Assembly (NCBI RefSeq): GCF_900093605.1
Contig: NZ_FLYE01000001.1
Span: 310,001 to 374,000, forward strand
Direction: 5' to 3'
Length of the DNA stretch: 64,000 nucleotides
Source: Candidatus Terasakiella magnetica
GTDB taxonomy: Bacteria > Pseudomonadota > Alphaproteobacteria > Rhodospirillales > Terasakiellaceae
This document shows positions 1 to 64,000 of this stretch, piece after piece. The translations under genes and the position numbers were made by a program. Position 1 is the stretch's first letter, and the number at the start of each line of letters is the position of its first letter. Below the pieces are notes generated by a model. The model had not been told where the DNA came from, did no database searches, and saw nothing but the letters and a program-made list of their open reading frames with translations.

Positions 1-235
1 AATGAAAGAGAAGGGGGGCTTCTTTTTTACCAAGCCATTTTAAGGCTTTAAACGGGGTTGCCGGACTTGCCCATGGATCAGCGTGAGCCGCAGCAATCTG
101 CCCACCATTGGCATAGCTGGTCTCCATGGCGGGTTCAAGTTGACGATCAAGCACAACAACATCATGTCCGGCCTTTTTTAAATAAAAAGCCGTTGTTGTG
201 CCAACCACCCCTGCGCCTAGGACCAATACTCTCAC
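1..235 (-). CDS. dadA: D-amino-acid dehydrogenase, N-terminal part (cut by window edge)
   Basis: Only the first 78 codons are in the window; the gene runs off the left edge. The reverse strand reads from a GTG at 235 into a Rossmann start, VRVLVLGAGVVGTTTAFYL, followed by GHDVVVLDRQ, ETSYANGGQI and DPWASP. This is the FAD-binding start of the DadA family, where GxGxxG binds the FAD ADP moiety and the later segments line the start of the flavin site. DadA enzymes oxidise D-amino acids (D-alanine) at the membrane. A second in-frame GTG at 247 would add four residues; 235 is chosen because family members start at MRVxVLG. The gene is divergent from nnr. Family call is confident; substrate is inferred. 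Confidence 0.85.
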   Translation of the reverse strand, partial: MRVLVLGAGVVGTTTAFYLKKAGHDVVVLDRQLEPAMETSYANGGQIAAAHADPWASPATPFKALKWLGKKEAPLLFH

Positions 236-309
236 GACAAGATACACCGTTTCTTGTTATAGTAACGAACTGGTATTTAAAAGCAGTTGGGGCTAAAGGC
301 AAGGAAGCT

Positions 310-1764
310 ATGGGGAAAAATACAAAAAACCGTCTTTTATCTGTTTCTGAGATGTATGAGGCTGACCGCCTTACGATAGAAAGCGGCTTAGCTGGCATTG
401 ACTTGATGGAGGCCGCGGGCCTTTCCATTACCCGCGAAATCACCAAACGATGGAGCCCGAAAAAAACGGTTATTCTCTGTGGCCCGGGTAATAATGGTGG
501 CGATGGTTTTGTTGTTGCGCGCCTTCTTGAAGAAAGAGGATTAAAAGCCCAAGTCCTCTTATTGGGCGAGAGGGATAAGCTTAGAGGCGATGCCAAGATC
601 AATTCAGATCGTTGGGCCCATGATGTTTTACCTTTATCGCCAGATCATCTTCATGGCGCGGATTTAATCGTTGATGCGATCTTTGGTGCAGGGCTTGCCC
701 GTGAGGTTGATGGCATTGTTGCCCAAACGCTTGAAGCTGCAAAAAAGTTACAGGTTCCTGTTGTTGCGGTTGATACTCCAAGTGGCATTCATGGCGGGAC
801 GGGGCAGGTTCTGGGTACCACATTACCTGCCAACCTCACCATTACCTTTTGTCGTCCAAAAACAGGCCATTATCTCTATCCTGCCAAAAAACTATGCGGG
901 GAATTGATTGTCACTGATATTGGAATTCCCGATCATGTGATTGAAACCATTAATCCGCAAACAGAGGTCAACCAACCGCAAGACTATTTCCCTTGGCCTG
1001 ATGAAGAAACACATAAATATAAAAAAGGTCACGGCGTTATTATCGGGGGGCAACAAATGACGGGGGCGACACGGCTTGGTGCCATTTGTGCGCGTCGTGT
1101 TGGGGCAGGGCTTATTACAATAAGTGCCCATGGTGCGGCTTATATGATCTATCGACAGGGTGAAGCGGGAAACATTGTTTCTAATGATGATTTGGATACT
1201 CACCTTAATGATCCACGCAAAAATGCTTTCCTTATTGGCCCCGGTCTTGGCATTGGTGAAAAAAGACAATTGGTTGTAGAGCAGCTCTTGGAAAGTTCAA
1301 AAGCGCTGATCCTTGATGCTGATGCTTTAACCATGCTGAAAGACTGGCAATGGAAAGAACGCAATGCTGAGACCATACTCACCCCTCATGAAGGTGAATT
1401 TTCACGGCTCTTTCCAGAAATCACAGGCTCAAAACTTGAAAAAGCCAAAGCTGCGGCAAAACAATCTAATTGTACTGTTCTTTTAAAGGGGCCCGATACG
1501 GTCATTGCCGCCCCAGATGGGCGAGCGGTTATTAATGATTCTGGCACACCCTGGCTCGCCACAGCAGGCAGTGGTGATTCTCTAAGTGGAATCTGTTTGG
1601 GGCTTTTTGCACAAGGTTTGGATGGATTTAAAGCGGCATCTCTTGCAAGTTGGCTTCATGGGCGATGTGCTGAGGCCTTTCAAGAAGGGCTGATTGCTGA
1701 GGATATTGGCGATATTTTGCCTAGCGTAATAAAAACATTAAAAAATATGCATTCTTCTTATTGA
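310..1764 (+). CDS. nnr: Bifunctional NAD(P)H-hydrate epimerase / ADP-dependent dehydratase
   Basis: This protein repairs hydrated NADH and NADPH: the N-terminal YjeF_N domain epimerises R/S-NAD(P)HX, and the C-terminal ribokinase-like domain dehydrates the S form using ADP. The N-terminal domain is marked by CGPGNNGGDGFVVAR and the C-terminal domain by LIGPGLG, LTPHEGEFSRL and the catalytic-loop motif TAGSGDSLSG. The length of 484 aa is typical of the fused enzyme. The reading frame stays open upstream to 58, but the ATG at 310 is chosen because AAGGA lies 4 bases before it and the upstream residues do not resemble the family and overlap dadA. It is divergent from dadA with a 74-bp gap. Confidence 0.93.
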   Translation: MGKNTKNRLLSVSEMYEADRLTIESGLAGIDLMEAAGLSITREITKRWSPKKTVILCGPGNNGGDGFVVARLLEERGLKAQVLLLGERDKLRGDAKINSDRWAHDVLPLSPDHLHGADLIVDAIFGAGLAREVDGIVAQTLEAAKKLQVPVVAVDTPSGIHGGTGQVLGTTLPANLTITFCRPKTGHYLYPAKKLCGELIVTDIGIPDHVIETINPQTEVNQPQDYFPWPDEETHKYKKGHGVIIGGQQMTGATRLGAICARRVGAGLITISAHGAAYMIYRQGEAGNIVSNDDLDTHLNDPRKNAFLIGPGLGIGEKRQLVVEQLLESSKALILDADALTMLKDWQWKERNAETILTPHEGEFSRLFPEITGSKLEKAKAAAKQSNCTVLLKGPDTVIAAPDGRAVINDSGTPWLATAGSGDSLSGICLGLFAQGLDGFKAASLASWLHGRCAEAFQEGLIAEDIGDILPSVIKTLKNMHSSY

Positions 1765-1790
1765 CTTGCCGCAGGGAATGTATAGAGTGT

Positions 1791-1820
1791 GCGCCGAATT
1801 GGATTCGAGGCGTTCGGCGC
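1791..1820. repeat. Inverted repeat in the tRNA-Leu upstream region
   Basis: GCGCCGAA at 1791-1798 is repeated in inverse at 1813-1820 (8 of 8 pairs, 14-base spacer). A run of six T lies 12 bases further on, so it is not a standard intrinsic terminator of nnr, though it may weakly serve as one. It overlaps the proposed tRNA-Leu promoter, so an operator role is also possible. Confidence 0.5.
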
Positions 1821-1826
1821 TATTGA
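1799..1826 (+). promoter_or_regulatory. Probable promoter of tRNA-Leu
   Basis: TTGGAT (1799-1804) and TATTGA (1821-1826) are separated by 16 bases and end 17 bases before the mature tRNA. The spacing and both hexamers resemble a sigma-70 promoter, but the call is by eye only. Confidence 0.4.
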
Positions 1827-1843
1827 AGACGGTTTTTTGAAAT

Positions 1844-1928
<85 letters not shown>

Positions 1929-1959
1929 AAAAATCTCTTACATTTTTTGGCAGCCACAC

Positions 1960-1981
1960 CGAATTCATCTCAACGAATTCG
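1960..1981. repeat. Inverted repeat upstream of tig
   Basis: CGAATTC (1960-1966) and GAATTCG (1975-1981) form a perfect 7-bp inverted repeat around an 8-base spacer, 29 bases before the tig start codon. It could be a leader hairpin or a protein-binding site; no T-run follows, so it is not a terminator. Confidence 0.4.
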
Positions 1982-2010
1982 TATAACTCATCTTTATAGA
2001 GATCCCAAAC

Positions 2011-3444
2011 ATGCAGGTTACTGAAACCAAGGCCGAAGGCCTAAACCGTGAATACACTGTTGTCGTTGCGGCGACTGACATTGAAACAAAAGTTACAACT
2101 CGTCTCGGCGAAATTTCTAAAACAGTAAAAATTCCTGGTTTCCGTCCGGGTAAGGTTCCTGCGAAGGTTCTGCGCCAGAAATACGGCCAGTCCATCATGG
2201 GCGAAGTTTTGGAAGGTGCTGTAAACGAAGCGTCTGCAAAAACAATTGCTGATAATGAACTGCGTCCAGCAGCTCAGCCTAAAATCGAAATCACAAAATT
2301 CGAAGAAGGTACTGATCTTGAATTCACAATGGCTGTTGAGCTGTTCCCCGAGTTTGATCTGATGGACTTCAAAAAAGTTTCACTTGAGCGTCTGGTTGTT
2401 CCTGTTAAGGACGAAGAAATTCAAGAAACACTGGAACGTATCGCTGATTCTAACAAATCTTCTGAGCCAGCTAAGTCTAAAGCCAAGAAGGTTGCTAAAG
2501 GCAACATCGCGGTTATCGACTTTGTCGGTTCTGTTGATGGCGAAGAGTTCGAAGGTGGTAAAGGCGAAAACTACAACCTCGAAGTTGGTTCCAACACATT
2601 CATCCCAGGCTTTGAAGACCAGTTGATCGGCCTTAAAGCGGGTGAAGAAAAAGACGTTGAAGTTAAGTTCCCTGAAGAATACGGCGCTGAAAACCTTGCA
2701 GGTAAAGACGCCCTGTTCAAATGTAAAGTAAACGAAATCCGCACAGTTGTACCAGCTGAGTTGGATGACGAACTTGCCAAGAAAGTCGGCATGGAAACTT
2801 TGGACGCTCTGAAAGATGCGATTCGTGAAGAACGCTCTAAAGAGTTTGAACAAATGACACGCCAGCACGTTAAAAAGCACCTGTTGGACGCTTTGGACGA
2901 AGCACATTCTTTCGAGCTACCTGAAACATTGGTTCAAGGCGAAATCGATCAAATCTGGAGCCAATACGAAGAAACGCGTAAAAACAACCCAGATCAAATC
3001 GACGAAGCTGACAAAGGCAAATCTGATGATGAGCTGAAAGAAGAATATGCGAAGATCGCTGATCGTCGTGTACGTCTTGGTTTGGTCCTTGCTGAAGTCG
3101 GCCGTGTAAACGAGCTGGAACTTTCACAAGAAGACCTCAACGAAGCGGTTATGAACGAAGCGCGTCGTTACCCTGGTCAAGAACAGGCTGTGTTTGAATA
3201 TTTCAAAAACAACCCACAGGCTATCGAATCACTTCGTGCACCGTTGTTTGAAGAAAAAGTTGTAGACTTCATCCTTGAGCTTGCTGACGTTTCTGACAAA
3301 GAAGTAACAGCTGAAGACCTGATGAATTCTTTGAACGAAGAAGAAGAAGCTAAGCCTAAGAAAAAAGCCGCTGCAAAGAAAAAAGCACCAGCTAAGAAAA
3401 AGGCTCCAGCTAAGAAAAAAGCAGAAGCTAAAGACGAAGAGTAA
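2011..3444 (+). CDS. tig: Trigger factor (ribosome-associated chaperone, prolyl isomerase)
   Basis: Trigger factor binds ribosomal protein L23 at the peptide exit and shields nascent chains. The ribosome-binding signature PGFRPGKVP is near residue 45. The FKBP-like isomerase domain covers about residues 160-245 (VIDFVGSVDGEEFEGG, FIPGFEDQLIGLKAGE). The C-terminal chaperone arms follow. At 477 aa it is longer than the usual 430-450 aa because of a lysine/alanine tail of four KKKAxA units (about 450-473). It stands first in the conserved tig-clpP-clpX-lon order. It begins with ATG after a weak Shine-Dalgarno (AGAGAT) and ends before a strong terminator. Confidence 0.97.
   Translation: MQVTETKAEGLNREYTVVVAATDIETKVTTRLGEISKTVKIPGFRPGKVPAKVLRQKYGQSIMGEVLEGAVNEASAKTIADNELRPAAQPKIEITKFEEGTDLEFTMAVELFPEFDLMDFKKVSLERLVVPVKDEEIQETLERIADSNKSSEPAKSKAKKVAKGNIAVIDFVGSVDGEEFEGGKGENYNLEVGSNTFIPGFEDQLIGLKAGEEKDVEVKFPEEYGAENLAGKDALFKCKVNEIRTVVPAELDDELAKKVGMETLDALKDAIREERSKEFEQMTRQHVKKHLLDALDEAHSFELPETLVQGEIDQIWSQYEETRKNNPDQIDEADKGKSDDELKEEYAKIADRRVRLGLVLAEVGRVNELELSQEDLNEAVMNEARRYPGQEQAVFEYFKNNPQAIESLRAPLFEEKVVDFILELADVSDKEVTAEDLMNSLNEEEEAKPKKKAAAKKKAPAKKKAPAKKKAEAKDEE
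3358..3429 (+). repeat. Four tandem 18-bp units encoding the KKKAxA tail of trigger factor
   Basis: Units at 3358-3375, 3376-3393, 3394-3411 and 3412-3429 all begin AAGAAAAA and encode KKKAAA, KKKAPA, KKKAPA and KKKAEA. The near-identical middle units suggest expansion by slippage. The basic tail could add non-specific RNA or DNA affinity. Confidence 0.85.
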
Positions 3445-3503
3445 TCTTTTTCGAACTTTTCATCATCTTCCCCTTGCGGGAATTGAAAAGGCTTCGTAGT
3501 TTA

Positions 3504-3536
3504 AACCCACCTTGCATTCGTGAGGTGGGTTTTTTA
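3504..3536 (+). terminator. Intrinsic terminator of tig
   Basis: AACCCACCT (3504-3512) pairs perfectly with AGGTGGGTT (3523-3531), with a 10-base loop, and runs into a T tract to 3535. Confidence 0.9.
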
Positions 3537-3561
3537 ATGCAATTTATGGAACGAAAATATA

Positions 3562-4191
3562 ATGCACGATCCTTTGAGCGTAATGAGCAACTTGGTCCCG
3601 ATGGTCGTAGAAACCACCAACCGTGGGGAACGCGCCTATGATATTTATTCTCGTCTGTTAAAAGAACGTATTATCTTTGTGACAGGCCAAGTGGAAGATC
3701 ATATGGCCAGCCTGATTTGTGCACAGCTTTTGTTCTTGGAATCTGAAAACCCAGATAAAGACATTGCTATGTACATCAACTCCCCCGGCGGCGTTGTGAC
3801 ATCTGGTCTCTCCATCTATGACACCATGCAATATATCCGCCCGGATGTATCAACCGTTTGTCTTGGTCAGGCCTGTTCTATGGGGTCCTTGCTGTTGGCT
3901 GCTGGTACAGCTGGTAAACGCTATGCACTGCCAAATTCTCGTATCATGGTTCACCAGCCAAGTGGTGGGGCCCAAGGCCAAGCAACCGACATTGAAATTC
4001 AGGCTCGTGAGATTCTTGCCCTGAAACGTCGTTTGAATGAGATTTACGTTGATCACACTGGTAAAAAGCTCGAACAAATCGAAGATGCCTTGGAGCGTGA
4101 CCGCTTCATGCAGCCAGAAGAAGCCAAGGAATTTGGCTTGATCGATGAGGTCGTCAGTACCCGACCAACCTCAGAAGATGATGAAACATAA
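3562..4191 (+). CDS. clpP: ATP-dependent Clp protease proteolytic subunit
   Basis: ClpP forms the tetradecameric serine protease chamber that works with ClpX (next gene) and ClpA. The catalytic triad is visible as S106 in GQACSMGS, H131 in MVHQPSGG and D180 in ERDRFM. The length of 209 aa is normal. The start at 3562 has GGAACGA about 8 bases upstream; M8 is an alternative start and may be close to the self-processed N terminus. It lies between tig and clpX with its own terminator. Confidence 0.97.
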
Positions 4192-4203
4192 TTAGAATAT
4201 TGC

Positions 4204-4233
4204 AAAACGCCCGCTCACCCAGCGGGCGTTTTC
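4204..4233 (+). terminator. Intrinsic terminator of clpP
   Basis: AAAACGCCCGCT (4204-4215) pairs without mismatch with AGCGGGCGTTTT (4221-4232) around the loop CACCC. The symmetric A and T ends make it usable in both directions. Confidence 0.92.
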
Positions 4234-4262
4234 ATTTCCAATGCACACAAGTTGTTTCATCC

Positions 4263-4377
4263 ATACGTATATTTTATGACATTTTCCTGTCTAAAAGTTC
4301 ATTTTAGGCATTGTAGTCTGAACTAAAGTCGGGCTAATCTGTATGTAGATTAAAAAATCAAACAGGTGTCAAACACC
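4263..4377 (+). other. clpP-clpX intergenic region with several small hairpins
   Basis: The interval before clpX holds a palindrome ATACGTAT (4263-4270) and hairpins CTAAAA/TTTTAG (4291-4307), AATCT/AGATT (4336-4351) and GGTGT/ACACC (4365-4377). The last one ends 8 bases before the GGAG ribosome-binding site. They may form a leader that affects clpX translation, or simply contain the clpX promoter. No clear -35/-10 pair was found. Confidence 0.3.
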
Positions 4378-4393
4378 GCATAACGGAGAAAAC

Positions 4394-5659
4394 ATGACTA
4401 AGTCTTCCGGTGACGACTCAAAAAACACACTTTACTGCTCCTTCTGTGGCAAAAGCCAACATGAAGTCCGCAAACTGATCGCCGGGCCTACCGTCTTTAT
4501 TTGTGATGAGTGCGTTGAACTTTGCATGGATATTATCCGTGAAGAAAATAAAACGAGCCTGAGCAAATCCGAAGAGGGCGTTCCTTCCCCGCGAGAAATT
4601 TTTGACGTTCTTGAAGATTACGTCATCGGCCAGCGTCACGCAAAACGCGTACTTTCTGTGGCCGTACATAACCATTACAAACGCCTAAACCACCTTGGTA
4701 AAACAGGTGAAGTTGAACTGGCGAAATCAAATATCCTGCTTGTGGGTCCAACGGGTTGCGGTAAAACGCTTTTGGCCCAAACACTGGCACGTATTCTTGA
4801 TGTTCCGTTCACAATGGCAGATGCCACCACATTGACCGAAGCCGGTTATGTGGGTGAAGATGTTGAAAATATCATTCTCAAACTGTTGCAATCAGCAGAT
4901 TACAATGTGGAACGCGCACAACGCGGTATCGTTTACATTGACGAGGTTGATAAAATCTCTCGTAAATCCGATAACCCGTCCATCACACGTGACGTATCGG
5001 GCGAGGGGGTTCAACAAGCTCTCTTGAAAATTATGGAAGGCACTGTTGCTTCTGTTCCCCCACAAGGTGGGCGCAAACATCCGCAGCAGGAATTTCTCCA
5101 AGTTGATACCACGAACATCCTGTTTATTTGTGGCGGTGCTTTTGCTGGTATTGATAAGATCATCTCTCAGCGTGGTCGTGATACATCCATCGGCTTTGGC
5201 GCAGATGTGCGCAGCGAAGATGATCGCGGCGTTGGTGATATCCTTCATGGGATGGAGCCGGAAGATCTGTTGAAATTTGGTCTCATTCCTGAATTTGTTG
5301 GTCGCTTGCCTGTGCTTGCAACCCTTGAAGATTTGGATAATGAGGCGTTGGTCCGCATTCTGACAGAACCGAAAAATGCATTGGTTAAACAATATCAACG
5401 TCTCTTTGAAATGGAAGATTCTGATCTGACCTTTACAGAAGGCGCTTTGGTTTCAATCGCGGACAGGGCGATTGAGCGTAAAACAGGTGCACGTGGGCTT
5501 CGTTCCATCATGGAAGGAATCCTACTTGATACGATGTTTGACCTGCCAGGGCAGGACAATGTTGATGAAGTTGTCGTCAACACAGAAGCTGTTGATAGCG
5601 ACGCCAGCCCGCTTTTAATCTATGCAGATAAGCCTGAAGAAGCTGATTCAAGCGCTTAA
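4394..5659 (+). CDS. clpX: ClpX, AAA+ unfoldase of the ClpXP protease
   Basis: ClpX recognises tagged substrates, unfolds them with ATP and feeds them to ClpP. The N-terminal zinc-binding domain has four cysteines (C15, C18, C37, C40). Walker A is GPTGCGKT (118-125), the GYVG pore loop is at 151-154, Walker B is IVYIDEVD (179-186), and the IGF loop that docks on ClpP is at 266-268 (SIGFGAD). The length of 421 aa is standard. GGAG lies 5 bases before the ATG. It is separated from clpP by about 200 bp and ends before a strong hairpin. Confidence 0.98.
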
Positions 5660-5689
5660 AGGCTTTTTTCATAGTTTTTTATTACTTTT

Positions 5690-5732
5690 TTAGCTCCCTT
5701 GAAGTTTTCTTCTTGGGAGCTAAATTCTTTTT
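5690..5732 (+). terminator. Intrinsic terminator of clpX
   Basis: TTAGCTCCC (5690-5698) pairs with GGGAGCTAA (5715-5723); GAAG/CTTC closes an inner helix across a small internal loop, with a TTTT tip. ATTCTTTTT follows. Confidence 0.85.
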
Positions 5733-5811
5733 AGTCTAAGATAACTTAAATCAACGATCGCCTGTGATAGGGGTCGTAATTACTGAACAGACAGTTTTGA
5801 AAAAGGGTCTT

Positions 5812-8223
5812 ATGTTCGAAAATAATTCTGACGGTTCTTATCCCGTCCTGCCACTTCGTGACATTGTCGTTTTCCCGCACATGATCGTGCCGCTTTTCGT
5901 CGGGCGTGAAAAATCCGTGCGTGCGCTAGAAGATGTTATGAAGGAAGATAAACAAATCCTCCTCGTCGCTCAGAAAAACGCAACGGATGATGATCCAAAA
6001 GCCGAAGATATTTATGAAGTGGGTACGGTTTCGACTGTTCTGCAACTTCTCAAGCTTCCAGACGGGACTGTAAAAGTTCTCGTTGAAGGTGGTCGTCGTG
6101 CCCGTATTGACGAATATACGCAAACTGAAGATTTCTTTCAGGCTAGCGTAAGTGAAATTCCTGAAGAAGAAGGTGAAGACGAAGAAGTTGAAGCTTTGGG
6201 CCGTTCTGTGGTGACGCAGTTTGAGCAATATGTAAATCTCAACAAAAAAGTCCCGCCTGAAGTGATGGTTTCCATTAACCAGATCGAAGGGTCCGGTAAA
6301 CTTTCAGATACGGTTGCCTCTCATCTTGCGCTCAAGATTTCTGAGAAGCAGGAACTACTTGAAATGCCGGCTGTGATTGACCGTCTTGAGCGTGTGTTCT
6401 CCTTTATGGAAACTGAAATTGGCGTTCTTCAAGTTGAGAAGAAAATCCGTAACCGCGTTAAGCGTCAGATGGAAAAATCACAACGTGAATACTATCTGAA
6501 CGAACAGCTCAAAGCCATTCAGAACGAACTGGGCGAGGGTGAAGACGGTAAAGATGAAAATAGCGAATTTGAAGATAAGATCAAAAAGACCAAGCTTTCA
6601 AAGGAAGCCCGTGAGAAATCACTGGGTGAATTGAAAAAGCTTAAGTCCATGAGCCCCATGTCTGCAGAAGCCACGGTTGTGCGCAACTATCTGGACTGGA
6701 TGCTGACAATTCCTTGGAAAAAACGCTCTAAGGTGAAGAAAGATTTGGCACTGGCTGAAAAGATTCTCAATGAGGATCATTATGGTCTGGAAAAAGTCAA
6801 AGAACGTATCCTTGAATATTTGGCTGTTCAACAACGTACTAAAAAGATGAAAGGCCCGATCCTGTGTCTGGTTGGCCCTCCTGGTGTGGGTAAAACCTCA
6901 TTGGGTAAATCCATTGCCCGTGCAACAGGACGTAAATATGTCCGTATGGCGCTTGGCGGTGTGCGCGATGAGTCTGAAATTCGTGGTCACCGTCGTACCT
7001 ACATTGGTTCTATGCCGGGTAAAATCATTCAAGGTATGAAAAAGGCCAAGGCATCAAACCCGCTTTTCCTTCTTGATGAGATTGAAAAAATGGGCAGTGA
7101 TTTCCGTGGCGACCCAGCATCAGCATTGCTTGAAGTTCTTGATCCAGAACAAAACGATAAGTTCCAAGATCACTATATGGAAGTGGATTACGATCTTTCA
7201 GATGTGATGTTTGTAACAACGGCAAACTCTTTGAATATGCCGCAACCACTTCTGGATCGTATGGAAATCTTGCGTCTATCTGGTTATACAGAAGATGAAA
7301 AAGTCGAAATTGCCAAACGTCACCTGATTTCCAAGCAGAAAAAAGCTGCTGGACTTAAAGAAGGTGAATGGTCAATTTCAGAAGGTGCTATTCGTGATCT
7401 GATCCGTTATTACACGCGTGAAGCCGGTGTACGTAACCTTGAGCGCGAAATCGCCATGTTATGTCGCAAAGCAACCCGTGATATTCTGCTTAAGAAGTCA
7501 GAGAAAGTGAACATTACGTCGCGTAATCTTGAAAAATACGCAGGTGTTAAGAAGTTCCGTTACGGTGAAGTTGAAGAAGAAGATCTGGTTGGTGTTGTCA
7601 CAGGTCTTGCTTGGACAGAAGTTGGCGGTGAAATTCTATCAATTGAAGCTGTTGTGACACCGGGTAAAGGTGTCGCCCAATTTACGGGTAAGCTGGGTGA
7701 TGTGATGAAAGAATCTATTCAAGCTGCAACAACTTATGTCCAGTCACGAAGTGTTTCTTTTGGGATCAAACCAACTGTCTTTAGCAAAAAAGACATTCAC
7801 GTCCATGTTCCTGAAGGTGCTACGCCAAAAGATGGCCCAAGTGCGGGTGTTGGCATGGTGACTTCAATCGTTTCTGCCCTGACAGGTATTCCTATTCGAA
7901 AAGATGTTGCGATGACAGGGGAGGTGACCTTGCGTGGTCGCGTTCTTCCAATTGGTGGGTTGAAAGAAAAGCTTCTTGCTGCCCATCGCGCAGGCATCAA
8001 GACAGTCCTCATTCCCCATGACAATGAAAAGGATTTGAAAGAAATCCCGGATAATGTCAAACGCGGTTTGAAAATCATGCCCGTTCAATATGTTGATGAG
8101 GTACTTGAAACGGCCTTAACAGCACCTCTTGTTCCTATTGAATGGGACGAAGAAGAAGAGAATCAGGCTGAGATTTCATCCACATCTGGAGATGAAGAAT
8201 CTAACGGTGTTATGACACATTAG
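5812..8223 (+). CDS. lon: Lon ATP-dependent protease
   Basis: Lon is a hexameric AAA+ serine protease that degrades damaged and regulatory proteins. The LON substrate domain begins with [20 protein letters not shown]. Walker A is GPPGVGKT (355-362), Walker B is FLLDEIEKM, and the catalytic dyad is S677 in PKDGPSAG plus the lysine of GGLKEK (718-720). The frame is open from a GTG at 5764, but the ATG at 5812 is chosen because AAGGG lies about 5 bases upstream and Lon proteins begin only a few residues before YPVLPLRD; this gives 803 aa. It follows clpX and precedes hup, a common proteobacterial order. Confidence 0.97.
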
Positions 8224-8244
8224 ATTTTTCAACGAGAATCATTG

Positions 8245-8275
8245 AAAACACCACCTGTCAAAAGGTGGTGTTTTT
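8245..8275 (+). terminator. Intrinsic terminator of lon
   Basis: AAACACCACCT pairs with AGGTGGTGTTT around GTCAAA and ends in TTTTTGTTTG. Confidence 0.9.
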
Positions 8276-8322
8276 GTTTGTGCAAACCTCAAACCACACT
8301 ATCCAGAGTTAATTTTTTAGAA

Positions 8323-8346
8323 CATCTATAACTTGATCTATAGATG
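8323..8346. repeat. Perfect palindromic site upstream of hup
   Basis: CATCTATA (8323-8330) and TATAGATG (8339-8346) are exact inverted copies around ACTTGATC. It lies about 57 bases upstream of the likely hup -35 box. The symmetry and AT-richness suggest a dimeric regulator site, but a hairpin cannot be excluded. Confidence 0.5.
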
Positions 8347-8402
8347 TGAGCGTTAACAGGCTGAAAAAAGCGAAAAAACAACGTTTTTCTGCGTATCTTC
8401 GA

Positions 8403-8431
8403 TTGACGCAGGCAGATCGCGAAAGTAAACT
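8403..8431 (+). promoter_or_regulatory. Probable promoter of hup
   Basis: TTGACG (8403-8408) and TAAACT (8426-8431) are 17 bases apart. The implied transcript has a leader of roughly 70 bases before the GTG start of hup. Confidence 0.5.
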
Positions 8432-8510
8432 TTGCCAGTCTTCGACAATTGGTTGGAAACAATCAAAAGTCTTCGCTTTTTAAATAATAACCACTTTATA
8501 GGGGGCCCAG

Positions 8511-8783
8511 GTGAACAAGAACGATCTTGTGGCTGCAGTTGCTTCTGGCACCGGTCTTTCCAAGGCTGATGCTTCAAAAGCAGTTGACGGCGTTTTCGGC
8601 GCTATCACTGACGCACTAAAATCTGGCGACGAAGTTCGCCTTGTAGGTTTCGGCACTTTCTCTGTAGCACAACGTGCTGCTTCTGAAGGTCGTAACCCAC
8701 GTACCGGCGAAAAAATTCAAATTCCGGCTTCTAAACAGCCGAAATTTAAAGCTGGTAAAGGCTTAAAGGACGCCGTGAACTAA
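8511..8783 (+). CDS. hup: HU family DNA-binding protein
   Basis: HU is a small dimeric nucleoid protein that bends and compacts DNA. The 90-aa sequence carries the family signature, GFGTFSVAQRAASEGRNPRT, followed by GEKIQIPA, which forms the DNA-gripping beta arms. The start is GTG, preceded by AGGGGG at a short distance; no ATG fits better. It sits downstream of lon with its own promoter and terminator, so it is probably transcribed alone. Confidence 0.97.
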   Translation: MNKNDLVAAVASGTGLSKADASKAVDGVFGAITDALKSGDEVRLVGFGTFSVAQRAASEGRNPRTGEKIQIPASKQPKFKAGKGLKDAVN

Positions 8784-8809
8784 GTTTACACTGTTCATGT
8801 ATCCTGTGG

Positions 8810-8847
8810 AACCGGTTGCCGAAAGGTAGCCGGTTTTACTTTTTTTA
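8810..8847 (+). terminator. Intrinsic terminator of hup
   Basis: AACCGG (8810-8815) pairs with CCGGTT (8830-8835), extended inward with wobble pairs to a GAAA tetraloop. TTACTTTTTTT follows. Confidence 0.85.
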
Positions 8848-8876
8848 GTGCATGTGATTTTTTCTTAAAATAACTG

Positions 8877-8904
8877 TTGCATCGCTAAAAAATTAGATTA
8901 TAAA
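8877..8904 (+). promoter_or_regulatory. Probable promoter of the tRNA-Val pair
   Basis: TTGCAT (8877-8882) and TATAAA (8899-8904) are 16 bases apart, 16 bases before the first tRNA-Val. Confidence 0.5.
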
Positions 8905-8920
8905 CACCTCAACTTCTTGG

Positions 8921-8997
8921 GGGCGTCTAGCTCAGTTGGTTAGAGCACCTCGTTTACACCGAGGGGGTCGGGAGTTCGAATCTCTCGACGCCCACCA
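8921..8997 (+). tRNA. tRNA-Val (anticodon TAC), copy 1
   Basis: Acceptor stem GGGCGTC pairs with GACGCCC, followed by A and an encoded CCA. The anticodon arm CCTCG-TTTACAC-CGAGG gives UAC, which reads GUN valine codons. The length is 77 nt with CCA. Confidence 0.97.
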
Positions 8998-9033
8998 TTC
9001 AAATTTGAATGTTCAAGAAGTTGTTAAGATGAA

Positions 9034-9110
9034 GGGCGTCTAGCTCAGTTGGTTAGAGCACCTCGTTTACACCGAGGGGGTCGGGAGTTCGAATCTCTCG
9101 ACGCCCACCA
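9034..9110 (+). tRNA. tRNA-Val (anticodon TAC), copy 2
   Basis: This 77-nt gene is identical to copy 1 and follows after a 36-base AT-rich spacer. Both are probably cotranscribed and ended by the hairpin at 9116. Confidence 0.97.
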
Positions 9111-9115
9111 TCTTC

Positions 9116-9146
9116 AAAAAGCTGTCTTTTAAGACGGCTTTTTTGT
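9116..9146 (+). terminator. Intrinsic terminator of the tRNA-Val operon
   Basis: AAAAAGCTGTCTT pairs with AAGACGGCTTTTT (one T-G wobble) around TT and is followed by TTTTGTTTTT. Confidence 0.88.
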
Positions 9147-9389
9147 TTTTTGGATGATGAGTTCTTCATACCAAAGACTCGAAAATATTGAAAAAATCCA
9201 AAAGCCTCTATTTTCTCTATTTATGCACCCGCATAATCAAAAAAAATATTTACTAAAATATTCATATTAAACAGTAATAGACATTAGAGATACCTGTTAT
9301 ACACGCTGTATCAAAGCTTTTCATAGGCTTCATAAAATCAATACAAAAAAGATTGCGCATTGCAGCAAAAACCTACGTTTTCCATTTAC
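9147..9389. other. AT-rich intergenic stretch between tRNA-Val and tRNA-Asp
   Basis: About 240 bases with no supported gene. The only open frame of note is 38 codons from 9154, without a ribosome-binding site, and judged spurious. No repeat or conserved motif was recognised. The tRNA-Asp promoter follows. Confidence 0.6.
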
Positions 9390-9418
9390 TTGACAGTAGT
9401 TACGCGGTGATCTAAAAA
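9390..9418 (+). promoter_or_regulatory. Probable promoter of tRNA-Asp
   Basis: TTGACA (9390-9395), a perfect -35 box, is followed after 17 bases by TAAAAA (9413-9418), 17 bases before the tRNA. The transcript may continue into the structured region and nuoA. Confidence 0.5.
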
Positions 9419-9435
9419 CCAAAACCTACCTAAGT

Positions 9436-9512
9436 GGGGGTGTAGCTCAGTTGGTTAGAGCGTCGGCCTGTCACGCCGAAGGCCGCGAGTTCGAGTCTCG
9501 TCACTCTCGCCA
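9436..9512 (+). tRNA. tRNA-Asp (anticodon GTC)
   Basis: Acceptor GGGGGTG pairs with CACTCTC using two G-U wobbles, discriminator G, encoded CCA ending at 9512. The anticodon arm TCGGC-CTGTCAC-GCCGA gives GUC. D-arm and T-arm (GTTCGAG) are canonical and the length is 77 nt with CCA. Confidence 0.96.
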
Positions 9513-9516
9513 TTCT

Positions 9517-9663
9517 ATTGCCGGATGGCCCATAACGATATAAATGGGTTAACGGCGCAACGCAGGTGTAATTACAAAGCACCTAACGATCAAAGGGGAG
9601 ATCGCTTTTAAAAAGAAAATGTTGCGACGTTAAATCACCGGAATTCTCTTTAGAAATTTTTTT
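9517..9663 (+). ncRNA. Candidate structured RNA or nuo leader
   Basis: Nested helices can be drawn by hand. P1 pairs ATT(G)CCGG (9517-9524) with CCGGAAT (9638-9644). P2 is CCCAT/ATGGG (9529-9533 with 9544-9548). P3 starts at the next base and pairs 9549-9561 with 9621-9633, 12 of 13 bases. Inside P3 lie P4, AGGTG/CACCT (9564-9568 with 9580-9584), and P5, CGATC/GATCG (9587-9591 with 9600-9604), whose loop is AAAGGGGA. A small TTCT/AGAA stem and seven T follow (9657-9663), as in a weak terminator. It lies 4 bases after tRNA-Asp and about 100 bases before nuoA. I do not recognise a known riboswitch. It could be an attenuator or a small RNA. Confidence 0.4.
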
Positions 9664-9760
9664 GTTTTATGAAGAGCCTTCGTTCGGATTGCTCCATTAG
9701 CCTTTCATTTTTAGATAGGTCTATCGGGTTTAATTCGCAAGGCATTAAAGGAACGCTACA

Positions 9761-10126
9761 ATGGAAGCACTCCTGCAAGAATATCTACCGATCATTATTT
9801 TCCTTGGCATTGCTATCGCGATCGCCGGGATTATGATCGTTGCACCGTTTATCGTGTCGCCACAGCGCCCCGATACGGAAAAGAACTCCGCATTTGAATG
9901 CGGCTTTGCAGCCTTTGAAGATGCACGTACAAAATTTGATGTACGTTTCTACTTGGTTGCCATCCTTTTCATCATCTTCGACCTTGAAGTCGCTTTCTTG
10001 TTCCCGTGGGCTATCTCACTGGGCAATATTGGTGTGTTTGGTTTTTGGTCAATGATGGTGTTCCTTGGTGTTCTCACCATCGGTTTCGTTTATGAATGGA
10101 AGAAAGGAGCTCTGGAATGGGAGTAG
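9761..10126 (+). CDS. nuoA: NADH-quinone oxidoreductase subunit A
   Basis: NuoA is a small membrane subunit of proton-pumping complex I at the junction of its peripheral and membrane arms. The 121-aa protein has three hydrophobic segments (about 8-32, 64-84 and 90-112). The conserved loop with ECGF near residue 46 is present ([15 protein letters not shown]), followed by [19 protein letters not shown]. It opens a 14-gene operon. AAAGGA precedes the ATG by about 7 bases. The last codons overlap the nuoB start. Confidence 0.97.
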
Positions 10127-10665
10127 ATTCCAAGCCCGGCTCTCAAGCACTGATCCCTGCGGGGACGGAACAAGACGAACTATTAAAAGCTGTTACCGAC
10201 GAAATCCAAGATCGTGGTTTCGTCGTTGCGCAGTTAGATAAGGTTGTGAACTGGGCACGTACCGGTTCACTTTGGCCTTTGACCTTCGGTTTGGCTTGTT
10301 GTGCGGTAGAGATGATGCACGCCTATATGGCGCGTTACGACCTTGACCGTTTTGGCGTGGTTCCACGTCCATCACCGCGTCAATCAGATGTGATCATCGT
10401 TGCGGGTACTTTAACCAACAAGATGGCTCCTGCTTTTCGTCGTGTGTATGACCAAATGGCAGAACCCCGCTATGTGATCTCTATGGGGTCCTGTGCGAAC
10501 GGTGGTGGGTATTATCATTATTCATATTCCGTTGTACGTGGTTGTGACCGTGTCGTTCCCGTTGACATTTATGTCCCGGGTTGCCCTCCAACTGCAGAAG
10601 CGCTCCTGTACGGCATTCTTCAATTACAGAAGAAAATCCGCCGCACAGGTACGTTGTTCCGCTAA
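10117..10665 (+). CDS. nuoB: NADH-quinone oxidoreductase subunit B
   Basis: NuoB carries the N2 [4Fe-4S] cluster that passes electrons to quinone. The cluster ligands are in [20 protein letters not shown] and [11 protein letters not shown]. The 182-aa form starts at ATG 10117, which overlaps the nuoA stop by 10 bases and has AAAGGAG 8 bases upstream. A start at 10096 would add seven residues and lacks a site of this quality. Confidence 0.97.
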
Positions 10666-10683
10666 GGGAAGGGGTCTTTACAT

Positions 10684-11292
10684 ATGACTGAAGCTTTAAA
10701 CGAACTTTGTGATGTCCTTGCTGTAAAGCTTGCACAAGACGTGACTTCAACAGAAATTCTCAACGGGGAGCTGATTGTTCATGCTCGCCGTGATTCTGTT
10801 TGTAAGGTTCTGACATTCCTGCGCGATGATGCGAACTGCCTGTTCAAATTCATGATGGACCTTTGTGGTGTTGATTATCCAGAGCGTGAAGAACGTTTCG
10901 ACGTTGTTTACAATCTGTTGAGCACAAGCCACAACCTGCGTGTGCGCGTTAAAATCACCACTGACGAAGATACACCTGTGCCAAGTGTGACAGGGGTGTT
11001 TAGTGCAGCTGGCTGGTTTGAACGTGAAGCATGGGACCTCTATGGCATCTATTTCGATGGCCATCCTGACCTGCGTCGTATTATGACGGATTACGGTTTT
11101 GAGGGACACCCACTGCGCAAAGACTTCCCGCTAACGGGCTATGTTGAACTGCGTTATGATGATGAGCAAAAACGCGTTGTCTATGAACCAGTAAAACTTA
11201 CTCAGGACTTCCGTAACTTTGACTTCCTGTCCCCATGGGAAGGTCTGCAAGGCGTTCTGCCGGGCGATGAGAAAGCGGAGGGCAATGCCTAA
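10684..11292 (+). CDS. nuoC: NADH-quinone oxidoreductase subunit C
   Basis: NuoC is a cofactor-free subunit of the quinone-proximal module of complex I. The 30-kDa subunit signature is seen as [20 protein letters not shown] followed by [14 protein letters not shown]. The length of 202 aa matches stand-alone NuoC, not the fused NuoCD of enterobacteria. GAAGGGG precedes the ATG. The stop codon TAA shares one A with the nuoD start (TAATG), so translation is coupled. Confidence 0.97.
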
Positions 11293-12482
11293 TGTCTGAT
11301 AATCAAATTAAAACCTACAATCTTAACTTCGGTCCCCAGCACCCCGCAGCACACGGTGTGCTTCGTCTGGTTCTGGAGCTTGATGGTGAGATTGTAGATC
11401 GTGCTGACCCCCATATCGGTCTTTTACACCGTGGGACGGAAAAGCTGCTGGAAAACAAAATCTATAGCCAAGGTACGCCGTATTTTGACCGTTTAGATTA
11501 TGTTGCTCCACAAAATCAGGAACATGCCTTCTGTCTGGCTATTGAAAAGTTGACAGGGATGGAAGTTCCAAAACGTGGCCAGTATATCCGTGTTCTTTTC
11601 TCTGAACTTGGTCGTATTCAAAACCACTTGATGAACGTTTGTTCCTACGCCATGGATGTTGGTGCGATGACACCGTTCCTTTGGGGTTTTGAAGAGCGTG
11701 AAGTGCTTTATGAGTTCTGCGAACGTGCCTGTGGCGCACGTATGCACATGAACTACTATCGCCCGGGCGGTGTTGCACAAGACATCCCTGCGGGTTTAAC
11801 CGATGATGTTCGTGCATGGGCAGAGCGTTTTCCAAAAGTTGTTCAAGATATTGAAACACTTTTGACTGATAACCGCATCTTCCGTCAGCGCACAGTTGAT
11901 ATTGGTGAAATCAGCCTTGAAGACGCACAGGATTGGGGCTTCTCTGGTCCAAACTTGCGTGGTTCTGGTGTGCCTTGGGATTTGCGCAAAAGCCAACCTT
12001 ACGATTCATATGAAGAGTTTGATTTCGACATTCCGGTCGGTAAAGGCAAAAACGATTGTTTTGCCCGTTACTACCTGCGTGTTCTTGAAATGTATGAAAC
12101 GTGCAAAATCATCCTTCAAGCATGTGACAAGCTGGATGCCTGTGTGGGTGAGCCGGTTAAATGTACGGATAATAAGTTTTCACCACCTATGCGTGGTGAG
12201 ATGAAAACTTCCATGGAAGCGTTGATCCATCACTTCAAACTTTTCACAGAAGGTTTCAAGGTCCCTGCGGGCGAAACTTACTGTGCGGTTGAAGCGCCAA
12301 AAGGCGAGTTTGCGGTCTATCTGGTTTCAGATGGCTCAAACAAACCTTATCGCTGTCACATCCGCGCACCGGGCTTTGCTCACTTACAAGCCATGGACTT
12401 CCTGTCGAGAGGGCACATGCTGGCCGATATCACAGCAAACATCGGTTCCCTTGATATTGTTTTCGGTGAGATTGATCGATGA
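11292..12482 (+). CDS. nuoD: NADH-quinone oxidoreductase subunit D
   Basis: NuoD is the 49-kDa subunit that forms the quinone-binding pocket together with NuoB. The N terminus has [20 protein letters not shown] and [10 protein letters not shown], and the C terminus ends in [12 protein letters not shown], both typical of the family. It is 396 aa. It overlaps nuoC (TAATG) and nuoE (ATGA), which suggests matched translation of the module. Confidence 0.98.
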
Positions 12483-13072
12483 GTAATATGAATTTTCAAC
12501 AACCGGATAGCTTTGAGTTTTCACCAGAAAATCTGGAACTTGCCAAAAAACACATTGCCAAGTACCCAGAAGGTAAACAACAAAGCGCATGTATGCCGCT
12601 GCTGGATTTGGCGCAACGCCAATACGGCTGGTTGCCAACAATTGCCATGGATGTCGTTGCCGACATGCTTGGTATGGCACCTGTACGCGTTTATGAAGTG
12701 GCTACTTTTTACACCATGTTCAACAAAGAACCTGTGGGTAAACACCACGTACAGGTTTGCACCAACATTTCCTGCTGGCTGCGCGGTTCTGACGATATCG
12801 TCACAGCTGTTCAGCAAGCGGCTGAAATTAACACAGGTGAGACATCTGCTGATGGCTTGATCACCCTGTGGGAAGTGGAATGTCTGGGCGCTTGTTCGAA
12901 CGCACCGATGATGCAAATCAACGACGATTATTTTGAAGACCTGACAGGGGAAGACGCCACGCGGATCATCAACGATCTGCGCTCTGGTAAAGAACCTGCA
13001 ACAGGGCCACAAAACGGTCGCACCGGGGCTGCACCGCTTGGTGAATTGACCAGCTTGACGGGAGATGCTTAA
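12479..13072 (+). CDS. nuoE: NADH-quinone oxidoreductase subunit E
   Basis: NuoE is the 24-kDa subunit with the N1a [2Fe-2S] cluster of the NADH-dehydrogenase module. Cluster cysteines are in [11 protein letters not shown] and LGACSNAPM. The start of the domain shows the helical AQRQYGWLP and [10 protein letters not shown] segments. It is 197 aa, with a C-terminal extension rich in Gly/Ala after residue 175. Start and stop codons overlap both neighbours. Confidence 0.97.
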
Positions 13073-14355
13073 TGCTTAGTGATAAGGATCGCATTTTCAC
13101 GAATATCTATGGTCTTAAGGATAAAAGCCTTAAGGGCGCGCAATCGCGTGGTTGCTGGGATGGCACCAAGGGTATTCTTGAAAAAGGTAAAGACTGGATC
13201 ATCGAAGAAATGAAGGCTTCCGGTCTTCGTGGTCGCGGTGGTGCGGGTTTCTCTACCGGTATCAAATGGAGCTTCATGCCTAAAGAAGTGGGCGATCGTC
13301 CACATTATTTGGTCATCAACGCTGATGAAGGCGAGCCCGGCACCTGTAAAGACCGTGAGATCATGCGCAATGATCCCCACACACTGATCGAAGGTGCGTT
13401 AATCGCCTCTTTCGCCATGCAGGCTCATGCTTGTTACATCTACATTCGCGGTGAATTTGTACGTGAAGCTGAAGCTTTACAAGCCGCCATTGATGAATGT
13501 TATGCAAACAAGATGATTGGTCAAAACAACGTCCATGGTTGGGACTTTGATTTTTACGTTCACCGCGGTGCGGGGGCGTATGTTTGTGGTGAAGAAACAG
13601 CTCTGATCGAAAGCCTTGAAGGTAAGAAAGGTCAGCCTCGTCTGAAGCCTCCTTTCCCGGCAGGCTCCGGTCTTTATGGTTGTCCAACGACTGTAAATAA
13701 TGTTGAATCAATTGCTGTTGCGCCAGAAATTCTGCGTCGCGGGGGTTCTTGGTTTGCGGGTATCGGTCGTGAAAACAACACAGGGACAAAATTATACGGG
13801 ATCTCAGGTCACGTTAATAACCCCTGTGTTGTTGAAGATGCCATGGGCATCACCATGAAAGAGCTTTTGGAAAAACACTGCGGTGGCGTGATCGGCGGTT
13901 GGGACAACCTGATGGCTGTGATCCCTGGTGGGTCTTCCGTTCCGGTGATGACCAAAGAGATGTGTGACAACGCGATCATGGATTTTGATGGTCTGCGTGA
14001 ACATGGTTCTGGTTTGGGAACGGCGGCTGTTATCGTGATGAAAAAAGATACGGATATTATTAAGGCGATCACACGTCTTTCTGATTTCTATCATCATGAA
14101 AGCTGTGGTCAATGTACACCGTGTCGCGAGGGGACTGGCTGGATGCAGCGTATGATGCATCGCATGGTCGTTGGTAACGCTACTGTGGAAGAGATTGATT
14201 TACTTGAAGCTGTCACACGACAGGTTGAAGGTAACACAATCTGTGCCCTTGGCGATGCCGCGGCGTGGCCGATCCAAGGTCTCATCAAACATTTCCGTCC
14301 GGAAATGGAAGCTCGTATCGCAGCATATAACGCTGCGAAGAACGCAGCAGCTTAG
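13072..14355 (+). CDS. nuoF: NADH-quinone oxidoreductase subunit F
   Basis: NuoF binds NADH and FMN and holds the N3 [4Fe-4S] cluster. The NADH loop is [13 protein letters not shown], the FMN region includes [13 protein letters not shown] and [14 protein letters not shown], and the cluster motif is [15 protein letters not shown] plus the cysteine in GNTICALGD. The length is 427 aa. It overlaps nuoE by one base and is followed 12 bases later by nuoG. Confidence 0.98.
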
Positions 14356-14367
14356 GAGATAGATTGA

Positions 14368-16416
14368 ATGCCCAAGCTGACAATTGACGGTAGCGAAATC
14401 GAAGTCGAAAACGGTTTATCCGTGCTGCAAGCATGTGAACAAGCCGGGATCGAAGTTCCGCGTTTCTGCTACCACGAGCGTCTCTCCATCGCAGGTAACT
14501 GTCGTATGTGCCTTGTTGAAATGGAAAGAGCGCCGAAACTTATCGCCTCCTGTGCCATGCCTGTTGGTGAAGGAATGGTCATCCATACGGACAATGAAAA
14601 AGTCCGTACCGCGCGTGAAAATGTGATGGAGCTTCTGCTCATCAACCACCCGCTGGATTGTCCAATCTGTGACCAAGGTGGGGAATGTGACCTTCAAGAC
14701 CAAGCCATGGCTTATGGCGGGGACAAAGGTCGCTATGCTGAAGAAAAGCGTGCTGTAAAGGACAAGGACTTCGGTCCGATCATTCGTCCGTTCATGACAC
14801 GCTGTATTCATTGTACCCGTTGTGTACGTTTCACTGAAGAAGTTGCGGGTACTGCCGATATGTGCGGCACATACCGTGGTGATTTTACTGAAATTGGCAC
14901 TTATGTTGAAAAAGCCATTGAAACCGAGCTGGCAGGCAACCTTGTTGATCTTTGCCCGGTTGGCGCTTTGACTTCAAAGCCTTACAGCTACACAGCACGC
15001 CCATGGGAACTCAAAAAAACGGAAAGTGTGGACGTGTTTGACGCGGTTGGCACAAACATCCGTGTTGATACCCGTGGCAATGAAGTTCTTCGTGTTCTTC
15101 CTCGCCTAAATGAGGATGTAAACGAAGAATGGTTGGCTGATAAAGGTCGCTATGCCATTGATGGTTTGAAAGCACAACGTCTGGATCGCCCTTATGTACG
15201 CAAAGACGGCAAACTTCAGCCCGCAACATGGGATGAAGCTTTTGCAGTAATCGCTGAAAAACTTAACGGGCTGGATGGCTCTAAGTTTGCTGCTCTGGCA
15301 GGTGACATGGTGGATGCAGAAGCCATGTTTGCGCTGAAGTCTTTGGCTGACGCCCTTGGTTCTAAAAACATCGATTGTCGCCAAGATGGGGCGGCATTGG
15401 ATGCGTCCAAACGTGCATCTTACCTGTTCAACACGACAATCGCTGGTATTGATGAGGCTGATGCCTGCTTGATCATTGGTTCTAACCCACGTTGGGAAGC
15501 ACCGATTATCAATGCACGCCTTCGCAAACGTTACATCAATCACGGTTTTGTACCTGCTGTTGTGGGTGAGAACCTGAACCTGACATATAAAACAGAACAT
15601 CTTGGTGAAACGGCTGATGTACTTCAGTCTATCCTTGATGGCTCTAACGCTTATGCAGAAGTTCTCAAAAATGCTTCCAAGCCGATGTTGATCATTGGTC
15701 AAGGCGCTTTGGTTCGTGAAGACGGTGCTGCCATCATGGCCGCAGCCAAAGAAATTGCTGACAAATATGGTTTTGTTGTTGAAGGCTGGAACGGGTTTAA
15801 CGTTCTGCACACAGCAGCAGCCCGCGTTGGCGGCCTTGAAATGGGCTTTGTGCCTTCTGAAGATGGGATGGATACAGCAGCAATCGCCAATGGCGGTGCT
15901 GAAGTAATCTATCTTTTGGGTGCAGACGAAATTGATACATCAAAACTTTCCAACTCTTTTGTGATCTACCAAGGTCACAACGGTGATGCGGGTGCACAAT
16001 GTGCAGACGTGATCCTGCCGGGTGCGGCTTATACGGAAAAAGACGGTTCTTACGTCAATACCGAAGGTCGTATGCAATATGGCTATCAAGCTACATTTGC
16101 ACCGGGTGAAGCAAAAGAAGACTGGACAATCATCCGTGCACTTTCTGAAGTCATCGGCAAAACACTGCCATTTGACAACCTTATTCAGTTGCGTGCGAAA
16201 TTGGCAGAGGTCAGTGCGACATTTGCTAATCCGGAAGAAATTCAGGCTGCTGCTTGGGAAGACTTTGGTTCTAAAGGTGATATCGCGGCAACACCGCTTT
16301 GCTCACCGATCGCAAACTATTACATGACGGACCCGGTCAGCCGCGTTTCTAAAACGATGGCACAATGTACCGAGGCCCTGATTAACCCGCAACAAAGGAC
16401 TGGTACAAATGGCTGA
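14368..16416 (+). CDS. nuoG: NADH-quinone oxidoreductase subunit G
   Basis: NuoG is the large 75-kDa iron-sulfur subunit. The N-terminal ferredoxin-like domain shows [18 protein letters not shown] ([2Fe-2S] N1b). Next come [17 protein letters not shown] (N4/N5 region) and [11 protein letters not shown]. The rest is a molybdopterin-oxidoreductase-like fold that has lost its cofactor. The length is 682 aa. The extra N7 cluster motif of E. coli is not evident. TAGGAGA precedes the ATG. The end overlaps nuoH by 8 bases. Confidence 0.97.
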
Positions 16417-17422
16417 GCTCTGGGACGGTTATATTTGGCCGACGCTCTGGATTGTCATTAAGATCGTCGCCATTGTTGGGCCGGTTATGGGTGCTGTTGC
16501 ATACCTGACACTGGCTGAACGTAAAGTCATCGGCTCCATGCACATGCGTCGCGGCCCTAACGTTGTTGGGCTTTGGGGTTTACTGCAGCCTTTAGCTGAT
16601 GGTTTGAAACTTTTCCTCAAGGAAATCGTGATCCCGACAGGGGCAAGCCGTGGTGTATTTTTAATCGCACCTATGCTGACCCTCATCCTTGCCTTGATTG
16701 CTTGGGCGGTTATTCCGTTTGATAAAGACATGGTACTTTCTGACATTAATGTCGGTGTTTTGTACTTATTTGCAGTCTCTGGTCTGGGTGTTTACGGTAT
16801 TTTGATGGCCGGTTGGGCGTCAAACTCAAAGTATGCATTTCTTGGGTCGCTTCGTTCTGCTGCGCAGATGGTTTCTTATGAAGTTTCTATGGGCTTCATC
16901 ATCATCACGGTGCTGGTCTTTACAGGTTCACTTAACCTAAATGACATTGTTGAAGCGCAATCTGATGTCTGGTTCATGTTCACGCCTCTCTTCCCATTTG
17001 CAGTGATGTTCTTCATCTCTTGTGTGGCAGAGACAAACCGTCATCCGTTTGACCTTCCTGAAGCGGAAGCCGAGCTGGTTGGTGGTTACAACGTTGAATA
17101 TGGCGGCATGGCGTTTGCCCTGTTCTTCCTTGGTGAATATGCCAACATGATCATGATGGCTGCCTTTACAGCGATTTTGTTCATGGGTGGTTGGTTGCCT
17201 CCGTTTGACTTCTTGTCATTCATTCCGGGCCCAATCTGGTTGATCTTAAAGATTTGCTCTTTGCTCTTCATCTTCATTTGGTTGCGTGCGGCTTACCCAC
17301 GTTACCGTTATGACCAGTTGATGCGTCTGGGTTGGAAAGTCTTCCTGCCATTGTCGCTTGCTGGTGTGATCATCACTTCTGCGGTTGCCGTTTACGGTGG
17401 CTTTGCACCTGGCATTCAATAA
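16409..17422 (+). CDS. nuoH: NADH-quinone oxidoreductase subunit H
   Basis: NuoH is the membrane subunit that lines the quinone chamber and links it to the proton channels. Family signatures are [19 protein letters not shown] and [20 protein letters not shown]. It has about eight hydrophobic helices in 337 aa. It overlaps nuoG and is followed by AAGGAG before nuoI. Confidence 0.98.
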
Positions 17423-17435
17423 GGAGAACTGAATA

Positions 17436-17924
17436 ATGAGTTTAATGTCTCGTACAGCTCGCGCGTTCTTCTTAAAAGAACTGCTGCAAGGTTTGTGGAT
17501 TACGTTCCGTTATATGTTTAAACAGAAAGTAACCTTGAACTATCCGTTCGAAAAAGGCCCGCTGTCACCGCGTTTTCGTGGTGAACATGCGCTGCGTCGT
17601 TACCCGAACGGTGAAGAGCGTTGCATCGCCTGTAAATTGTGTGAAGCAATTTGTCCGGCACAAGCCATCACCATCGAAGTTGAACCGCGCAATGACGGCT
17701 CTCGTCGCACAACGCGTTACGACATCGACATGACAAAATGTATCTACTGTGGTTTCTGTCAGGAAGCCTGTCCAGTAGATGCCATTGTTGAAGGTCCGAA
17801 CTTCGAATTCGCCACTGAAACTCGTGAAGAACTTATGTATGACAAAGATAAGCTTCTTGCGAATGGTGAGCGTTGGGAAACCGAACTTGCTGCCCGCATC
17901 CGTCTCGATGCGCCGTATCGATAA
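17436..17924 (+). CDS. nuoI: NADH-quinone oxidoreductase subunit I
   Basis: NuoI carries the N6a and N6b [4Fe-4S] clusters. Two ferredoxin motifs are clear: [12 protein letters not shown] and [12 protein letters not shown]. The N-terminal amphipathic helix lies against the membrane. The length of 162 aa and the C-terminal [17 protein letters not shown] are typical of alphaproteobacterial and mitochondrial TYKY proteins. A 74-base gap separates it from nuoJ, the largest inside the operon. Confidence 0.98.
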
Positions 17925-17945
17925 ATGGGGGTAGGGGAAAAAATT

Positions 17946-18002
17946 ATGACTATGTTTATCACATACCTGAATAGCCGGATGTCCGGCCAGGGGGTCGCAT
18001 GA
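17946..18002 (+). CDS. Possible 18-codon leader ORF coupled to nuoJ
   Basis: A short frame reads [18 protein letters not shown] and stops at a TGA that overlaps the nuoJ start (ATGA). It has a GTAGGGG ribosome-binding site about 8 bases upstream. An inverted repeat, GCCGG (17974-17978) with CCGGC (17983-17987), lies inside it and could hide the nuoJ start region until ribosomes pass. No homologue is known to me. It may be a real micropeptide, a coupling device or chance. Confidence 0.35.
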   Translation: MTMFITYLNSRMSGQGVA

Positions 18003-18613
18003 TAGTTCAAGCTCTCGCTTTCTATCTTTTTGCAGCCGTGACTGTGGGAAGTGCCGTGATGGTTATCACGGCGAAAAACCCGGTTCACTCGGTTCTGTTC
18101 CTTGTTCTTGCCTTATTCAACGTTGCAGGTCTTTTCGTTCTGCTTGGCGCTGAATTCCTCGCTATGTTGCTGGTTGTTGTCTACGCTGGTGCTGTAACGG
18201 TCTTGTTCCTCTTCGTTGTAATGATGCTTGACATCAACTTCGTAGAACTTCGTCAAGGCTTCTTACAGTATATGCCGCTTGGGGCTTCTATCGGCATCAT
18301 CGTTTTGGCCGAACTCGCTGTTGTTGCGGGGGGCTGGCATTTTGCGCCAGATGTTGCAAAAGTCGCAACCGCACCGACACCGCCTATTGAAACCATGACC
18401 AACACACATGCGTTGGGTGCGATTTTGTACACTGATTACATCTATCTGTTCCAAGCAGCGGGTCTTGTCCTGCTGGTCGGGATGATTGGTGCAATTGTAC
18501 TGACACATCGCAAACGTCCAGGTGTTCGCAAACAGGTTATTGCTGATCAGGTGAACTTGAAGGTCGAAGATGTGGCCGAGTTCAAAAAGGTCGAAATTGG
18601 AAAGGGTGTGTAA
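17999..18613 (+). CDS. nuoJ: NADH-quinone oxidoreductase subunit J
   Basis: NuoJ is a membrane subunit with five hydrophobic segments, near the quinone site. The start [25 protein letters not shown] and the following [28 protein letters not shown] are the conserved core. The length is 204 aa including a polar C-terminal tail. The start codon overlaps the stop of an 18-codon ORF, and the stop overlaps nuoK (TAATG). Confidence 0.97.
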
Positions 18614-18924
18614 TGTTAGAAATTGGTCTTGCACATTATCTCAGCCTTGCCGCTATTCTTTTCACATTGGGTATCCTTGGTATCTTCCTTAACAAGAAGA
18701 ATATGATTGTTATACTTATGTCTGTGGAATTGATCTTGCTGGCTGTGAATATCAACTTGGTTTCCTTCTCCTCCTTCCTTGGAGATATGATGGGTCAAGT
18801 ATTCTCGATTTTCGTTCTCACCGTTGCTGCTGCTGAAGCAGCTATTGGTCTGGCGATCCTTGTGGTCTTCTTCCGTAACCGTGGTTCCATCGCGGTCGAA
18901 GATATTAACGCGATGAAAGGGTAG
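18613..18924 (+). CDS. nuoK: NADH-quinone oxidoreductase subunit K
   Basis: NuoK is a 103-aa, three-helix membrane subunit of the MrpC type that takes part in proton transfer. The buried glutamate lies in [18 protein letters not shown] and a second acidic residue in [13 protein letters not shown]. It is coupled to nuoJ by TAATG and followed after 7 bases by nuoL. Confidence 0.97.
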
Positions 18925-18931
18925 GTTAAGA

Positions 18932-20887
18932 ATGTATACTGCTGCAATTTTCCTCCCTCTCGTTGGCTTTTTGATCGCAGGTGCTCTTGCGCTCTTTACG
19001 CCTGAAGACGAGAAAAAGCGAAAGGCAAATGACCGCCTTGCACAGATCGTTACCTGCTCAGGTATGTTGATCTCTGCAGCTTTGGCCATTGCCATCTTCT
19101 TCGATGTTGGCTTAAACGGTAATGCAAAGACAGTTCATCTGTTTACATGGATCCAGTCCGGTACATTCGATGTCTCATGGGCGTTGCGTTTTGATACGCT
19201 GACCGCTGTGATGATGATCGTTGTAACGGGCGTTTCTTCCATGGTGCATGTTTATTCTTGTGGCTATATGTCACACGATCCAAACATCCCGCGCTTCATG
19301 GGGTACCTGTCGCTCTTTACCTTCTGCATGTTGATGCTGATTACAGCAGACAACCTGCTGCAACTGTTCTTTGGTTGGGAAGGTGTAGGTCTGGCATCTT
19401 ACCTGTTGATTGGTTTTTGGTATCATAAACCATCTGCAAACGCGGCTGCGATTAAAGCCTTCTTGGTCAACCGTGTAGGTGACTTTGGTTTCTCCCTTGG
19501 TATTTTTGCAACCTTCTTGTTGTTCGGCACTGCCGATTTCGACACGATCTTTGCTGCTGTACCGGGGCAAGCTGACACAGTGATCACACTGTTTGGCACC
19601 GAATGGCACGCTATGACAATCATCTGCCTGTTGCTCTTTGTTGGGGCGATGGGTAAATCAGCTCAGCTTGGTCTTCATACTTGGCTGCCTGATGCGATGG
19701 AAGGTCCAACACCTGTATCTGCATTGATCCACGCCGCAACAATGGTAACGGCTGGTGTCTTCATGGTTGCACGTCTTTCGCCAATGTTTGAATATTCAGA
19801 CGTTGCGTTGAATGTGGTGACCATTGTGGGTGCGGCAACTTGTTTCTTTGCTGCCACAATCGGTTGTGTACAAAACGATATCAAGCGCGTGATCGCTTAT
19901 TCAACTTGTTCACAGCTTGGTTACATGTTCTTTGCCTGTGGTGTTTCTGCTTATTCAGCGGGTGTCTTCCACCTCATGACACACGGCTTCTTTAAAGCCC
20001 TGTTGTTCTTGGGTGCTGGTTCTGTCATCCACGCCATGTCTGATGAACAAGACATGCGCAAGATGGGCGGTATCTGGAAAATGATCCCGATCACCTATGC
20101 TTTGATGTGGATTGGTAACCTTGCGCTTGCAGGTATTCCACCATTTGCGGGTTATTTCTCAAAAGATATCGTGCTTGAAGCGGCCTATGCCTCCCACACA
20201 GATGTTGGTATTTTTGCCTACTGGATGGGGATTGGCGCAGCCTTCATGACAGCATTCTATTCTTGGCGTTTGTTGTTCATGACGTTCCATGGCAAACCTC
20301 GTGCAAACGATACGGTTATGGCCCATGTTCATGAGAGTCCGAAAATCATGATCTTGCCTTTGATCCCATTGGCATTGGGGGCCCTGTTTGCAGGTTACCT
20401 CGGTTATGACAATTTCGTTGGCGCGAATGCAACAGCGTTCTGGAACAATGCAATTTTGATCCTGCCATCTCACCCTGGTCTTGAAAATGCACACCATGTG
20501 GCGGCTTGGGTTAAGTACCTGCCGTTGGTTGTTGGCATCATCGGTATCAGCTTGGCTTATGTCTTCTATCTTGCAGTACCAAGTATTCCGGGCAAACTGG
20601 CAAGCACATTTAATGGCTTGTACAAATTCCTGCTCAACAAATGGTACTGGGACGAGTTGTACGACTTCCTGTTTGTTAAACCTTCTTTCTATCTGGGTCG
20701 CGGCCTGTGGAAAGCTGGTGATGAAGAGCTTATCGACGGTGTCGGTCCAAACGGCTTTGCCCGTGCGACCAAAGCACTGGCGGGTAGAGCGTCACGTTTG
20801 CAAACGGGATACCTGTATCACTATGCGTTCGTCATGTTGGCAGGTGCTGCCATCCTGATCACCTGGTATCTGTTTACGAAGGGCTGA
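18932..20887 (+). CDS. nuoL: NADH-quinone oxidoreductase subunit L
   Basis: NuoL is the distal antiporter-like subunit with the long lateral helix. Conserved blocks are [38 protein letters not shown] and [10 protein letters not shown]. The length is 651 aa with about 16 membrane helices. The C-terminal segment [12 protein letters not shown] is typical of NuoL/ND5. It is 7 bases from nuoM. Confidence 0.98.
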
Positions 20888-20894
20888 AAGTAAG

Positions 20895-22409
20895 ATGAGT
20901 AATATTCCTCTTCTCAGTGTTATCACTTTTCTGCCTCTCGTAGGTGTTGCTATGATCCTGCTTCTGGTTCGTGGTGACGTAAAAGATGATAGCAAAAGCG
21001 CAAAACAAATTGCGCTACTGACATCTGTCGCAACTTTCATCATCTCTTTAGGTGTATGGACGGGCTTTGATTTAACAACGGCTGATTTCCAGTTTGTTGA
21101 AAAAGCCGAATGGTTGCCGGGTGTTGGTGTTAATTATCACATGGGTATCGATGGTATCTCCATGCTGTTCGTACTGCTCTCTACATTGCTGACACCGATT
21201 TGTATCTTGTCAGCATGGGATGCGGTTACGAAACGCGCCAAAGAATATATGATCTCCTTCCTCATTCTTGAGACAATGATGATCGGTATGTTCTGTGCCT
21301 TGGATATGATGCTGTTCTACATCTTCTTTGAAGGTGTTTTGATCCCGATGTTCATCATTATCGGTGTATGGGGCGGTCAAAACCGTATTTATGCGGCGTT
21401 TAAGCTGTTCCTTTACACATTGCTTGGTTCTGTACTGATGTTGGTTGCGATGTTGGCTATGTATTGGGATGCGAATTCGTTCGATATTCCAACATTGATG
21501 GCACATCAATTCCCGGCACAAATGCAAACATGGATCTGGCTGGCCTTCTTTGCGTCTTTCGCTGTGAAAGTCCCCATGTGGCCCGTCCATACCTGGTTAC
21601 CTGATGCCCACGTACAGGCACCGACTGCGGGTTCAGTTATTCTTGCCGGTGTGCTTTTGAAAATGGGTGGATACGGTTTCCTTCGTTTCTCCATTCCGAT
21701 GATGCCGCTTGCAAGTGCAGACTTCACACCGCTAATCTATACGTTGTCCATCATTGCTGTGATCTACACCTCGCTGGTTGCCCTTGTGCAAGATGATATG
21801 AAAAAGCTTATTGCTTATTCCTCTATCGCGCATATGGGTTTTGTGACCATCGGTGCATTCACAGGCACGATCCAAGGTATTGAAGGCTCGATCTTCACTA
21901 TGTTGTCACACGGTGTTGTTTCTGCCGCGCTCTTCTTGATCGTTGGTGTGATCTATGACCGTATTCATACACGTGAAATCGCCGCTTACGGTGGCTTGGT
22001 TGATCGCATGCCTAAATATGCGTTGATCTTCATGCTGTTTATGATGGCCTCTGTCGGTCTGCCGGGTACATCTGGTTTCGTTGGTGAAATTCTTGTTCTT
22101 GTTGGTGTTTTCCAAGTTGACCAATGGGTTGCTGCTTTGGCTGCAACGGGTGCGATCTTGGGTGCGGCTTACTCGCTGTATCTCTATCGTCGTATCGTCT
22201 TTGGTTCATTAACAAAAGAAAACCTCAAATCGATCCTCGATATGAACCGTCGCGAAGTATTGGTTTTCGCACCGCTGATCGTTCTGACACTGTTTGCTGG
22301 TGTATACCCGCAGCCGTTTCTTGACGTGATGCATGCCTCTGTCGAAAACCTCGTCAACAACTACCATGCTGCTTTGGACGCCGCCGGCGCCCAAGTAGCT
22401 GCACAATAG
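20895..22409 (+). CDS. nuoM: NADH-quinone oxidoreductase subunit M
   Basis: NuoM is the second antiporter-like proton channel. Conserved blocks include [40 protein letters not shown] and [13 protein letters not shown]. The length is 504 aa with about 14 helices. The site between nuoM and nuoN carries TAGGAGT. Confidence 0.98.
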
Positions 22410-22421
22410 GAGTAGGCATTC

Positions 22422-23915
22422 ATGAGTGAGCTTCCAAATCTCACCCCGGCATTGCCGGAAATCTTCATGGCCTGCGTTGCTATGGCGCTTTTGATGGTCG
22501 GTGTCTTTATGAAGGGCGAAGCTAAAGCGGTTACACGCACAGTTTCTTTGCTTGCAACAGGCTCGATGATCTTGGCTTTGTTGTTGGTGACGGCCTTTTC
22601 AACACAAGCAGGTACAACTTTTAACGGCCTGTTTATTACAGGTGCATTCCCAGCCTTTGCCAAAGTCCTGATTTTGGCAGCAAGTGCTGTGACCTTGTTT
22701 ATGTCGCGCGATTTCTTTGATCGTGTTGGTGTTCATCGTTTTGAATTCCCCGTGCTGGCTGTTTTAGCCACATTGGGGATGATGATGATGGTTTCAGCCA
22801 ATGATCTCATCGCACTTTATATGGGTCTTGAGCTACAATCGCTTTCTTTGTACGTGATGGCTTCCATCATGCGCAATGACCTGAAATCAACTGAGTCTGG
22901 TCTCAAGTATTTTGTTCTGGGCGCGCTTGCATCTGGTATGCTTCTTTATGGCTCAAGCTTGGTTTACGGTTTTGCCGGGACAACGAACTTTGGCGCAATG
23001 GCTGACATTTTGGCCCATGAAACAACAGGTGTACATGGTCCAAGCACTGGCTTGATCTTTGGTATCGTCTTTGTCATGGTCGGGCTGGCCTTTAAAGTCT
23101 CAGCTGCACCATTTCACATGTGGACACCAGATGTTTACGAAGGTGCCCCAACGCCTGTTACGGCCTTTTTTGCTGCAGCTCCTAAGGTTGCGGCCCTGTC
23201 ACTCTTCATCTTTGTGATGGTTGGTGCGTTTGGCGATCTGGCAGGCCAATGGCAGCAAGTCGTGAAATTCATCGCGGTTGCTTCTATGGTCATTGGTGCT
23301 TTTGCCGCTGTTGCACAAACAAACATCAAACGACTGATGGCTTATTCTTCAATCGGTAACGTCGGTTACATGCTTGTTGGTTTGGCTGTTGGTGGTGCGG
23401 TTGCAAGTGGAACTGAAGTCCAGCAAAACGGGATTGAATCCATGTTGGTCTATTTGACCATCTATGTGATCATGACCCTTGGTACATTTGGTTGCATCTT
23501 GGCTATGAAACGTAACGGTCAAAGCGTTGAAAACATCAACGACTTGGCAGGCCTTTCTAAATCTAACCCGTTGATGGCGGCTGCACTGGCGATCTTTATG
23601 TTCTCCATGGCAGGTATTCCACCACTGGCTGGTTTCTTTGGTAAGCTTTACGTCTTCTTAGCAGCACTTGAAGCAGGCCTTGTTATCTTGGCTGTTATCG
23701 GGGTTCTTTCTTCTGTTGTTGGGTGTTTCTATTACATTCGTCTCATCAAAATCATGTATTTTGATGATGCAGAAGAAGCTTTGGATCGCAAAGCAGGTAC
23801 TGAGATCAATCTGGTTGTGGCGGCTGCTGCAATCGTGATCTTGGCCTTCTTCATCTATCCTTCACTGATTACAGATAGTGCAGCCTCTGCTGCAGCTAGC
23901 CTGTTTGCTGGATAA
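22422..23915 (+). CDS. nuoN: NADH-quinone oxidoreductase subunit N
   Basis: NuoN is the third antiporter-like subunit. Conserved blocks are YMGLELQSLSLYVMAS, FHMWTPDVYEGAPTPVTAFF and AYSSIGNVGYMLVGLA. The length is 497 aa. It is the last complex I gene. Its TAA is directly followed by the birA ATG, so the operon continues into cofactor genes. Confidence 0.98.
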   Translation: MSELPNLTPALPEIFMACVAMALLMVGVFMKGEAKAVTRTVSLLATGSMILALLLVTAFSTQAGTTFNGLFITGAFPAFAKVLILAASAVTLFMSRDFFDRVGVHRFEFPVLAVLATLGMMMMVSANDLIALYMGLELQSLSLYVMASIMRNDLKSTESGLKYFVLGALASGMLLYGSSLVYGFAGTTNFGAMADILAHETTGVHGPSTGLIFGIVFVMVGLAFKVSAAPFHMWTPDVYEGAPTPVTAFFAAAPKVAALSLFIFVMVGAFGDLAGQWQQVVKFIAVASMVIGAFAAVAQTNIKRLMAYSSIGNVGYMLVGLAVGGAVASGTEVQQNGIESMLVYLTIYVIMTLGTFGCILAMKRNGQSVENINDLAGLSKSNPLMAAALAIFMFSMAGIPPLAGFFGKLYVFLAALEAGLVILAVIGVLSSVVGCFYYIRLIKIMYFDDAEEALDRKAGTEINLVVAAAAIVILAFFIYPSLITDSAASAAASLFAG

Positions 23916-24686
23916 ATGAAGCAGTCAAATATATTTGATCTTAAAAAGCCGTCGGCGTTTTCGCTGGCGGCTTTTGAGTCTGTTGATAGCACCAATGACG
24001 AGTTACGCCGTCGCGCTGTTGCAGGTTGCCTTCCCAACACTGTTGTTTGCGCGCTTGAGCAAACAAAGGGCAGGGGCAGGCGAGGTCGCACATGGGTAAG
24101 TGAACCGGGAAATCTCTTTTGTTCCATCTTACAAAAGCCAAATGTCATACTCGCTGAAGCCTCAAAGGCAAGTTTTGTCAGTGCGCTTGCCATTTACGAT
24201 GCCATTAGTGAAGCCGTTGAAGGCTTTGATTGTGATGTGACGTGTAAATGGCCTAATGATGTGTTGGTTGATGGCTATAAAGTCAGTGGTATTTTGCTTG
24301 AGTCACAGGTAATTCCTCAATCAAATGAACTTGATTGGCTGATTGTTGGAATCGGCATAAATTTGGCGCATGCACCGGCTGAGACACCTTATCCATGTGG
24401 GTATATCAATGCCTATCGTGAAAAAGCCATCACACCACCTGAGATGTTGGAAATCCTTCTCAAACACTTCCAACTTTGGTTTGAACGCTGGGAAAGCCTT
24501 GGTTTTACTGCCATTCGTAATGCTTGGTTGGATCGTGCCAAAGGGGTTGGTGAAGAAATCACGGTTAATTTAAGTGATGAGCAGTTGCGCGGGACCTTTG
24601 AAACCCTTGACGCTGAGGGCGCGCTTGTCCTACGAACCAAGGATGGACAGCGTTTAATAACCGCTGGCGATGTATTCTTCGACTAA
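23916..24686 (+). CDS. birA: Biotin--[acetyl-CoA-carboxylase] ligase
   Basis: This enzyme makes biotinyl-AMP and attaches biotin to carboxylase carrier proteins. Visible motifs are the SVDSTNDE substrate loop, GRGRRGRTW biotin/ATP loop, and CKWPNDVLVDGYKVSGIL. The C-terminal SH3-like part ends in LITAGDVFFD. At 256 aa it lacks the N-terminal winged helix of E. coli BirA, so it should not act as a repressor. It starts directly after the nuoN stop codon, and coaX follows, the usual alphaproteobacterial order. Confidence 0.95.
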   Translation: MKQSNIFDLKKPSAFSLAAFESVDSTNDELRRRAVAGCLPNTVVCALEQTKGRGRRGRTWVSEPGNLFCSILQKPNVILAEASKASFVSALAIYDAISEAVEGFDCDVTCKWPNDVLVDGYKVSGILLESQVIPQSNELDWLIVGIGINLAHAPAETPYPCGYINAYREKAITPPEMLEILLKHFQLWFERWESLGFTAIRNAWLDRAKGVGEEITVNLSDEQLRGTFETLDAEGALVLRTKDGQRLITAGDVFFD

Positions 24687-24707
24687 GAGCTTAAGGGTAA
24701 GTTAGCA

Positions 24708-25484
24708 ATGCTTTTGGCAATTGATTCAGGCAATACAAACACCGTTTTTTCCGTGTTTGATGATGATGGTAAAGTGCGCGGTGAATGGCGCAGTTCCACA
24801 AATGCCAACCGCACAGCAGACGAATTTGCCGTCTGGTTATCTCAATTGATGTCTTTTGAGGGCATTAATGCAAAAGATATTGATGCCGCCATCATTGCAA
24901 CGGTTGTCCCCGCCATGCTCTTTAACCTGCAATCATTATGCAGAAAATATTACAAGATTGAACCCATCGTTGTGGGTGATCCCAATGTGGATCTTGGTAT
25001 TGAAATTTATCTGGACCGTCCCGAAGAAGTTGGGGCTGACCGCCTTGTTAATGCCATTGCCGCCCATGATGTTTATGACGGCCCGCTCATCGTCATTGAT
25101 TTTGGTACGGCCACCACATTTGATGTGGTTGATATTGACGGCAATTATTGTGGCGGTGCGATTGCACCGGGGATTAACCTATCTCTTGAAGCTTTGCATA
25201 TGCATGCGGCTAAACTTCCACGTGTTGCCATTGGTCGACCTGAAAAAGCCATCGGTAAAGGCACGACAACAGCCATGCAATCTGGTATCTTCTGGGGCTA
25301 TATCGGTATGATTGAAGGGCTGACCCAACGAATGAAAGATGAATTTGGCTCTGAAATGACGGTGATTGCCACAGGCGGGCTTTCCGCACTTTTTGCCAAA
25401 TCAACCAGCGTCATCCAATATAGCGACCCTGACCTGACACTGCGCGGCCTTCTGACAATTTATAAAAGAAATCAAAACGTATGA
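24708..25484 (+). CDS. coaX: Type III pantothenate kinase
   Basis: CoaX phosphorylates pantothenate in the first step of coenzyme A synthesis. It belongs to the ASKHA fold: the P-loop-like motif is [12 protein letters not shown] near residue 6, followed by [13 protein letters not shown] and [11 protein letters not shown]. The length of 258 aa is typical. AAGGGTAAG precedes the ATG. It overlaps the start of rnj by 4 bases (ATGA). Confidence 0.96.
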
Positions 25485-27145
25485 CCAAAAAAGAACTAAT
25501 CTTTGTTCCGCTCGGTGGAGCAGGGGAAATCGGCATGAACCTCAACCTCTATGGCTATGGTAAGCCTGAAGAGGAAGATTGGCTGATCGTCGATTACGGT
25601 ATTACGTTTGGCGATGATACAACACCGGGTATTGATGTTATCCTGCCTGACCCAACCTTTATTGAACAGCGCAAAGACAAAATTAAAGGTATGGTCATCA
25701 CCCATGCCCATGAAGATCATATCGGAGCCTTGGCCTATATGTGGGACCGTGTGCAATGCCCAGTTTATTGCACACCTTTTACCGCGACACTTGCGCGTGG
25801 CAAGTTAAAAGAAGCAGGTTTTGGTCATCTTGATATCGTTCATGAAATTCCTTTAGGTGGCACTTTTAATCTCGATCCATTTGAAGTTGAATTTATCACC
25901 TTTACCCATTCTATCTTGGAGCCCAACGCCCTTGCCATTCGCACAGCTGAAGGCACCGTTGTTCATACAGGGGATTGGAAGCTTGATGATGGTCCGGTCA
26001 TTGGGCGCACAACAGATGTTGATCGCCTCTCCCAAATTGGTAAAGAAGGTGTCCTTGCCCTTATTTGCGATTCAACAAATGTCTTTTCCACAGGAAAAAC
26101 AGGATCAGAAGAAGACCTTGAAGGCAGCCTTACTGAATTAATAGGCAGCTATAAAACAGGCAAAGTCTGTGTGACTTGTTTTGCCTCAAACCTTGCGCGC
26201 CTTCATACTATTGCTGTTGCTGCAAAAGAAAATGGTCGCCAAATCGTTGTCTCTGGGCGGTCATTCTCAAAAATGATGGAAGCTGCGCACGCCAATGGTT
26301 ACATGATGGACACGCCTGATTTCTTATCCGAAGACGAAGCCCGTCATATTCCGGATGATGAACTGCTTGTCATTTGTACGGGGTCCCAAGGTGAACCGCG
26401 TGCAGCACTTGCGCGCATTGCCAGTGGTCAGCATAAAAACATCTCCCTTGGTGATGGCGATGTCGTGATTTTCTCTTCACGCACCATTCCGGGCAATGAG
26501 AAATCAATTTACCGCATTCAAAACGAGCTTGCGCGCAAAGGCATTGAGATTGTGACGTCACATGATCATTTCGTTCATGTCTCAGGTCACCCGGCACAAG
26601 ACGAGCTGCGTGAATTATTCCGCCGCGTACAGCCGCAAATCGCCGTGCCTGTGCATGGTGAGTTTCGCCACCTTCAGGCCCATGCGGCATTGGCTGAAGA
26701 CTGCGGTGTGAAAAAAGCTTTCGTCATTGAAAATGGTAATGTGGTCAAGCTTGAAAAAGATATGCCCTGCATTATTGATGAAGTGGAAACAGGCCGTCTG
26801 GCATGGGAAGGTCGCCGCGCTGTGCCCATGAATTCAGAAGTTGTCCAGACGCGTAAACGCGCACTGTTTAATGGCTCTTGTGTTGTTTCTGTTGCGGTAG
26901 ATGGCGAGGGTAAAATCCTCTCTGAGCCCATCATCACAACGGAAGGCCTGCTTGACCCAGATGGGGATGATGACCTTTGGGATCAGCTGTTTGATATTAT
27001 TTATAATACGGTTGACTCTATGCCCAAACGCGATCGAAAAGACGATGCGGTGCTAGAGGAAAACTTACGCTTAAATGCACGCCGCTGGTTTAGAAAAACC
27101 TTTGGCAAACGTGCAATAACCCATATCCATTTGTTAAGAGTTTAA
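25481..27145 (+). CDS. rnj: Ribonuclease J
   Basis: RNase J is a beta-CASP metallo-beta-lactamase nuclease with 5'-3' exonuclease and endonuclease activity in mRNA and rRNA processing. The zinc motif THAHEDHIG is near residue 76; later ligands are in HTGDWKLDD and in [25 protein letters not shown] is the typical beta-CASP end. The length of 554 aa matches family members. It is coupled to coaX by ATGA. Confidence 0.96.
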
Positions 27146-27164
27146 ACTTAGGAGTTCTATAAAA

Positions 27165-27569
27165 ATGATTGGACGCTTGAACCATATCGCTATTGCTGTT
27201 CCTGATCTGGAAGCGGCAACAAAAACATATGCATCCACTTTGGGTGCAAAGGTAAACCCACCACAAGACGAGCCTGATCACGGTGTAACAGTTGTTTTTG
27301 TTGAATTACCAAACACGAAGGTTGAGCTGCTCTACCCATTGGGTGAGAACTCTCCAATTGCAGGTTTCCTTGAGAAAAACCCAGCTGGTGGCATTCACCA
27401 TATTTGTTACGAAGTTGATGACATCATTGAAGCCCGTGATAAGTTAAAAGCTGAAGGCGCACGCGTTCTTGGTAATGGGGAGCCAAAAATCGGCGCCCAT
27501 GGCAATCCGGTTCTCTTCTTGCACCCAAAAGATTTCAACGGTGCGTTGGTTGAGCTAGAACAAGCTTAA
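27165..27569 (+). CDS. mce: Methylmalonyl-CoA epimerase
   Basis: This VOC-fold enzyme interconverts (R)- and (S)-methylmalonyl-CoA in propionate metabolism. The first metal-binding block is LNHIAIAVPDLEAATKTY, the central one GGIHHICYEVDDI, and the C-terminal glutamate is in GALVELEQA. At 134 aa it is standard. TAGGAGT lies upstream. A terminator follows directly, marking the end of the nuo-birA-coaX-rnj-mce block. Confidence 0.95.
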   Translation: MIGRLNHIAIAVPDLEAATKTYASTLGAKVNPPQDEPDHGVTVVFVELPNTKVELLYPLGENSPIAGFLEKNPAGGIHHICYEVDDIIEARDKLKAEGARVLGNGEPKIGAHGNPVLFLHPKDFNGALVELEQA

Positions 27570-27582
27570 TATTTAATGTGAA

Positions 27583-27615
27583 GTGCCCTCGTTTATGCGG
27601 GGGCATTTTCATTTT
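27583..27615 (+). terminator. Intrinsic terminator of mce
   Basis: TGCCCTCG (27584-27591) pairs with CGGGGGCA (27598-27605), one wobble, and is followed by TTTTCATTTTT. This supports starting the next gene at 27635 and not at the open frame from 27578. Confidence 0.8.
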
Positions 27616-27634
27616 TAATACTGGATGTTGTCTT

Positions 27635-27868
27635 ATGAATTTTGGTCAAACAGAAGCCATCTTGCTTGTCGCCTTTATTATTTTATGGTGGCTGTTTTAC
27701 TTTGGCGTAAAAATGCGCGCTGACCAAAAATATATGAGCAGCGACCATAATGAAGACATGCGTCCTTGCCTTGGTTGCATGATCACCCAATCGGCTATGA
27801 TGGCGGCGGCAACGCTGGTTATTTGTTATGGTGCGTTCCTTATGGAATGGGTGAGTTTTAAGCGATGA
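27635..27868 (+). CDS. Small two-helix membrane protein of unknown function
   Basis: The 77-aa product has a hydrophobic helix at about residues 8-24, a short polar stretch (MRADQKYMSSDHNEDMRP) containing a C-L-G-C motif, and a second helix at about 50-68. No family is recognised. It sits in the position after mce where many alphaproteobacteria have a DUF1467 membrane protein, but I see no clear similarity to that family. The start is placed at 27635 because an upstream start would lie before the mce terminator. It overlaps the tag start by 4 bases (ATGA), so it is likely translated. Confidence 0.7.
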   Translation: MNFGQTEAILLVAFIILWWLFYFGVKMRADQKYMSSDHNEDMRPCLGCMITQSAMMAAATLVICYGAFLMEWVSFKR

Positions 27869-28425
27869 ACTGGTATTGTGACGTCGCCCCCGGTCATGAA
27901 TTTCATGGGCCTTATCATGAAAGTGAATATGGCTTTCCTTTAAGTGAGGACCACAAATTATTTGAACGCTTATGTCTTGAGATCATGCAAGCGGGTCTTT
28001 CATGGCTGATCATCCTTAAGAAGAAAGACGCCTTTATCAAAGCTTTTGAACAGTTTCATATTGATAAAGTCGCTGCCTACGGTGAGATTGAGCGCGAAAG
28101 ACTGCTGAGTGATGCCAGCATTATTCGCAATAAGCTCAAGATCAATGCCATCATCCATAATGCAGGCGTGATCCAAAATCTTCAAAAAGAACATGGCAGC
28201 TTTGCAAACTGGATTAAAAGCCATCATCCAAAACCCAAAGCTGAATGGGTTAAGCTTTTTAAAAAGACGTTTAAATTTACCGGTGGGGAAATTACGGGTG
28301 AATTTTTAATGAGTACTGGATATTTACCCGGCACACACCGTGAAGACTGTCCTATCTATAAAAGGCTTGAGAAAACCAACCCACCTTGGATGCAGGTTGA
28401 CCAATCAATTTATAAAGAAGGCTAG
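27865..28425 (+). CDS. tag: DNA-3-methyladenine glycosylase I
   Basis: Tag removes 3-methyladenine from alkylated DNA. The family start is seen as YHESEYGFPLSEDHKLFERL, followed by EIMQAGLSWLIILKKKDAF, which includes the E and W of the base pocket. The zinc-snap residues of E. coli Tag have counterparts in C5, an N-terminal histidine and the GTHREDC H-x3-C near the C terminus. The length is 186 aa. It is coupled to the preceding small membrane protein gene and converges on the gene at 28430, with stop codons only four bases apart. Confidence 0.93.
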   Translation: MNWYCDVAPGHEFHGPYHESEYGFPLSEDHKLFERLCLEIMQAGLSWLIILKKKDAFIKAFEQFHIDKVAAYGEIERERLLSDASIIRNKLKINAIIHNAGVIQNLQKEHGSFANWIKSHHPKPKAEWVKLFKKTFKFTGGEITGEFLMSTGYLPGTHREDCPIYKRLEKTNPPWMQVDQSIYKEG

Positions 28426-28429
28426 TCTT

Positions 28430-28672
28430 TTATTGGCTTTGTGATTTACCATAAATGCGTTTCATAATTTCAGATGAACTTTCTGCATGGGCAATAATTT
28501 GTTCCATCAGCCCCAGTATATACATGTTATTGCTCAAAACTTCCTGAATTTCCGGGTGGCTGTCACTATGCATCTCATGACAGCGCTCTAAAATATCACC
28601 ACGGATCATTCGAAATACATCTTCTAATGTATGACCGTCCGGCATATCCTTTGAAATCAATAATTTTGTCAT
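28430..28672 (-). CDS. Conserved-looking 80-aa hypothetical protein
   Basis: I do not recognise a family. The protein is mainly helical and acidic, with HTLEDVFRMIRGDILERCHE, MYILGLMEQIIAHAES and no signal peptide or membrane helix. The ribosome-binding site GGGAGG, 6 bases before the ATG, argues for a real gene. It is read against tag and diverges from the secreted protein gene at 28758. Confidence 0.65.
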   Translation of the reverse strand: MTKLLISKDMPDGHTLEDVFRMIRGDILERCHEMHSDSHPEIQEVLSNNMYILGLMEQIIAHAESSSEIMKRIYGKSQSQ

Positions 28673-28757
28673 CTAAACCTCCCAGTTACCAATGCTTTTG
28701 CGTTATAGTATACTGGATTTTACGCCCTAATGACATTGCAAGCTAAGGATGCCTTTT

Positions 28758-29162
28758 ATGAGACTGATGCTTTTGCTAACTTTCATGTTTGTTTCTTCTC
28801 CCACATGGGCCGATAGCGTTGAAAGTGCTGTCTCCATCACAGAAAAAGAATGTCGCAAACTCATTCGAATTAATTCCTTTAGCAGCGCAGACTATAAAGC
28901 CGGTGTCGATATGCGTGGCAATAAGGTTGTCGGTGCCGATTTAAACGGTGGGCATAAAATCAAACTTCCTGATGAAATCACCTTTGATTTTGGAATTGAT
29001 CTGGCAGAAAAATACAATATGGGTACAGGTTTTTACGGCAAAGCCAATCTTGGAAAGGTCAAAGTGAAGGGGCGTAACGTCTATTGGAACGGTCAAAAAC
29101 TGGGCCAAGATGAAAATAACGCCATTTTGGATGCCTGCCTTGCACAATATGGGCAAAAATAA
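28758..29162 (+). CDS. Secreted protein of unknown function
   Basis: The 134-aa product begins with a signal peptide (MRLMLLLTFMFVSSPTWA, cleavage expected after TWA). The mature part is a short beta-rich domain with DMRGNKVVGADLNGG and two cysteines, near the N terminus (ECRKL) and the C terminus (DACLAQYG), which may form a disulfide. The start at 28758 is chosen over 28749 because AAGGA then lies about 10 bases upstream instead of overlapping the start. It is monocistronic and stands before proS. No family recognised. Confidence 0.72.
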   Translation: MRLMLLLTFMFVSSPTWADSVESAVSITEKECRKLIRINSFSSADYKAGVDMRGNKVVGADLNGGHKIKLPDEITFDFGIDLAEKYNMGTGFYGKANLGKVKVKGRNVYWNGQKLGQDENNAILDACLAQYGQK

Positions 29163-29238
29163 CAACGATTTCATTGCGTTTTTGCAGGGGTTTATCTAAA
29201 GTCAGCTCAACATTATTCTATCTGTTTTGAGGACTAAA

Positions 29239-30552
29239 ATGCGCCTTTCGCAATATTTCCTACCGACCCTAAAAGAAAACCCATCTGAAGCACAAATTGT
29301 TTCCCACCGTTTGATGCTGCGCGCGGGCATGATCCGCCAATCATCTGCGGGTATTTATAACTGGCTGCCATTGGGCTTGCGCGTCTTGCGTAAGATCGAA
29401 CAAATCGTTCGTGAAGAACAGGACTTGGCTGGCTGTCAAGAAGTCTTGATGCCAACAATTCAACCATCAGAGCTGTGGCAGAAAAGTGGTCGTTATGATG
29501 ATTACGGTAAAGAAATGCTGCGCATCACTGACCGCCACGGTCGTGACATGCTTTATGGCCCAACAAACGAAGAAGCCATCACTGATGTGGTGAAAATGGA
29601 ATGTCAGTCTTACAAAGACATGCCAAAGATGCTCTATCACATCCAATGGAAATTCCGCGATGAGGTACGCCCGCGTTTTGGTATTATGCGTGGTCGTGAA
29701 TTCCTCATGAAAGACAGCTACTCTTTTGATATTGATTACGAATCTTCAAAAGCAGCTTATAATAAAATGTTCGTGGCTTACCTGCGCACGTTCAACCGTT
29801 TGGGCGTAAAAGCTATTCCTATGCGTGCTGATACAGGGCCTATTGGCGGTGATCTTTCACATGAATTCCTCGTTCTAGCTGATACTGGCGAGTCTGGTGT
29901 GTTTGTTCACAAAGACGTTCTAGATTTTGATATCCCGGGCGATGATGTGGATTATAACGAAGACCTTCAGCCTATCGTTGATAAATGGACATCACTTTAC
30001 GCCGCAACAGATGAGAAACACGAAGAAGGCGTTGAAGCCGAGCTTGGTGATGATCTTTTAGCTGCACGTGGTATTGAAGTTGGTCACATCTTCCATTTCG
30101 GCACAAAATATTCAAAACCAATGGGCGCGACAGTTACAGACCAAAATGGTACTGAAATTGACCTGCAAATGGGCTCATACGGTATTGGTGTTTCGCGTCT
30201 GATCGGTGCAATCATTGAAGCCAGCCATGATGATGACGGTATCATCTGGCCTGAAAGTGTTGCCCCATTCACCGTGGGTATCATCAACTTGAAAACAGGC
30301 GATGAAACATGTGATGAGACCTGTGATAGGCTTTATAAAGAGCTCAACGCAGCAGGTGTTGAAACCTTGATTGATGATACAGCCGAGCGTGCTGGTGGTA
30401 AGTTCAAGAATATGGACCTGATCGGTATTCCTTGGCATGTGGTTATTGGTCCACGTGGTCTTAAAAACGGTGTTGCGGAAGTTAAAAACCGCAAGTCTGG
30501 TGAAAAACAAGAAATCGCAATCACCGATCTGGTTGCTCATTTCTCAAAATAA
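29239..30552 (+). CDS. proS: Prolyl-tRNA synthetase, short alphaproteobacterial form
   Basis: ProS charges tRNA-Pro. The class II core has motif 1 around [20 protein letters not shown], motif 2 around [19 protein letters not shown], and motif 3 [13 protein letters not shown]. The protein is 437 aa and lacks the about 180-residue editing insertion found in E. coli ProS, as is normal in alphaproteobacteria, where editing is done in trans. The start at 29239 has GAGGA 6 bases upstream; a TTG at 29227 is rejected. lolC follows after 36 bases. Confidence 0.97.
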
Positions 30553-30588
30553 CCCATACGTCACTTTGGCGATGAAGGGAAAACCATA

Positions 30589-31833
30589 ATGTTCAAAGCG
30601 TTTGAATGGATGATGGCGGCGCGCTACCTGCGAGCAAGACGCCGTGAAGGCTTTGTGTCCGTCATTGCATGGTTTTCCCTGCTCGGTATTGCCCTTGGTG
30701 TGGCAACCCTGATCATCGTCATGTCAGTGATGAATGGCTTTCGTGAAGAGCTTTTAAGCCGCATTTTGGGGATCAATGGCCATATCAATGTCTATGGTCA
30801 TAACCGCGTTATCCCCAACTATAATTCATTGTCTGAAGAGCTTGCCAAAATTGACGGGGTGAAAAGCGTTACCCCCATGATTGAAGGCCAAGTCATGGCA
30901 ACGGGTAAAGGGGCTTCAAGCGGGGCCATGGTGCGGGGGTTAAGCGGTGCTGATTTTAAAAAGCGTGATCTGCTTTTTAACAGTGTGAAAGCAGGCTCCA
31001 TAAAACTGTTTGAAGCAGGCGAGGGGGTTATTATCGGCTCGCGCCTTGCCTCTAAGCTGGGCTTATGGGTGGGCGATCGTATAACTTTAATTTCACCTAA
31101 AGGAAATGTCACAGCCTTTGGCACCGTGCCACGAATGCGCAGTTTTATCATCGCTGCCACGTTTGATATTGGCATGTATGAGTATGATTCAAGCTTTGTC
31201 TTCATGCCCCTAAAAGCTGCTCAAACCTATTTTAGAATTCCCGGTGTGAACTACCTTGAAGTCCTCACCCCAAGTGCAAGCCAAGCTGAAAGTGTGTCTT
31301 ATGACATTCGACTTGAACTTGGTCGAAAGGGTCTAAACCCTGTTGATTGGAAGCGTACTAATTCAAGCTTTTTCAATGCCTTACAGGTCGAACGTAATGT
31401 AATGTTTATGATCTTAACCTTGATCATTATTGTGGCTGCTTTCAATATTATCTCTGGCCTGATCATGCTTGTAAAAGACAAGGGAAAAGACATTGCGATC
31501 TTGCGCACCATGGGGGCAAGCCGGGGAAGTATCATGCGGATTTTCCTTATTGCCGGGGCAAGTGTTGGGGTGTTTGGCACTGTGCTTGGTTTTATCCTAG
31601 GCTTGGCTTTTTCTGAAAATATTGAAACCATACGGCAATGGATTGAAGGTTTAAGCGGCACAGAATTGTTTGCAGCTGAGATTTATTTCCTCTCAAAACT
31701 TCCCGCCATTGTTGATTATAGTGAAGTCACGCTGGTTGTCGGCATGGGGCTTGGCTTATCGTTCCTTGCCACATTGTATCCGTCATGGCGTGCAGCCCGT
31801 CTAGACCCTGTTGAGGCACTTCGTTATGAGTAA
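30589..31833 (+). CDS. lolC: Lipoprotein-releasing ABC transporter permease LolC/LolE
   Basis: This inner-membrane subunit of the Lol system extracts outer-membrane lipoproteins and hands them to LolA. An N-terminal helix (GFVSVIAWFSLLGIALGVAT) is followed by a periplasmic domain of about 220 residues and three C-terminal helices. The end [15 protein letters not shown] is the FtsX/MacB family signature. The length is 414 aa. One permease is present, so the complex is probably a homodimer with two LolD. It overlaps lolD by 8 bases. Confidence 0.95.
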   Translation: MFKAFEWMMAARYLRARRREGFVSVIAWFSLLGIALGVATLIIVMSVMNGFREELLSRILGINGHINVYGHNRVIPNYNSLSEELAKIDGVKSVTPMIEGQVMATGKGASSGAMVRGLSGADFKKRDLLFNSVKAGSIKLFEAGEGVIIGSRLASKLGLWVGDRITLISPKGNVTAFGTVPRMRSFIIAATFDIGMYEYDSSFVFMPLKAAQTYFRIPGVNYLEVLTPSASQAESVSYDIRLELGRKGLNPVDWKRTNSSFFNALQVERNVMFMILTLIIIVAAFNIISGLIMLVKDKGKDIAILRTMGASRGSIMRIFLIAGASVGVFGTVLGFILGLAFSENIETIRQWIEGLSGTELFAAEIYFLSKLPAIVDYSEVTLVVGMGLGLSFLATLYPSWRAARLDPVEALRYE

Positions 31834-32506
31834 AGCCGTTCTTGAACTGCAAAAGCTTTGTCGTACCTTTAAACAGGGGACGGACACACTTCATATTCTT
31901 AAAGAGTCTGATCTAATCATCAATCAAGGTGAGATCGTTGCCTTGGTCGGCCCAAGTGGGGCAGGCAAATCAACTTTGTTACAAACTGCTGGCCTGTTAG
32001 AAAAGCCTGATACGGGTACAATTCGTATTGGCGGGACTGATACCAGTAAGCTGAGTGATAAAGAACTCACACGTTTGCGCTGCAATCATCTTGGTTTTGT
32101 CTATCAATATCATCATCTTCTGCCTGAATTTTCAGCCAGTGAGAATATTGTCATCCCACAGATGATTAATGGCAAATCAAAAGCAGAGGCCAATGTGCGC
32201 GCACAAGAGCTGCTTGAGGCTGTCTCGCTTTCCAAACGGGATGAACACCGCCCGGCTGAGCTTTCCGGTGGTGAGCAGCAACGCATCGCCATTGCACGAG
32301 CCCTTGCAAATAAGCCTAAGCTCTTGCTTGCAGATGAGCCCACAGGCAACCTTGATCCGGTCACTTCCGATCATGTGTTTAACCTTCTTTTAGAAGAAGT
32401 GCGCAAAGAAGGATTAGCAGCCCTTATTGCCACCCATAACCCCACATTAGCTAAACGAATGGATCGGGTTGTAAAATTAGAAGATGGTCATCTAATTGAA
32501 CAATAA
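31826..32506 (+). CDS. lolD: Lipoprotein-releasing ABC transporter ATPase LolD
   Basis: LolD powers lipoprotein release. Walker A is GPSGAGKST near residue 42, the Q-loop [10 protein letters not shown], the ABC signature LSGGEQQR and Walker [10 protein letters not shown]. The length is 226 aa. The ATG at 31826 lies inside the last codons of lolC; an earlier TTG at 31811 is considered less likely. A bidirectional terminator follows. Confidence 0.96.
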
Positions 32507-32543
32507 AAAAAGGCTGTCTCTCAGGGAAGAAACAGCCTTTTTA
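32505..32543. terminator. Bidirectional terminator between lolD and the CBS-domain gene
   Basis: AAAAAGGCTGT pairs with ACAGCCTTTTT around a 13-17 base loop, with A and T runs on both sides. It can serve lolD on the plus strand and the operon ending at 32565 on the minus strand. Confidence 0.85.
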
Positions 32544-32564
32544 AATATTTTTTATTCTTTTAGG

Positions 32565-32963
32565 TTATTCAGAATAACCAAGAACCATATCGCGCAATGT
32601 CACGATACCTACAGGGTTGCGATCATGATCAATCACAACTGCGCGTGACAGGCTGAAACGCACGAGCAAGCGCACGGCATATTTGATGTTCATTTCTGCG
32701 GGAACCGTCATAACGGGTTTGCGCATCACTTCATAAACACTTGTGCGACCCGCAGGGCGGTCGGTTGCCACAACTTCGCGTGCAATGTCGCGAATGGTCA
32801 GCATGCCAAATTCATCGCCCTCGTCATGACGCTCAACGATCAAAGAGCTTACTTTTTCTTCTTTGATCATTTCAATCGCTTCAGCAATTGTAGCTACACG
32901 GCCGATTGTTTTCACATTCGGGCTCATAACGTCGCTGACGCGGATAAAGGAGTTCTCAGTCAT
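32565..32963 (-). CDS. Two-CBS-domain protein, putative nucleotide sensor
   Basis: The 132-aa protein is little more than two CBS motifs (about residues 8-62 and 75-130): VSDVMSPNVKTIGRVATIAE and YEVMRKPVMTVPAEMNI, each ending with a GxxTxRDI/DM element (GMLTIRDIA, GIVTLRDMV). Paired CBS domains usually bind adenosine nucleotides and regulate transporters or enzymes. It is last in a coupled operon with a PII-like protein and two DUF1538-like membrane proteins (ATGA overlap), so it probably reports adenylate state to that transporter. The target is inferred. Confidence 0.9.
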   Translation of the reverse strand: MTENSFIRVSDVMSPNVKTIGRVATIAEAIEMIKEEKVSSLIVERHDEGDEFGMLTIRDIAREVVATDRPAGRTSVYEVMRKPVMTVPAEMNIKYAVRLLVRFSLSRAVVIDHDRNPVGIVTLRDMVLGYSE

Positions 32964-33310
32964 ACTTCACCTGCAATTTCTTCCATGATTTTTGGTAATT
33001 GTGTGTTTAGGCCTACAGCATCTTCAATATCGATTTGGAAAGCCACACCTGCACCGGGTTCGTCTTCAAAGTTACCCGCTGTATTGATGGTTTCCAAAAT
33101 ACGACGTGCTTGCGTACCTGCAACCAAGAACAAGATCACATCACGCTGTGCTGTGAGTTCAAGGCCCATAAACCCTTTTTCCGGTGTCATACCTTCACCA
33201 CGAACCGAGCTGATGGTGGTTGCACCAGTTGCACCGGCTTCACGTGCGGCATCGATCACCACATCTGTTTTTTCGTCAGCTACCATAGCCACGATTAGTT
33301 TTAAATTCAT
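32960..33310 (-). CDS. PII-like regulatory protein
   Basis: The 116-aa protein has the ferredoxin-like PII order: MNLKLIVAMVADEKTDVVIDAAREAG, then GATGATTISSVRGEG (26-40), a shortened T-loop region, and a degenerate B-loop-like PGAGVAFQI (85-93). The T-loop tyrosine that is uridylylated in GlnB/GlnK is absent, so it is not a canonical nitrogen PII. Start and stop codons overlap both neighbours (ATGA). It probably binds a small molecule and gates the two DUF1538-like proteins, as GlnK gates AmtB. The assignment to the PII superfamily is by pattern, not search. Confidence 0.85.
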   Translation of the reverse strand: MNLKLIVAMVADEKTDVVIDAAREAGATGATTISSVRGEGMTPEKGFMGLELTAQRDVILFLVAGTQARRILETINTAGNFEDEPGAGVAFQIDIEDAVGLNTQLPKIMEEIAGEV

Positions 33311-34116
33311 ACTTCACTCCCTGATGAAGACTCATCCGTACCTTCTGCTTTTTTACCCTTTTTTGCAATCGCTTCAGCGATCAGGGCATATGCCAGTACG
33401 GACATAATTGGAAAGACACTTGCAAAGGCAATCAGACCGAAACCGTCCAATAAGGGGCTACGCCCGGGCACGGTTGATGCCAAACCAAGACCAAGGGCTG
33501 CCACAACAGGTACTGTTACCGTTGAGGTGGTCACCCCGCCACTGTCATAAGCCAGTGGTATAATAGTTTTAGCTGCAAAAAATGTTTGAATGATGACGAT
33601 TATGTAACCGACCATAATATAATCGGGAAGGGGCGTGCCTGTTACAATCCGGAAAGTTCCCAAAGACACGCCAACGGCAACACCAATGGCAACAGCGCCG
33701 CGCAATCCCCACGCGCTAATATTTCCACCTGAAATTTCTTCTGCTTTAATGGCAACGGCAATCAAGGAAGGCTCAGCAACGGTTGTTGCAAAACCAATAG
33801 CTGCTGCGAAAATGTAAACCCAGTAATAATCCTGCCATGTCAGTGAGGATGGGTCCCCATTTGCACCAAGGAATTCAGGGTCTGACAGTTGGGTTGCCAT
33901 TGATTCCCCAAGGGGGAAGAGGGCTTGTTCTAAGCCAACCAAGAAAAGGGTCAAGCCGATTAAAACATAGAAAAAACCAATCAGGATTTTCTTAAAATTC
34001 GGTATTTTCTTGCGGATAACCAAAAACTGGAAACCAAGCAAAATAGCGATGATCGGTGCGATATCACGACAAGTCGAAATCGCTGCTTCTGATATGTTGA
34101 TGATCCATTCAAGCAT
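33307..34116 (-). CDS. DUF1538-like membrane protein, second subunit
   Basis: This 269-aa polytopic protein shares all signature blocks with its upstream neighbour: [14 protein letters not shown] (61-74), FATTVAEPSLIAVA (109-122), [15 protein letters not shown] (189-203) and [10 protein letters not shown]. It differs by a longer loop near residues 78-98 and a Ser/Glu-rich C-terminal tail (250-269). The TTxAEP and GGVTTS motifs look like pore loops. I recall this family as DUF1538, predicted transporters without a known substrate. It starts at TAATG on the stop of the first copy and overlaps the PII-like gene. Confidence 0.85.
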   Translation of the reverse strand: MLEWIINISEAAISTCRDIAPIIAILLGFQFLVIRKKIPNFKKILIGFFYVLIGLTLFLVGLEQALFPLGESMATQLSDPEFLGANGDPSSLTWQDYYWVYIFAAAIGFATTVAEPSLIAVAIKAEEISGGNISAWGLRGAVAIGVAVGVSLGTFRIVTGTPLPDYIMVGYIIVIIQTFFAAKTIIPLAYDSGGVTTSTVTVPVVAALGLGLASTVPGRSPLLDGFGLIAFASVFPIMSVLAYALIAEAIAKKGKKAEGTDESSSGSEV

Positions 34117-34850
34117 TACATCACCATACCAAAGAGAAGGACAAAGATCATCGGCGTCAAGCTGGCAAAGGCGATAAGACCAAAGCCATCAATCATCGGG
34201 TTACGTCCACGGATGGTAGAAGATAGGCCCACACCCAATGCGGTCACCAAAGGTACCGTCACGGTTGATGTTGTCACCCCACCACTATCATAAGCAATAC
34301 CCACAATCTCAGGCGGTGCAAATTTTGTAATGATGATGACGAGGACGTAACCACCAATGATGAAATACTGGATCGGCCAGCCTTTTAAGATACGAAAGAC
34401 ACCTAATACAATGGCGGAGCCCACAGAAAGGGCCACCACGATGCGCAACTGGTTGGCATAGGTGGATTGGGCTTCTGCATTTAGCGGGATCTGCCCGCCT
34501 TTGGCTGCAATTTCAGCTGCTTCTGCGGCAACCGCAATCAAGGCAGGTTCGGCAATGGTTGTGCCAAAGCCCAAGGCAAAGGCAAAAGCCAAAATCGCAA
34601 TCACGCTACCTTTTCTGGCAAAGGCATTTGCCATGCTTTCGCCAAGGGGAAACAGCCCCATCTCCAGACCTTGAATAAAGAAGGCCAATCCCATCACGAC
34701 CAAAAACAGGCCGGGGATGACTTTATCCAAATTGGGGAAGGGTTGTTGCAGAACAATAATCTGGAAAAAGGCGATCACAAGGATGATCGGTGCCAGATCA
34801 CGCAGGGCTCCAACAAACAGGCCAATAAATCTTTTAATACCGGGATTCAT
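34116..34850 (-). CDS. DUF1538-like membrane protein, first subunit
   Basis: This 244-aa protein has about seven hydrophobic segments and the same ordered motifs: [14 protein letters not shown] (61-74), [14 protein letters not shown] (95-108), [15 protein letters not shown] (186-200) and [10 protein letters not shown] (221-230). It is clearly a paralogue of the next gene, and the two presumably form a heteromeric transporter or channel. It begins the coupled operon; no strong ribosome-binding site is seen before the ATG. The cyclase gene ends 69 bases upstream on the same strand without a visible terminator, so cotranscription is possible. Confidence 0.85.
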
Positions 34851-34919
34851 CTAACGAAAAGCGCCTTAATTTATATATTCATTTATTTTTTCATAATATA
34901 ACAAGAGGATAAGTACAAG

Positions 34920-36755
34920 TTACGTTTTTGGAACATAAAGCCTCACAGGTGCAGTTAAGCCTCGAACCTCAGTCGTACCAACGGTTTCCAGCGATATTGT
35001 TTTTATCTGTTTTGCCGTATTTCCTGAGATTAGAATGTCCGTTTTGAAGTGTTTATTCAAATTTTCAATTCTCGAGGCTAGATTCACCGCATCGCCATGT
35101 ACGGTATAATTAAGCCGTCCTTCAGCCCCGACTGCCCCTGCAACCACATTGCCCGTATTTAAACCAATGCGGCTTTTTATGGTGATGCCATCAAACTTTT
35201 CACCTAACAGCATCTGTTTAATTTCTAAGGCCGCCTTTAAGGCATTTTCTGCGTGATCATCAGATTTAATAGGAACGTTAAATGTTGCCAAAACCGCATC
35301 GCCTTGAAATTGTGTGACCACACCGCCGTGACGCTCCAACACATTCACAACCGCATTGAAATACTGGTTTAAGATCGCAACGATTTTATCGGGGCCAACT
35401 TTTTCCGTTAGTTGGGTAAACCCTTCAATATCGGAAAATAAAATAGTGGCCTCTGTGGCAATGGGCTGCAACTCCCCATCTTCTTCCATAAGGGATGATG
35501 CGATTGATTCAGGGACATATCGACCAAAGACTTCGCGGATCATGTCGCGTTCCTGAATGCCTTGAACCATTTCGTTAAAGGCAAGGGCGGCTTGGTCAAG
35601 TTCACGCAAGCGGCTTCGTGGTAAAAGCGGGACGTTATCTAATTCACCTTTGCGAACGGTTTTTGCTGATTCTGCAAGGCGCACAATCGGGCGGGCTAGT
35701 TTTTTACCGACTTTCATGGAGAGAATGACAGAAATCACCAAAACTATCAGGCCAGCACCTGCCATTTCAAAAAGCTGCAAAGCCGCTGTGCTATCAGACT
35801 TTCCCGCATTAATATAAACACCCAACACCCATGGTGTTTGACCAAAGCGAACAATTTCTTTTGTGGCGACAATATACATATCACCATCAACGCGCGCGCG
35901 ATTGACCTGCACATTATCAATAGGCGTAATTAAGCCCGCCTTTGTGACTGAGCCATGAACAAGGCTTGCCAACTTCACATCTTGAAAATCATCAACAGAA
36001 GGCAAGGGGATATCACCTTTGCCTGTAATCCAATCAGCGCGTGCCCCTAACTCATCAGAGACAGTCCGCCCGCTGGTTAAAAGGGGATGGGCAAGAATAT
36101 GGTTGCGACCATATAAGATAAAGGGGGTTAGAAAACGGTCTGACGAGGTGCTTAAAATTGTTTTGGACAGATCGGCAACTGTTACACCAATAAATAAAAT
36201 AGCTTTTAACTCACCATCTTGATAAATCGGTGTGCGTACATCCACAATGGTTTGTTCTTCTTTGTCATCCCAAATCAGCTTGCTCCAGACATTCGTTTTT
36301 GCCATGGACATCAAACTAAACAATCTTGTGTTTTCTGCTGTGCTAATTCGTTTTTTTTCAATCCACTGGTTATCTTTGCGCAACATATAACGTGTAATGC
36401 CATCTTTATATTGCAAGCCCAAGCCGCTGACATTTGGTGTTCCAGCGAGAACACCACGTAGAAATGTCTTTATCTGTTTGTGATCATGAAGGTTAATTTT
36501 CCCCTCTTTAAACTGATCACTGATCCAAAGTGTCTGGCTTTCAACCGGAAGCAACAGCCCTTCGACCTCACTTGTTAGCTTATCAAGCGCGGTCTCAATT
36601 AATATATGGTGATAATCTTTGGTGAGTTTTGTGGTTGAGCTTAACCCTAAATATAAAACCACAGCCACAGCCAGAAGAATCAGCCCGCCAAAACCATAAA
36701 ATAAAACATATTGGATCGGCTGGCGTGGAAAAGTGATTTTTTTCCATAAATTCAT
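34920..36755 (-). CDS. Membrane adenylate/guanylate cyclase with extracellular sensor and HAMP domain
   Basis: This 611-aa class III cyclase makes a cyclic nucleotide in response to an external or membrane signal. TM1 is at about 16-40, a dCACHE-like periplasmic sensor at 41-325, TM2 at 330-350, HAMP at 350-403 and the cyclase domain at 430-611. Metal aspartates are D442 (ILFSDIEGFT) and D486 (QFQGDAV); the transition-state pair is N558/R562 in GDAVNLASR. The residue that is lysine in classical adenylate cyclases (KxxGD) is glutamine (Q482), so substrate choice is uncertain. It is divergent from dnaE. Confidence 0.92.
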   Translation of the reverse strand: MNLWKKITFPRQPIQYVLFYGFGGLILLAVAVVLYLGLSSTTKLTKDYHHILIETALDKLTSEVEGLLLPVESQTLWISDQFKEGKINLHDHKQIKTFLRGVLAGTPNVSGLGLQYKDGITRYMLRKDNQWIEKKRISTAENTRLFSLMSMAKTNVWSKLIWDDKEEQTIVDVRTPIYQDGELKAILFIGVTVADLSKTILSTSSDRFLTPFILYGRNHILAHPLLTSGRTVSDELGARADWITGKGDIPLPSVDDFQDVKLASLVHGSVTKAGLITPIDNVQVNRARVDGDMYIVATKEIVRFGQTPWVLGVYINAGKSDSTAALQLFEMAGAGLIVLVISVILSMKVGKKLARPIVRLAESAKTVRKGELDNVPLLPRSRLRELDQAALAFNEMVQGIQERDMIREVFGRYVPESIASSLMEEDGELQPIATEATILFSDIEGFTQLTEKVGPDKIVAILNQYFNAVVNVLERHGGVVTQFQGDAVLATFNVPIKSDDHAENALKAALEIKQMLLGEKFDGITIKSRIGLNTGNVVAGAVGAEGRLNYTVHGDAVNLASRIENLNKHFKTDILISGNTAKQIKTISLETVGTTEVRGLTAPVRLYVPKT

Positions 36756-36875
36756 AAGGTTAGGCCTATTTTATACAAATATATAAATAAACAAAAATGT
36801 TTTCAGATTATCCAAAGACAGTTAGGATGGACAATGTGCACTTAACTTATCACTTACTCAAGATTTTATCACACA

Positions 36876-39800
36876 ATGTCCCACGCTGATTTTGTCCATC
36901 TTCGCCTTCATACGGCTTATTCTTTGTCTGAAGGTGCGATCCGTATCAAGCAGCTCCCCAAATGGGTAGAAGCTGAAAAGATGCCCGCCATCGCCATGAC
37001 GGATACGAACAATATGTTTGGTGGTCTTGAGTTTTCCCAAACCATGTCTGGGGCTGGCATTCAACCGATTATCGGCTGTCAAATCGCCATCACAGCCCAG
37101 CCCAATGATGATGAGAATGCAGGCTTAAGTGTTAAAAATATTGGCCCCACAGCGCCGCAGCCCATTGTGTTACTTGCCCAAAATGATCCCGGTTATCGCA
37201 ACCTGATGAAACTTGTGAGTAATGCTTTTCTCACATCACCTGACGGCGAAGACCCTCAAATCTCCATTGAGGATGTGCTTGACCATAATGAAGGTCTTAT
37301 TTTGCTCACAGGTGGGCACCTTGGGCCTATTGGACAGCTTTTGCTTCAAGGCCATAAGGAAAAAGCTGAGTCTTTACTATCGCGCATTAAAAGTGCCTAT
37401 CCGGACCGAGTGTATGTGGAGCTCCAACGCCATAACCTGCCAGAACAAGATCAAATCGAAGATGACTTCGTTGATCTGGCCTATGGGTTAAATATTCCCC
37501 TTGTGGCGACAAATGAAGCTTTCTATCCAAACAAAGACATGTATTCTGCCCATGATGCTCTTGTTTGTATCGCGGCTGGGTCTTACGTTGACCAAACTGA
37601 TCGGCGCAAACTCACACCCGAACATTATTTAAAAACAGCCGCTGAAATGCGCGAGCTGTTTAAAGATATACCTGAGGCTTGTGACAATACACTAACCATT
37701 GCAAAACGTTGCGCTATCAAGGTTGAAAACATCCCGCCAATTTTGCCGCCCTTTGATTGTGGGGAAGGGCGAAATGAGGAAGATGAACTGCGCAAAATGT
37801 CTGAAGACGGGCTTAAGCAACGTCTTATCGATGGTGTTTATACAGAAGGCATGACACCAGAAGAACGCGACGAAGTCTCTAAACCTTATTGGGAACGTTT
37901 AGAATATGAGCTTGGCATCATCAACCAGATGGGGTTCCCGGGCTACTTCCTCATTGTTGCTGATTTCATCCAATGGGGCAAAGAACAAGATATCCCCGTG
38001 GGGCCGGGCCGTGGTTCTGGTGCGGGTTCCCTCGTGGCCTATGCCTTAACCATTACTGATCTTGACCCTCTTCGCTACGCACTGCTGTTTGAACGTTTTC
38101 TTAATCCCGAACGTGTGTCCATGCCTGATTTCGATATCGATTTCTGCCAAGACCGCCGTGAAGAGGTGATTAAATACGTTCAAGATAAATACGGCTATGA
38201 CCATGTGGCCCAGATCATCACCTTTGGTAAGCTTCAAGCCCGTGCGGTTTTGCGCGATACCGGACGTGTGTTGCAAATGCCCTTTGGTCAGGTTGACCGC
38301 CTGTGTAAATATGTCCCTAATGATCCGGGTAAAGCCCTAAGCGTTGAAGAAGCCCTTGAGCAAATTCCTGAATTTAAACAGGAAGTTCGCGATGATGAAA
38401 CGGTTGAGCGCATGGTGGGGATTGCCAAGCAGCTTGAAGGGCTTTATCGCCATGCTTCCACCCACGCAGCCGGTGTGGTAATTGGTGATCGCCCCCTTGA
38501 TAAGCTCGTCCCGCTTTATCGCGACCCCAAATCAGACATGCCTGTGACTCAATTCAACATGAAGTTCGTTGAGCAAGCTGGTTTGGTCAAGTTTGACTTT
38601 TTGGGCCTAAAAACCCTAACGGTAATTTCAACGGCCCTGAAATTTATTAATAAGGGGCGTGAAACACCGCTGGATATTACAAAAATCCCGCTTGATGATA
38701 AGCGCACCTATGAAATGCTCGGTCGCGGTGAGGGTGGGGGCGTCTTTCAGTTGGAATCTGAAGGCATGCGTGGTGTCTTGCGCTCCATGAAGCCCAACAG
38801 ACTTGAAGATTTGATCGCGGTTGTGGCGCTTTATCGCCCGGGTCCAATGGATAATATCCCAAGCTACATTGAACGCAAACATGGACGAGAAGAACCGGAT
38901 TATCTCTATCCGACCATTGAGCCGATCCTGAAAGAAACCTACGGAATTATGATCTATCAGGAACAGGTCATGCAGATTGCGCAGGTCATGGCAGGCTATA
39001 GTCTTGGCGGTGCGGATTTGCTACGCCGTGCCATGGGTAAGAAAATCGCTGAAGAGATGGAAAAACAGCGTGCCATGTTTGTGGAAGGCTCCGTTGAACG
39101 CGGTGTGCCCAAACAAAAAGCCAGTGATATTTTTGATATTATGGCCAAGTTCGCCTCATATGGTTTCAACAAATCACACGCGGCGGCATATGCCTATGTG
39201 GCCTATCAAACAGCCTATCTAAAGGCCAATTACCCGGCAGAATTTATGGCGGGTATCATGTCTTTGGATTTGAACAATACCGATAAGCTTAATATGTTTC
39301 GCCAAGAACTGGATAAATTGAAAATCCCGTTACTTCAACCTGATATCAATAAATCAAACGTGATTTTCGGTGTCGAAGAAATCCCCAATCCCAATGAAGA
39401 AGTCGGCGGTACCATTAAGGCCGTGCGTTATGCGCTATCTGCCATTCGCAATGTGGGTGATGCGGCGATGGAATCAGTTGTTGCAGAACGTGTTGTCAAT
39501 GGCCCTTTTAAGGACCCGTTTGATTTTGCCAATCGGGTTGACAGCAAGGGTGTAAACAAACGTATCCTTGAAAACCTTGTTCGCTCAGGTGCTTTTGATG
39601 GGATTAATTCAAATCGCCGTCAGGTCTTTGATGGTATTGAAACACTGATCAAACATTCCAACCTCGCTGCTGAAGAAAGAAGTTCTGATCAGATCGGCAT
39701 GTTTGGGGCTGATGACAGCGCCATGAAAAAGGCAGCCCAGCTTCCCAACGTGCCAGACTGGCCTTTAATGGACCGTTTGCGCGAAGAAGCTTCAGCAATT

Positions 39801-40385
39801 GGTTTTTACCTGTCTGCTCACCCGCTTGATGCTTACAAGACGACCCTAAAACGTTTGGGGGTGAAATCCCATGTTGAAGTCTTGCAAAATGGTATATCTG
39901 GCCCTGTTAAAATTGCAGGGACGGTTATTAGCAAGCGCGAAATGATCTCCAAGAAAAATGGCAGTCGTTTTGGCTTTATCCAACTTTCCGATTCTTCTGC
40001 TGCCTTTGAAGTTGCGGTTTGGGCAGAGACATATTCGGTCTCCAGAGACATCTGGGAAACAGGCCAATCCGTTTTCATGATGGCAGCGGCCCAATTTGAA
40101 GAAGATAACGTTAAATATTCGGTAAATGCGGTTGAATTGCTCGACATCAAGGCAGCAAAATCCACAGCCGGGTTAAAACTTTATATAGAAGACCAAAGCG
40201 CTGTGGGCTTGGTTAAAGAGCTGTTGGACCGTGAAGGCAAGGGCAGGGGCAATGTCACCATCATGGCTCGAATAGATGCGACAACAGAAGCTGAAATTCA
40301 GCTCAAAGATCGTTATAATATCACACCGGGCCTCCTTCAAGCGGTGAAGGCCGTTCCCGGGATTGCCGATGTACAGGAGATTTGA
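36876..40385 (+). CDS. dnaE: DNA polymerase III alpha subunit
   Basis: DnaE is the replicative polymerase. The N-terminal PHP domain begins FVHLRLHTAYSLSEGA. The active-site aspartates are in PDFDIDF (417-423). GPGRGSGAGSLVAYAL and SHAAAYAYVAYQTAYLK are conserved palm and finger blocks. An OB-fold (KIAGTVISKREMISKKNG) is near the C terminus. The length of 1169 aa is standard. No good Shine-Dalgarno is seen before the ATG at 36876, which is unusual for an essential gene, yet the N terminus matches the family exactly. It overlaps the region before the exonuclease. Confidence 0.97.
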   Translation: MSHADFVHLRLHTAYSLSEGAIRIKQLPKWVEAEKMPAIAMTDTNNMFGGLEFSQTMSGAGIQPIIGCQIAITAQPNDDENAGLSVKNIGPTAPQPIVLLAQNDPGYRNLMKLVSNAFLTSPDGEDPQISIEDVLDHNEGLILLTGGHLGPIGQLLLQGHKEKAESLLSRIKSAYPDRVYVELQRHNLPEQDQIEDDFVDLAYGLNIPLVATNEAFYPNKDMYSAHDALVCIAAGSYVDQTDRRKLTPEHYLKTAAEMRELFKDIPEACDNTLTIAKRCAIKVENIPPILPPFDCGEGRNEEDELRKMSEDGLKQRLIDGVYTEGMTPEERDEVSKPYWERLEYELGIINQMGFPGYFLIVADFIQWGKEQDIPVGPGRGSGAGSLVAYALTITDLDPLRYALLFERFLNPERVSMPDFDIDFCQDRREEVIKYVQDKYGYDHVAQIITFGKLQARAVLRDTGRVLQMPFGQVDRLCKYVPNDPGKALSVEEALEQIPEFKQEVRDDETVERMVGIAKQLEGLYRHASTHAAGVVIGDRPLDKLVPLYRDPKSDMPVTQFNMKFVEQAGLVKFDFLGLKTLTVISTALKFINKGRETPLDITKIPLDDKRTYEMLGRGEGGGVFQLESEGMRGVLRSMKPNRLEDLIAVVALYRPGPMDNIPSYIERKHGREEPDYLYPTIEPILKETYGIMIYQEQVMQIAQVMAGYSLGGADLLRRAMGKKIAEEMEKQRAMFVEGSVERGVPKQKASDIFDIMAKFASYGFNKSHAAAYAYVAYQTAYLKANYPAEFMAGIMSLDLNNTDKLNMFRQELDKLKIPLLQPDINKSNVIFGVEEIPNPNEEVGGTIKAVRYALSAIRNVGDAAMESVVAERVVNGPFKDPFDFANRVDSKGVNKRILENLVRSGAFDGINSNRRQVFDGIETLIKHSNLAAEERSSDQIGMFGADDSAMKKAAQLPNVPDWPLMDRLREEASAIGFYLSAHPLDAYKTTLKRLGVKSHVEVLQNGISGPVKIAGTVISKREMISKKNGSRFGFIQLSDSSAAFEVAVWAETYSVSRDIWETGQSVFMMAAAQFEEDNVKYSVNAVELLDIKAAKSTAGLKLYIEDQSAVGLVKELLDREGKGRGNVTIMARIDATTEAEIQLKDRYNITPGLLQAVKAVPGIADVQEI

Positions 40386-40387
40386 TC

Positions 40388-40972
40388 ATGAATAATAATG
40401 CATCATATCCCAGATTTATAGATTTTGAAGCCAGCGGTTTTGGCGAAGACTCATATCCCATTGAAGTTGCGTGGAACAATGCGGATGGCAGCGTTGAGTC
40501 CATGCTTTTACATGTGAGTTCTATTGCAAGCTGGACACATTGGGATGACACAGCTGAAAAAGATGCCCATCAGATTAGCCGTGAAGAGCTAGACCATCTT
40601 GGAGAGCCCATCAAACTTGTCGCACAGAAAATGAACATCGCCCTTAAAGGGGGCGTTATATATAGTGATGCCCCGCAATTTGACGGTTTCTGGCTGGCAA
40701 GGCTGTTTGAAGCGGCAAATGAGAGACCCGCTTTTAGAATGGCCTCTGCCGTTGAGCTGTTTGATCTCCATGTTGCAGATGATGATCGCGAAAACGATGA
40801 CGGCTCAACAGTCCATAAGATGGCGCGCTTTGATCGTATTATGGATACCTTTGGACTGCAGGCTTGGGCAAATTTAAACCTGCGCCCCCATCGCGCCTCT
40901 CATGACGTGCGTCATCTCATGGAAACATATCGTTTGCTTTTATCAACTGAAGGTAAAATACCGGCTGAATAA
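40388..40972 (+). CDS. DEDDh-type 3'-5' exonuclease
   Basis: The 194-aa protein carries the DEDDh motifs: D and E in FIDFEASG, D in YSDAPQFDGFWL, and H-x4-D in HRASHDVRHL. It is of the RNase T/DnaQ fold but is too divergent to be called DnaQ. Because it lies 2 bases after dnaE, it may be a proofreading or repair nuclease linked to the polymerase; that is inference. The ATG at 40388 is used because CAGGAGA lies upstream; the frame opens at a TTG at 40382. Confidence 0.85.
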   Translation: MNNNASYPRFIDFEASGFGEDSYPIEVAWNNADGSVESMLLHVSSIASWTHWDDTAEKDAHQISREELDHLGEPIKLVAQKMNIALKGGVIYSDAPQFDGFWLARLFEAANERPAFRMASAVELFDLHVADDDRENDDGSTVHKMARFDRIMDTFGLQAWANLNLRPHRASHDVRHLMETYRLLLSTEGKIPAE

Positions 40973-41044
40973 AATAAACCTTGCGCTCAGCCTAAAAAGG
41001 GCGTATTTAGCGCGCCTTACTTCACACGTGGGAATTCACGGAAG

Positions 41045-41123
41045 TATGGGGAGACATCCCATACATTCGATCCGGTGTTCGAATAGAACTCAACTTTCCC
41101 GCGGAGGATCAACCGGAAAAGGA
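41045..41123 (+). promoter_or_regulatory. Putative autoregulatory leader of rpsB
   Basis: Two directly abutting hairpins precede rpsB: GTATGGG/CCCATAC (41044-41064, loop GAGACAT) and ATTCGA/TCGAAT (41065-41084, loop TCCGGTGT). The second loop contains TCCGGT (41071-41076), which is complementary to ACCGGA (41112-41117) immediately before the AAAAGGA ribosome-binding site. A loop-to-RBS pseudoknot of this type would fit feedback control by ribosomal protein S2, as known in E. coli. It is drawn by eye. Confidence 0.5.
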
Positions 41124-41130
41124 TATTGAA

Positions 41131-41916
41131 ATGGCACTGCCAACCTTTACTATGCGCCAGCTCCTTGAAGCTGGTGTTCACTTTGGACACAACACACGTC
41201 GCTGGAACCCTAAGATGGATCAATTCCTCTTTGGTGTTCGCAACGGTATTCACATCATCGATCTTGGTCAGACTGTTCCTTTGCTTCATCAAGCAATGGT
41301 ACAAGTTCGTGACAAAACTGCTGGTGGCGGTCGCGTACTTTTCGTTGGTACAAAGCGTCAAGCCTCTGAAGTTGTTGCTGAAGCGGCACAAAAATGTGGC
41401 CAGTACTACGTAAACCACCGTTGGCTCGGCGGTATGCTGACTAACTGGAAAACTGTTTCTGGTTCAATCAAACGCCTGAAGTCTCTTGAAGCACTTCTTT
41501 CTGGCGACATGGCTGGCCTGACGAAAAAAGAACAACTCAACCTGACACGCGAATGTGAAAAACTTGAGCGTACTTTGGGTGGTATTAAAGAGATGGGCGG
41601 CCTGCCGGACATCATGGTTGTTTTTGATACACAAAAAGAAGCTATTGCAATTAACGAAGCCAAAAACCTTGGTATTCCTGTTGTTGCGATCCTCGACTCC
41701 AACAGCTCTCCGCTGAACATCACACACCCAGTTCCTGGTAACGATGACTCTATTCGTGCTTTGAAACTGTACTGTGACCTGCTTGCTGGTTCCGTTCTTG
41801 ACGGCATCCAAAGCCAAATGTCTGCTGCTGGCATCGACGTTGGCGCACAAGAGCAAGCTCCAGTAGAGAACTTGCCACAAGCTGAAGAAGCTGCTGCTGC
41901 TCCTGCTGAAGCATAA
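41131..41916 (+). CDS. rpsB: 30S ribosomal protein S2
   Basis: S2 joins the 30S subunit late and is needed for S1 binding. The N terminus [20 protein letters not shown] and the signature [29 protein letters not shown] followed by ILDSNSSP identify it. The length of 261 aa includes a Glu/Ala-rich tail, as in many alphaproteobacteria. AAAAGGA precedes the ATG. It is paired with tsf, as in nearly all bacteria. Confidence 0.98.
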
Positions 41917-41923
41917 GTATTTA

Positions 41924-41952
41924 GACAGTGGGGAAGTTACTTCTCCACTGTC
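41924..41952 (+). promoter_or_regulatory. Hairpin between rpsB and tsf
   Basis: GACAGTGGGGAAG (41924-41936) pairs over 13 positions (one G-T wobble) with CTTCTCCACTGTC (41940-41952), leaving a 3-base loop. There is no T-run after it, so it is more likely an RNA-stability or processing element or a partial attenuator than a full terminator. Confidence 0.6.
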
Positions 41953-42022
41953 ATCGCTTTCACATTGAAACATATGTAAAAGCATTTGATTTTTTACTTT
42001 ATCGAATTAAGAGGACAATCCT

Positions 42023-42946
42023 ATGGCTCAGATTACTGCTGCGCTCGTAAAGGAACTGCGCGAACTCTCTGGCGCAGGCATGATGGACTGCAAAAAAGCA
42101 CTCAACGAAAATGATGGCGACATTCAGACTGCACAAGACTGGCTTCGTCAAAAAGGTTTGGCAAAAGCGGCTAAAAAATCAGGTCGCGTTGCTGCTGAAG
42201 GCCTCGTTGCATTCGCTTCCGGCGACGCTACTGCTGCGGTTATCGAAGTTAACTCTGAAACTGACTTTGTTGCGAAAAACGAACAGTTCCAAGCTTATGT
42301 TAAAGATGCTGCCGGTGTTGCACTGGGTGTAAACAGCTTTGACGAACTTAAAGCTGCTGCTTACCCAGGTTCTGAAAAGAACTGTGAAGAAACACTCACA
42401 GCTCTTGTTGGCACAATTGGTGAAAACATGAACCTGCGCCGTATGGAAAAGCTAACTGTTTCTAACGGTGTTGTTGCAACTTACATGCACAATGCTGCGG
42501 CTGAAGGCCTTGGTAAAATTGCTGTTTTGATTGGTTTGGAATCAGAAGGCGACAAAGACCAGCTCAATGCACTGGGTAAACAGATTGCAATGCACGTTGC
42601 TGCGACAAACCCACTGGCACTTGACCGTGACGGCGTTGATGCAACTGATATCGAGCGTGAGCGTACAGTTCTCATCGAACAAGCTAAAGAAGCAGGTAAG
42701 CCTGAAGAAATCGCCATCAAGATGGTTGAAGGCCGTATGCGCAAATTCTACCAAGAAAACTGCCTGATCGAACAAGCTTTTGTTATCGATCCTGACAATT
42801 CAGTTGGTAAAGCTATTGAAAACCTCGCTAAAGAGCTGGGTTCTGACATCAAATTGACTGGCTATGTTCGTTACGAACTGGGTGCTGGTATCGAAAAGAA
42901 AGAAGAAGACTTTGCTGCTGAAGTAGCTGCTGCTGCAGGTTCATAA
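42023..42946 (+). CDS. tsf: Elongation factor Ts
   Basis: EF-Ts recycles EF-Tu by exchanging GDP for GTP. The N-terminal signature ELRELSGAGMMDCKKAL and the core ETDFVAKNEQFQ motif, where Asp and Phe contact EF-Tu, are present. The length of 307 aa is normal. GAGGA lies about 8 bases before the ATG. It ends at a strong terminator, separating rpsB-tsf from pyrH. Confidence 0.98.
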   Translation: MAQITAALVKELRELSGAGMMDCKKALNENDGDIQTAQDWLRQKGLAKAAKKSGRVAAEGLVAFASGDATAAVIEVNSETDFVAKNEQFQAYVKDAAGVALGVNSFDELKAAAYPGSEKNCEETLTALVGTIGENMNLRRMEKLTVSNGVVATYMHNAAAEGLGKIAVLIGLESEGDKDQLNALGKQIAMHVAATNPLALDRDGVDATDIERERTVLIEQAKEAGKPEEIAIKMVEGRMRKFYQENCLIEQAFVIDPDNSVGKAIENLAKELGSDIKLTGYVRYELGAGIEKKEEDFAAEVAAAAGS

Positions 42947-42981
42947 GCATTAAGCTTTTTTGATCTTTGAAGATTATTTAG

Positions 42982-43022
42982 ACGGCGGTGAGGGCTAAAT
43001 CCTCGCCGCCGTTTATTTTTTC
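42982..43022 (+). terminator. Intrinsic terminator of tsf
   Basis: ACGGCGGTGAGG (42982-42993) pairs with CCTCGCCGCCGT (43001-43012), one wobble, with a 7-base loop and a TTATTTTTTCTT tail. Confidence 0.9.
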
Positions 43023-43114
43023 TTAAAGAAGACGTTAAACAGCCGTTGATTAATGGGGCTGGGCAGGGTAAATGTAGCTCTCCATTCACATATGGTTAGA
43101 GCGGCAATATTATT

Positions 43115-43834
43115 ATGTCAGATACTCCGGTATTTAAACGCGTTCTCCTTAAGCTTTCTGGTGAAGGTCTTATGGGGAAAAAACAATTTGGTCTTGATAC
43201 AGAATATGTCGACCAGATTGCCAGTGAAGTTATCAAAGTTCATAAACTCGGTACAGAAATCTGCCTTGTTATCGGTGGCGGAAATATTTTCCGCGGTATT
43301 TCCGATGCAGCAGCAGGTATTGATCGAACCAGTGCAGACCATATGGGCATGATGGCAACCGTCATGAACGCCCTTGCCATGCAAAGCTCATTAGAGCGAT
43401 TGGGTGTTCAAACCCGCGTTCAATCAGCAATTCCGATGCAAAGCGTTTGTGAACCTTACATCCGTCGTCGCGCCATTCGCCATATGGAAAAAGGACGTAT
43501 TGTTATTTTTGCCGCTGGCACTGGTAACCCGTTCTTCACCACTGACACAGCTGCTGCCTTGCGCGCTGTTGAAATGAGCTGTGATGCGATCTTAAAAGGG
43601 ACGCAGGTTGATGGTGTTTATAGCGCAGATCCAAAGAAGGATCCTGAAGCGAAACGTTATGATACACTGACCTATAAAGACGTTCTGACTAACGATTTAA
43701 AAGTTATGGATGCAGCGGCCATTACACTGGCACGTGAAAACGACCTGCCAATCGTTGTATTCTCAATGCATAAACCGGACTCTTTTGCCGATGTTGTTAA
43801 TCAACAAGGCCTGTTTACGGTTATCAAAGATTAA
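43115..43834 (+). CDS. pyrH: Uridylate kinase
   Basis: PyrH phosphorylates UMP to UDP and is a regulated hexamer. Motifs: [11 protein letters not shown] at the start, [27 protein letters not shown] (here [13 protein letters not shown]) and [18 protein letters not shown]. The length is 239 aa. pyrH-frr-uppS-cdsA-dxr is a conserved operon, and spacing to frr is 15 bases. Confidence 0.97.
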
Positions 43835-43849
43835 TTAAGGGGAAAACTC

Positions 43850-44413
43850 GTGTCTGATTTTAATTCTCTCAAAAAAGAACTTCACAGCAAAATGGATAAA
43901 GCTGTTGATGTTCTGCATAACGAATTTGCAGGCTTGCGCACAGGCCGTGCCTCAACAAGCCTTCTTGACCCGATCATGGTTGATGTCTATGGCTCTAAAA
44001 TGCCCATCAATCAGGTTGGTACAGTAAGCGTTCCAGAAGCGCGTATGCTTTCTGTTCAGGTTTGGGATAAGTCCAACGTGAAAATGGTTGAAAAAGCCAT
44101 TCGTGAAGCTGGTCTAGGTCTTAACCCACAAGCTGATGGCACGTTAGTTCGTATTCCTATTCCGCCACTGAACGAAGAGCGCCGCAAAGAGCTTGTAAAA
44201 GTTGCTGGTAAATATGCTGAAGACACACGCATTGCCATTCGTAACGTGCGCCGTCATGGTAATGACGAGCTAAAGAAAATGGAAAAAGACGGTGCGATCT
44301 CTGAAGACGAGCACAGAGATTACGCAAAAGAAATTCAAAGTGAAACTGATGCAGCCATCAAAAAAGTTGACGAGACTTTGGCTCATAAAGAAGAAGAGAT
44401 CATGCAAGTTTAA
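43850..44413 (+). CDS. frr: Ribosome recycling factor
   Basis: RRF, with EF-G, splits the post-termination ribosome. The tRNA-shaped protein is seen in [21 protein letters not shown] near residue 30 and in [16 protein letters not shown] and [17 protein letters not shown]. The length is 187 aa. The start is GTG with AAGGGG upstream. Confidence 0.97.
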
Positions 44414-44418
44414 CTCGC

Positions 44419-45153
44419 ATGGGTCAGAATTCTTTGAAAACTTCAACAGACATAGAGCCCTTACACGTTGCCATCATTATGGATGGCAACGGACGTTGGG
44501 CGAAAAAACGCTTTTTACCGCGCACAGCAGGCCATAAAAAAGGGGCCGATGCTGTGCGTCGTTGTATCGAAGCGGCTGTTGAGTTGGGTGTGACCCACTT
44601 AACGCTCTTTGGCTTTTCTTCAGAAAACTGGAAAAGACCAGAAGAAGAAGTCAGCACCCTTATGGGGCTTCTTCGTCATTATCTTGCCAATGAGGTCAAA
44701 CGACTTCATTCAGAAGGTGTCTGTATTCGTTTTATCGGTGATCGCACACGACTTTCAAATGATATTGTTGAAGCCATTGAAGAAAGTGAAAAGCTGACAG
44801 AGAAGAACACGACCCTTTATCTCACCATTGCGCTAAGCTACGGTGGTCGTGCTGAGTTACTGCATGCAACAAAAGAAATTGCCAAGAAGGTAAAGGACGG
44901 TCAGCTTGACCCTGAGGCCATCAGTGAAGAGACAATTTCACAATCGCTTTATACAGTTGATACACCTGACCCAGACCTGCTTATTCGCACCAGTGGCGAG
45001 CAACGTGTAAGTAATTTCCTCTTATGGCAACTGGCTTATACCGAGTTTGTCTTTATGGATGTTCTCTGGCCTGATTTTAACAAATCACACCTTGAGGAAG
45101 CTTTAGGCGAGCTTTCTGGTCGTGACAGAAGATATGGAATGATCAGTGGGTAA
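44419..45153 (+). CDS. uppS: Isoprenyl transferase (undecaprenyl diphosphate synthase)
   Basis: UppS condenses isopentenyl diphosphate into the C55 lipid carrier for peptidoglycan and LPS. The catalytic aspartate is in IIMDGNGRWAKKR, and the signature DLLIRTSGEQRVSNFLLWQL is complete. The length is 244 aa. It starts 5 bases after frr and overlaps cdsA by 8 bases. Confidence 0.96.
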   Translation: MGQNSLKTSTDIEPLHVAIIMDGNGRWAKKRFLPRTAGHKKGADAVRRCIEAAVELGVTHLTLFGFSSENWKRPEEEVSTLMGLLRHYLANEVKRLHSEGVCIRFIGDRTRLSNDIVEAIEESEKLTEKNTTLYLTIALSYGGRAELLHATKEIAKKVKDGQLDPEAISEETISQSLYTVDTPDPDLLIRTSGEQRVSNFLLWQLAYTEFVFMDVLWPDFNKSHLEEALGELSGRDRRYGMISG

Positions 45154-45958
45154 AACTCTTCCGAGTAATTTTGGTTTGCGAGTGATCTCTGCCATCGTCA
45201 TTGCAGGCCCTGCATTGGCAGCCATTGAATTTGGCACTCCTTTTTTTAATATTTTCATTTCTTTGCTCGGTGTTTTAATGGCGTGGGAATGGTCCAAGCT
45301 GTGCCTTGATGAATTTAAGCTGTCAGGCTTTATCTTGGCTGCTTTTGTTGGCTTTATTCCTTGGCTTCCTATTATCGGACTTGAATTATTAGAAGCGATC
45401 CTTATTGCCCCCGTGTTTCTTGCGCTTCTTTTTGCCCTGAACCTCTCCAAAGAAGGTCGAAACTTTTTTGCCATTGGCAGTCTGTACCTTAGTCTCCCCA
45501 TAGCCTCCTTCATTTTCCTTCGAAATACGGAAGAAATTGGTGTGCAGCTTGTCTATTGGTTAGCCCTGAGCGTTGTGGCAACCGATACAGGCGGCTACGG
45601 ATTTGGCTTGACCATTGGCGGGCCGAAACTTGCCCCACGTATCAGCCCAAAGAAAACATGGGCAGGGCTTTTAGGCGGTATGTTTTCTGCTTTTCTGGTT
45701 GGTCTTTTACTGGCGAACCTATTTGATTGGCAAGCCCCCTTTATTGTTGGTTTAATCAGCAGCTGCCTTGCCTTTATTGCCCAAGTCGGTGATCTTTTTG
45801 AATCACATGCCAAAAGACGCTTTGATGTGAAGGATTCAAGCAATATTATTCCCGGTCATGGTGGTGTGCTTGACCGCATGGATGGGATGATTGCCGCAGG
45901 TATCGCTTTTGCAGGCTTAATCCTTGCAACTAATGGGCAGATCCTCACATGGTTTTAA
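45146..45958 (+). CDS. cdsA: Phosphatidate cytidylyltransferase
   Basis: CdsA makes CDP-diacylglycerol, the branch point of phospholipid synthesis. It has about eight membrane helices and the family signature SHAKRRFDVKDSSNIIPGHG, preceded by ISPKKTWAGLLGG. The length is 270 aa. The start is a GTG inside the end of uppS. It overlaps dxr by 10 bases. Confidence 0.96.
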   Translation: MGKTLPSNFGLRVISAIVIAGPALAAIEFGTPFFNIFISLLGVLMAWEWSKLCLDEFKLSGFILAAFVGFIPWLPIIGLELLEAILIAPVFLALLFALNLSKEGRNFFAIGSLYLSLPIASFIFLRNTEEIGVQLVYWLALSVVATDTGGYGFGLTIGGPKLAPRISPKKTWAGLLGGMFSAFLVGLLLANLFDWQAPFIVGLISSCLAFIAQVGDLFESHAKRRFDVKDSSNIIPGHGGVLDRMDGMIAAGIAFAGLILATNGQILTWF

Positions 45959-47115
45959 AAAAATCCATTAGTATCTTGGGTTCAACCGGTTCAATCGGCA
46001 CAAGCACCATTGATCTGATTTCTAAAAACCCAGATCAGTTTAATGTGGTTTCCCTTACAGGAAATTCAAATATTGAGCTTTTGGCCAAACAAGCTAAAGA
46101 CCTTAAGGCCGATTTTGTATGTAGTGCCAATGGCGATAACTATCAAGTCCTTAAAGAAGCTTTAAGCGGAACAGATATTGAAGTCGGGGCAGGGGAGAGC
46201 GCTGTTTTAGAAGCAGCTCAACGTGATGCACAATGGGTCATGGCCTCAATTGTGGGCGCTGCGGGCTTGGCCCCCACTTTTGAAGCGATTAAACGTGGGG
46301 CCACAATCGGCCTTGCCAATAAAGAAAGCCTCGTGTGTGCGGGTGATCTCATGATGCAGGCTGTGAAGGATCATGGCGCCACATTGCTTCCTGTTGATTC
46401 TGAACATAATGCTATTTTTCAGGTGCTTGATTTTGATCGCCCTGAAGGGATTGATAAGATCATTCTTACCGCCTCGGGTGGGCCTTTTAGAACCTCTTCG
46501 CTTGATAAGATGTCTAAGGTTACCCCAAAAGAGGCCGTTGCCCATCCGAACTGGTCCATGGGGGCAAAAATCTCTGTTGATTCTGCCAGTATGATGAACA
46601 AAGGTCTTGAGTTAATCGAAGCCTTCCACCTTTTCCCAGTTGAAGAAAAAAATATTGACGTTTTGGTTCACCCTCAATCGGTCATCCATTCTATGGTTTC
46701 TTATATTGATGGCTCTGTGCTTGCTCAATTGGGCTCACCTGATATGAGAACCCCTATTGCCTATGCCTTGGCATGGCCACAAAGAATGAAAGCGCCATCG
46801 GCTAAACTTAATTTAGCTGAAATTGCACAGCTTAATTTCGAGGAGCCCGACCTTGAACGTTTCCCTGCCTTAAGGCTTGCGCGCGAAGCCTTGCAAACTG
46901 GTAAATCTGCCCCATGTGTTCTTAATGGTGTAAATGAAATAGCCGTGAGCGCCTTTCTAAATAACCAGATTGGTTTTCTAGATATCCCCTCTACGGTTGA
47001 AGCAATTTTAAGCAAATATGAACATCACGAGCTTGAAACAATCGAGCAGGTAATAGAGGCTGATAAAAAAGCCCGACAATTAGCCCTTCAAGCCATTGAA
47101 AAAATAAGTAAATAG
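45949..47115 (+). CDS. dxr: 1-deoxy-D-xylulose 5-phosphate reductoisomerase
   Basis: Dxr converts DXP to 2-C-methylerythritol 4-phosphate in the MEP isoprenoid pathway. The NADPH loop is GSTGSIGTSTIDLI, the metal and substrate site includes LLPVDSEHNAIFQ, and ASGGPFR and DSASMMNKGLELIEA are conserved. The length of 388 aa is standard. It overlaps cdsA. Confidence 0.97.
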   Translation: MVLKKSISILGSTGSIGTSTIDLISKNPDQFNVVSLTGNSNIELLAKQAKDLKADFVCSANGDNYQVLKEALSGTDIEVGAGESAVLEAAQRDAQWVMASIVGAAGLAPTFEAIKRGATIGLANKESLVCAGDLMMQAVKDHGATLLPVDSEHNAIFQVLDFDRPEGIDKIILTASGGPFRTSSLDKMSKVTPKEAVAHPNWSMGAKISVDSASMMNKGLELIEAFHLFPVEEKNIDVLVHPQSVIHSMVSYIDGSVLAQLGSPDMRTPIAYALAWPQRMKAPSAKLNLAEIAQLNFEEPDLERFPALRLAREALQTGKSAPCVLNGVNEIAVSAFLNNQIGFLDIPSTVEAILSKYEHHELETIEQVIEADKKARQLALQAIEKISK

Positions 47116-47155
47116 GCTTATTTTACGCACTCATTCAAATAATTCGGTTTTTTAA

Positions 47156-48286
47156 ATGTACGATATCCTTTTCGCCAACCCCATTGTGGCTTTTATCTTT
47201 GCCCTCAGTGTCTTGGTTTTCTTCCACGAACTCGGTCATTACTGGGTTGCGCGACGCAATGGTGTAAAGGTGGAAATCTTTTCCATCGGTTTTGGCCCAG
47301 AACTTTTTGGCTGGAATGATAAGTCTGATACACGCTGGAAAGTCTGTCTCATGCCGTTTGGTGGATATGTCAAAATGTTTGGCGACACCGATGCTGCCAG
47401 TAGCGGTTCAACCGAAAGTGAAGAACGCCCCTTTAGTGATGAAGAAATGAAAGTTTCTTTTTATTATAAATCACTAGGTGCCCGTGCTGCTATTGTTGCC
47501 GCGGGCCCTATTGCAAACTTCATTCTTGCAGCTGTTCTTTTTGCTTTGCTTTATATGGCAGTTGGCGTTCCGGAGAAATTCCATGCTGGTGTTGGCGAAG
47601 TTGTGGCTGAAAGTGCTGCTGCTGAAGCAGGGCTTGAAAAAGGCGACCTTATTCTAAGCCTAGGCGGACAAAAGCTAGATACATTTGATGATTTACGTGA
47701 AATCGTTATGGCAAGCCCAAATAAAGCGCTTGATGCTATTGTTTTGCGAAATGGCTCAGAGCTGGCAATTAAAGTCACACCAAAAGCGCGCGAAGCGGGT
47801 GATAAGATGGTAGGTCAGCTTGGTATTCGCCCGGATGCGGAACAGGCTGAATATGTGCGTTATAATCCTGTTGTTGCCGTTTGGATGGGGATTGAGCGTA
47901 CCTATGACCTATCTGCACAAATCCTATCCCACCTTGGCACACTAATCACAGGTGGGGGCAGCATGAAGGACCTTGGCGGGCCATTGCGCATCGCACAGGT
48001 TTCAGGGGATGCTGCCAAATCCGGCTTTGATAGTTTAATTTATTTGATGGCGGTACTTTCTGTTAACCTTGGTCTGATAAACTTGTTTCCAATTCCGATG
48101 CTGGATGGTGGACATCTGGTATTCTATGCTGCAGAAGCCATACGAGGTAAGCCTTTAAGTGAAAGGGCGCAAGAATATGGTTTCCGTTTTGGCCTAACTC
48201 TGGTATTGGGTTTAATGGTCTTTGCAACATGGAATGACCTTGTGCAGTTGAAAGTATTCGATTTTATCACACAGCTCTTCACCTGA
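47156..48286 (+). CDS. rseP: RIP metalloprotease RseP
   Basis: RseP is a site-2 intramembrane protease that cleaves membrane anti-sigma factors and signal-peptide remnants. The zinc motif HELGH is at 24-28, and the third ligand is in IPMLDGGHL. A PDZ domain lies at about residues 125-210 (GLEKGDLILSLGGQKLDT). The length of 376 aa suggests one PDZ domain; E. coli RseP has two. It precedes bamA, linking envelope stress and outer-membrane assembly. Confidence 0.95.
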   Translation: MYDILFANPIVAFIFALSVLVFFHELGHYWVARRNGVKVEIFSIGFGPELFGWNDKSDTRWKVCLMPFGGYVKMFGDTDAASSGSTESEERPFSDEEMKVSFYYKSLGARAAIVAAGPIANFILAAVLFALLYMAVGVPEKFHAGVGEVVAESAAAEAGLEKGDLILSLGGQKLDTFDDLREIVMASPNKALDAIVLRNGSELAIKVTPKAREAGDKMVGQLGIRPDAEQAEYVRYNPVVAVWMGIERTYDLSAQILSHLGTLITGGGSMKDLGGPLRIAQVSGDAAKSGFDSLIYLMAVLSVNLGLINLFPIPMLDGGHLVFYAAEAIRGKPLSERAQEYGFRFGLTLVLGLMVFATWNDLVQLKVFDFITQLFT

Positions 48287-48313
48287 GCGATAACTCGATA
48301 ATGGGGGACTAAG

Positions 48314-50593
48314 GTGAAAAAACGCAATCGTATTACATCAATCAGTGCTGGCGTAGCATTTGGACTAACCGCTGCTTTGACAAGCGCGAGTGCCATGGCA
48401 AACAGTTTGATTGAAGAGATCACAATCGTTGGTGCACAACGTGTTGAGCCCGAAACTGTACGCACGTACCTGACTTTTCAAGAAGGTGATAACTACAGCT
48501 CACGCCAGCTTAACCGTTCCTTGAAAAAGCTCTTTGCAACAGGTTTATTTGCAGATGTGACCTTCAAGCGTGAAGGTACTAATCTGGTTATTAACGTCAT
48601 TGAAAACCCTGTTATTAACCGCATTGCCTTTGAAGGTAACCGTAAACTTGATGATCCGACTCTTGATTCTGAAGTGACATTGCGCCCACGTGTGATCTAC
48701 ACACGCACGCGCGTTCAACAAGATGTTGAGCGTATTTTAACGCTTTATCGTCGCAGCGGTCGTTTTGCAGCAACAATTGAACCTAAAGTCATTCAGCTAG
48801 ATCAAAACCGTGTTGATTTGGTTTTTGAAATTGAAGAAGGTGATCCAACGGGCGTTGAGAAAATACGGGTTGTTGGTAACAAAGAATATAGTGACAGCAA
48901 GCTCCTTGATGTTGTGCGCACACGTGAGTCGCGTTGGTATAATTTCCTGACAGCTGATGATAACTACGACCCTGATCGTATTAACTATGATAAAGAGTTG
49001 TTGCGTCGTTTCTATTTATCACGTGGTTTTGCTGACTTTAAAGTAACATCTGCTGTTGCAGAGCTCAGCCCGTCACGTGAAGAATTCTTCATCACATATA
49101 CAATTGATGAAGGACCACGTTACGAGATTAGAAGCGTGAACATTGAAAACTCATTGGAAGGCCTGCAGGACGAAAGCCTTGAAGGTGTTTCTGATATTGA
49201 AGTCGGTGATTGGTATAATGCAGATGAAGTTGATGATTCTGTTGAAGATTTGATTGATAATGTGGGTTTTCAAGGGTTCCCTTTTGTTAAAGTCAGCCCT
49301 CAAGTTGATAAAGATACAGAAAACAAACAAATTGACTTAACATTTAACATCAATGAAGGACCTCGTGTTTTTGTTGAACGTATCAACATCAATGGCAACT
49401 TCCGCACCCTTGATAAAGTTGTGCGACGTGAATTCCAATTGGTTGAAGGCGATGCACTAAATGCTGCAAAACTAAAACGTTCAAAAAAACGTATTAACAA
49501 CCTTAACTTCTTTGAAAATGTACAGGTCGCCCAGTCTCCAGGCAGTGCGCCTGATCAAAAAATTATTGACGTGACTGTTGAAGAGAAGTCAACGGGATCT
49601 CTTTCCGTTGGTGCTGGTTTTTCCACAGAAGACGGCCCCATGGTCGAATTTGGTATTTCAGAGGCAAACCTGCTCGGTAAAGGTCAAAACCTGAGCCTTT
49701 CAGCAAATATCGCCGCAGAAAAAACAAGTTATAACCTCGCCTTTACTGAACCATACTTCCTTGATCGCGAACTTGCTGCAGGTTTTGATCTATACAAGAC
49801 AACACAAGAAAAGCAAGATTCTAGTTCCTATGATGTAAGTAGCCTTGGTTTTGCTTTAAGAGCAAGCTATCCATTTTCGGATCATATGACTCAGGCATGG
49901 AGTTATAAGCTTGATGAAACAACCATTGAAAATGTTGCTTCAGATGCCTCTTCCCTGATTAAGTCACAAGAAGGCGAGGAAATGACATCCTCAATTTCAC
50001 ATGCACTTACCTATGATAATCGTGACAGTCGCGTAGCCCCCACAGAAGGTTATCGTTTGCGCGTCAGTAATACAGTCGCGGGCTTAGGCGGTACAGTTTA
50101 TTATCTTCGTAACCAAGTGACAGCTTCATATTATTATCCACTAGAAGATCAATGGATTTTGAGCACTAAAGGACGTATAGGTCATATCGTGGGCCTTGGT
50201 GAAGATGTAAAAGTCCAAAACCGCTACTTCTTAGGTGGGAGCACTTTACGTGGTTTTGAAGACAGTGGTGTAGGTCCTCGTGATAGCTCCACAAGTGATT
50301 CACTGGGTGGTGAATATATCGTTAACGGTTCTACTGAACTTCGCTTCCCTCTTGGTTTACCAAATGAATATCAAATTTCAGGCGTGGCGTTTTCTGATTA
50401 CGGTACATTAACGGAATTAAACCCAACTGATAGTAAAACAATTGATAACTCGGCACTACGTGCCTCAGTTGGCCTTGGGTTATCATGGGTATCCCCCATG
50501 GGGCCAATCGGCATTGATTGGGCTTTCCCTGTTTTAGAAGAAGATCATGATAAAACTGAAAACTTCCGTTTCACTTTCGGAACACGTTTCTAG
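48314..50593 (+). CDS. bamA: Outer membrane protein assembly factor BamA
   Basis: BamA inserts beta-barrel proteins into the outer membrane. A signal peptide (about residues 1-29, ending SASAMA) is followed by five POTRA domains (about 32-420) and a 16-strand barrel ending in FRFTFGTRF with the required terminal phenylalanine. The conserved barrel motif RGF is in GGSTLRGFEDSGVGP. The length is 759 aa. The start is GTG; the upstream sequence is GGGGACTAAG. Confidence 0.97.
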   Translation: MKKRNRITSISAGVAFGLTAALTSASAMANSLIEEITIVGAQRVEPETVRTYLTFQEGDNYSSRQLNRSLKKLFATGLFADVTFKREGTNLVINVIENPVINRIAFEGNRKLDDPTLDSEVTLRPRVIYTRTRVQQDVERILTLYRRSGRFAATIEPKVIQLDQNRVDLVFEIEEGDPTGVEKIRVVGNKEYSDSKLLDVVRTRESRWYNFLTADDNYDPDRINYDKELLRRFYLSRGFADFKVTSAVAELSPSREEFFITYTIDEGPRYEIRSVNIENSLEGLQDESLEGVSDIEVGDWYNADEVDDSVEDLIDNVGFQGFPFVKVSPQVDKDTENKQIDLTFNINEGPRVFVERININGNFRTLDKVVRREFQLVEGDALNAAKLKRSKKRINNLNFFENVQVAQSPGSAPDQKIIDVTVEEKSTGSLSVGAGFSTEDGPMVEFGISEANLLGKGQNLSLSANIAAEKTSYNLAFTEPYFLDRELAAGFDLYKTTQEKQDSSSYDVSSLGFALRASYPFSDHMTQAWSYKLDETTIENVASDASSLIKSQEGEEMTSSISHALTYDNRDSRVAPTEGYRLRVSNTVAGLGGTVYYLRNQVTASYYYPLEDQWILSTKGRIGHIVGLGEDVKVQNRYFLGGSTLRGFEDSGVGPRDSSTSDSLGGEYIVNGSTELRFPLGLPNEYQISGVAFSDYGTLTELNPTDSKTIDNSALRASVGLGLSWVSPMGPIGIDWAFPVLEEDHDKTENFRFTFGTRF

Positions 50594-50603
50594 GAATATA
50601 TAA

Positions 50604-51155
50604 ATGAAGATTAGCCAGAAACTCATCGCTCTTGCCGTATTCGCTCTCTTGGGTTTGCACTTTGCAAGTCCTGCTCATGCTCAGCAGGTTCCTATAAAGA
50701 TTGCCGTTGTTGATATGGAGCAAGTCCTTATTAAGTCAACTGCACCGAAAAGTATTCGTGAACAGGTTAATAAAATCAGATCACAATATCGTAGTGAAGT
50801 GAAAAAAGAAGAAACAGCTTTACACCAAGCAAACCAATCACTCGCACAGAAAAAAACTTTGTTAAGCCAAGAAGCTTTTAAGGAAGAGCGACGTAAATTT
50901 GAGCAAAAGGTTCTTGGTGTTCAAAAGAAAGTTCAACAAAAGAACCTTTCACTTCAAAAAGCACAAAATGCAGCACAAGCAAAAGTCAAACAGGCGCTTA
51001 GCAAAGTGGTGATTGCTCTTGCACAACAACAAGGTTTTACACTTGTTCTTCGTCGCGCACAGACAATTGTCGTTGCAGAACAATTTGATATTACAAATCA
51101 AGTTATCACAGAACTAAATAAAACCCTTCCTAAAGTCGTTGTAACAACAAAGTAG
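50604..51155 (+). CDS. skp: Skp/OmpH family periplasmic chaperone
   Basis: Skp holds unfolded outer-membrane proteins on their way to BamA. A signal peptide with cleavage after SPAHA precedes a mature chain that begins [18 protein letters not shown], the family start, then long coiled-coil arms rich in Lys, Gln and Glu (about 60-130). The length is 183 aa. It follows bamA by 10 bases, the usual order. Confidence 0.93.
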
Positions 51156-51159
51156 ACAC

Positions 51160-52173
51160 ATGGCAGACAGTCGATTTTTTAAATGTAATGGCCCTTTTAA
51201 AGCCCATGAGCTTGCAGATATTGCTTCTGCAGAGCTTGTCGGTGATAAAGATGCTTTAATTACTGATGTTGCAAGTATTGACCAAGCAACAAGTGAACAG
51301 GTTTCATTTCTGGACAACCGCAAATACGTCAAGGCTTTTACCAAAAGCAAAGCAGGCTTATGCCTTGTCCACCCTGAAGTCGCAGATAAAGCCCCTGAAG
51401 GCATGTCATTATTGGTAACGGCAGAGCCTTATATGGGCTATGCAAAGATTGCATCGACATTTTATCCGGTTACCTTTCCAAAAGCTAAAATTTCTGAAAG
51501 AGCAAATATTTCAGAAACAGCGACAATTGCTGATGGTGTGATCATTGAAGCTGGTGCCTATGTTGGTGAGAATGTCATCATTGGCAAGGGTACATGGATC
51601 AAGTCAAATGCTGTGCTTGGTGATGGTGTGACAGTTGGTGAAAACTGCATTATCCACCCCAATGTTACCCTGAGCCACACAATCATTTCCAATGGCGTTA
51701 CAATCCATCCTGGTTGTCAAATTGGTCAAGATGGCTTTGGCTTTGCCAGTGGTGCGCAAGGCCATGTTCGCATCCCCCAATTGGGCAGGGTCCTTATCGG
51801 TGATCATGTCAATATCGGGGCTGCGACAACAATTGATCGAGGTGCTGGGCCCGATACTGTCATTGGGGCAGGGACCCAAATTGATAACATCGTTCAAATC
51901 GGCCATAACGTGCAAATTGGCATGGGGTGCGTCATTGTCTCCCATGTAGGTATCTCAGGCAGTACGAAACTCGGCAACTTTGTTGTTGTGGGTGGTCAAG
52001 CCGGTGTTGCAGGCCATCTTGAAATTGGCGATAGCGTTGTTATTGCGGCAAAAGCTGGTGTTATGAGAAATGTTGAAGCAGGACAGACCGTTGGCGGTTT
52101 CCCTGCTATTCCACAATGGAAATGGTTACGTCAAGTCGGCATGATTGAAAAGCTGACACGCGGAAAAAAATAA
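51160..52173 (+). CDS. lpxD: UDP-3-O-acylglucosamine N-acyltransferase
   Basis: LpxD adds the second 3-hydroxyacyl chain in lipid A synthesis. The N-terminal uridine-binding domain (about 1-110) is followed by a left-handed beta-helix of hexapeptide repeats ([20 protein letters not shown]). The catalytic histidine is in [10 protein letters not shown]. The length is 337 aa. It begins 4 bases after skp. Confidence 0.97.
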
Positions 52174-52188
52174 AGAGGACGACAATCA

Positions 52189-52644
52189 ATGTCAGAAAAT
52201 GAAGTCACATCAGTAGATATTATGCGCATTATGGAAATGATCCCGCATCGTTATCCATTCTTGCTGGTTGATCGCGTTGAAGACCTTGTTGCTGGTGAAA
52301 GCGCAACGGGTATCAAAAACGTTACAATTAACGAACCTTTCTTCCCCGGCCACTTCCCAACAAAACCGGTTATGCCAGGTGTTTTGATCGTCGAAGCTAT
52401 GGCACAGACCGCTGCTGTTCTTGTTGTTCATACGGAAGGTTCTGAGATTGAAGGCAAGCTTGTCTACTTCATGTCCATTGATGGTTGTCGTTTTAGAAAA
52501 CCCGTTGGTCCCGGCGATACGCTTCACATCAAAGTGAAGAAAGAACGTCAACGCGGCAACATCTGGAAGTTCAAAGGTGAAGCCTATTCAAATGATACCC
52601 TAATGGCTGAAGCCGTTATTACAGCAATGATTGTGAACGAATAA
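52189..52644 (+). CDS. fabZ: 3-hydroxyacyl-ACP dehydratase FabZ
   Basis: FabZ dehydrates 3-hydroxyacyl-ACP in fatty acid elongation and competes with LpxA for the same substrate. Motifs are [13 protein letters not shown], the catalytic histidine in [20 protein letters not shown] with its partner glutamate, then MAQ. The length is 151 aa. AAGAGGA precedes the ATG. The stop overlaps the lpxA start (TAATG). Confidence 0.97.
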
Positions 52645-53429
52645 TGGCTAATATCCATCCAAGCGCTGTTGTTGATTCAAAAGCGCAAGTTGCTGAGAGT
52701 GCAAAGATTGGCCCATTTTGTATGGTGGGTCCTGATGCTGTAATTGGCGAGAATGTTGAACTGCTCTCTCACGTGGTTGTTGAAGGCCGCACGACGATTG
52801 GCAACAACAATAAAATTTTCCCATTTGCTTCAATCGGTCACTGTCCACAAGACCTGAAATATAATGGCGAACCTTCACGCCTTGAAATTGGTGAAAACAA
52901 CACCATTCGTGAACATGTCACCATTAACCCTGGTACAGAGGGTGGGGGAATGCTTACCAAAATGGGCAGTAACTGTCTGGTGATGGTTGGCGCTCATATC
53001 GGTCATGATTGCCAAGTTGGTGATAATGTTATTCTTGTTAATAACGCAACGCTTGCAGGCCATGTGACTATTGAAGACTGGGCAATTATTGGTGGGCTTT
53101 CTGCTGTTCACCAATTCTGCCGTATTGGTCGCCACGCCATGATCGGTGGTATGTCTGGCATCGAAAATGATGTAATCCCATACGGTTCTGTCACAGGCAA
53201 CCGTGCTCGTCTGGCTGGGCTGAACATTGTTGGACTTAAGCGTCGCAATTTTGATCGTGAAGCCATTCATTCTATGCGCACAGCCTACCGTCTGTTATTT
53301 GCCCAAGAAGGTACAATGGCAGAACGCGTTGAAGATGTTGCAAATATGTTTAAAGACGTTGAGCCAGTGATGGAGATTGTTAAATTCATCAGACAGGATT
53401 CATCGCGGGGCGTCTGTACGCCGAAATAA
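52644..53429 (+). CDS. lpxA: UDP-N-acetylglucosamine acyltransferase
   Basis: LpxA starts lipid A synthesis by acylating UDP-GlcNAc. Hexapeptide repeats (VDSKAQVAESAKIGPFCMVG) form the trimeric beta-helix. The catalytic histidine region is MVGAHIGHDCQVGDNVILVN and SAVHQFCRIGRHAMIGG is conserved. The length is 261 aa. It is coupled to fabZ by TAATG and is followed one base later by lpxI. Confidence 0.97.
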   Translation: MANIHPSAVVDSKAQVAESAKIGPFCMVGPDAVIGENVELLSHVVVEGRTTIGNNNKIFPFASIGHCPQDLKYNGEPSRLEIGENNTIREHVTINPGTEGGGMLTKMGSNCLVMVGAHIGHDCQVGDNVILVNNATLAGHVTIEDWAIIGGLSAVHQFCRIGRHAMIGGMSGIENDVIPYGSVTGNRARLAGLNIVGLKRRNFDREAIHSMRTAYRLLFAQEGTMAERVEDVANMFKDVEPVMEIVKFIRQDSSRGVCTPK

Positions 53430-53430
53430 C

Positions 53431-54243
53431 ATGGCGGATAAACTCGGACTATTAGCTGGTAAAGGCGACCTTCCCAAACGCATTGTTCAAAAATGTGTGA
53501 GCGAGGGTCGCCCTTTTCATATCATCGCCTTTAAAGGCCAAACTGAGCCAGAACTGGTTGCAGGTCATCCCCACACGTGGGTTAGGTTAGGGGCTGCAGG
53601 TAAGACACTTTCCATTCTCAAAGAAGAAAATGTCAAAAGCTTATTAATGGCGGGACCTATTAAACGGCCCTCTCTTGTTGCCATTCGCCCCGATGCATGG
53701 GGATTAAAGTTTCTCGCTAAAACAGGTGCTGCGGCTTTTGGTGATGATGGTCTTCTTACACGCATCATCCATGCCTTAGAAGGTGAAGGCTTTAAAGTTA
53801 TTGGTGCTCATGACGTTTTAGAAGACCTTCTTGCCCCAAAAGGGATCCTTGGCAAAACAAAACCGGACGAACAAGCAGAAAAAGATATCCAAAAAGCATT
53901 TCAAATTGCCCACGCCATGGGGGAACTTGATATCGGTCAGGCTTGTGTTGTTCAAGATGGTCTTGTTCTTGCCGTAGAAGCCATTGAAGGCACTGATAAA
54001 ATGCTTGAACGCTGTCTAGATGTAAAACGTGATGGCTTCGGCGGTGTTCTGGTAAAAGCAAAAAAACCTAATCAGGAAAAACGAGCCGATTTACCTACAA
54101 TCGGTGTTGCAACACTTATCAATGCCCATAAAGCAGGCCTAAGAGGTGTTGCGGTTGAAGCTAATGGTTCTATTATTGTTGATCAGGACAAAGTTATTTC
54201 AAAGGCTGATGAGCTCGGTCTCTTCCTTATGGGAATTGAATAA
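53431..54243 (+). CDS. lpxI: UDP-2,3-diacylglucosamine pyrophosphatase LpxI
   Basis: LpxI releases UMP from UDP-2,3-diacylglucosamine and replaces LpxH in alphaproteobacteria. The family (formerly DUF1009) is recognised by LGLLAGKGDLPKRIVQ at the start, LARNF-like RPDAWGLKF, GDDGLLTRIIHALEGEGFKV and TIGVATLINAHKAGLRGVAVE. The length is 270 aa from the ATG at 53431; the frame is open further back inside lpxA. It overlaps lpxB by one base. Confidence 0.95.
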   Translation: MADKLGLLAGKGDLPKRIVQKCVSEGRPFHIIAFKGQTEPELVAGHPHTWVRLGAAGKTLSILKEENVKSLLMAGPIKRPSLVAIRPDAWGLKFLAKTGAAAFGDDGLLTRIIHALEGEGFKVIGAHDVLEDLLAPKGILGKTKPDEQAEKDIQKAFQIAHAMGELDIGQACVVQDGLVLAVEAIEGTDKMLERCLDVKRDGFGGVLVKAKKPNQEKRADLPTIGVATLINAHKAGLRGVAVEANGSIIVDQDKVISKADELGLFLMGIE

Positions 54244-55406
54244 TGAAAACCCCACTTATTTATCTTATTGCAGGTGAGCCATCAGGTGATCTTCTTGGTG
54301 CGCGCCTGATGAAGGCGTTAAAAGCCAAGACAAACGGTCAAGTCCGTTTCTGCGGCATTGGTGGTCCTCATATGTGTGAAGAAGGATTAGAAAGCCTTTT
54401 TGACATGTCAGAACTTACCGTAATGGGATTGGCTGAAGTATTACCTCATATCCCTAAAATTCTACGTCGCATTAAACAGACAGCACAAGATGTAGAAAGC
54501 CAAAAACCGGACTGCCTCATTACCATTGATGCACCGGGTTTTACCTTTCGGGTTGCAAAAAAACTTAAAGGTAAAAACATCCCTCTGATCCATTATGTGG
54601 CCCCCACTGTCTGGGCATGGAAACCGGGCAGGGCAAAGAAGATTGCACAGTTTCTAGACCATCTCATGGTGATCTTACCGTTTGAGCCGCCCTATTTTGA
54701 AAAAGAGGGTCTTAAAACCACATTTGTTGGTCATAGTGTTATTGAAAGCGGCATTGATGACATATCAGCAGCAGCCTTTAAAGAGCGCCACGGTATTCCT
54801 GCTGATGTCCCTTTACTTTGTATGTTACCGGGCAGCCGTCAGACTGAAACATCACAGCTTCTGCCAATTTTTAAAGATGCCGTGACAAGCCTCAAAGCAA
54901 AATATCCTAATTTGCGCATTGTCTTACCCACGGTCTCGACCGTGTCACAATATGTCAAAGAAATGACTATGGAGTGGGGCATTCCCATTCTTATCGTGGA
55001 AGGGGATGATGAGAAGTTTGGTGCGTTTAAAGCTGCTGATGTTGCCCTTGCAGCCTCTGGCACAGTGAGCTTAGAGCTTGCATTGGCAAAAACCCCGAGT
55101 GTCATCACCTATCGTATGAAAAAGATGACACACTTTTTGGCAAAACGCCTCGTAAAAGTCAAATACGCCAGCATCGTCAATCTGTTGCACGATAGATACG
55201 TTATTCCAGAACTCATTCAAGATGACTGCACACCAGAGAATATCGTTACTGAGGTTTCAAAAATCCTTGACGATGCAAAACATCGCCATACACAGGATGC
55301 AGAGATTGAAACAGCGATGAAAAAACTTGGGCTTGGCGATGGGCAAAAACCAAGTGAGCGCGCCGCTGATTGTGTCTTATCCCTACTTCAAAAGGACGTT
55401 TCATAA
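54243..55406 (+). CDS. lpxB: Lipid-A-disaccharide synthase
   Basis: LpxB, a GT19 glycosyltransferase, joins lipid X and UDP-diacylglucosamine. Motifs are IAGEPSGDLLGARLMKALK at the start, VAPTVWAWKPGRAKKI, and AASGTVSLELALAKTPSVI. The length is 387 aa. It closes the lpxD-fabZ-lpxA-lpxI-lpxB run, with TAATG coupling to lpxI, and directly abuts the glyoxalase gene. Confidence 0.97.
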   Translation: MKTPLIYLIAGEPSGDLLGARLMKALKAKTNGQVRFCGIGGPHMCEEGLESLFDMSELTVMGLAEVLPHIPKILRRIKQTAQDVESQKPDCLITIDAPGFTFRVAKKLKGKNIPLIHYVAPTVWAWKPGRAKKIAQFLDHLMVILPFEPPYFEKEGLKTTFVGHSVIESGIDDISAAAFKERHGIPADVPLLCMLPGSRQTETSQLLPIFKDAVTSLKAKYPNLRIVLPTVSTVSQYVKEMTMEWGIPILIVEGDDEKFGAFKAADVALAASGTVSLELALAKTPSVITYRMKKMTHFLAKRLVKVKYASIVNLLHDRYVIPELIQDDCTPENIVTEVSKILDDAKHRHTQDAEIETAMKKLGLGDGQKPSERAADCVLSLLQKDVS

Positions 55407-55802
55407 ATGTCAGAATTTCGTTTTCTCCACACCATGATCCGCGTGTTTGATCTTGATAAATCGATTTCATTTTACACAGATATTCTTGGTATGAAGCTTT
55501 TAAGAAAGTCTGATTATCCAGATGGCAAATTCACCCTTGCCTTTGTAGGCTACGGTGGGGAAGAGGATCACACAGTTATTGAGCTTACCCATAACTGGGA
55601 TCAAAGCGAGCCTTATGAAATAGGCAATGGCTTTGGCCATCTCGCCCTTGGCGTGCCTGATATTTATAAAACATGTGAAAGCTTACGCATATCTGGTGCA
55701 AAAATCGTGCGTGAACCCGGCCCGATGAAACATGGTAAAACCGTCATCGCTTTTATTGAAGACCCTGACGGTTATAAAATAGAACTCATTGAAAAAAAGT
55801 AA
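55407..55802 (+). CDS. gloA: Lactoylglutathione lyase (glyoxalase I)
   Basis: GloA converts the methylglyoxal-glutathione adduct to S-lactoylglutathione. The four metal ligands match the E. coli pattern: H8 (RFLHTMIRV), E59 (HTVIELTHNW), H78 (NGFGHLALGV) and E126 (GYKIELIEK). The length of 131 aa is normal. It starts right after the lpxB stop and ends directly against the stop of the convergent LysR gene, with no terminator between. Confidence 0.93.
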   Translation: MSEFRFLHTMIRVFDLDKSISFYTDILGMKLLRKSDYPDGKFTLAFVGYGGEEDHTVIELTHNWDQSEPYEIGNGFGHLALGVPDIYKTCESLRISGAKIVREPGPMKHGKTVIAFIEDPDGYKIELIEKK

Positions 55803-56726
55803 TTATTCTTTAAAAGTACCAAGTTCCATTGCCGCAATTGCCTGTGTGACGCTCACAACAGATTTCAGCATTGTACTATCGATATTATGGTAATGCAGAT
55901 AAAGGGGACGCAGCATCTCTTTATCGCAAATCTTGATCAGTTCACTATTTTCAAGATAGGGCTTCACCTGATTTTCAGGCACAAGAGCGTAGGCCATGCC
56001 TGTACGGCACACATTAACAAATCCTTCTGAGGATGGCACAACATGCGTTGGAAACTCACCCGCTGCAATGCGGAAATGTTTCTTTAAAAACTTCTGATGT
56101 ATTTCATCATCACGCCCAAAAATTACGGCTGGCGCTTTTCTTAATGCGCTTGGCGTCACCCCTTCAGGGAAATAGCGTTGAATAAAATCAAGGCGGGCAA
56201 CAGGTACATAACGCATGGCGCCAAGTGTCTGGACTTTACAGCCTTGAATACGCTTATCTTGCGTACTGATTGAGGCCATGACAGTGCCTTGCTTTAGCAA
56301 ATCCAATGTATTTGTCTCATCCGCCACGGATAAGTCTACAAGTAGATTGTAATCAAGGAATAAGACTTCAGCCACGCGAATAAACCAAGTAGCAAGACTA
56401 TCGGCATTAACAGCCAGTGCAACGCCTTTGAAATTACTATTAGTGCCATCTTCAGGAATATCAGAAAGAATTTCTTGTTCTAACATATTTACATGCTGGA
56501 AATGACGATAAAGACGCTGGCCTGCATCTGTTGCCTTAATGGGTTTTGAGCGCACCACAAGAGGCTGGGCTATGCGTTCTTCCAACAGCTTGATACGTTG
56601 GGAAACAGCTGATTGAGTCATCCCCAATTCCTGAGCTGCCTTTTCAAAGGAACCCAGTCTGATAACTGCCGAAACGGCCTCAACCAATTTGTAATCTAAC
56701 ATTTCATAAGCTCGTCTAATCGCCAT
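55803..56726 (-). CDS. argP: LysR-family regulator, ArgP-like
   Basis: The 307-aa protein has an N-terminal winged helix, SFEKAAQELGMTQSAVSQRI, and the ArgP/IciA-type continuation (LLEERIAQPLVVRSKPIKAT). The rest is a ligand-binding domain. ArgP senses lysine or arginine and controls argO. It is divergent from a LysE-type exporter gene, which supports this role. The ATG at 56726 is given; M9 (56702) is a strong alternative because family members start just before DYKLVEAV. Confidence 0.9.
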   Translation of the reverse strand: MAIRRAYEMLDYKLVEAVSAVIRLGSFEKAAQELGMTQSAVSQRIKLLEERIAQPLVVRSKPIKATDAGQRLYRHFQHVNMLEQEILSDIPEDGTNSNFKGVALAVNADSLATWFIRVAEVLFLDYNLLVDLSVADETNTLDLLKQGTVMASISTQDKRIQGCKVQTLGAMRYVPVARLDFIQRYFPEGVTPSALRKAPAVIFGRDDEIHQKFLKKHFRIAAGEFPTHVVPSSEGFVNVCRTGMAYALVPENQVKPYLENSELIKICDKEMLRPLYLHYHNIDSTMLKSVVSVTQAIAAMELGTFKE

Positions 56727-56804
56727 TAAGGACTATTCATTTCTCTTTATAGAGATAATTAGTTAAGAATGTGTCACTTTGTCAATCAAAAGCGAGTAGA
56801 AACA

Positions 56805-57413
56805 ATGATAAGTGCCGTTCTTACCGGCTTTGGCGTTGGTGGTGGCTTGATCATCGCCATCGGTGCGCAAAACGCCTTTCTCTTAGGCCAAGGCCTGCGC
56901 CGCCAACACCATATTATGGTAGCACTTATCTGTGCCTTCAGTGACGCCTTGCTTATTAGTATTGGTGTTGCAGGTCTGGGCGGCTTAATTTCTTCTAATC
57001 CATTTTGGACAGAATTAATGGCATGGGGTGGGGCGGCTTTTTTGGGCTGGTATGGTCTGAAAAGTTTCAAATCTCTATTCTCTAACCACCACCTTGAAAA
57101 AGAAAAATCCCACGGCAAAAGCCGCAAAGAAATACTCCTCTACACACTTGCCGTCACCTTTTTAAACCCGCATGTCTATATTGATACGATTGTGCTTGTG
57201 GGTGGAATTGCAGCTCAGTATGAGTTTGAGCCAAGGCTCTATTTTGCCCTTGGGGCCATCAGTGCCAGTTTATGCTGGTTTTCTTTCCTTGCCTTTGCAG
57301 CCTCTTGGGCATCGCCTTATCTTTCGCGTCCTATAACATGGAAAGTCATTGATGGACTAACAGGGAGTGTCATGTGGTTAATTGCATTTAGTTTAATTAA
57401 AGAACAGTTGTAA
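56805..57413 (+). CDS. argO: LysE/ArgO-type amino acid exporter
   Basis: The 202-aa membrane protein has six hydrophobic segments and the family start GVGGGLIIAIGAQNAFLLGQG, which is the LysE signature, with LNPHVYIDTIVLVGG in the middle. ArgO exports arginine and lysine when they accumulate. It is transcribed away from argP, with a 78-bp intergenic region expected to hold the regulator site. The start at 56805 is preferred over 56769, which would add 12 polar residues unlike the family. Confidence 0.92.
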   Translation: MISAVLTGFGVGGGLIIAIGAQNAFLLGQGLRRQHHIMVALICAFSDALLISIGVAGLGGLISSNPFWTELMAWGGAAFLGWYGLKSFKSLFSNHHLEKEKSHGKSRKEILLYTLAVTFLNPHVYIDTIVLVGGIAAQYEFEPRLYFALGAISASLCWFSFLAFAASWASPYLSRPITWKVIDGLTGSVMWLIAFSLIKEQL

Positions 57414-57420
57414 ACACCAA

Positions 57421-57463
57421 TTTCCTGTATTCAAACCAAAGACATTGGCAGCAATACAGGAAA
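57421..57463. repeat. Inverted repeat between argO and the propeller gene
   Basis: TTTCCTGTATT (57421-57431) and AATACAGGAAA (57453-57463) match over 11 bases around a 21-base spacer. The T-run expected of a terminator is absent on both strands. It lies between two converging genes. Confidence 0.55.
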
Positions 57464-57504
57464 TGTAAAACCATAAGGCAAAATTATATTTTAATAATGA
57501 CTTG

Positions 57505-58569
57505 TTACGTAAACTGTTCTTTTAAATCACCAATTACATCTAGCCCAAACTTTCGGCTAGAAGGAAAATCAAAACTATGTTTTGAGCCGGGCTTATCTTC
57601 CGGTGTGGAAAGACTCCATAAAAGCAACTTTGACTTTAACTCGACCTCTAGATAGTTAAACTGATGATTAGCATCCTTGCCGATCCAGAAAAGACCGTTT
57701 TCACCAACATTTTGGGCTAATACAGGCGCATAATCTGATGACTCATTATTCAAAGTTGTTGTGTGCTTATTAGATGCTGCAACAATTCCTCTACTCGCTG
57801 TAATCTTCGCTTTATCTAAGTAAAGAAGATTTAGGCTATTGTTGTCATCAATACCTGTCCAGCCAATTAAAATGCCTGAGCCATCACTCGTTTTACAAAT
57901 CGTTGGCGTTTGGTCTGTAAGATAAGCTTGATCACTTCCTGGATTAGGAAAAACCAATCCACCAGATACAGTGTTCATTGCTACATTATAAACAATTAAT
58001 GCGATATTTGATTTTTTTAAATTATCGCCTGTTCCCGTCAGCGCAATAACGACACAGATTTGGTCATCTGATAGACATGCACTCATGCCTGTATTTTTAT
58101 GCAGTGTTGCTGTTATTCCCTTAATTGCATTATTAATATCTAATGGGAATGGGTTATCAAAAATCGTCCAACTTGGCCGAAGGGGAACTGAATAAGGAGT
58201 CAATTTAGACTCTACTTGTCTTGGAAAGAAAATTTTTCTTGCCCCAGCAGATGGACAAACAGCGGCAATTTTTCCAATCGGGCTGTTGGCTTGTATATTC
58301 TCCCAGATTGTACCTAAAGTAGCAGCCACTCTATTTAAATTAGAATATCGACAACAAAGTTTGCCTTCCATATCAAAATAAACCAATGCCCAACGGGCTA
58401 TATTTCCCTCAAACCCTTGGCATTGGATTAGCTTTGGTGTTGCAGAGGTTTTAATCCCCGTTTCTATTGTGTCTTCAAAACTATTAGACCTATGATGATA
58501 ACTTGAAATTTTTATTTCATTATCACCACCAACCCAAGCAACATAGTACCAATTAACTGTATACCCCAC
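57505..58569 (-). CDS. Orphan protein, predicted six-bladed beta-propeller
   Basis: I do not recognise a named family. The 354-aa sequence has a recurring W-x-G-x-D/N element: WVGGDN (12), LTGTGDN (177), WTGIDDNNSLN (237) and WIGKDANHQFN (295), spaced about 58-60 residues. 354 is six times 59, so six blades of about 59 residues are plausible, as in lectin or sialidase-like propellers. No signal peptide or membrane helix is seen. The start is GTG with AAAGGAG 8 bases upstream. The gene looks more AT-rich than its neighbours, hinting at recent gain. Function is unknown. Confidence 0.75.
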   Translation of the reverse strand: MGYTVNWYYVAWVGGDNEIKISSYHHRSNSFEDTIETGIKTSATPKLIQCQGFEGNIARWALVYFDMEGKLCCRYSNLNRVAATLGTIWENIQANSPIGKIAAVCPSAGARKIFFPRQVESKLTPYSVPLRPSWTIFDNPFPLDINNAIKGITATLHKNTGMSACLSDDQICVVIALTGTGDNLKKSNIALIVYNVAMNTVSGGLVFPNPGSDQAYLTDQTPTICKTSDGSGILIGWTGIDDNNSLNLLYLDKAKITASRGIVAASNKHTTTLNNESSDYAPVLAQNVGENGLFWIGKDANHQFNYLEVELKSKLLLWSLSTPEDKPGSKHSFDFPSSRKFGLDVIGDLKEQFT

Positions 58570-58662
58570 AGCAAAACTCCTTTTAAGTTTATTAAGTCAT
58601 AATTTTAATCTTTAAATTGTAGCTGTGCGAACATATAATCTTCTATTTTGTTAAAAAATCAA

Positions 58663-58703
58663 AAACAAAAAAACCGTGAGAAGTTTCCCTCTCACGGTTT
58701 TTT
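58663..58703 (-). terminator. Terminator of gltA
   Basis: AAAACCGTGAGA (58670-58681) pairs with TCTCACGGTTTT (58690-58701). Read on the minus strand the stem ends in TTTTTTTGTTTTTG; the plus-strand reading also has a short T-run. Confidence 0.9.
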
Positions 58704-58730
58704 GTAGATACGGAAGGCTGTCCGTAGTTC

Positions 58731-60029
58731 TTAGCGCTGATGTAGCGGAACGAACTTACGATCAACATCACCTGTATAAAGCTGACGTGGACGACCGATA
58801 CGCTGAGATGGATCTTCGATCATCTCTTGCCACTGTGCAATCCAACCCGTTGTACGAGCCAGAGCGAACAGAACCGTAAACATAGACGTTGGGATACCCA
58901 TGGCTTTCAAGATGATACCAGAGTAGAAGTCAACGTTTGGATAGAGTTTCTTCTCGATGAAGTAGTCGTCTTCCAAAGCGATTTTCTCAAGCTGCATAGC
59001 AATATCAAGAAGTGGCTCATCTTTAATGCCAAGTTCGCCAAGAACTTCGTGACAAGTTTTCGCCATGATCTTCGCACGTGGATCGAAGTTTTTGTAAACA
59101 CGGTGACCAAAGCCCATAAGACGGAACGGATCGTTCTTATCTTTAGCTTTTGCAACGAATTCACCAACACGATCAGCAGTGCCGATTTCTTGCAGCATGT
59201 TCAATACAGCTTCGTTCGCACCACCGTGGGCAGGGCCCCACAGACAAGCGATACCAGCAGCGATACAAGCAAATGGGTTTGCACCAGAAGAACCCGCAAG
59301 ACGAACTGTAGAAGTCGAAGCGTTTTGTTCGTGGTCAGCGTGCAAAATAAGGATACGGTCCATCGCTTTTGCAAGTACTGGGTTTACTTTGTACTCTTCA
59401 CATGGTGTTGCGAACATCATGTGCAGGAAGTCTTCAGCATAACGCAGGTCATTGCGTGGGTACATGAACGGCTGACCAACTGAATATTTATAAGCCCAAG
59501 CCGCAATTGTTGGCATCTTAGCGATCAAACGATAAGAAGAAACCATACGGTGGTGTGGGTCATTGATGTCCAATGAGTCGTGGTAGAATGCAGACAATGC
59601 ACCAACAACACCAACCATGATCGCCATTGGGTGAGCATCACGACGGAAACCGTCGAAGAACTTGTGCAGTTGCTCATGAACCATCGTGTGCATAGTGATG
59701 TCATTTTCGAACTTGGATTTTTCTTCCATGTTCGGCAATTCACCCTTCAACAGAAGGTATGCAACTTCCATGAAGTCACAGTTTTCAGCCAAATCTTCGA
59801 TTGAATAACCGCGGTGTTGCAAAATACCCTTATCACCATCGATGAAAGAGATTTTGGATTCACAAGAACCTGTAGACGTAAAGCCTGGGTCATATGTGAA
59901 ATGATCTGTATCTGCATAAAATTTGCGTACATCAACAACATCTGGGCCAACAGCTGATTCCATTACTGGCAATTCGAAAGATTTACCAGACTGGTTATCC
60001 GTAAGCGTGAAGGACTTCTTATCACTCAT
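58731..60029 (-). CDS. gltA: Citrate synthase, type II hexameric form
   Basis: Citrate synthase condenses acetyl-CoA and oxaloacetate. Active-site histidines lie in [19 protein letters not shown] and [18 protein letters not shown], and the catalytic aspartate region is near the C-terminal [11 protein letters not shown]. The N-terminal extra domain is typical of the NADH-sensitive proteobacterial type. The length is 432 aa. AAGGGG lies 8 bases before the ATG. It is followed by its own terminator and lies downstream of gltX on the same strand. Confidence 0.98.
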
Positions 60030-60141
60030 AGAGACATCCCCTTAATTAAATTGGTTGAACTTGATTGCTCAACACAAGTGAACTGACTTAACATTTATAA
60101 TTATTAGTGCAGACAATACTGCGTATAAGTCAAAAAAACAA

Positions 60142-61554
60142 TTACTCTCCTTGATTTTCAGGCTCGCTTGTTAAGCGACGCACTGTTTCGTCATGGCCTA
60201 ACACAGCCATAACTTCAAAGACAGACGGCGAAACGGTTGAACCTGTCAATGCAACGCGGATGGGTTGGGCGATTTTACCCAAACCAACTTCTTGCTTTTC
60301 AGCCAAGGACTTAGCTGCATTTTCAAGGTTTTCCTGTGTCCAGTCAGACACAGTATCAAGGCTTGCCACAAACTGCGCTAACAATTCCTTGGCATTGCCT
60401 TTATTCATAAGTTTCAAAGCTTTGTCATTATAGGTAAAGGGCAGGGCGCGCATATAAAAGCTTGCGCTTTCTGCCAGTTCCAACAAAGTTTTGGCACGTT
60501 CTTTTAGTCCGGGCATACCAGCTACAAGCCAGCTTTCACCCTCACTATTAAATTTCTCGCCCAATTCAGCTTTCATCAGCGGCAAAACAAGCTCGGCAAG
60601 TCGCGCATCGTCTGATTGGCGGATATAATCAAAATTCAAAGCCGTCAGTTTGGCCGTATCAAAGCGTGCTGGCGCTTTGCCGATACCATCAAGATCAAAC
60701 CATTCAATGGCTTTATCGCGTGGAATAAATTCTTCATCCCCACGGCCCCAACCAAGGCGCAACAGATAGTTACACATGGCTTCCGGCAAAAAGCCTTCAT
60801 CGCGGTAACTCGATGCTGCCAAAGCACCATGGCGTTTAGACAGTTTTTTACCATCTGATCCATGAATAAGTGGAATATGGGCAAACTGCGGTGTTTCCCA
60901 GCCCATGGCATCATAAATTACTTTTTGGCGAAAGGCGTTGGTAAGATGGTCATCCCCACGAATAGCATGGGTGACACCCATATCATGGTCATCAACAACC
61001 ACAGCCAACATATAAGTCGGTGTGCCATCGCCGCGCAGCAAAATCATATCATCGATTTTGTCGTTGGAAACTTTCACGTCACCCTGAACAGAATCTTCAA
61101 TGACTGTCTCACCCTCAAGCGGTGCTTTTAGACGTACAACAGGTTTTACACCTTCAGGCGGTGTCGCATCACTATCGCGCCAGCGGCGATCATAAGCAAC
61201 AGTGCGACCTTGTGCACGGGCCTTTTCGCGCATTTCAGTGAGTTCTTCAGGGGTGCAATAGCAATAATAGGCTTTGCCTTCATCCAGCAATTGCTGGGCA
61301 ACTTCAGCATGGCGCTCACGGCGGTCAAATTGTGAAACGGCGTCACCGTCCCAATCAAGACCCAGCCAGTTTAAGCCTTCATAGATTTTTTCTACCGCAT
61401 CGTCGGTTGAACGCTCACGGTCGGTATCTTCAATTCTAAGAAGGAATTTACCATTATGACGACGGGCATAAAGCCAGTTAAAAAGGGCAGTGCGCGCCCC
61501 TCCAATGTGGAGGTAGCCAGTAGGCGATGGTGCAAATCGTGTAACGACACTCAT
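60142..61554 (-). CDS. gltX: Glutamyl-tRNA synthetase
   Basis: GltX charges tRNA-Glu. The HIGH-type motif is in [13 protein letters not shown] (9-21) and the KMSKS-type motif is KLSKR (237-241). The length is 470 aa. There is no sign of a second glutamyl synthetase here; many alphaproteobacteria have two. It is divergent from comEC by an 83-bp gap. Confidence 0.97.
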
Positions 61555-61637
61555 GTAGACAAAATCTTTGTTGTTTCTTTAGTTGTGGCGTTGTGTACCA
61601 TATAAAAAAGAGATGTGCATTAGTTGGTTTGTAAAAA

Positions 61638-63713
61638 ATGTGGTTAAAAAAACGGCAAAAAACGATAAGTCGTTATTTTTCAATGCTTATTAGAACTTTC
61701 AAATCCCAAGAAAAAGATAATTTTTTCCTGTGGATTCCAGTTCTACTTGGTACTGGGATCGCATTTTATTTTGGTATGACCACAGAAATACCTGTTTGGA
61801 CAGGTTTAACTTGCGTAATTATAAGTGGTGTGACCACGTATTATTTGCGCGATTATTACATTGCCTACTTAAGTACTATAGCATTGACTATAGTATTCGT
61901 CGGTTTTTCTTCAGCACAATTGCGCAGCTATTATGTGGATACAAATATCCTCCCTTATAGCTTTGGTCCCGCAGTAATTCAGGGCCGAATCGCTCAGGCC
62001 ACACCCACAGAGAAGGGAGTGAAAATTGTCCTCGATAACTTGCAAATCGCCCGATTGCGCGCAGATCACGTGCCAAGCACCCTGCGATTACATGTAAATT
62101 CAACTAAAAACCAAGTGAGAACAGGTCAATGGGTCAAAGCCCGCGCCATGTTAAAACCACCACCGCAACCTTCAAGCCCAGATGGTTTTGATTATCAACG
62201 CCATGCCTACTTTCAAAAAATAGGCGCCATTGGGTTTAGTTATGGGGCTGTTACAATCCTAAAAGAAACACCAGGTGGTTTTCTCAGCCTGTTTGATGAT
62301 TTGCGCCTTTCTATTCAAGAGCGCATTAGCCAGACCTTTCATGAAGATGATGACAAAGATATCAAAGCCCTTGCCATTGCTTTTCTTACAGGCAACAAAA
62401 ATGTCATTGATGAAGCCACCCACGAAACCGTGCGTATATCCGGCCTTGCCCATCTCTTGGCGATTTCAGGCCTTCATATTGGCTTGGTCAGCTCCATTGC
62501 CTTTTTTAGTATTCGCTTGATTTTAGCCTATATCCCCAACATGGCCTTGCGCTATCCCATTAAAAAATGGGCCGCCGTTGGGGCCATACTCGCAGCCCTT
62601 TTCTTTACATTACTCACCGGGGCGAGCGTGCCAACGGTGCGCGCCTTTATCATGTGCGCAGTTGTCTTTAGCGGCATCTTGCTTGATCGCAAAGCCATCT
62701 CTCTTCGCACTGTGGCCTTAGCCGCCATTGTTATTTTACTGACTTACCCAGAAAGCCTGCTTGGGGCCAGCTTCCAGCTTTCTTTCGCTGCCGTAACAGC
62801 CCTTGTGGCATTTTATGAAAATCGCAAAACCGATTTCAATTCCTTTGCGCCTGTGCGTTATGTGAAAGAGATTTTTAATTCCAGCCTCATTGCCTCAGGC
62901 GCGACCATGCCTTTTGCGGCCTATCATTTTCACCGCATCGCCCTTTGGGGGATTGGCGCAAATCTTCTGGCTATTCCCATCACGGTATTCTGGGTCATGC
63001 CCTTTGGCTTACTCTCACTCGCTTTGATGCCAATAGGGTTTGAATATTTCCCCTTAATGGTCATGGGGTGGGGGATTGAAAGCCTGCTTTGGGTCGCTCA
63101 ACAGACCGCTGAGCTTCCTTTTGCACAACTTTCTATTGAGGCCATCTCAACTGGCTCCCTCATCCTCATCACATTAGGCGGGATAATCGTTTGCTTTATG
63201 ACAGGGCCTTTGCGTCATACTGGCATCGCTGTTCTTATGATTGGTTTAAGCTTTAACCTTTTTAACCAGACACCCGATATTTTGATTAATGGGGATGGAA
63301 AACTCAGTGCTATTCATCAGGAAAACGGGCACGTGCTTATGTCTCAAATGCGCAACAGCAGCTATACCCGAAACAACTGGCTAAAACGCTGGGGAGAGAT
63401 GGATACAGCGGCACAAACATATGATCAACTTTTAGACTGTGATCAACAAGGGTGCCGTTATCTGCATAAATCAACCCAGCAAGTAATTTTTAACCGGCAA
63501 TCCCTTGCCTTAAGAGAAGACTGTCAAAATGCAGACTTGCTGATTACCCCGTTAAATAGCCCGCTCAATTGCCCAAAACCGCACCATATTATTGATGCGC
63601 ACGACCTAAAGACAAAAGGGGCTCATGCCATCTATTTTAACGAGGGTGACATTCATATCGTTTCCGTAAAAGACAAGCGCGGGCAACGCCCTTGGACGGT
63701 TTACGGGGATTAA
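61638..63713 (+). CDS. comEC: ComEC/Rec2 family DNA uptake channel protein
   Basis: ComEC carries single-stranded DNA across the inner membrane during transformation. The 691-aa protein has N-terminal helices and an OB-like domain (about 100-190), then the Competence core: LLAISGLHIGLVSSIAFF, LLTGASVPTVRAFIM and LLGASFQLSFAAVTALV. The C terminus (after about 550) has no HxHxDH nuclease motif, so the metallo-beta-lactamase-like part appears degenerate. It is in the conserved gltA-gltX-comEC-lexA cluster. The start ATG has little Shine-Dalgarno support. Confidence 0.9.
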   Translation: MWLKKRQKTISRYFSMLIRTFKSQEKDNFFLWIPVLLGTGIAFYFGMTTEIPVWTGLTCVIISGVTTYYLRDYYIAYLSTIALTIVFVGFSSAQLRSYYVDTNILPYSFGPAVIQGRIAQATPTEKGVKIVLDNLQIARLRADHVPSTLRLHVNSTKNQVRTGQWVKARAMLKPPPQPSSPDGFDYQRHAYFQKIGAIGFSYGAVTILKETPGGFLSLFDDLRLSIQERISQTFHEDDDKDIKALAIAFLTGNKNVIDEATHETVRISGLAHLLAISGLHIGLVSSIAFFSIRLILAYIPNMALRYPIKKWAAVGAILAALFFTLLTGASVPTVRAFIMCAVVFSGILLDRKAISLRTVALAAIVILLTYPESLLGASFQLSFAAVTALVAFYENRKTDFNSFAPVRYVKEIFNSSLIASGATMPFAAYHFHRIALWGIGANLLAIPITVFWVMPFGLLSLALMPIGFEYFPLMVMGWGIESLLWVAQQTAELPFAQLSIEAISTGSLILITLGGIIVCFMTGPLRHTGIAVLMIGLSFNLFNQTPDILINGDGKLSAIHQENGHVLMSQMRNSSYTRNNWLKRWGEMDTAAQTYDQLLDCDQQGCRYLHKSTQQVIFNRQSLALREDCQNADLLITPLNSPLNCPKPHHIIDAHDLKTKGAHAIYFNEGDIHIVSVKDKRGQRPWTVYGD

Positions 63714-63733
63714 AGCGTGCAGACACAAAGCCC

Positions 63734-64000
63734 TTAATATTTACGGATCAACCCAACAAGACGACCCTGAATTCTCACTCGTTCTGGCTGAAAGGTGCGG
63801 GTTTGATAAGCTGCGTTTGCAGGCTCCAGCGCAACAGCGCCGCCTTTGCGACGCAATGTCTTTAAAGTTGCTTCTTCCTGATCCACAAGTGCCACAACAA
63901 TGGCACCATTTTCTGCTGTGGTACATTTCTGGATCACAACCGTATCACCATCATTGATACCTGCTTCGATCATGGAATCACCTTCAACTTCCAACGCATA
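63734..64000 (-). CDS. lexA: LexA repressor, C-terminal part (cut by window edge)
   Basis: 88 codons and the stop are in the window; the DNA-binding half lies beyond 64000. LexA represses SOS genes and cleaves itself when RecA is activated. The serine of the S24 dyad is in [13 protein letters not shown] and the lysine in [10 protein letters not shown], followed by VALEPAN and [10 protein letters not shown], all matching E. coli LexA. It converges on comEC with 20 bases between the stops. Confidence 0.95.

Follow-up and report, generated by a model that had tools for sequence, protein, structure and literature searches.

What lies between the tRNA-Asp gene and the complex I operon of Candidatus Terasakiella magnetica, and to which transcript does it belong? 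In the window, the whole stretch of 64,000 nucleotides that was analyzed, tRNA-Asp precedes nuoA on the same strand, and the first-pass annotation had proposed an organized, multi-helix RNA in the spacer between the two genes. We compared this spacer with its counterparts in the genus.

Architecture and conservation of the spacer RNA

The order tRNA-Asp, spacer and nuoA is found in five of the six genomes of the genus, located through relatives of nuoA; in the sixth assembly, nuoA was not found. A tRNA-Val pair lies upstream of tRNA-Asp in four of those five genomes, and in the window it consists of two tandem tRNA-Val(TAC) genes (8921-9110) followed by an intrinsic terminator (9116-9143). Six helices, P1 to P6, are encoded in the spacer at 9521-9641. 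The features of the locus are as follows.

9390-9418, + strand: putative tRNA-Asp promoter by consensus, TTGACA (9390-9395), 17 nt, TAAAAA (9413-9418)
9436-9512, + strand: tRNA-Asp (GTC) with CCA encoded, from ARAGORN and Rfam
9521-9641, + strand: structured RNA, P1 to P1, from covariance model matches in five genomes, covariation and an alignment z of -11
9521-9524, + strand: P1 5′ arm CCGG, outermost helix, pairing with 9638-9641; C-G becomes U-A in two genomes
9528-9533 and 9544-9549, + strand: P2 hairpin GCCCAT/ATGGGT, paired in all five genomes
9549-9561, + strand: P3 5′ arm TTAACGGCGCAAC, 13 positions with one purine-A mismatch (G9555.A9627)
9564-9569 and 9579-9584, + strand: P4 hairpin AGGTGT/GCACCT, every pair of which covaries
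9587-9591 and 9600-9604, + strand: P5 hairpin CGATC-AAAGGGGA-GATCG, with the conserved purine loop L5 (9592-9599)
9605-9608 and 9612-9615, + strand: P6, small hairpin CTTT/AAAG, with variants in the relatives
9621-9633, + strand: P3 3′ arm GTTGCGACGTTAA, partner of 9549-9561
9638-9641, + strand: P1 3′ arm CCGG, on the same covariation basis as the 5′ arm
9642-9669, + strand: tail AATTCTCTTTAGAAATTTTTTTG, a weak hairpin and U-rich tract, from sequence conservation
9747-9752, + strand: putative nuoA Shine-Dalgarno sequence AAAGGA, within the conserved 5′ block GGCATTAAAGGAACGCTAC, from the alignment
9761-10126, + strand: nuoA, gene 1 of the complex I operon, from ORFs and homologues; the genes that follow are taken as nuoB to nuoF from their ORF translations

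P3 encloses P4, P5 and P6, and P2 is situated between the 5′ arm of P1 and P3. The individual helices vary in distinct ways among the five genomes. In P2, both bases of all six pairs vary in the hand alignment, and those of five pairs in the model alignment. The mismatch of P3 is G.A in three genomes and A.A in one, and is not formed in one. In P5, the loop AAGGGGA is nearly invariant while the stem changes. P6 occurs as CUUU/AAAG, ACUU/AAGU or CUGU/ACAG in the relatives and is not formed in G002.

The sequence from the window, taken alone, folds only modestly better than chance, with a z of -2.03 against dinucleotide shuffles (8 of 200 as good) and of -2.56 for the core (3 of 200 as good), and a single-sequence reading is insufficient as proof. 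The element is therefore judged to be real on comparative evidence and not on the fold of the lone sequence. The mean pairwise identity of the five aligned spacers is ~56% over the element, and each sequence folds on its own to one common plan. In the model-fitted alignment of the five genomes, both bases have changed in 19 of the 35 pairs; the shuffle control gives 9.1 ± 2.1 such pairs and never reaches 19 in 500 shuffles, and sliding the partner by 1-3 columns lowers the count to 1-5 pairs. Since this alignment was fitted to the structure, two additional checks were made, with a plain MAFFT alignment and with a held-out model. First, consensus folding of the MAFFT alignment gives a z of -11.0 for the element; of three flanking controls, the spacer downstream of it scores -0.9, the stretch upstream of the tRNA 0.3 and the beginning of nuoA -2.5. 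Second, a four-genome model with shortened loops, built without G001, recovered the G001 element from the whole genome with 41 bits and an E value of 2.8e-6. Regarding the strand, G.U pairs outnumber A.C mismatches by 13 to 1 on the + strand in a hand table, which favors this strand, although it is also the one on which the helices had been selected. The z of only -2 to -2.6 for the lone window sequence would suit the chance folding of an ordinary intergenic spacer; however, covariation, held-out detection and the control regions all contradict this explanation, whose probability we regard as negligible.

The element is a real, new and genus-restricted structured RNA family. The helices named in the first-pass annotation, including the 13-position arm with one mismatch and the outermost CCGG, all lie where it had placed them; the compensatory changes strongly support its proposal of an organized RNA between these two genes, tRNA-Asp and nuoA, and a covariance search with homologous nuoA upstream regions returns the same fold in five genomes.

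Transcription of the joint and function of the element

In each of the five genomes, the element starts 5-11 nt past the tRNA-Asp CCA, which leaves it without room for a promoter of its own. Ahead of tRNA-Asp, the block CATTTACTTGACAG...ATCTAAAA is kept in most of the five genomes and is degenerate in G005. A pattern scan of the coding strand between the nuo-linked tRNA-Asp and nuoA was negative for terminator-like sites in each of the five genomes. In the second tRNA-Asp operon of each genome, a strong terminator, made up of a hairpin and a T-run, follows the CCA immediately. A consensus scan of the genus spacers found no sigma-70-like site above 8 of 12, a scan that non-consensus promoters would escape. 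In several other alphaproteobacterial lineages with long spacers, TATAnT-type -10 boxes occur 64-155 nt before nuoA. Co-transcription is favored by the missing room for a promoter, the conserved promoter block of the tRNA, the lack of a terminator and the lack of a consensus nuoA promoter. Judged from sequence, a single tRNA-Asp/structured RNA/nuo transcript from which the tRNA is cut out is probably the most economical reading.

With confidence that is evenly balanced, we favor the reading that the element is a conserved, genus-specific RNA of this putative transcript that acts in cis as the nuo leader. Transcription would start at the tRNA-Asp promoter (TTGACA/TAAAAA), and the polymerase would pass the tRNA and the six-helix RNA and continue into nuoA, since nothing there would stop it. 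An RNase E-like cut 3′ of the tRNA would free the tRNA and turn the structured RNA into the 5′ end of the nuo mRNA, where it would act most simply as a stabilizer and regulator of that mRNA. The closing P1, the long P3 with its internal purine-A mismatch and the P4/P5/P6 junction would display the AAGGGGA loop, whose partner may be a protein, a ligand or a different segment of the leader itself. However, the distance between the element and nuoA varies from ~71 to 130 nt and most of this stretch is not conserved, which is unexpected for a dedicated expression platform; a search of the five genomes for alternative pairing with the nuoA ribosome site gave nothing consistent; the conserved U-rich tail could be a transcript end; and non-consensus promoters or factor-dependent termination escape pattern scans.

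The tail is conserved in sequence (AATTCTCTTTAGAAATTTTTTTG ... GTTAAAAGCC in the relatives) without a conserved structure. A hairpin before the T-run, as the first-pass annotation had reported, does exist (TTCT-CTTT-AGAA, 9644-9655), but its energy in the window is only about -0.1 to -0.3 kcal/mol; across the relatives it ranges from 0 to -3.9 kcal/mol, and the hairpin is absent in G004. Of the functions suggested in that annotation, a leader of nuo is favored by the missing terminator and consensus promoter, an sRNA processed from the tRNA-Asp transcript is a possible alternative in view of the fixed position beside the tRNA and the conserved U-rich tract, and a classical attenuator does not fit a hairpin that is weak or missing. 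The tail may be a candidate transcript end, an RNase site or an Hfq site. Inspected by eye as a sigma-70 promoter, it was rejected, with no -35 match worth the name and a spacing of 13 nt in G005. In G005 (L013 1864-1926), a large part of the spacer from the element to nuoA is lost while the element and tail are kept, and a hairpin CCTTGCG/CGTAAGG stands directly before the ribosome site.

The main alternative, to which we give tentative weight, is that the element is a trans-acting sRNA that corresponds to the leuZ 3′ETS of E. coli and arises as a 3′ trailer when tRNA-Asp is transcribed, with nuo transcribed from a non-consensus promoter of its own. Its 5′ end would be freed by a cut behind the CCA, most transcripts would end in the U-rich tract (9657-9669), and the AAGGGGA loop, being exposed, would pair with or titrate C/U-rich targets. 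The anchoring of the element to the tRNA and not to nuoA agrees with this, as do the conservation of the U-rich tract right after P1 but not of the spacer beyond it and the retention of the element and tail in G005. The precedent is 3′ETS-leuZ of enterobacteria, which RNase E releases from its tRNA precursor by cutting 15 nt downstream of the tRNA (PMC5222698). Like that RNA, the element lies directly 3′ of a tRNA, has no promoter of its own and is predicted to be released by a cut a few nucleotides behind the CCA; unlike it, the element has six helices and two junctions with covariation and no clear terminator, and the nuo mRNA follows. Against this reading, the hairpin before the U-tract is not a canonical terminator at 0 to -3.9 kcal/mol and with its loss in G004, no recognizable nuo promoter lies behind the element, and the single copy per genome always stands before nuoA.

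It is rather unlikely, although conceivable, that the element represents a new class of sensory leader that would couple the production or maturation of tRNA-Asp, or a redox or metabolite signal, to the expression of complex I through a single tRNA/RNA/nuo precursor. That the nuo leader contains a ligand-binding riboswitch or an attenuator appears improbable. Here, P3-P6 would form the aptamer, and the tail UUCUCUUU would be the switch by pairing with L5 (AAAGGGGA), by pairing with the nuoA Shine-Dalgarno sequence (AAAGGA) or by forming the weak hairpin before the U-run. The multi-branched fold with its conserved loop and junction has an aptamer-like layout, and L5 can pair with the tail over 6-8 bp in four of the five genomes, a pairing used by the full-length minimum-energy fold of G005. 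However, this pairing is broken in G004. The partners tried for L5, namely the tail, the nuoA Shine-Dalgarno sequence and nuoA codons 3-5 (ACUCC), can each pair with it, but none of them ranks first in every one of the five genomes, and no covariation was seen among the five for any of these pairings. In addition, no terminator/antiterminator is conserved among the five genomes, and the element is confined to one genus, unlike most riboswitch classes. The element resembles orphan structured leader RNAs and riboswitch candidates in its multi-branched, conserved and covariation-backed fold upstream of an operon, and it differs from them in its occurrence in one genus, the tRNA ahead of it on the same strand and the lack of an identifiable expression platform.

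Relation to known families

That the element is a divergent copy of a known family (6S, yybP-ykoY, YrlA or another Rfam family) or a CsrA-binding leader is very improbable, as the Rfam, 6S, YrlA and CsrA checks all contradict it. The resemblances behind this possibility are the GGGGAG string in the P5 loop, which presumably recalls the yybP-ykoY Mn riboswitch (RF00080), and the GGA in the same hairpin loop, which presumably recalls CsrA sites. Up to E=10, no Rfam 15 match overlaps the P1-P1 core, either in the window or in four relatives, so that no Rfam family explains the region, and no RF00080 covariance match lies over the element in the five genomes. The likeness to Mn riboswitch loops noted in the first-pass annotation is not supported beyond the GGGGAG string: the GGGGA run is the hairpin loop of P5, which differs from the yybP-ykoY layout, and the context is complex I and not a metal transporter. 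6S RNA (RF00013) is similarly non-coding, multi-helix and of similar size, but its branching pattern differs; it has no match at the locus, and a true 6S RNA is encoded elsewhere in all six genomes of the genus. Weak matches to YrlA (Y RNA-like) in four genomes fall on the tRNA-Val pair, probably via the tRNA-like part of the model. A CsrA-regulated leader was rejected, with PF02599 absent from the six genomes and the control genomes positive. A sub-threshold match of the plant miRNA MIR5291 to the AU-rich tail (E 0.25) was put down to chance. Searches of the literature brought up no account of an RNA in the tRNA-Asp/nuoA spacer.

Distribution and meaning of the tRNA-Asp/nuo joint

Within the genus, the element is present once per genome, always ahead of nuoA. 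The five-genome model gave no convincing match outside the genus among 317 genomes of the order and 385 of the class, in a quick first pass that weak matches may escape. Laxer filters gave no match in 40 close relatives. Neither the first nor the second model detected the element at any of 105 nuoA loci from other lineages, and the tRNA-Asp/nuoA spacers of 20 of these loci, searched with filters off, yielded no homologous RNA in other families. Several candidate matches were rejected. The DNA look-alikes L007 and L008 elsewhere in the genomes lie inside coding genes and are due to chance, the match in G027 (E 0.115) falls on an inverted repeat that resembles a terminator and lies next to another gene, and the class-wide matches at E ~0.01 are as numerous as expected by chance and have no tRNA nearby.

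The gene order itself extends much further. In most of the Rhodospirillales-like loci that were examined, and in several from other alphaproteobacteria, tRNA-Asp lies upstream of nuoA, with spacers of 37 to 444 nt, and the order is far older than the structured RNA. Outside the genus, the most similar nuoA (83%) is found at L111 and L112, where the tRNA-Asp/nuoA spacer is of equal length (249 nt) and contains a conserved block of its own (GCGAAAAAAACC ... GAGGCATACCTTAAACGCCTACCGTT) that is unrelated to the structured RNA. Eleven other alphaproteobacterial lineages have only 37-76 nt between the end of tRNA-Asp and nuoA; this suggests transcription of complex I from a tRNA promoter there, with read-through as the simplest arrangement.

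The kind of RNA described here, a structured leader or tRNA-trailer RNA, is known; its position inside a putative tRNA/complex I transcript is unusual. Because the tRNA-Asp/nuoA order is widespread in alphaproteobacteria and the spacers are short in some lineages, whether the complex I operon is driven by a tRNA promoter is a general question. In the genus studied here, the joint between tRNA-Asp and nuo is filled by a structured RNA.
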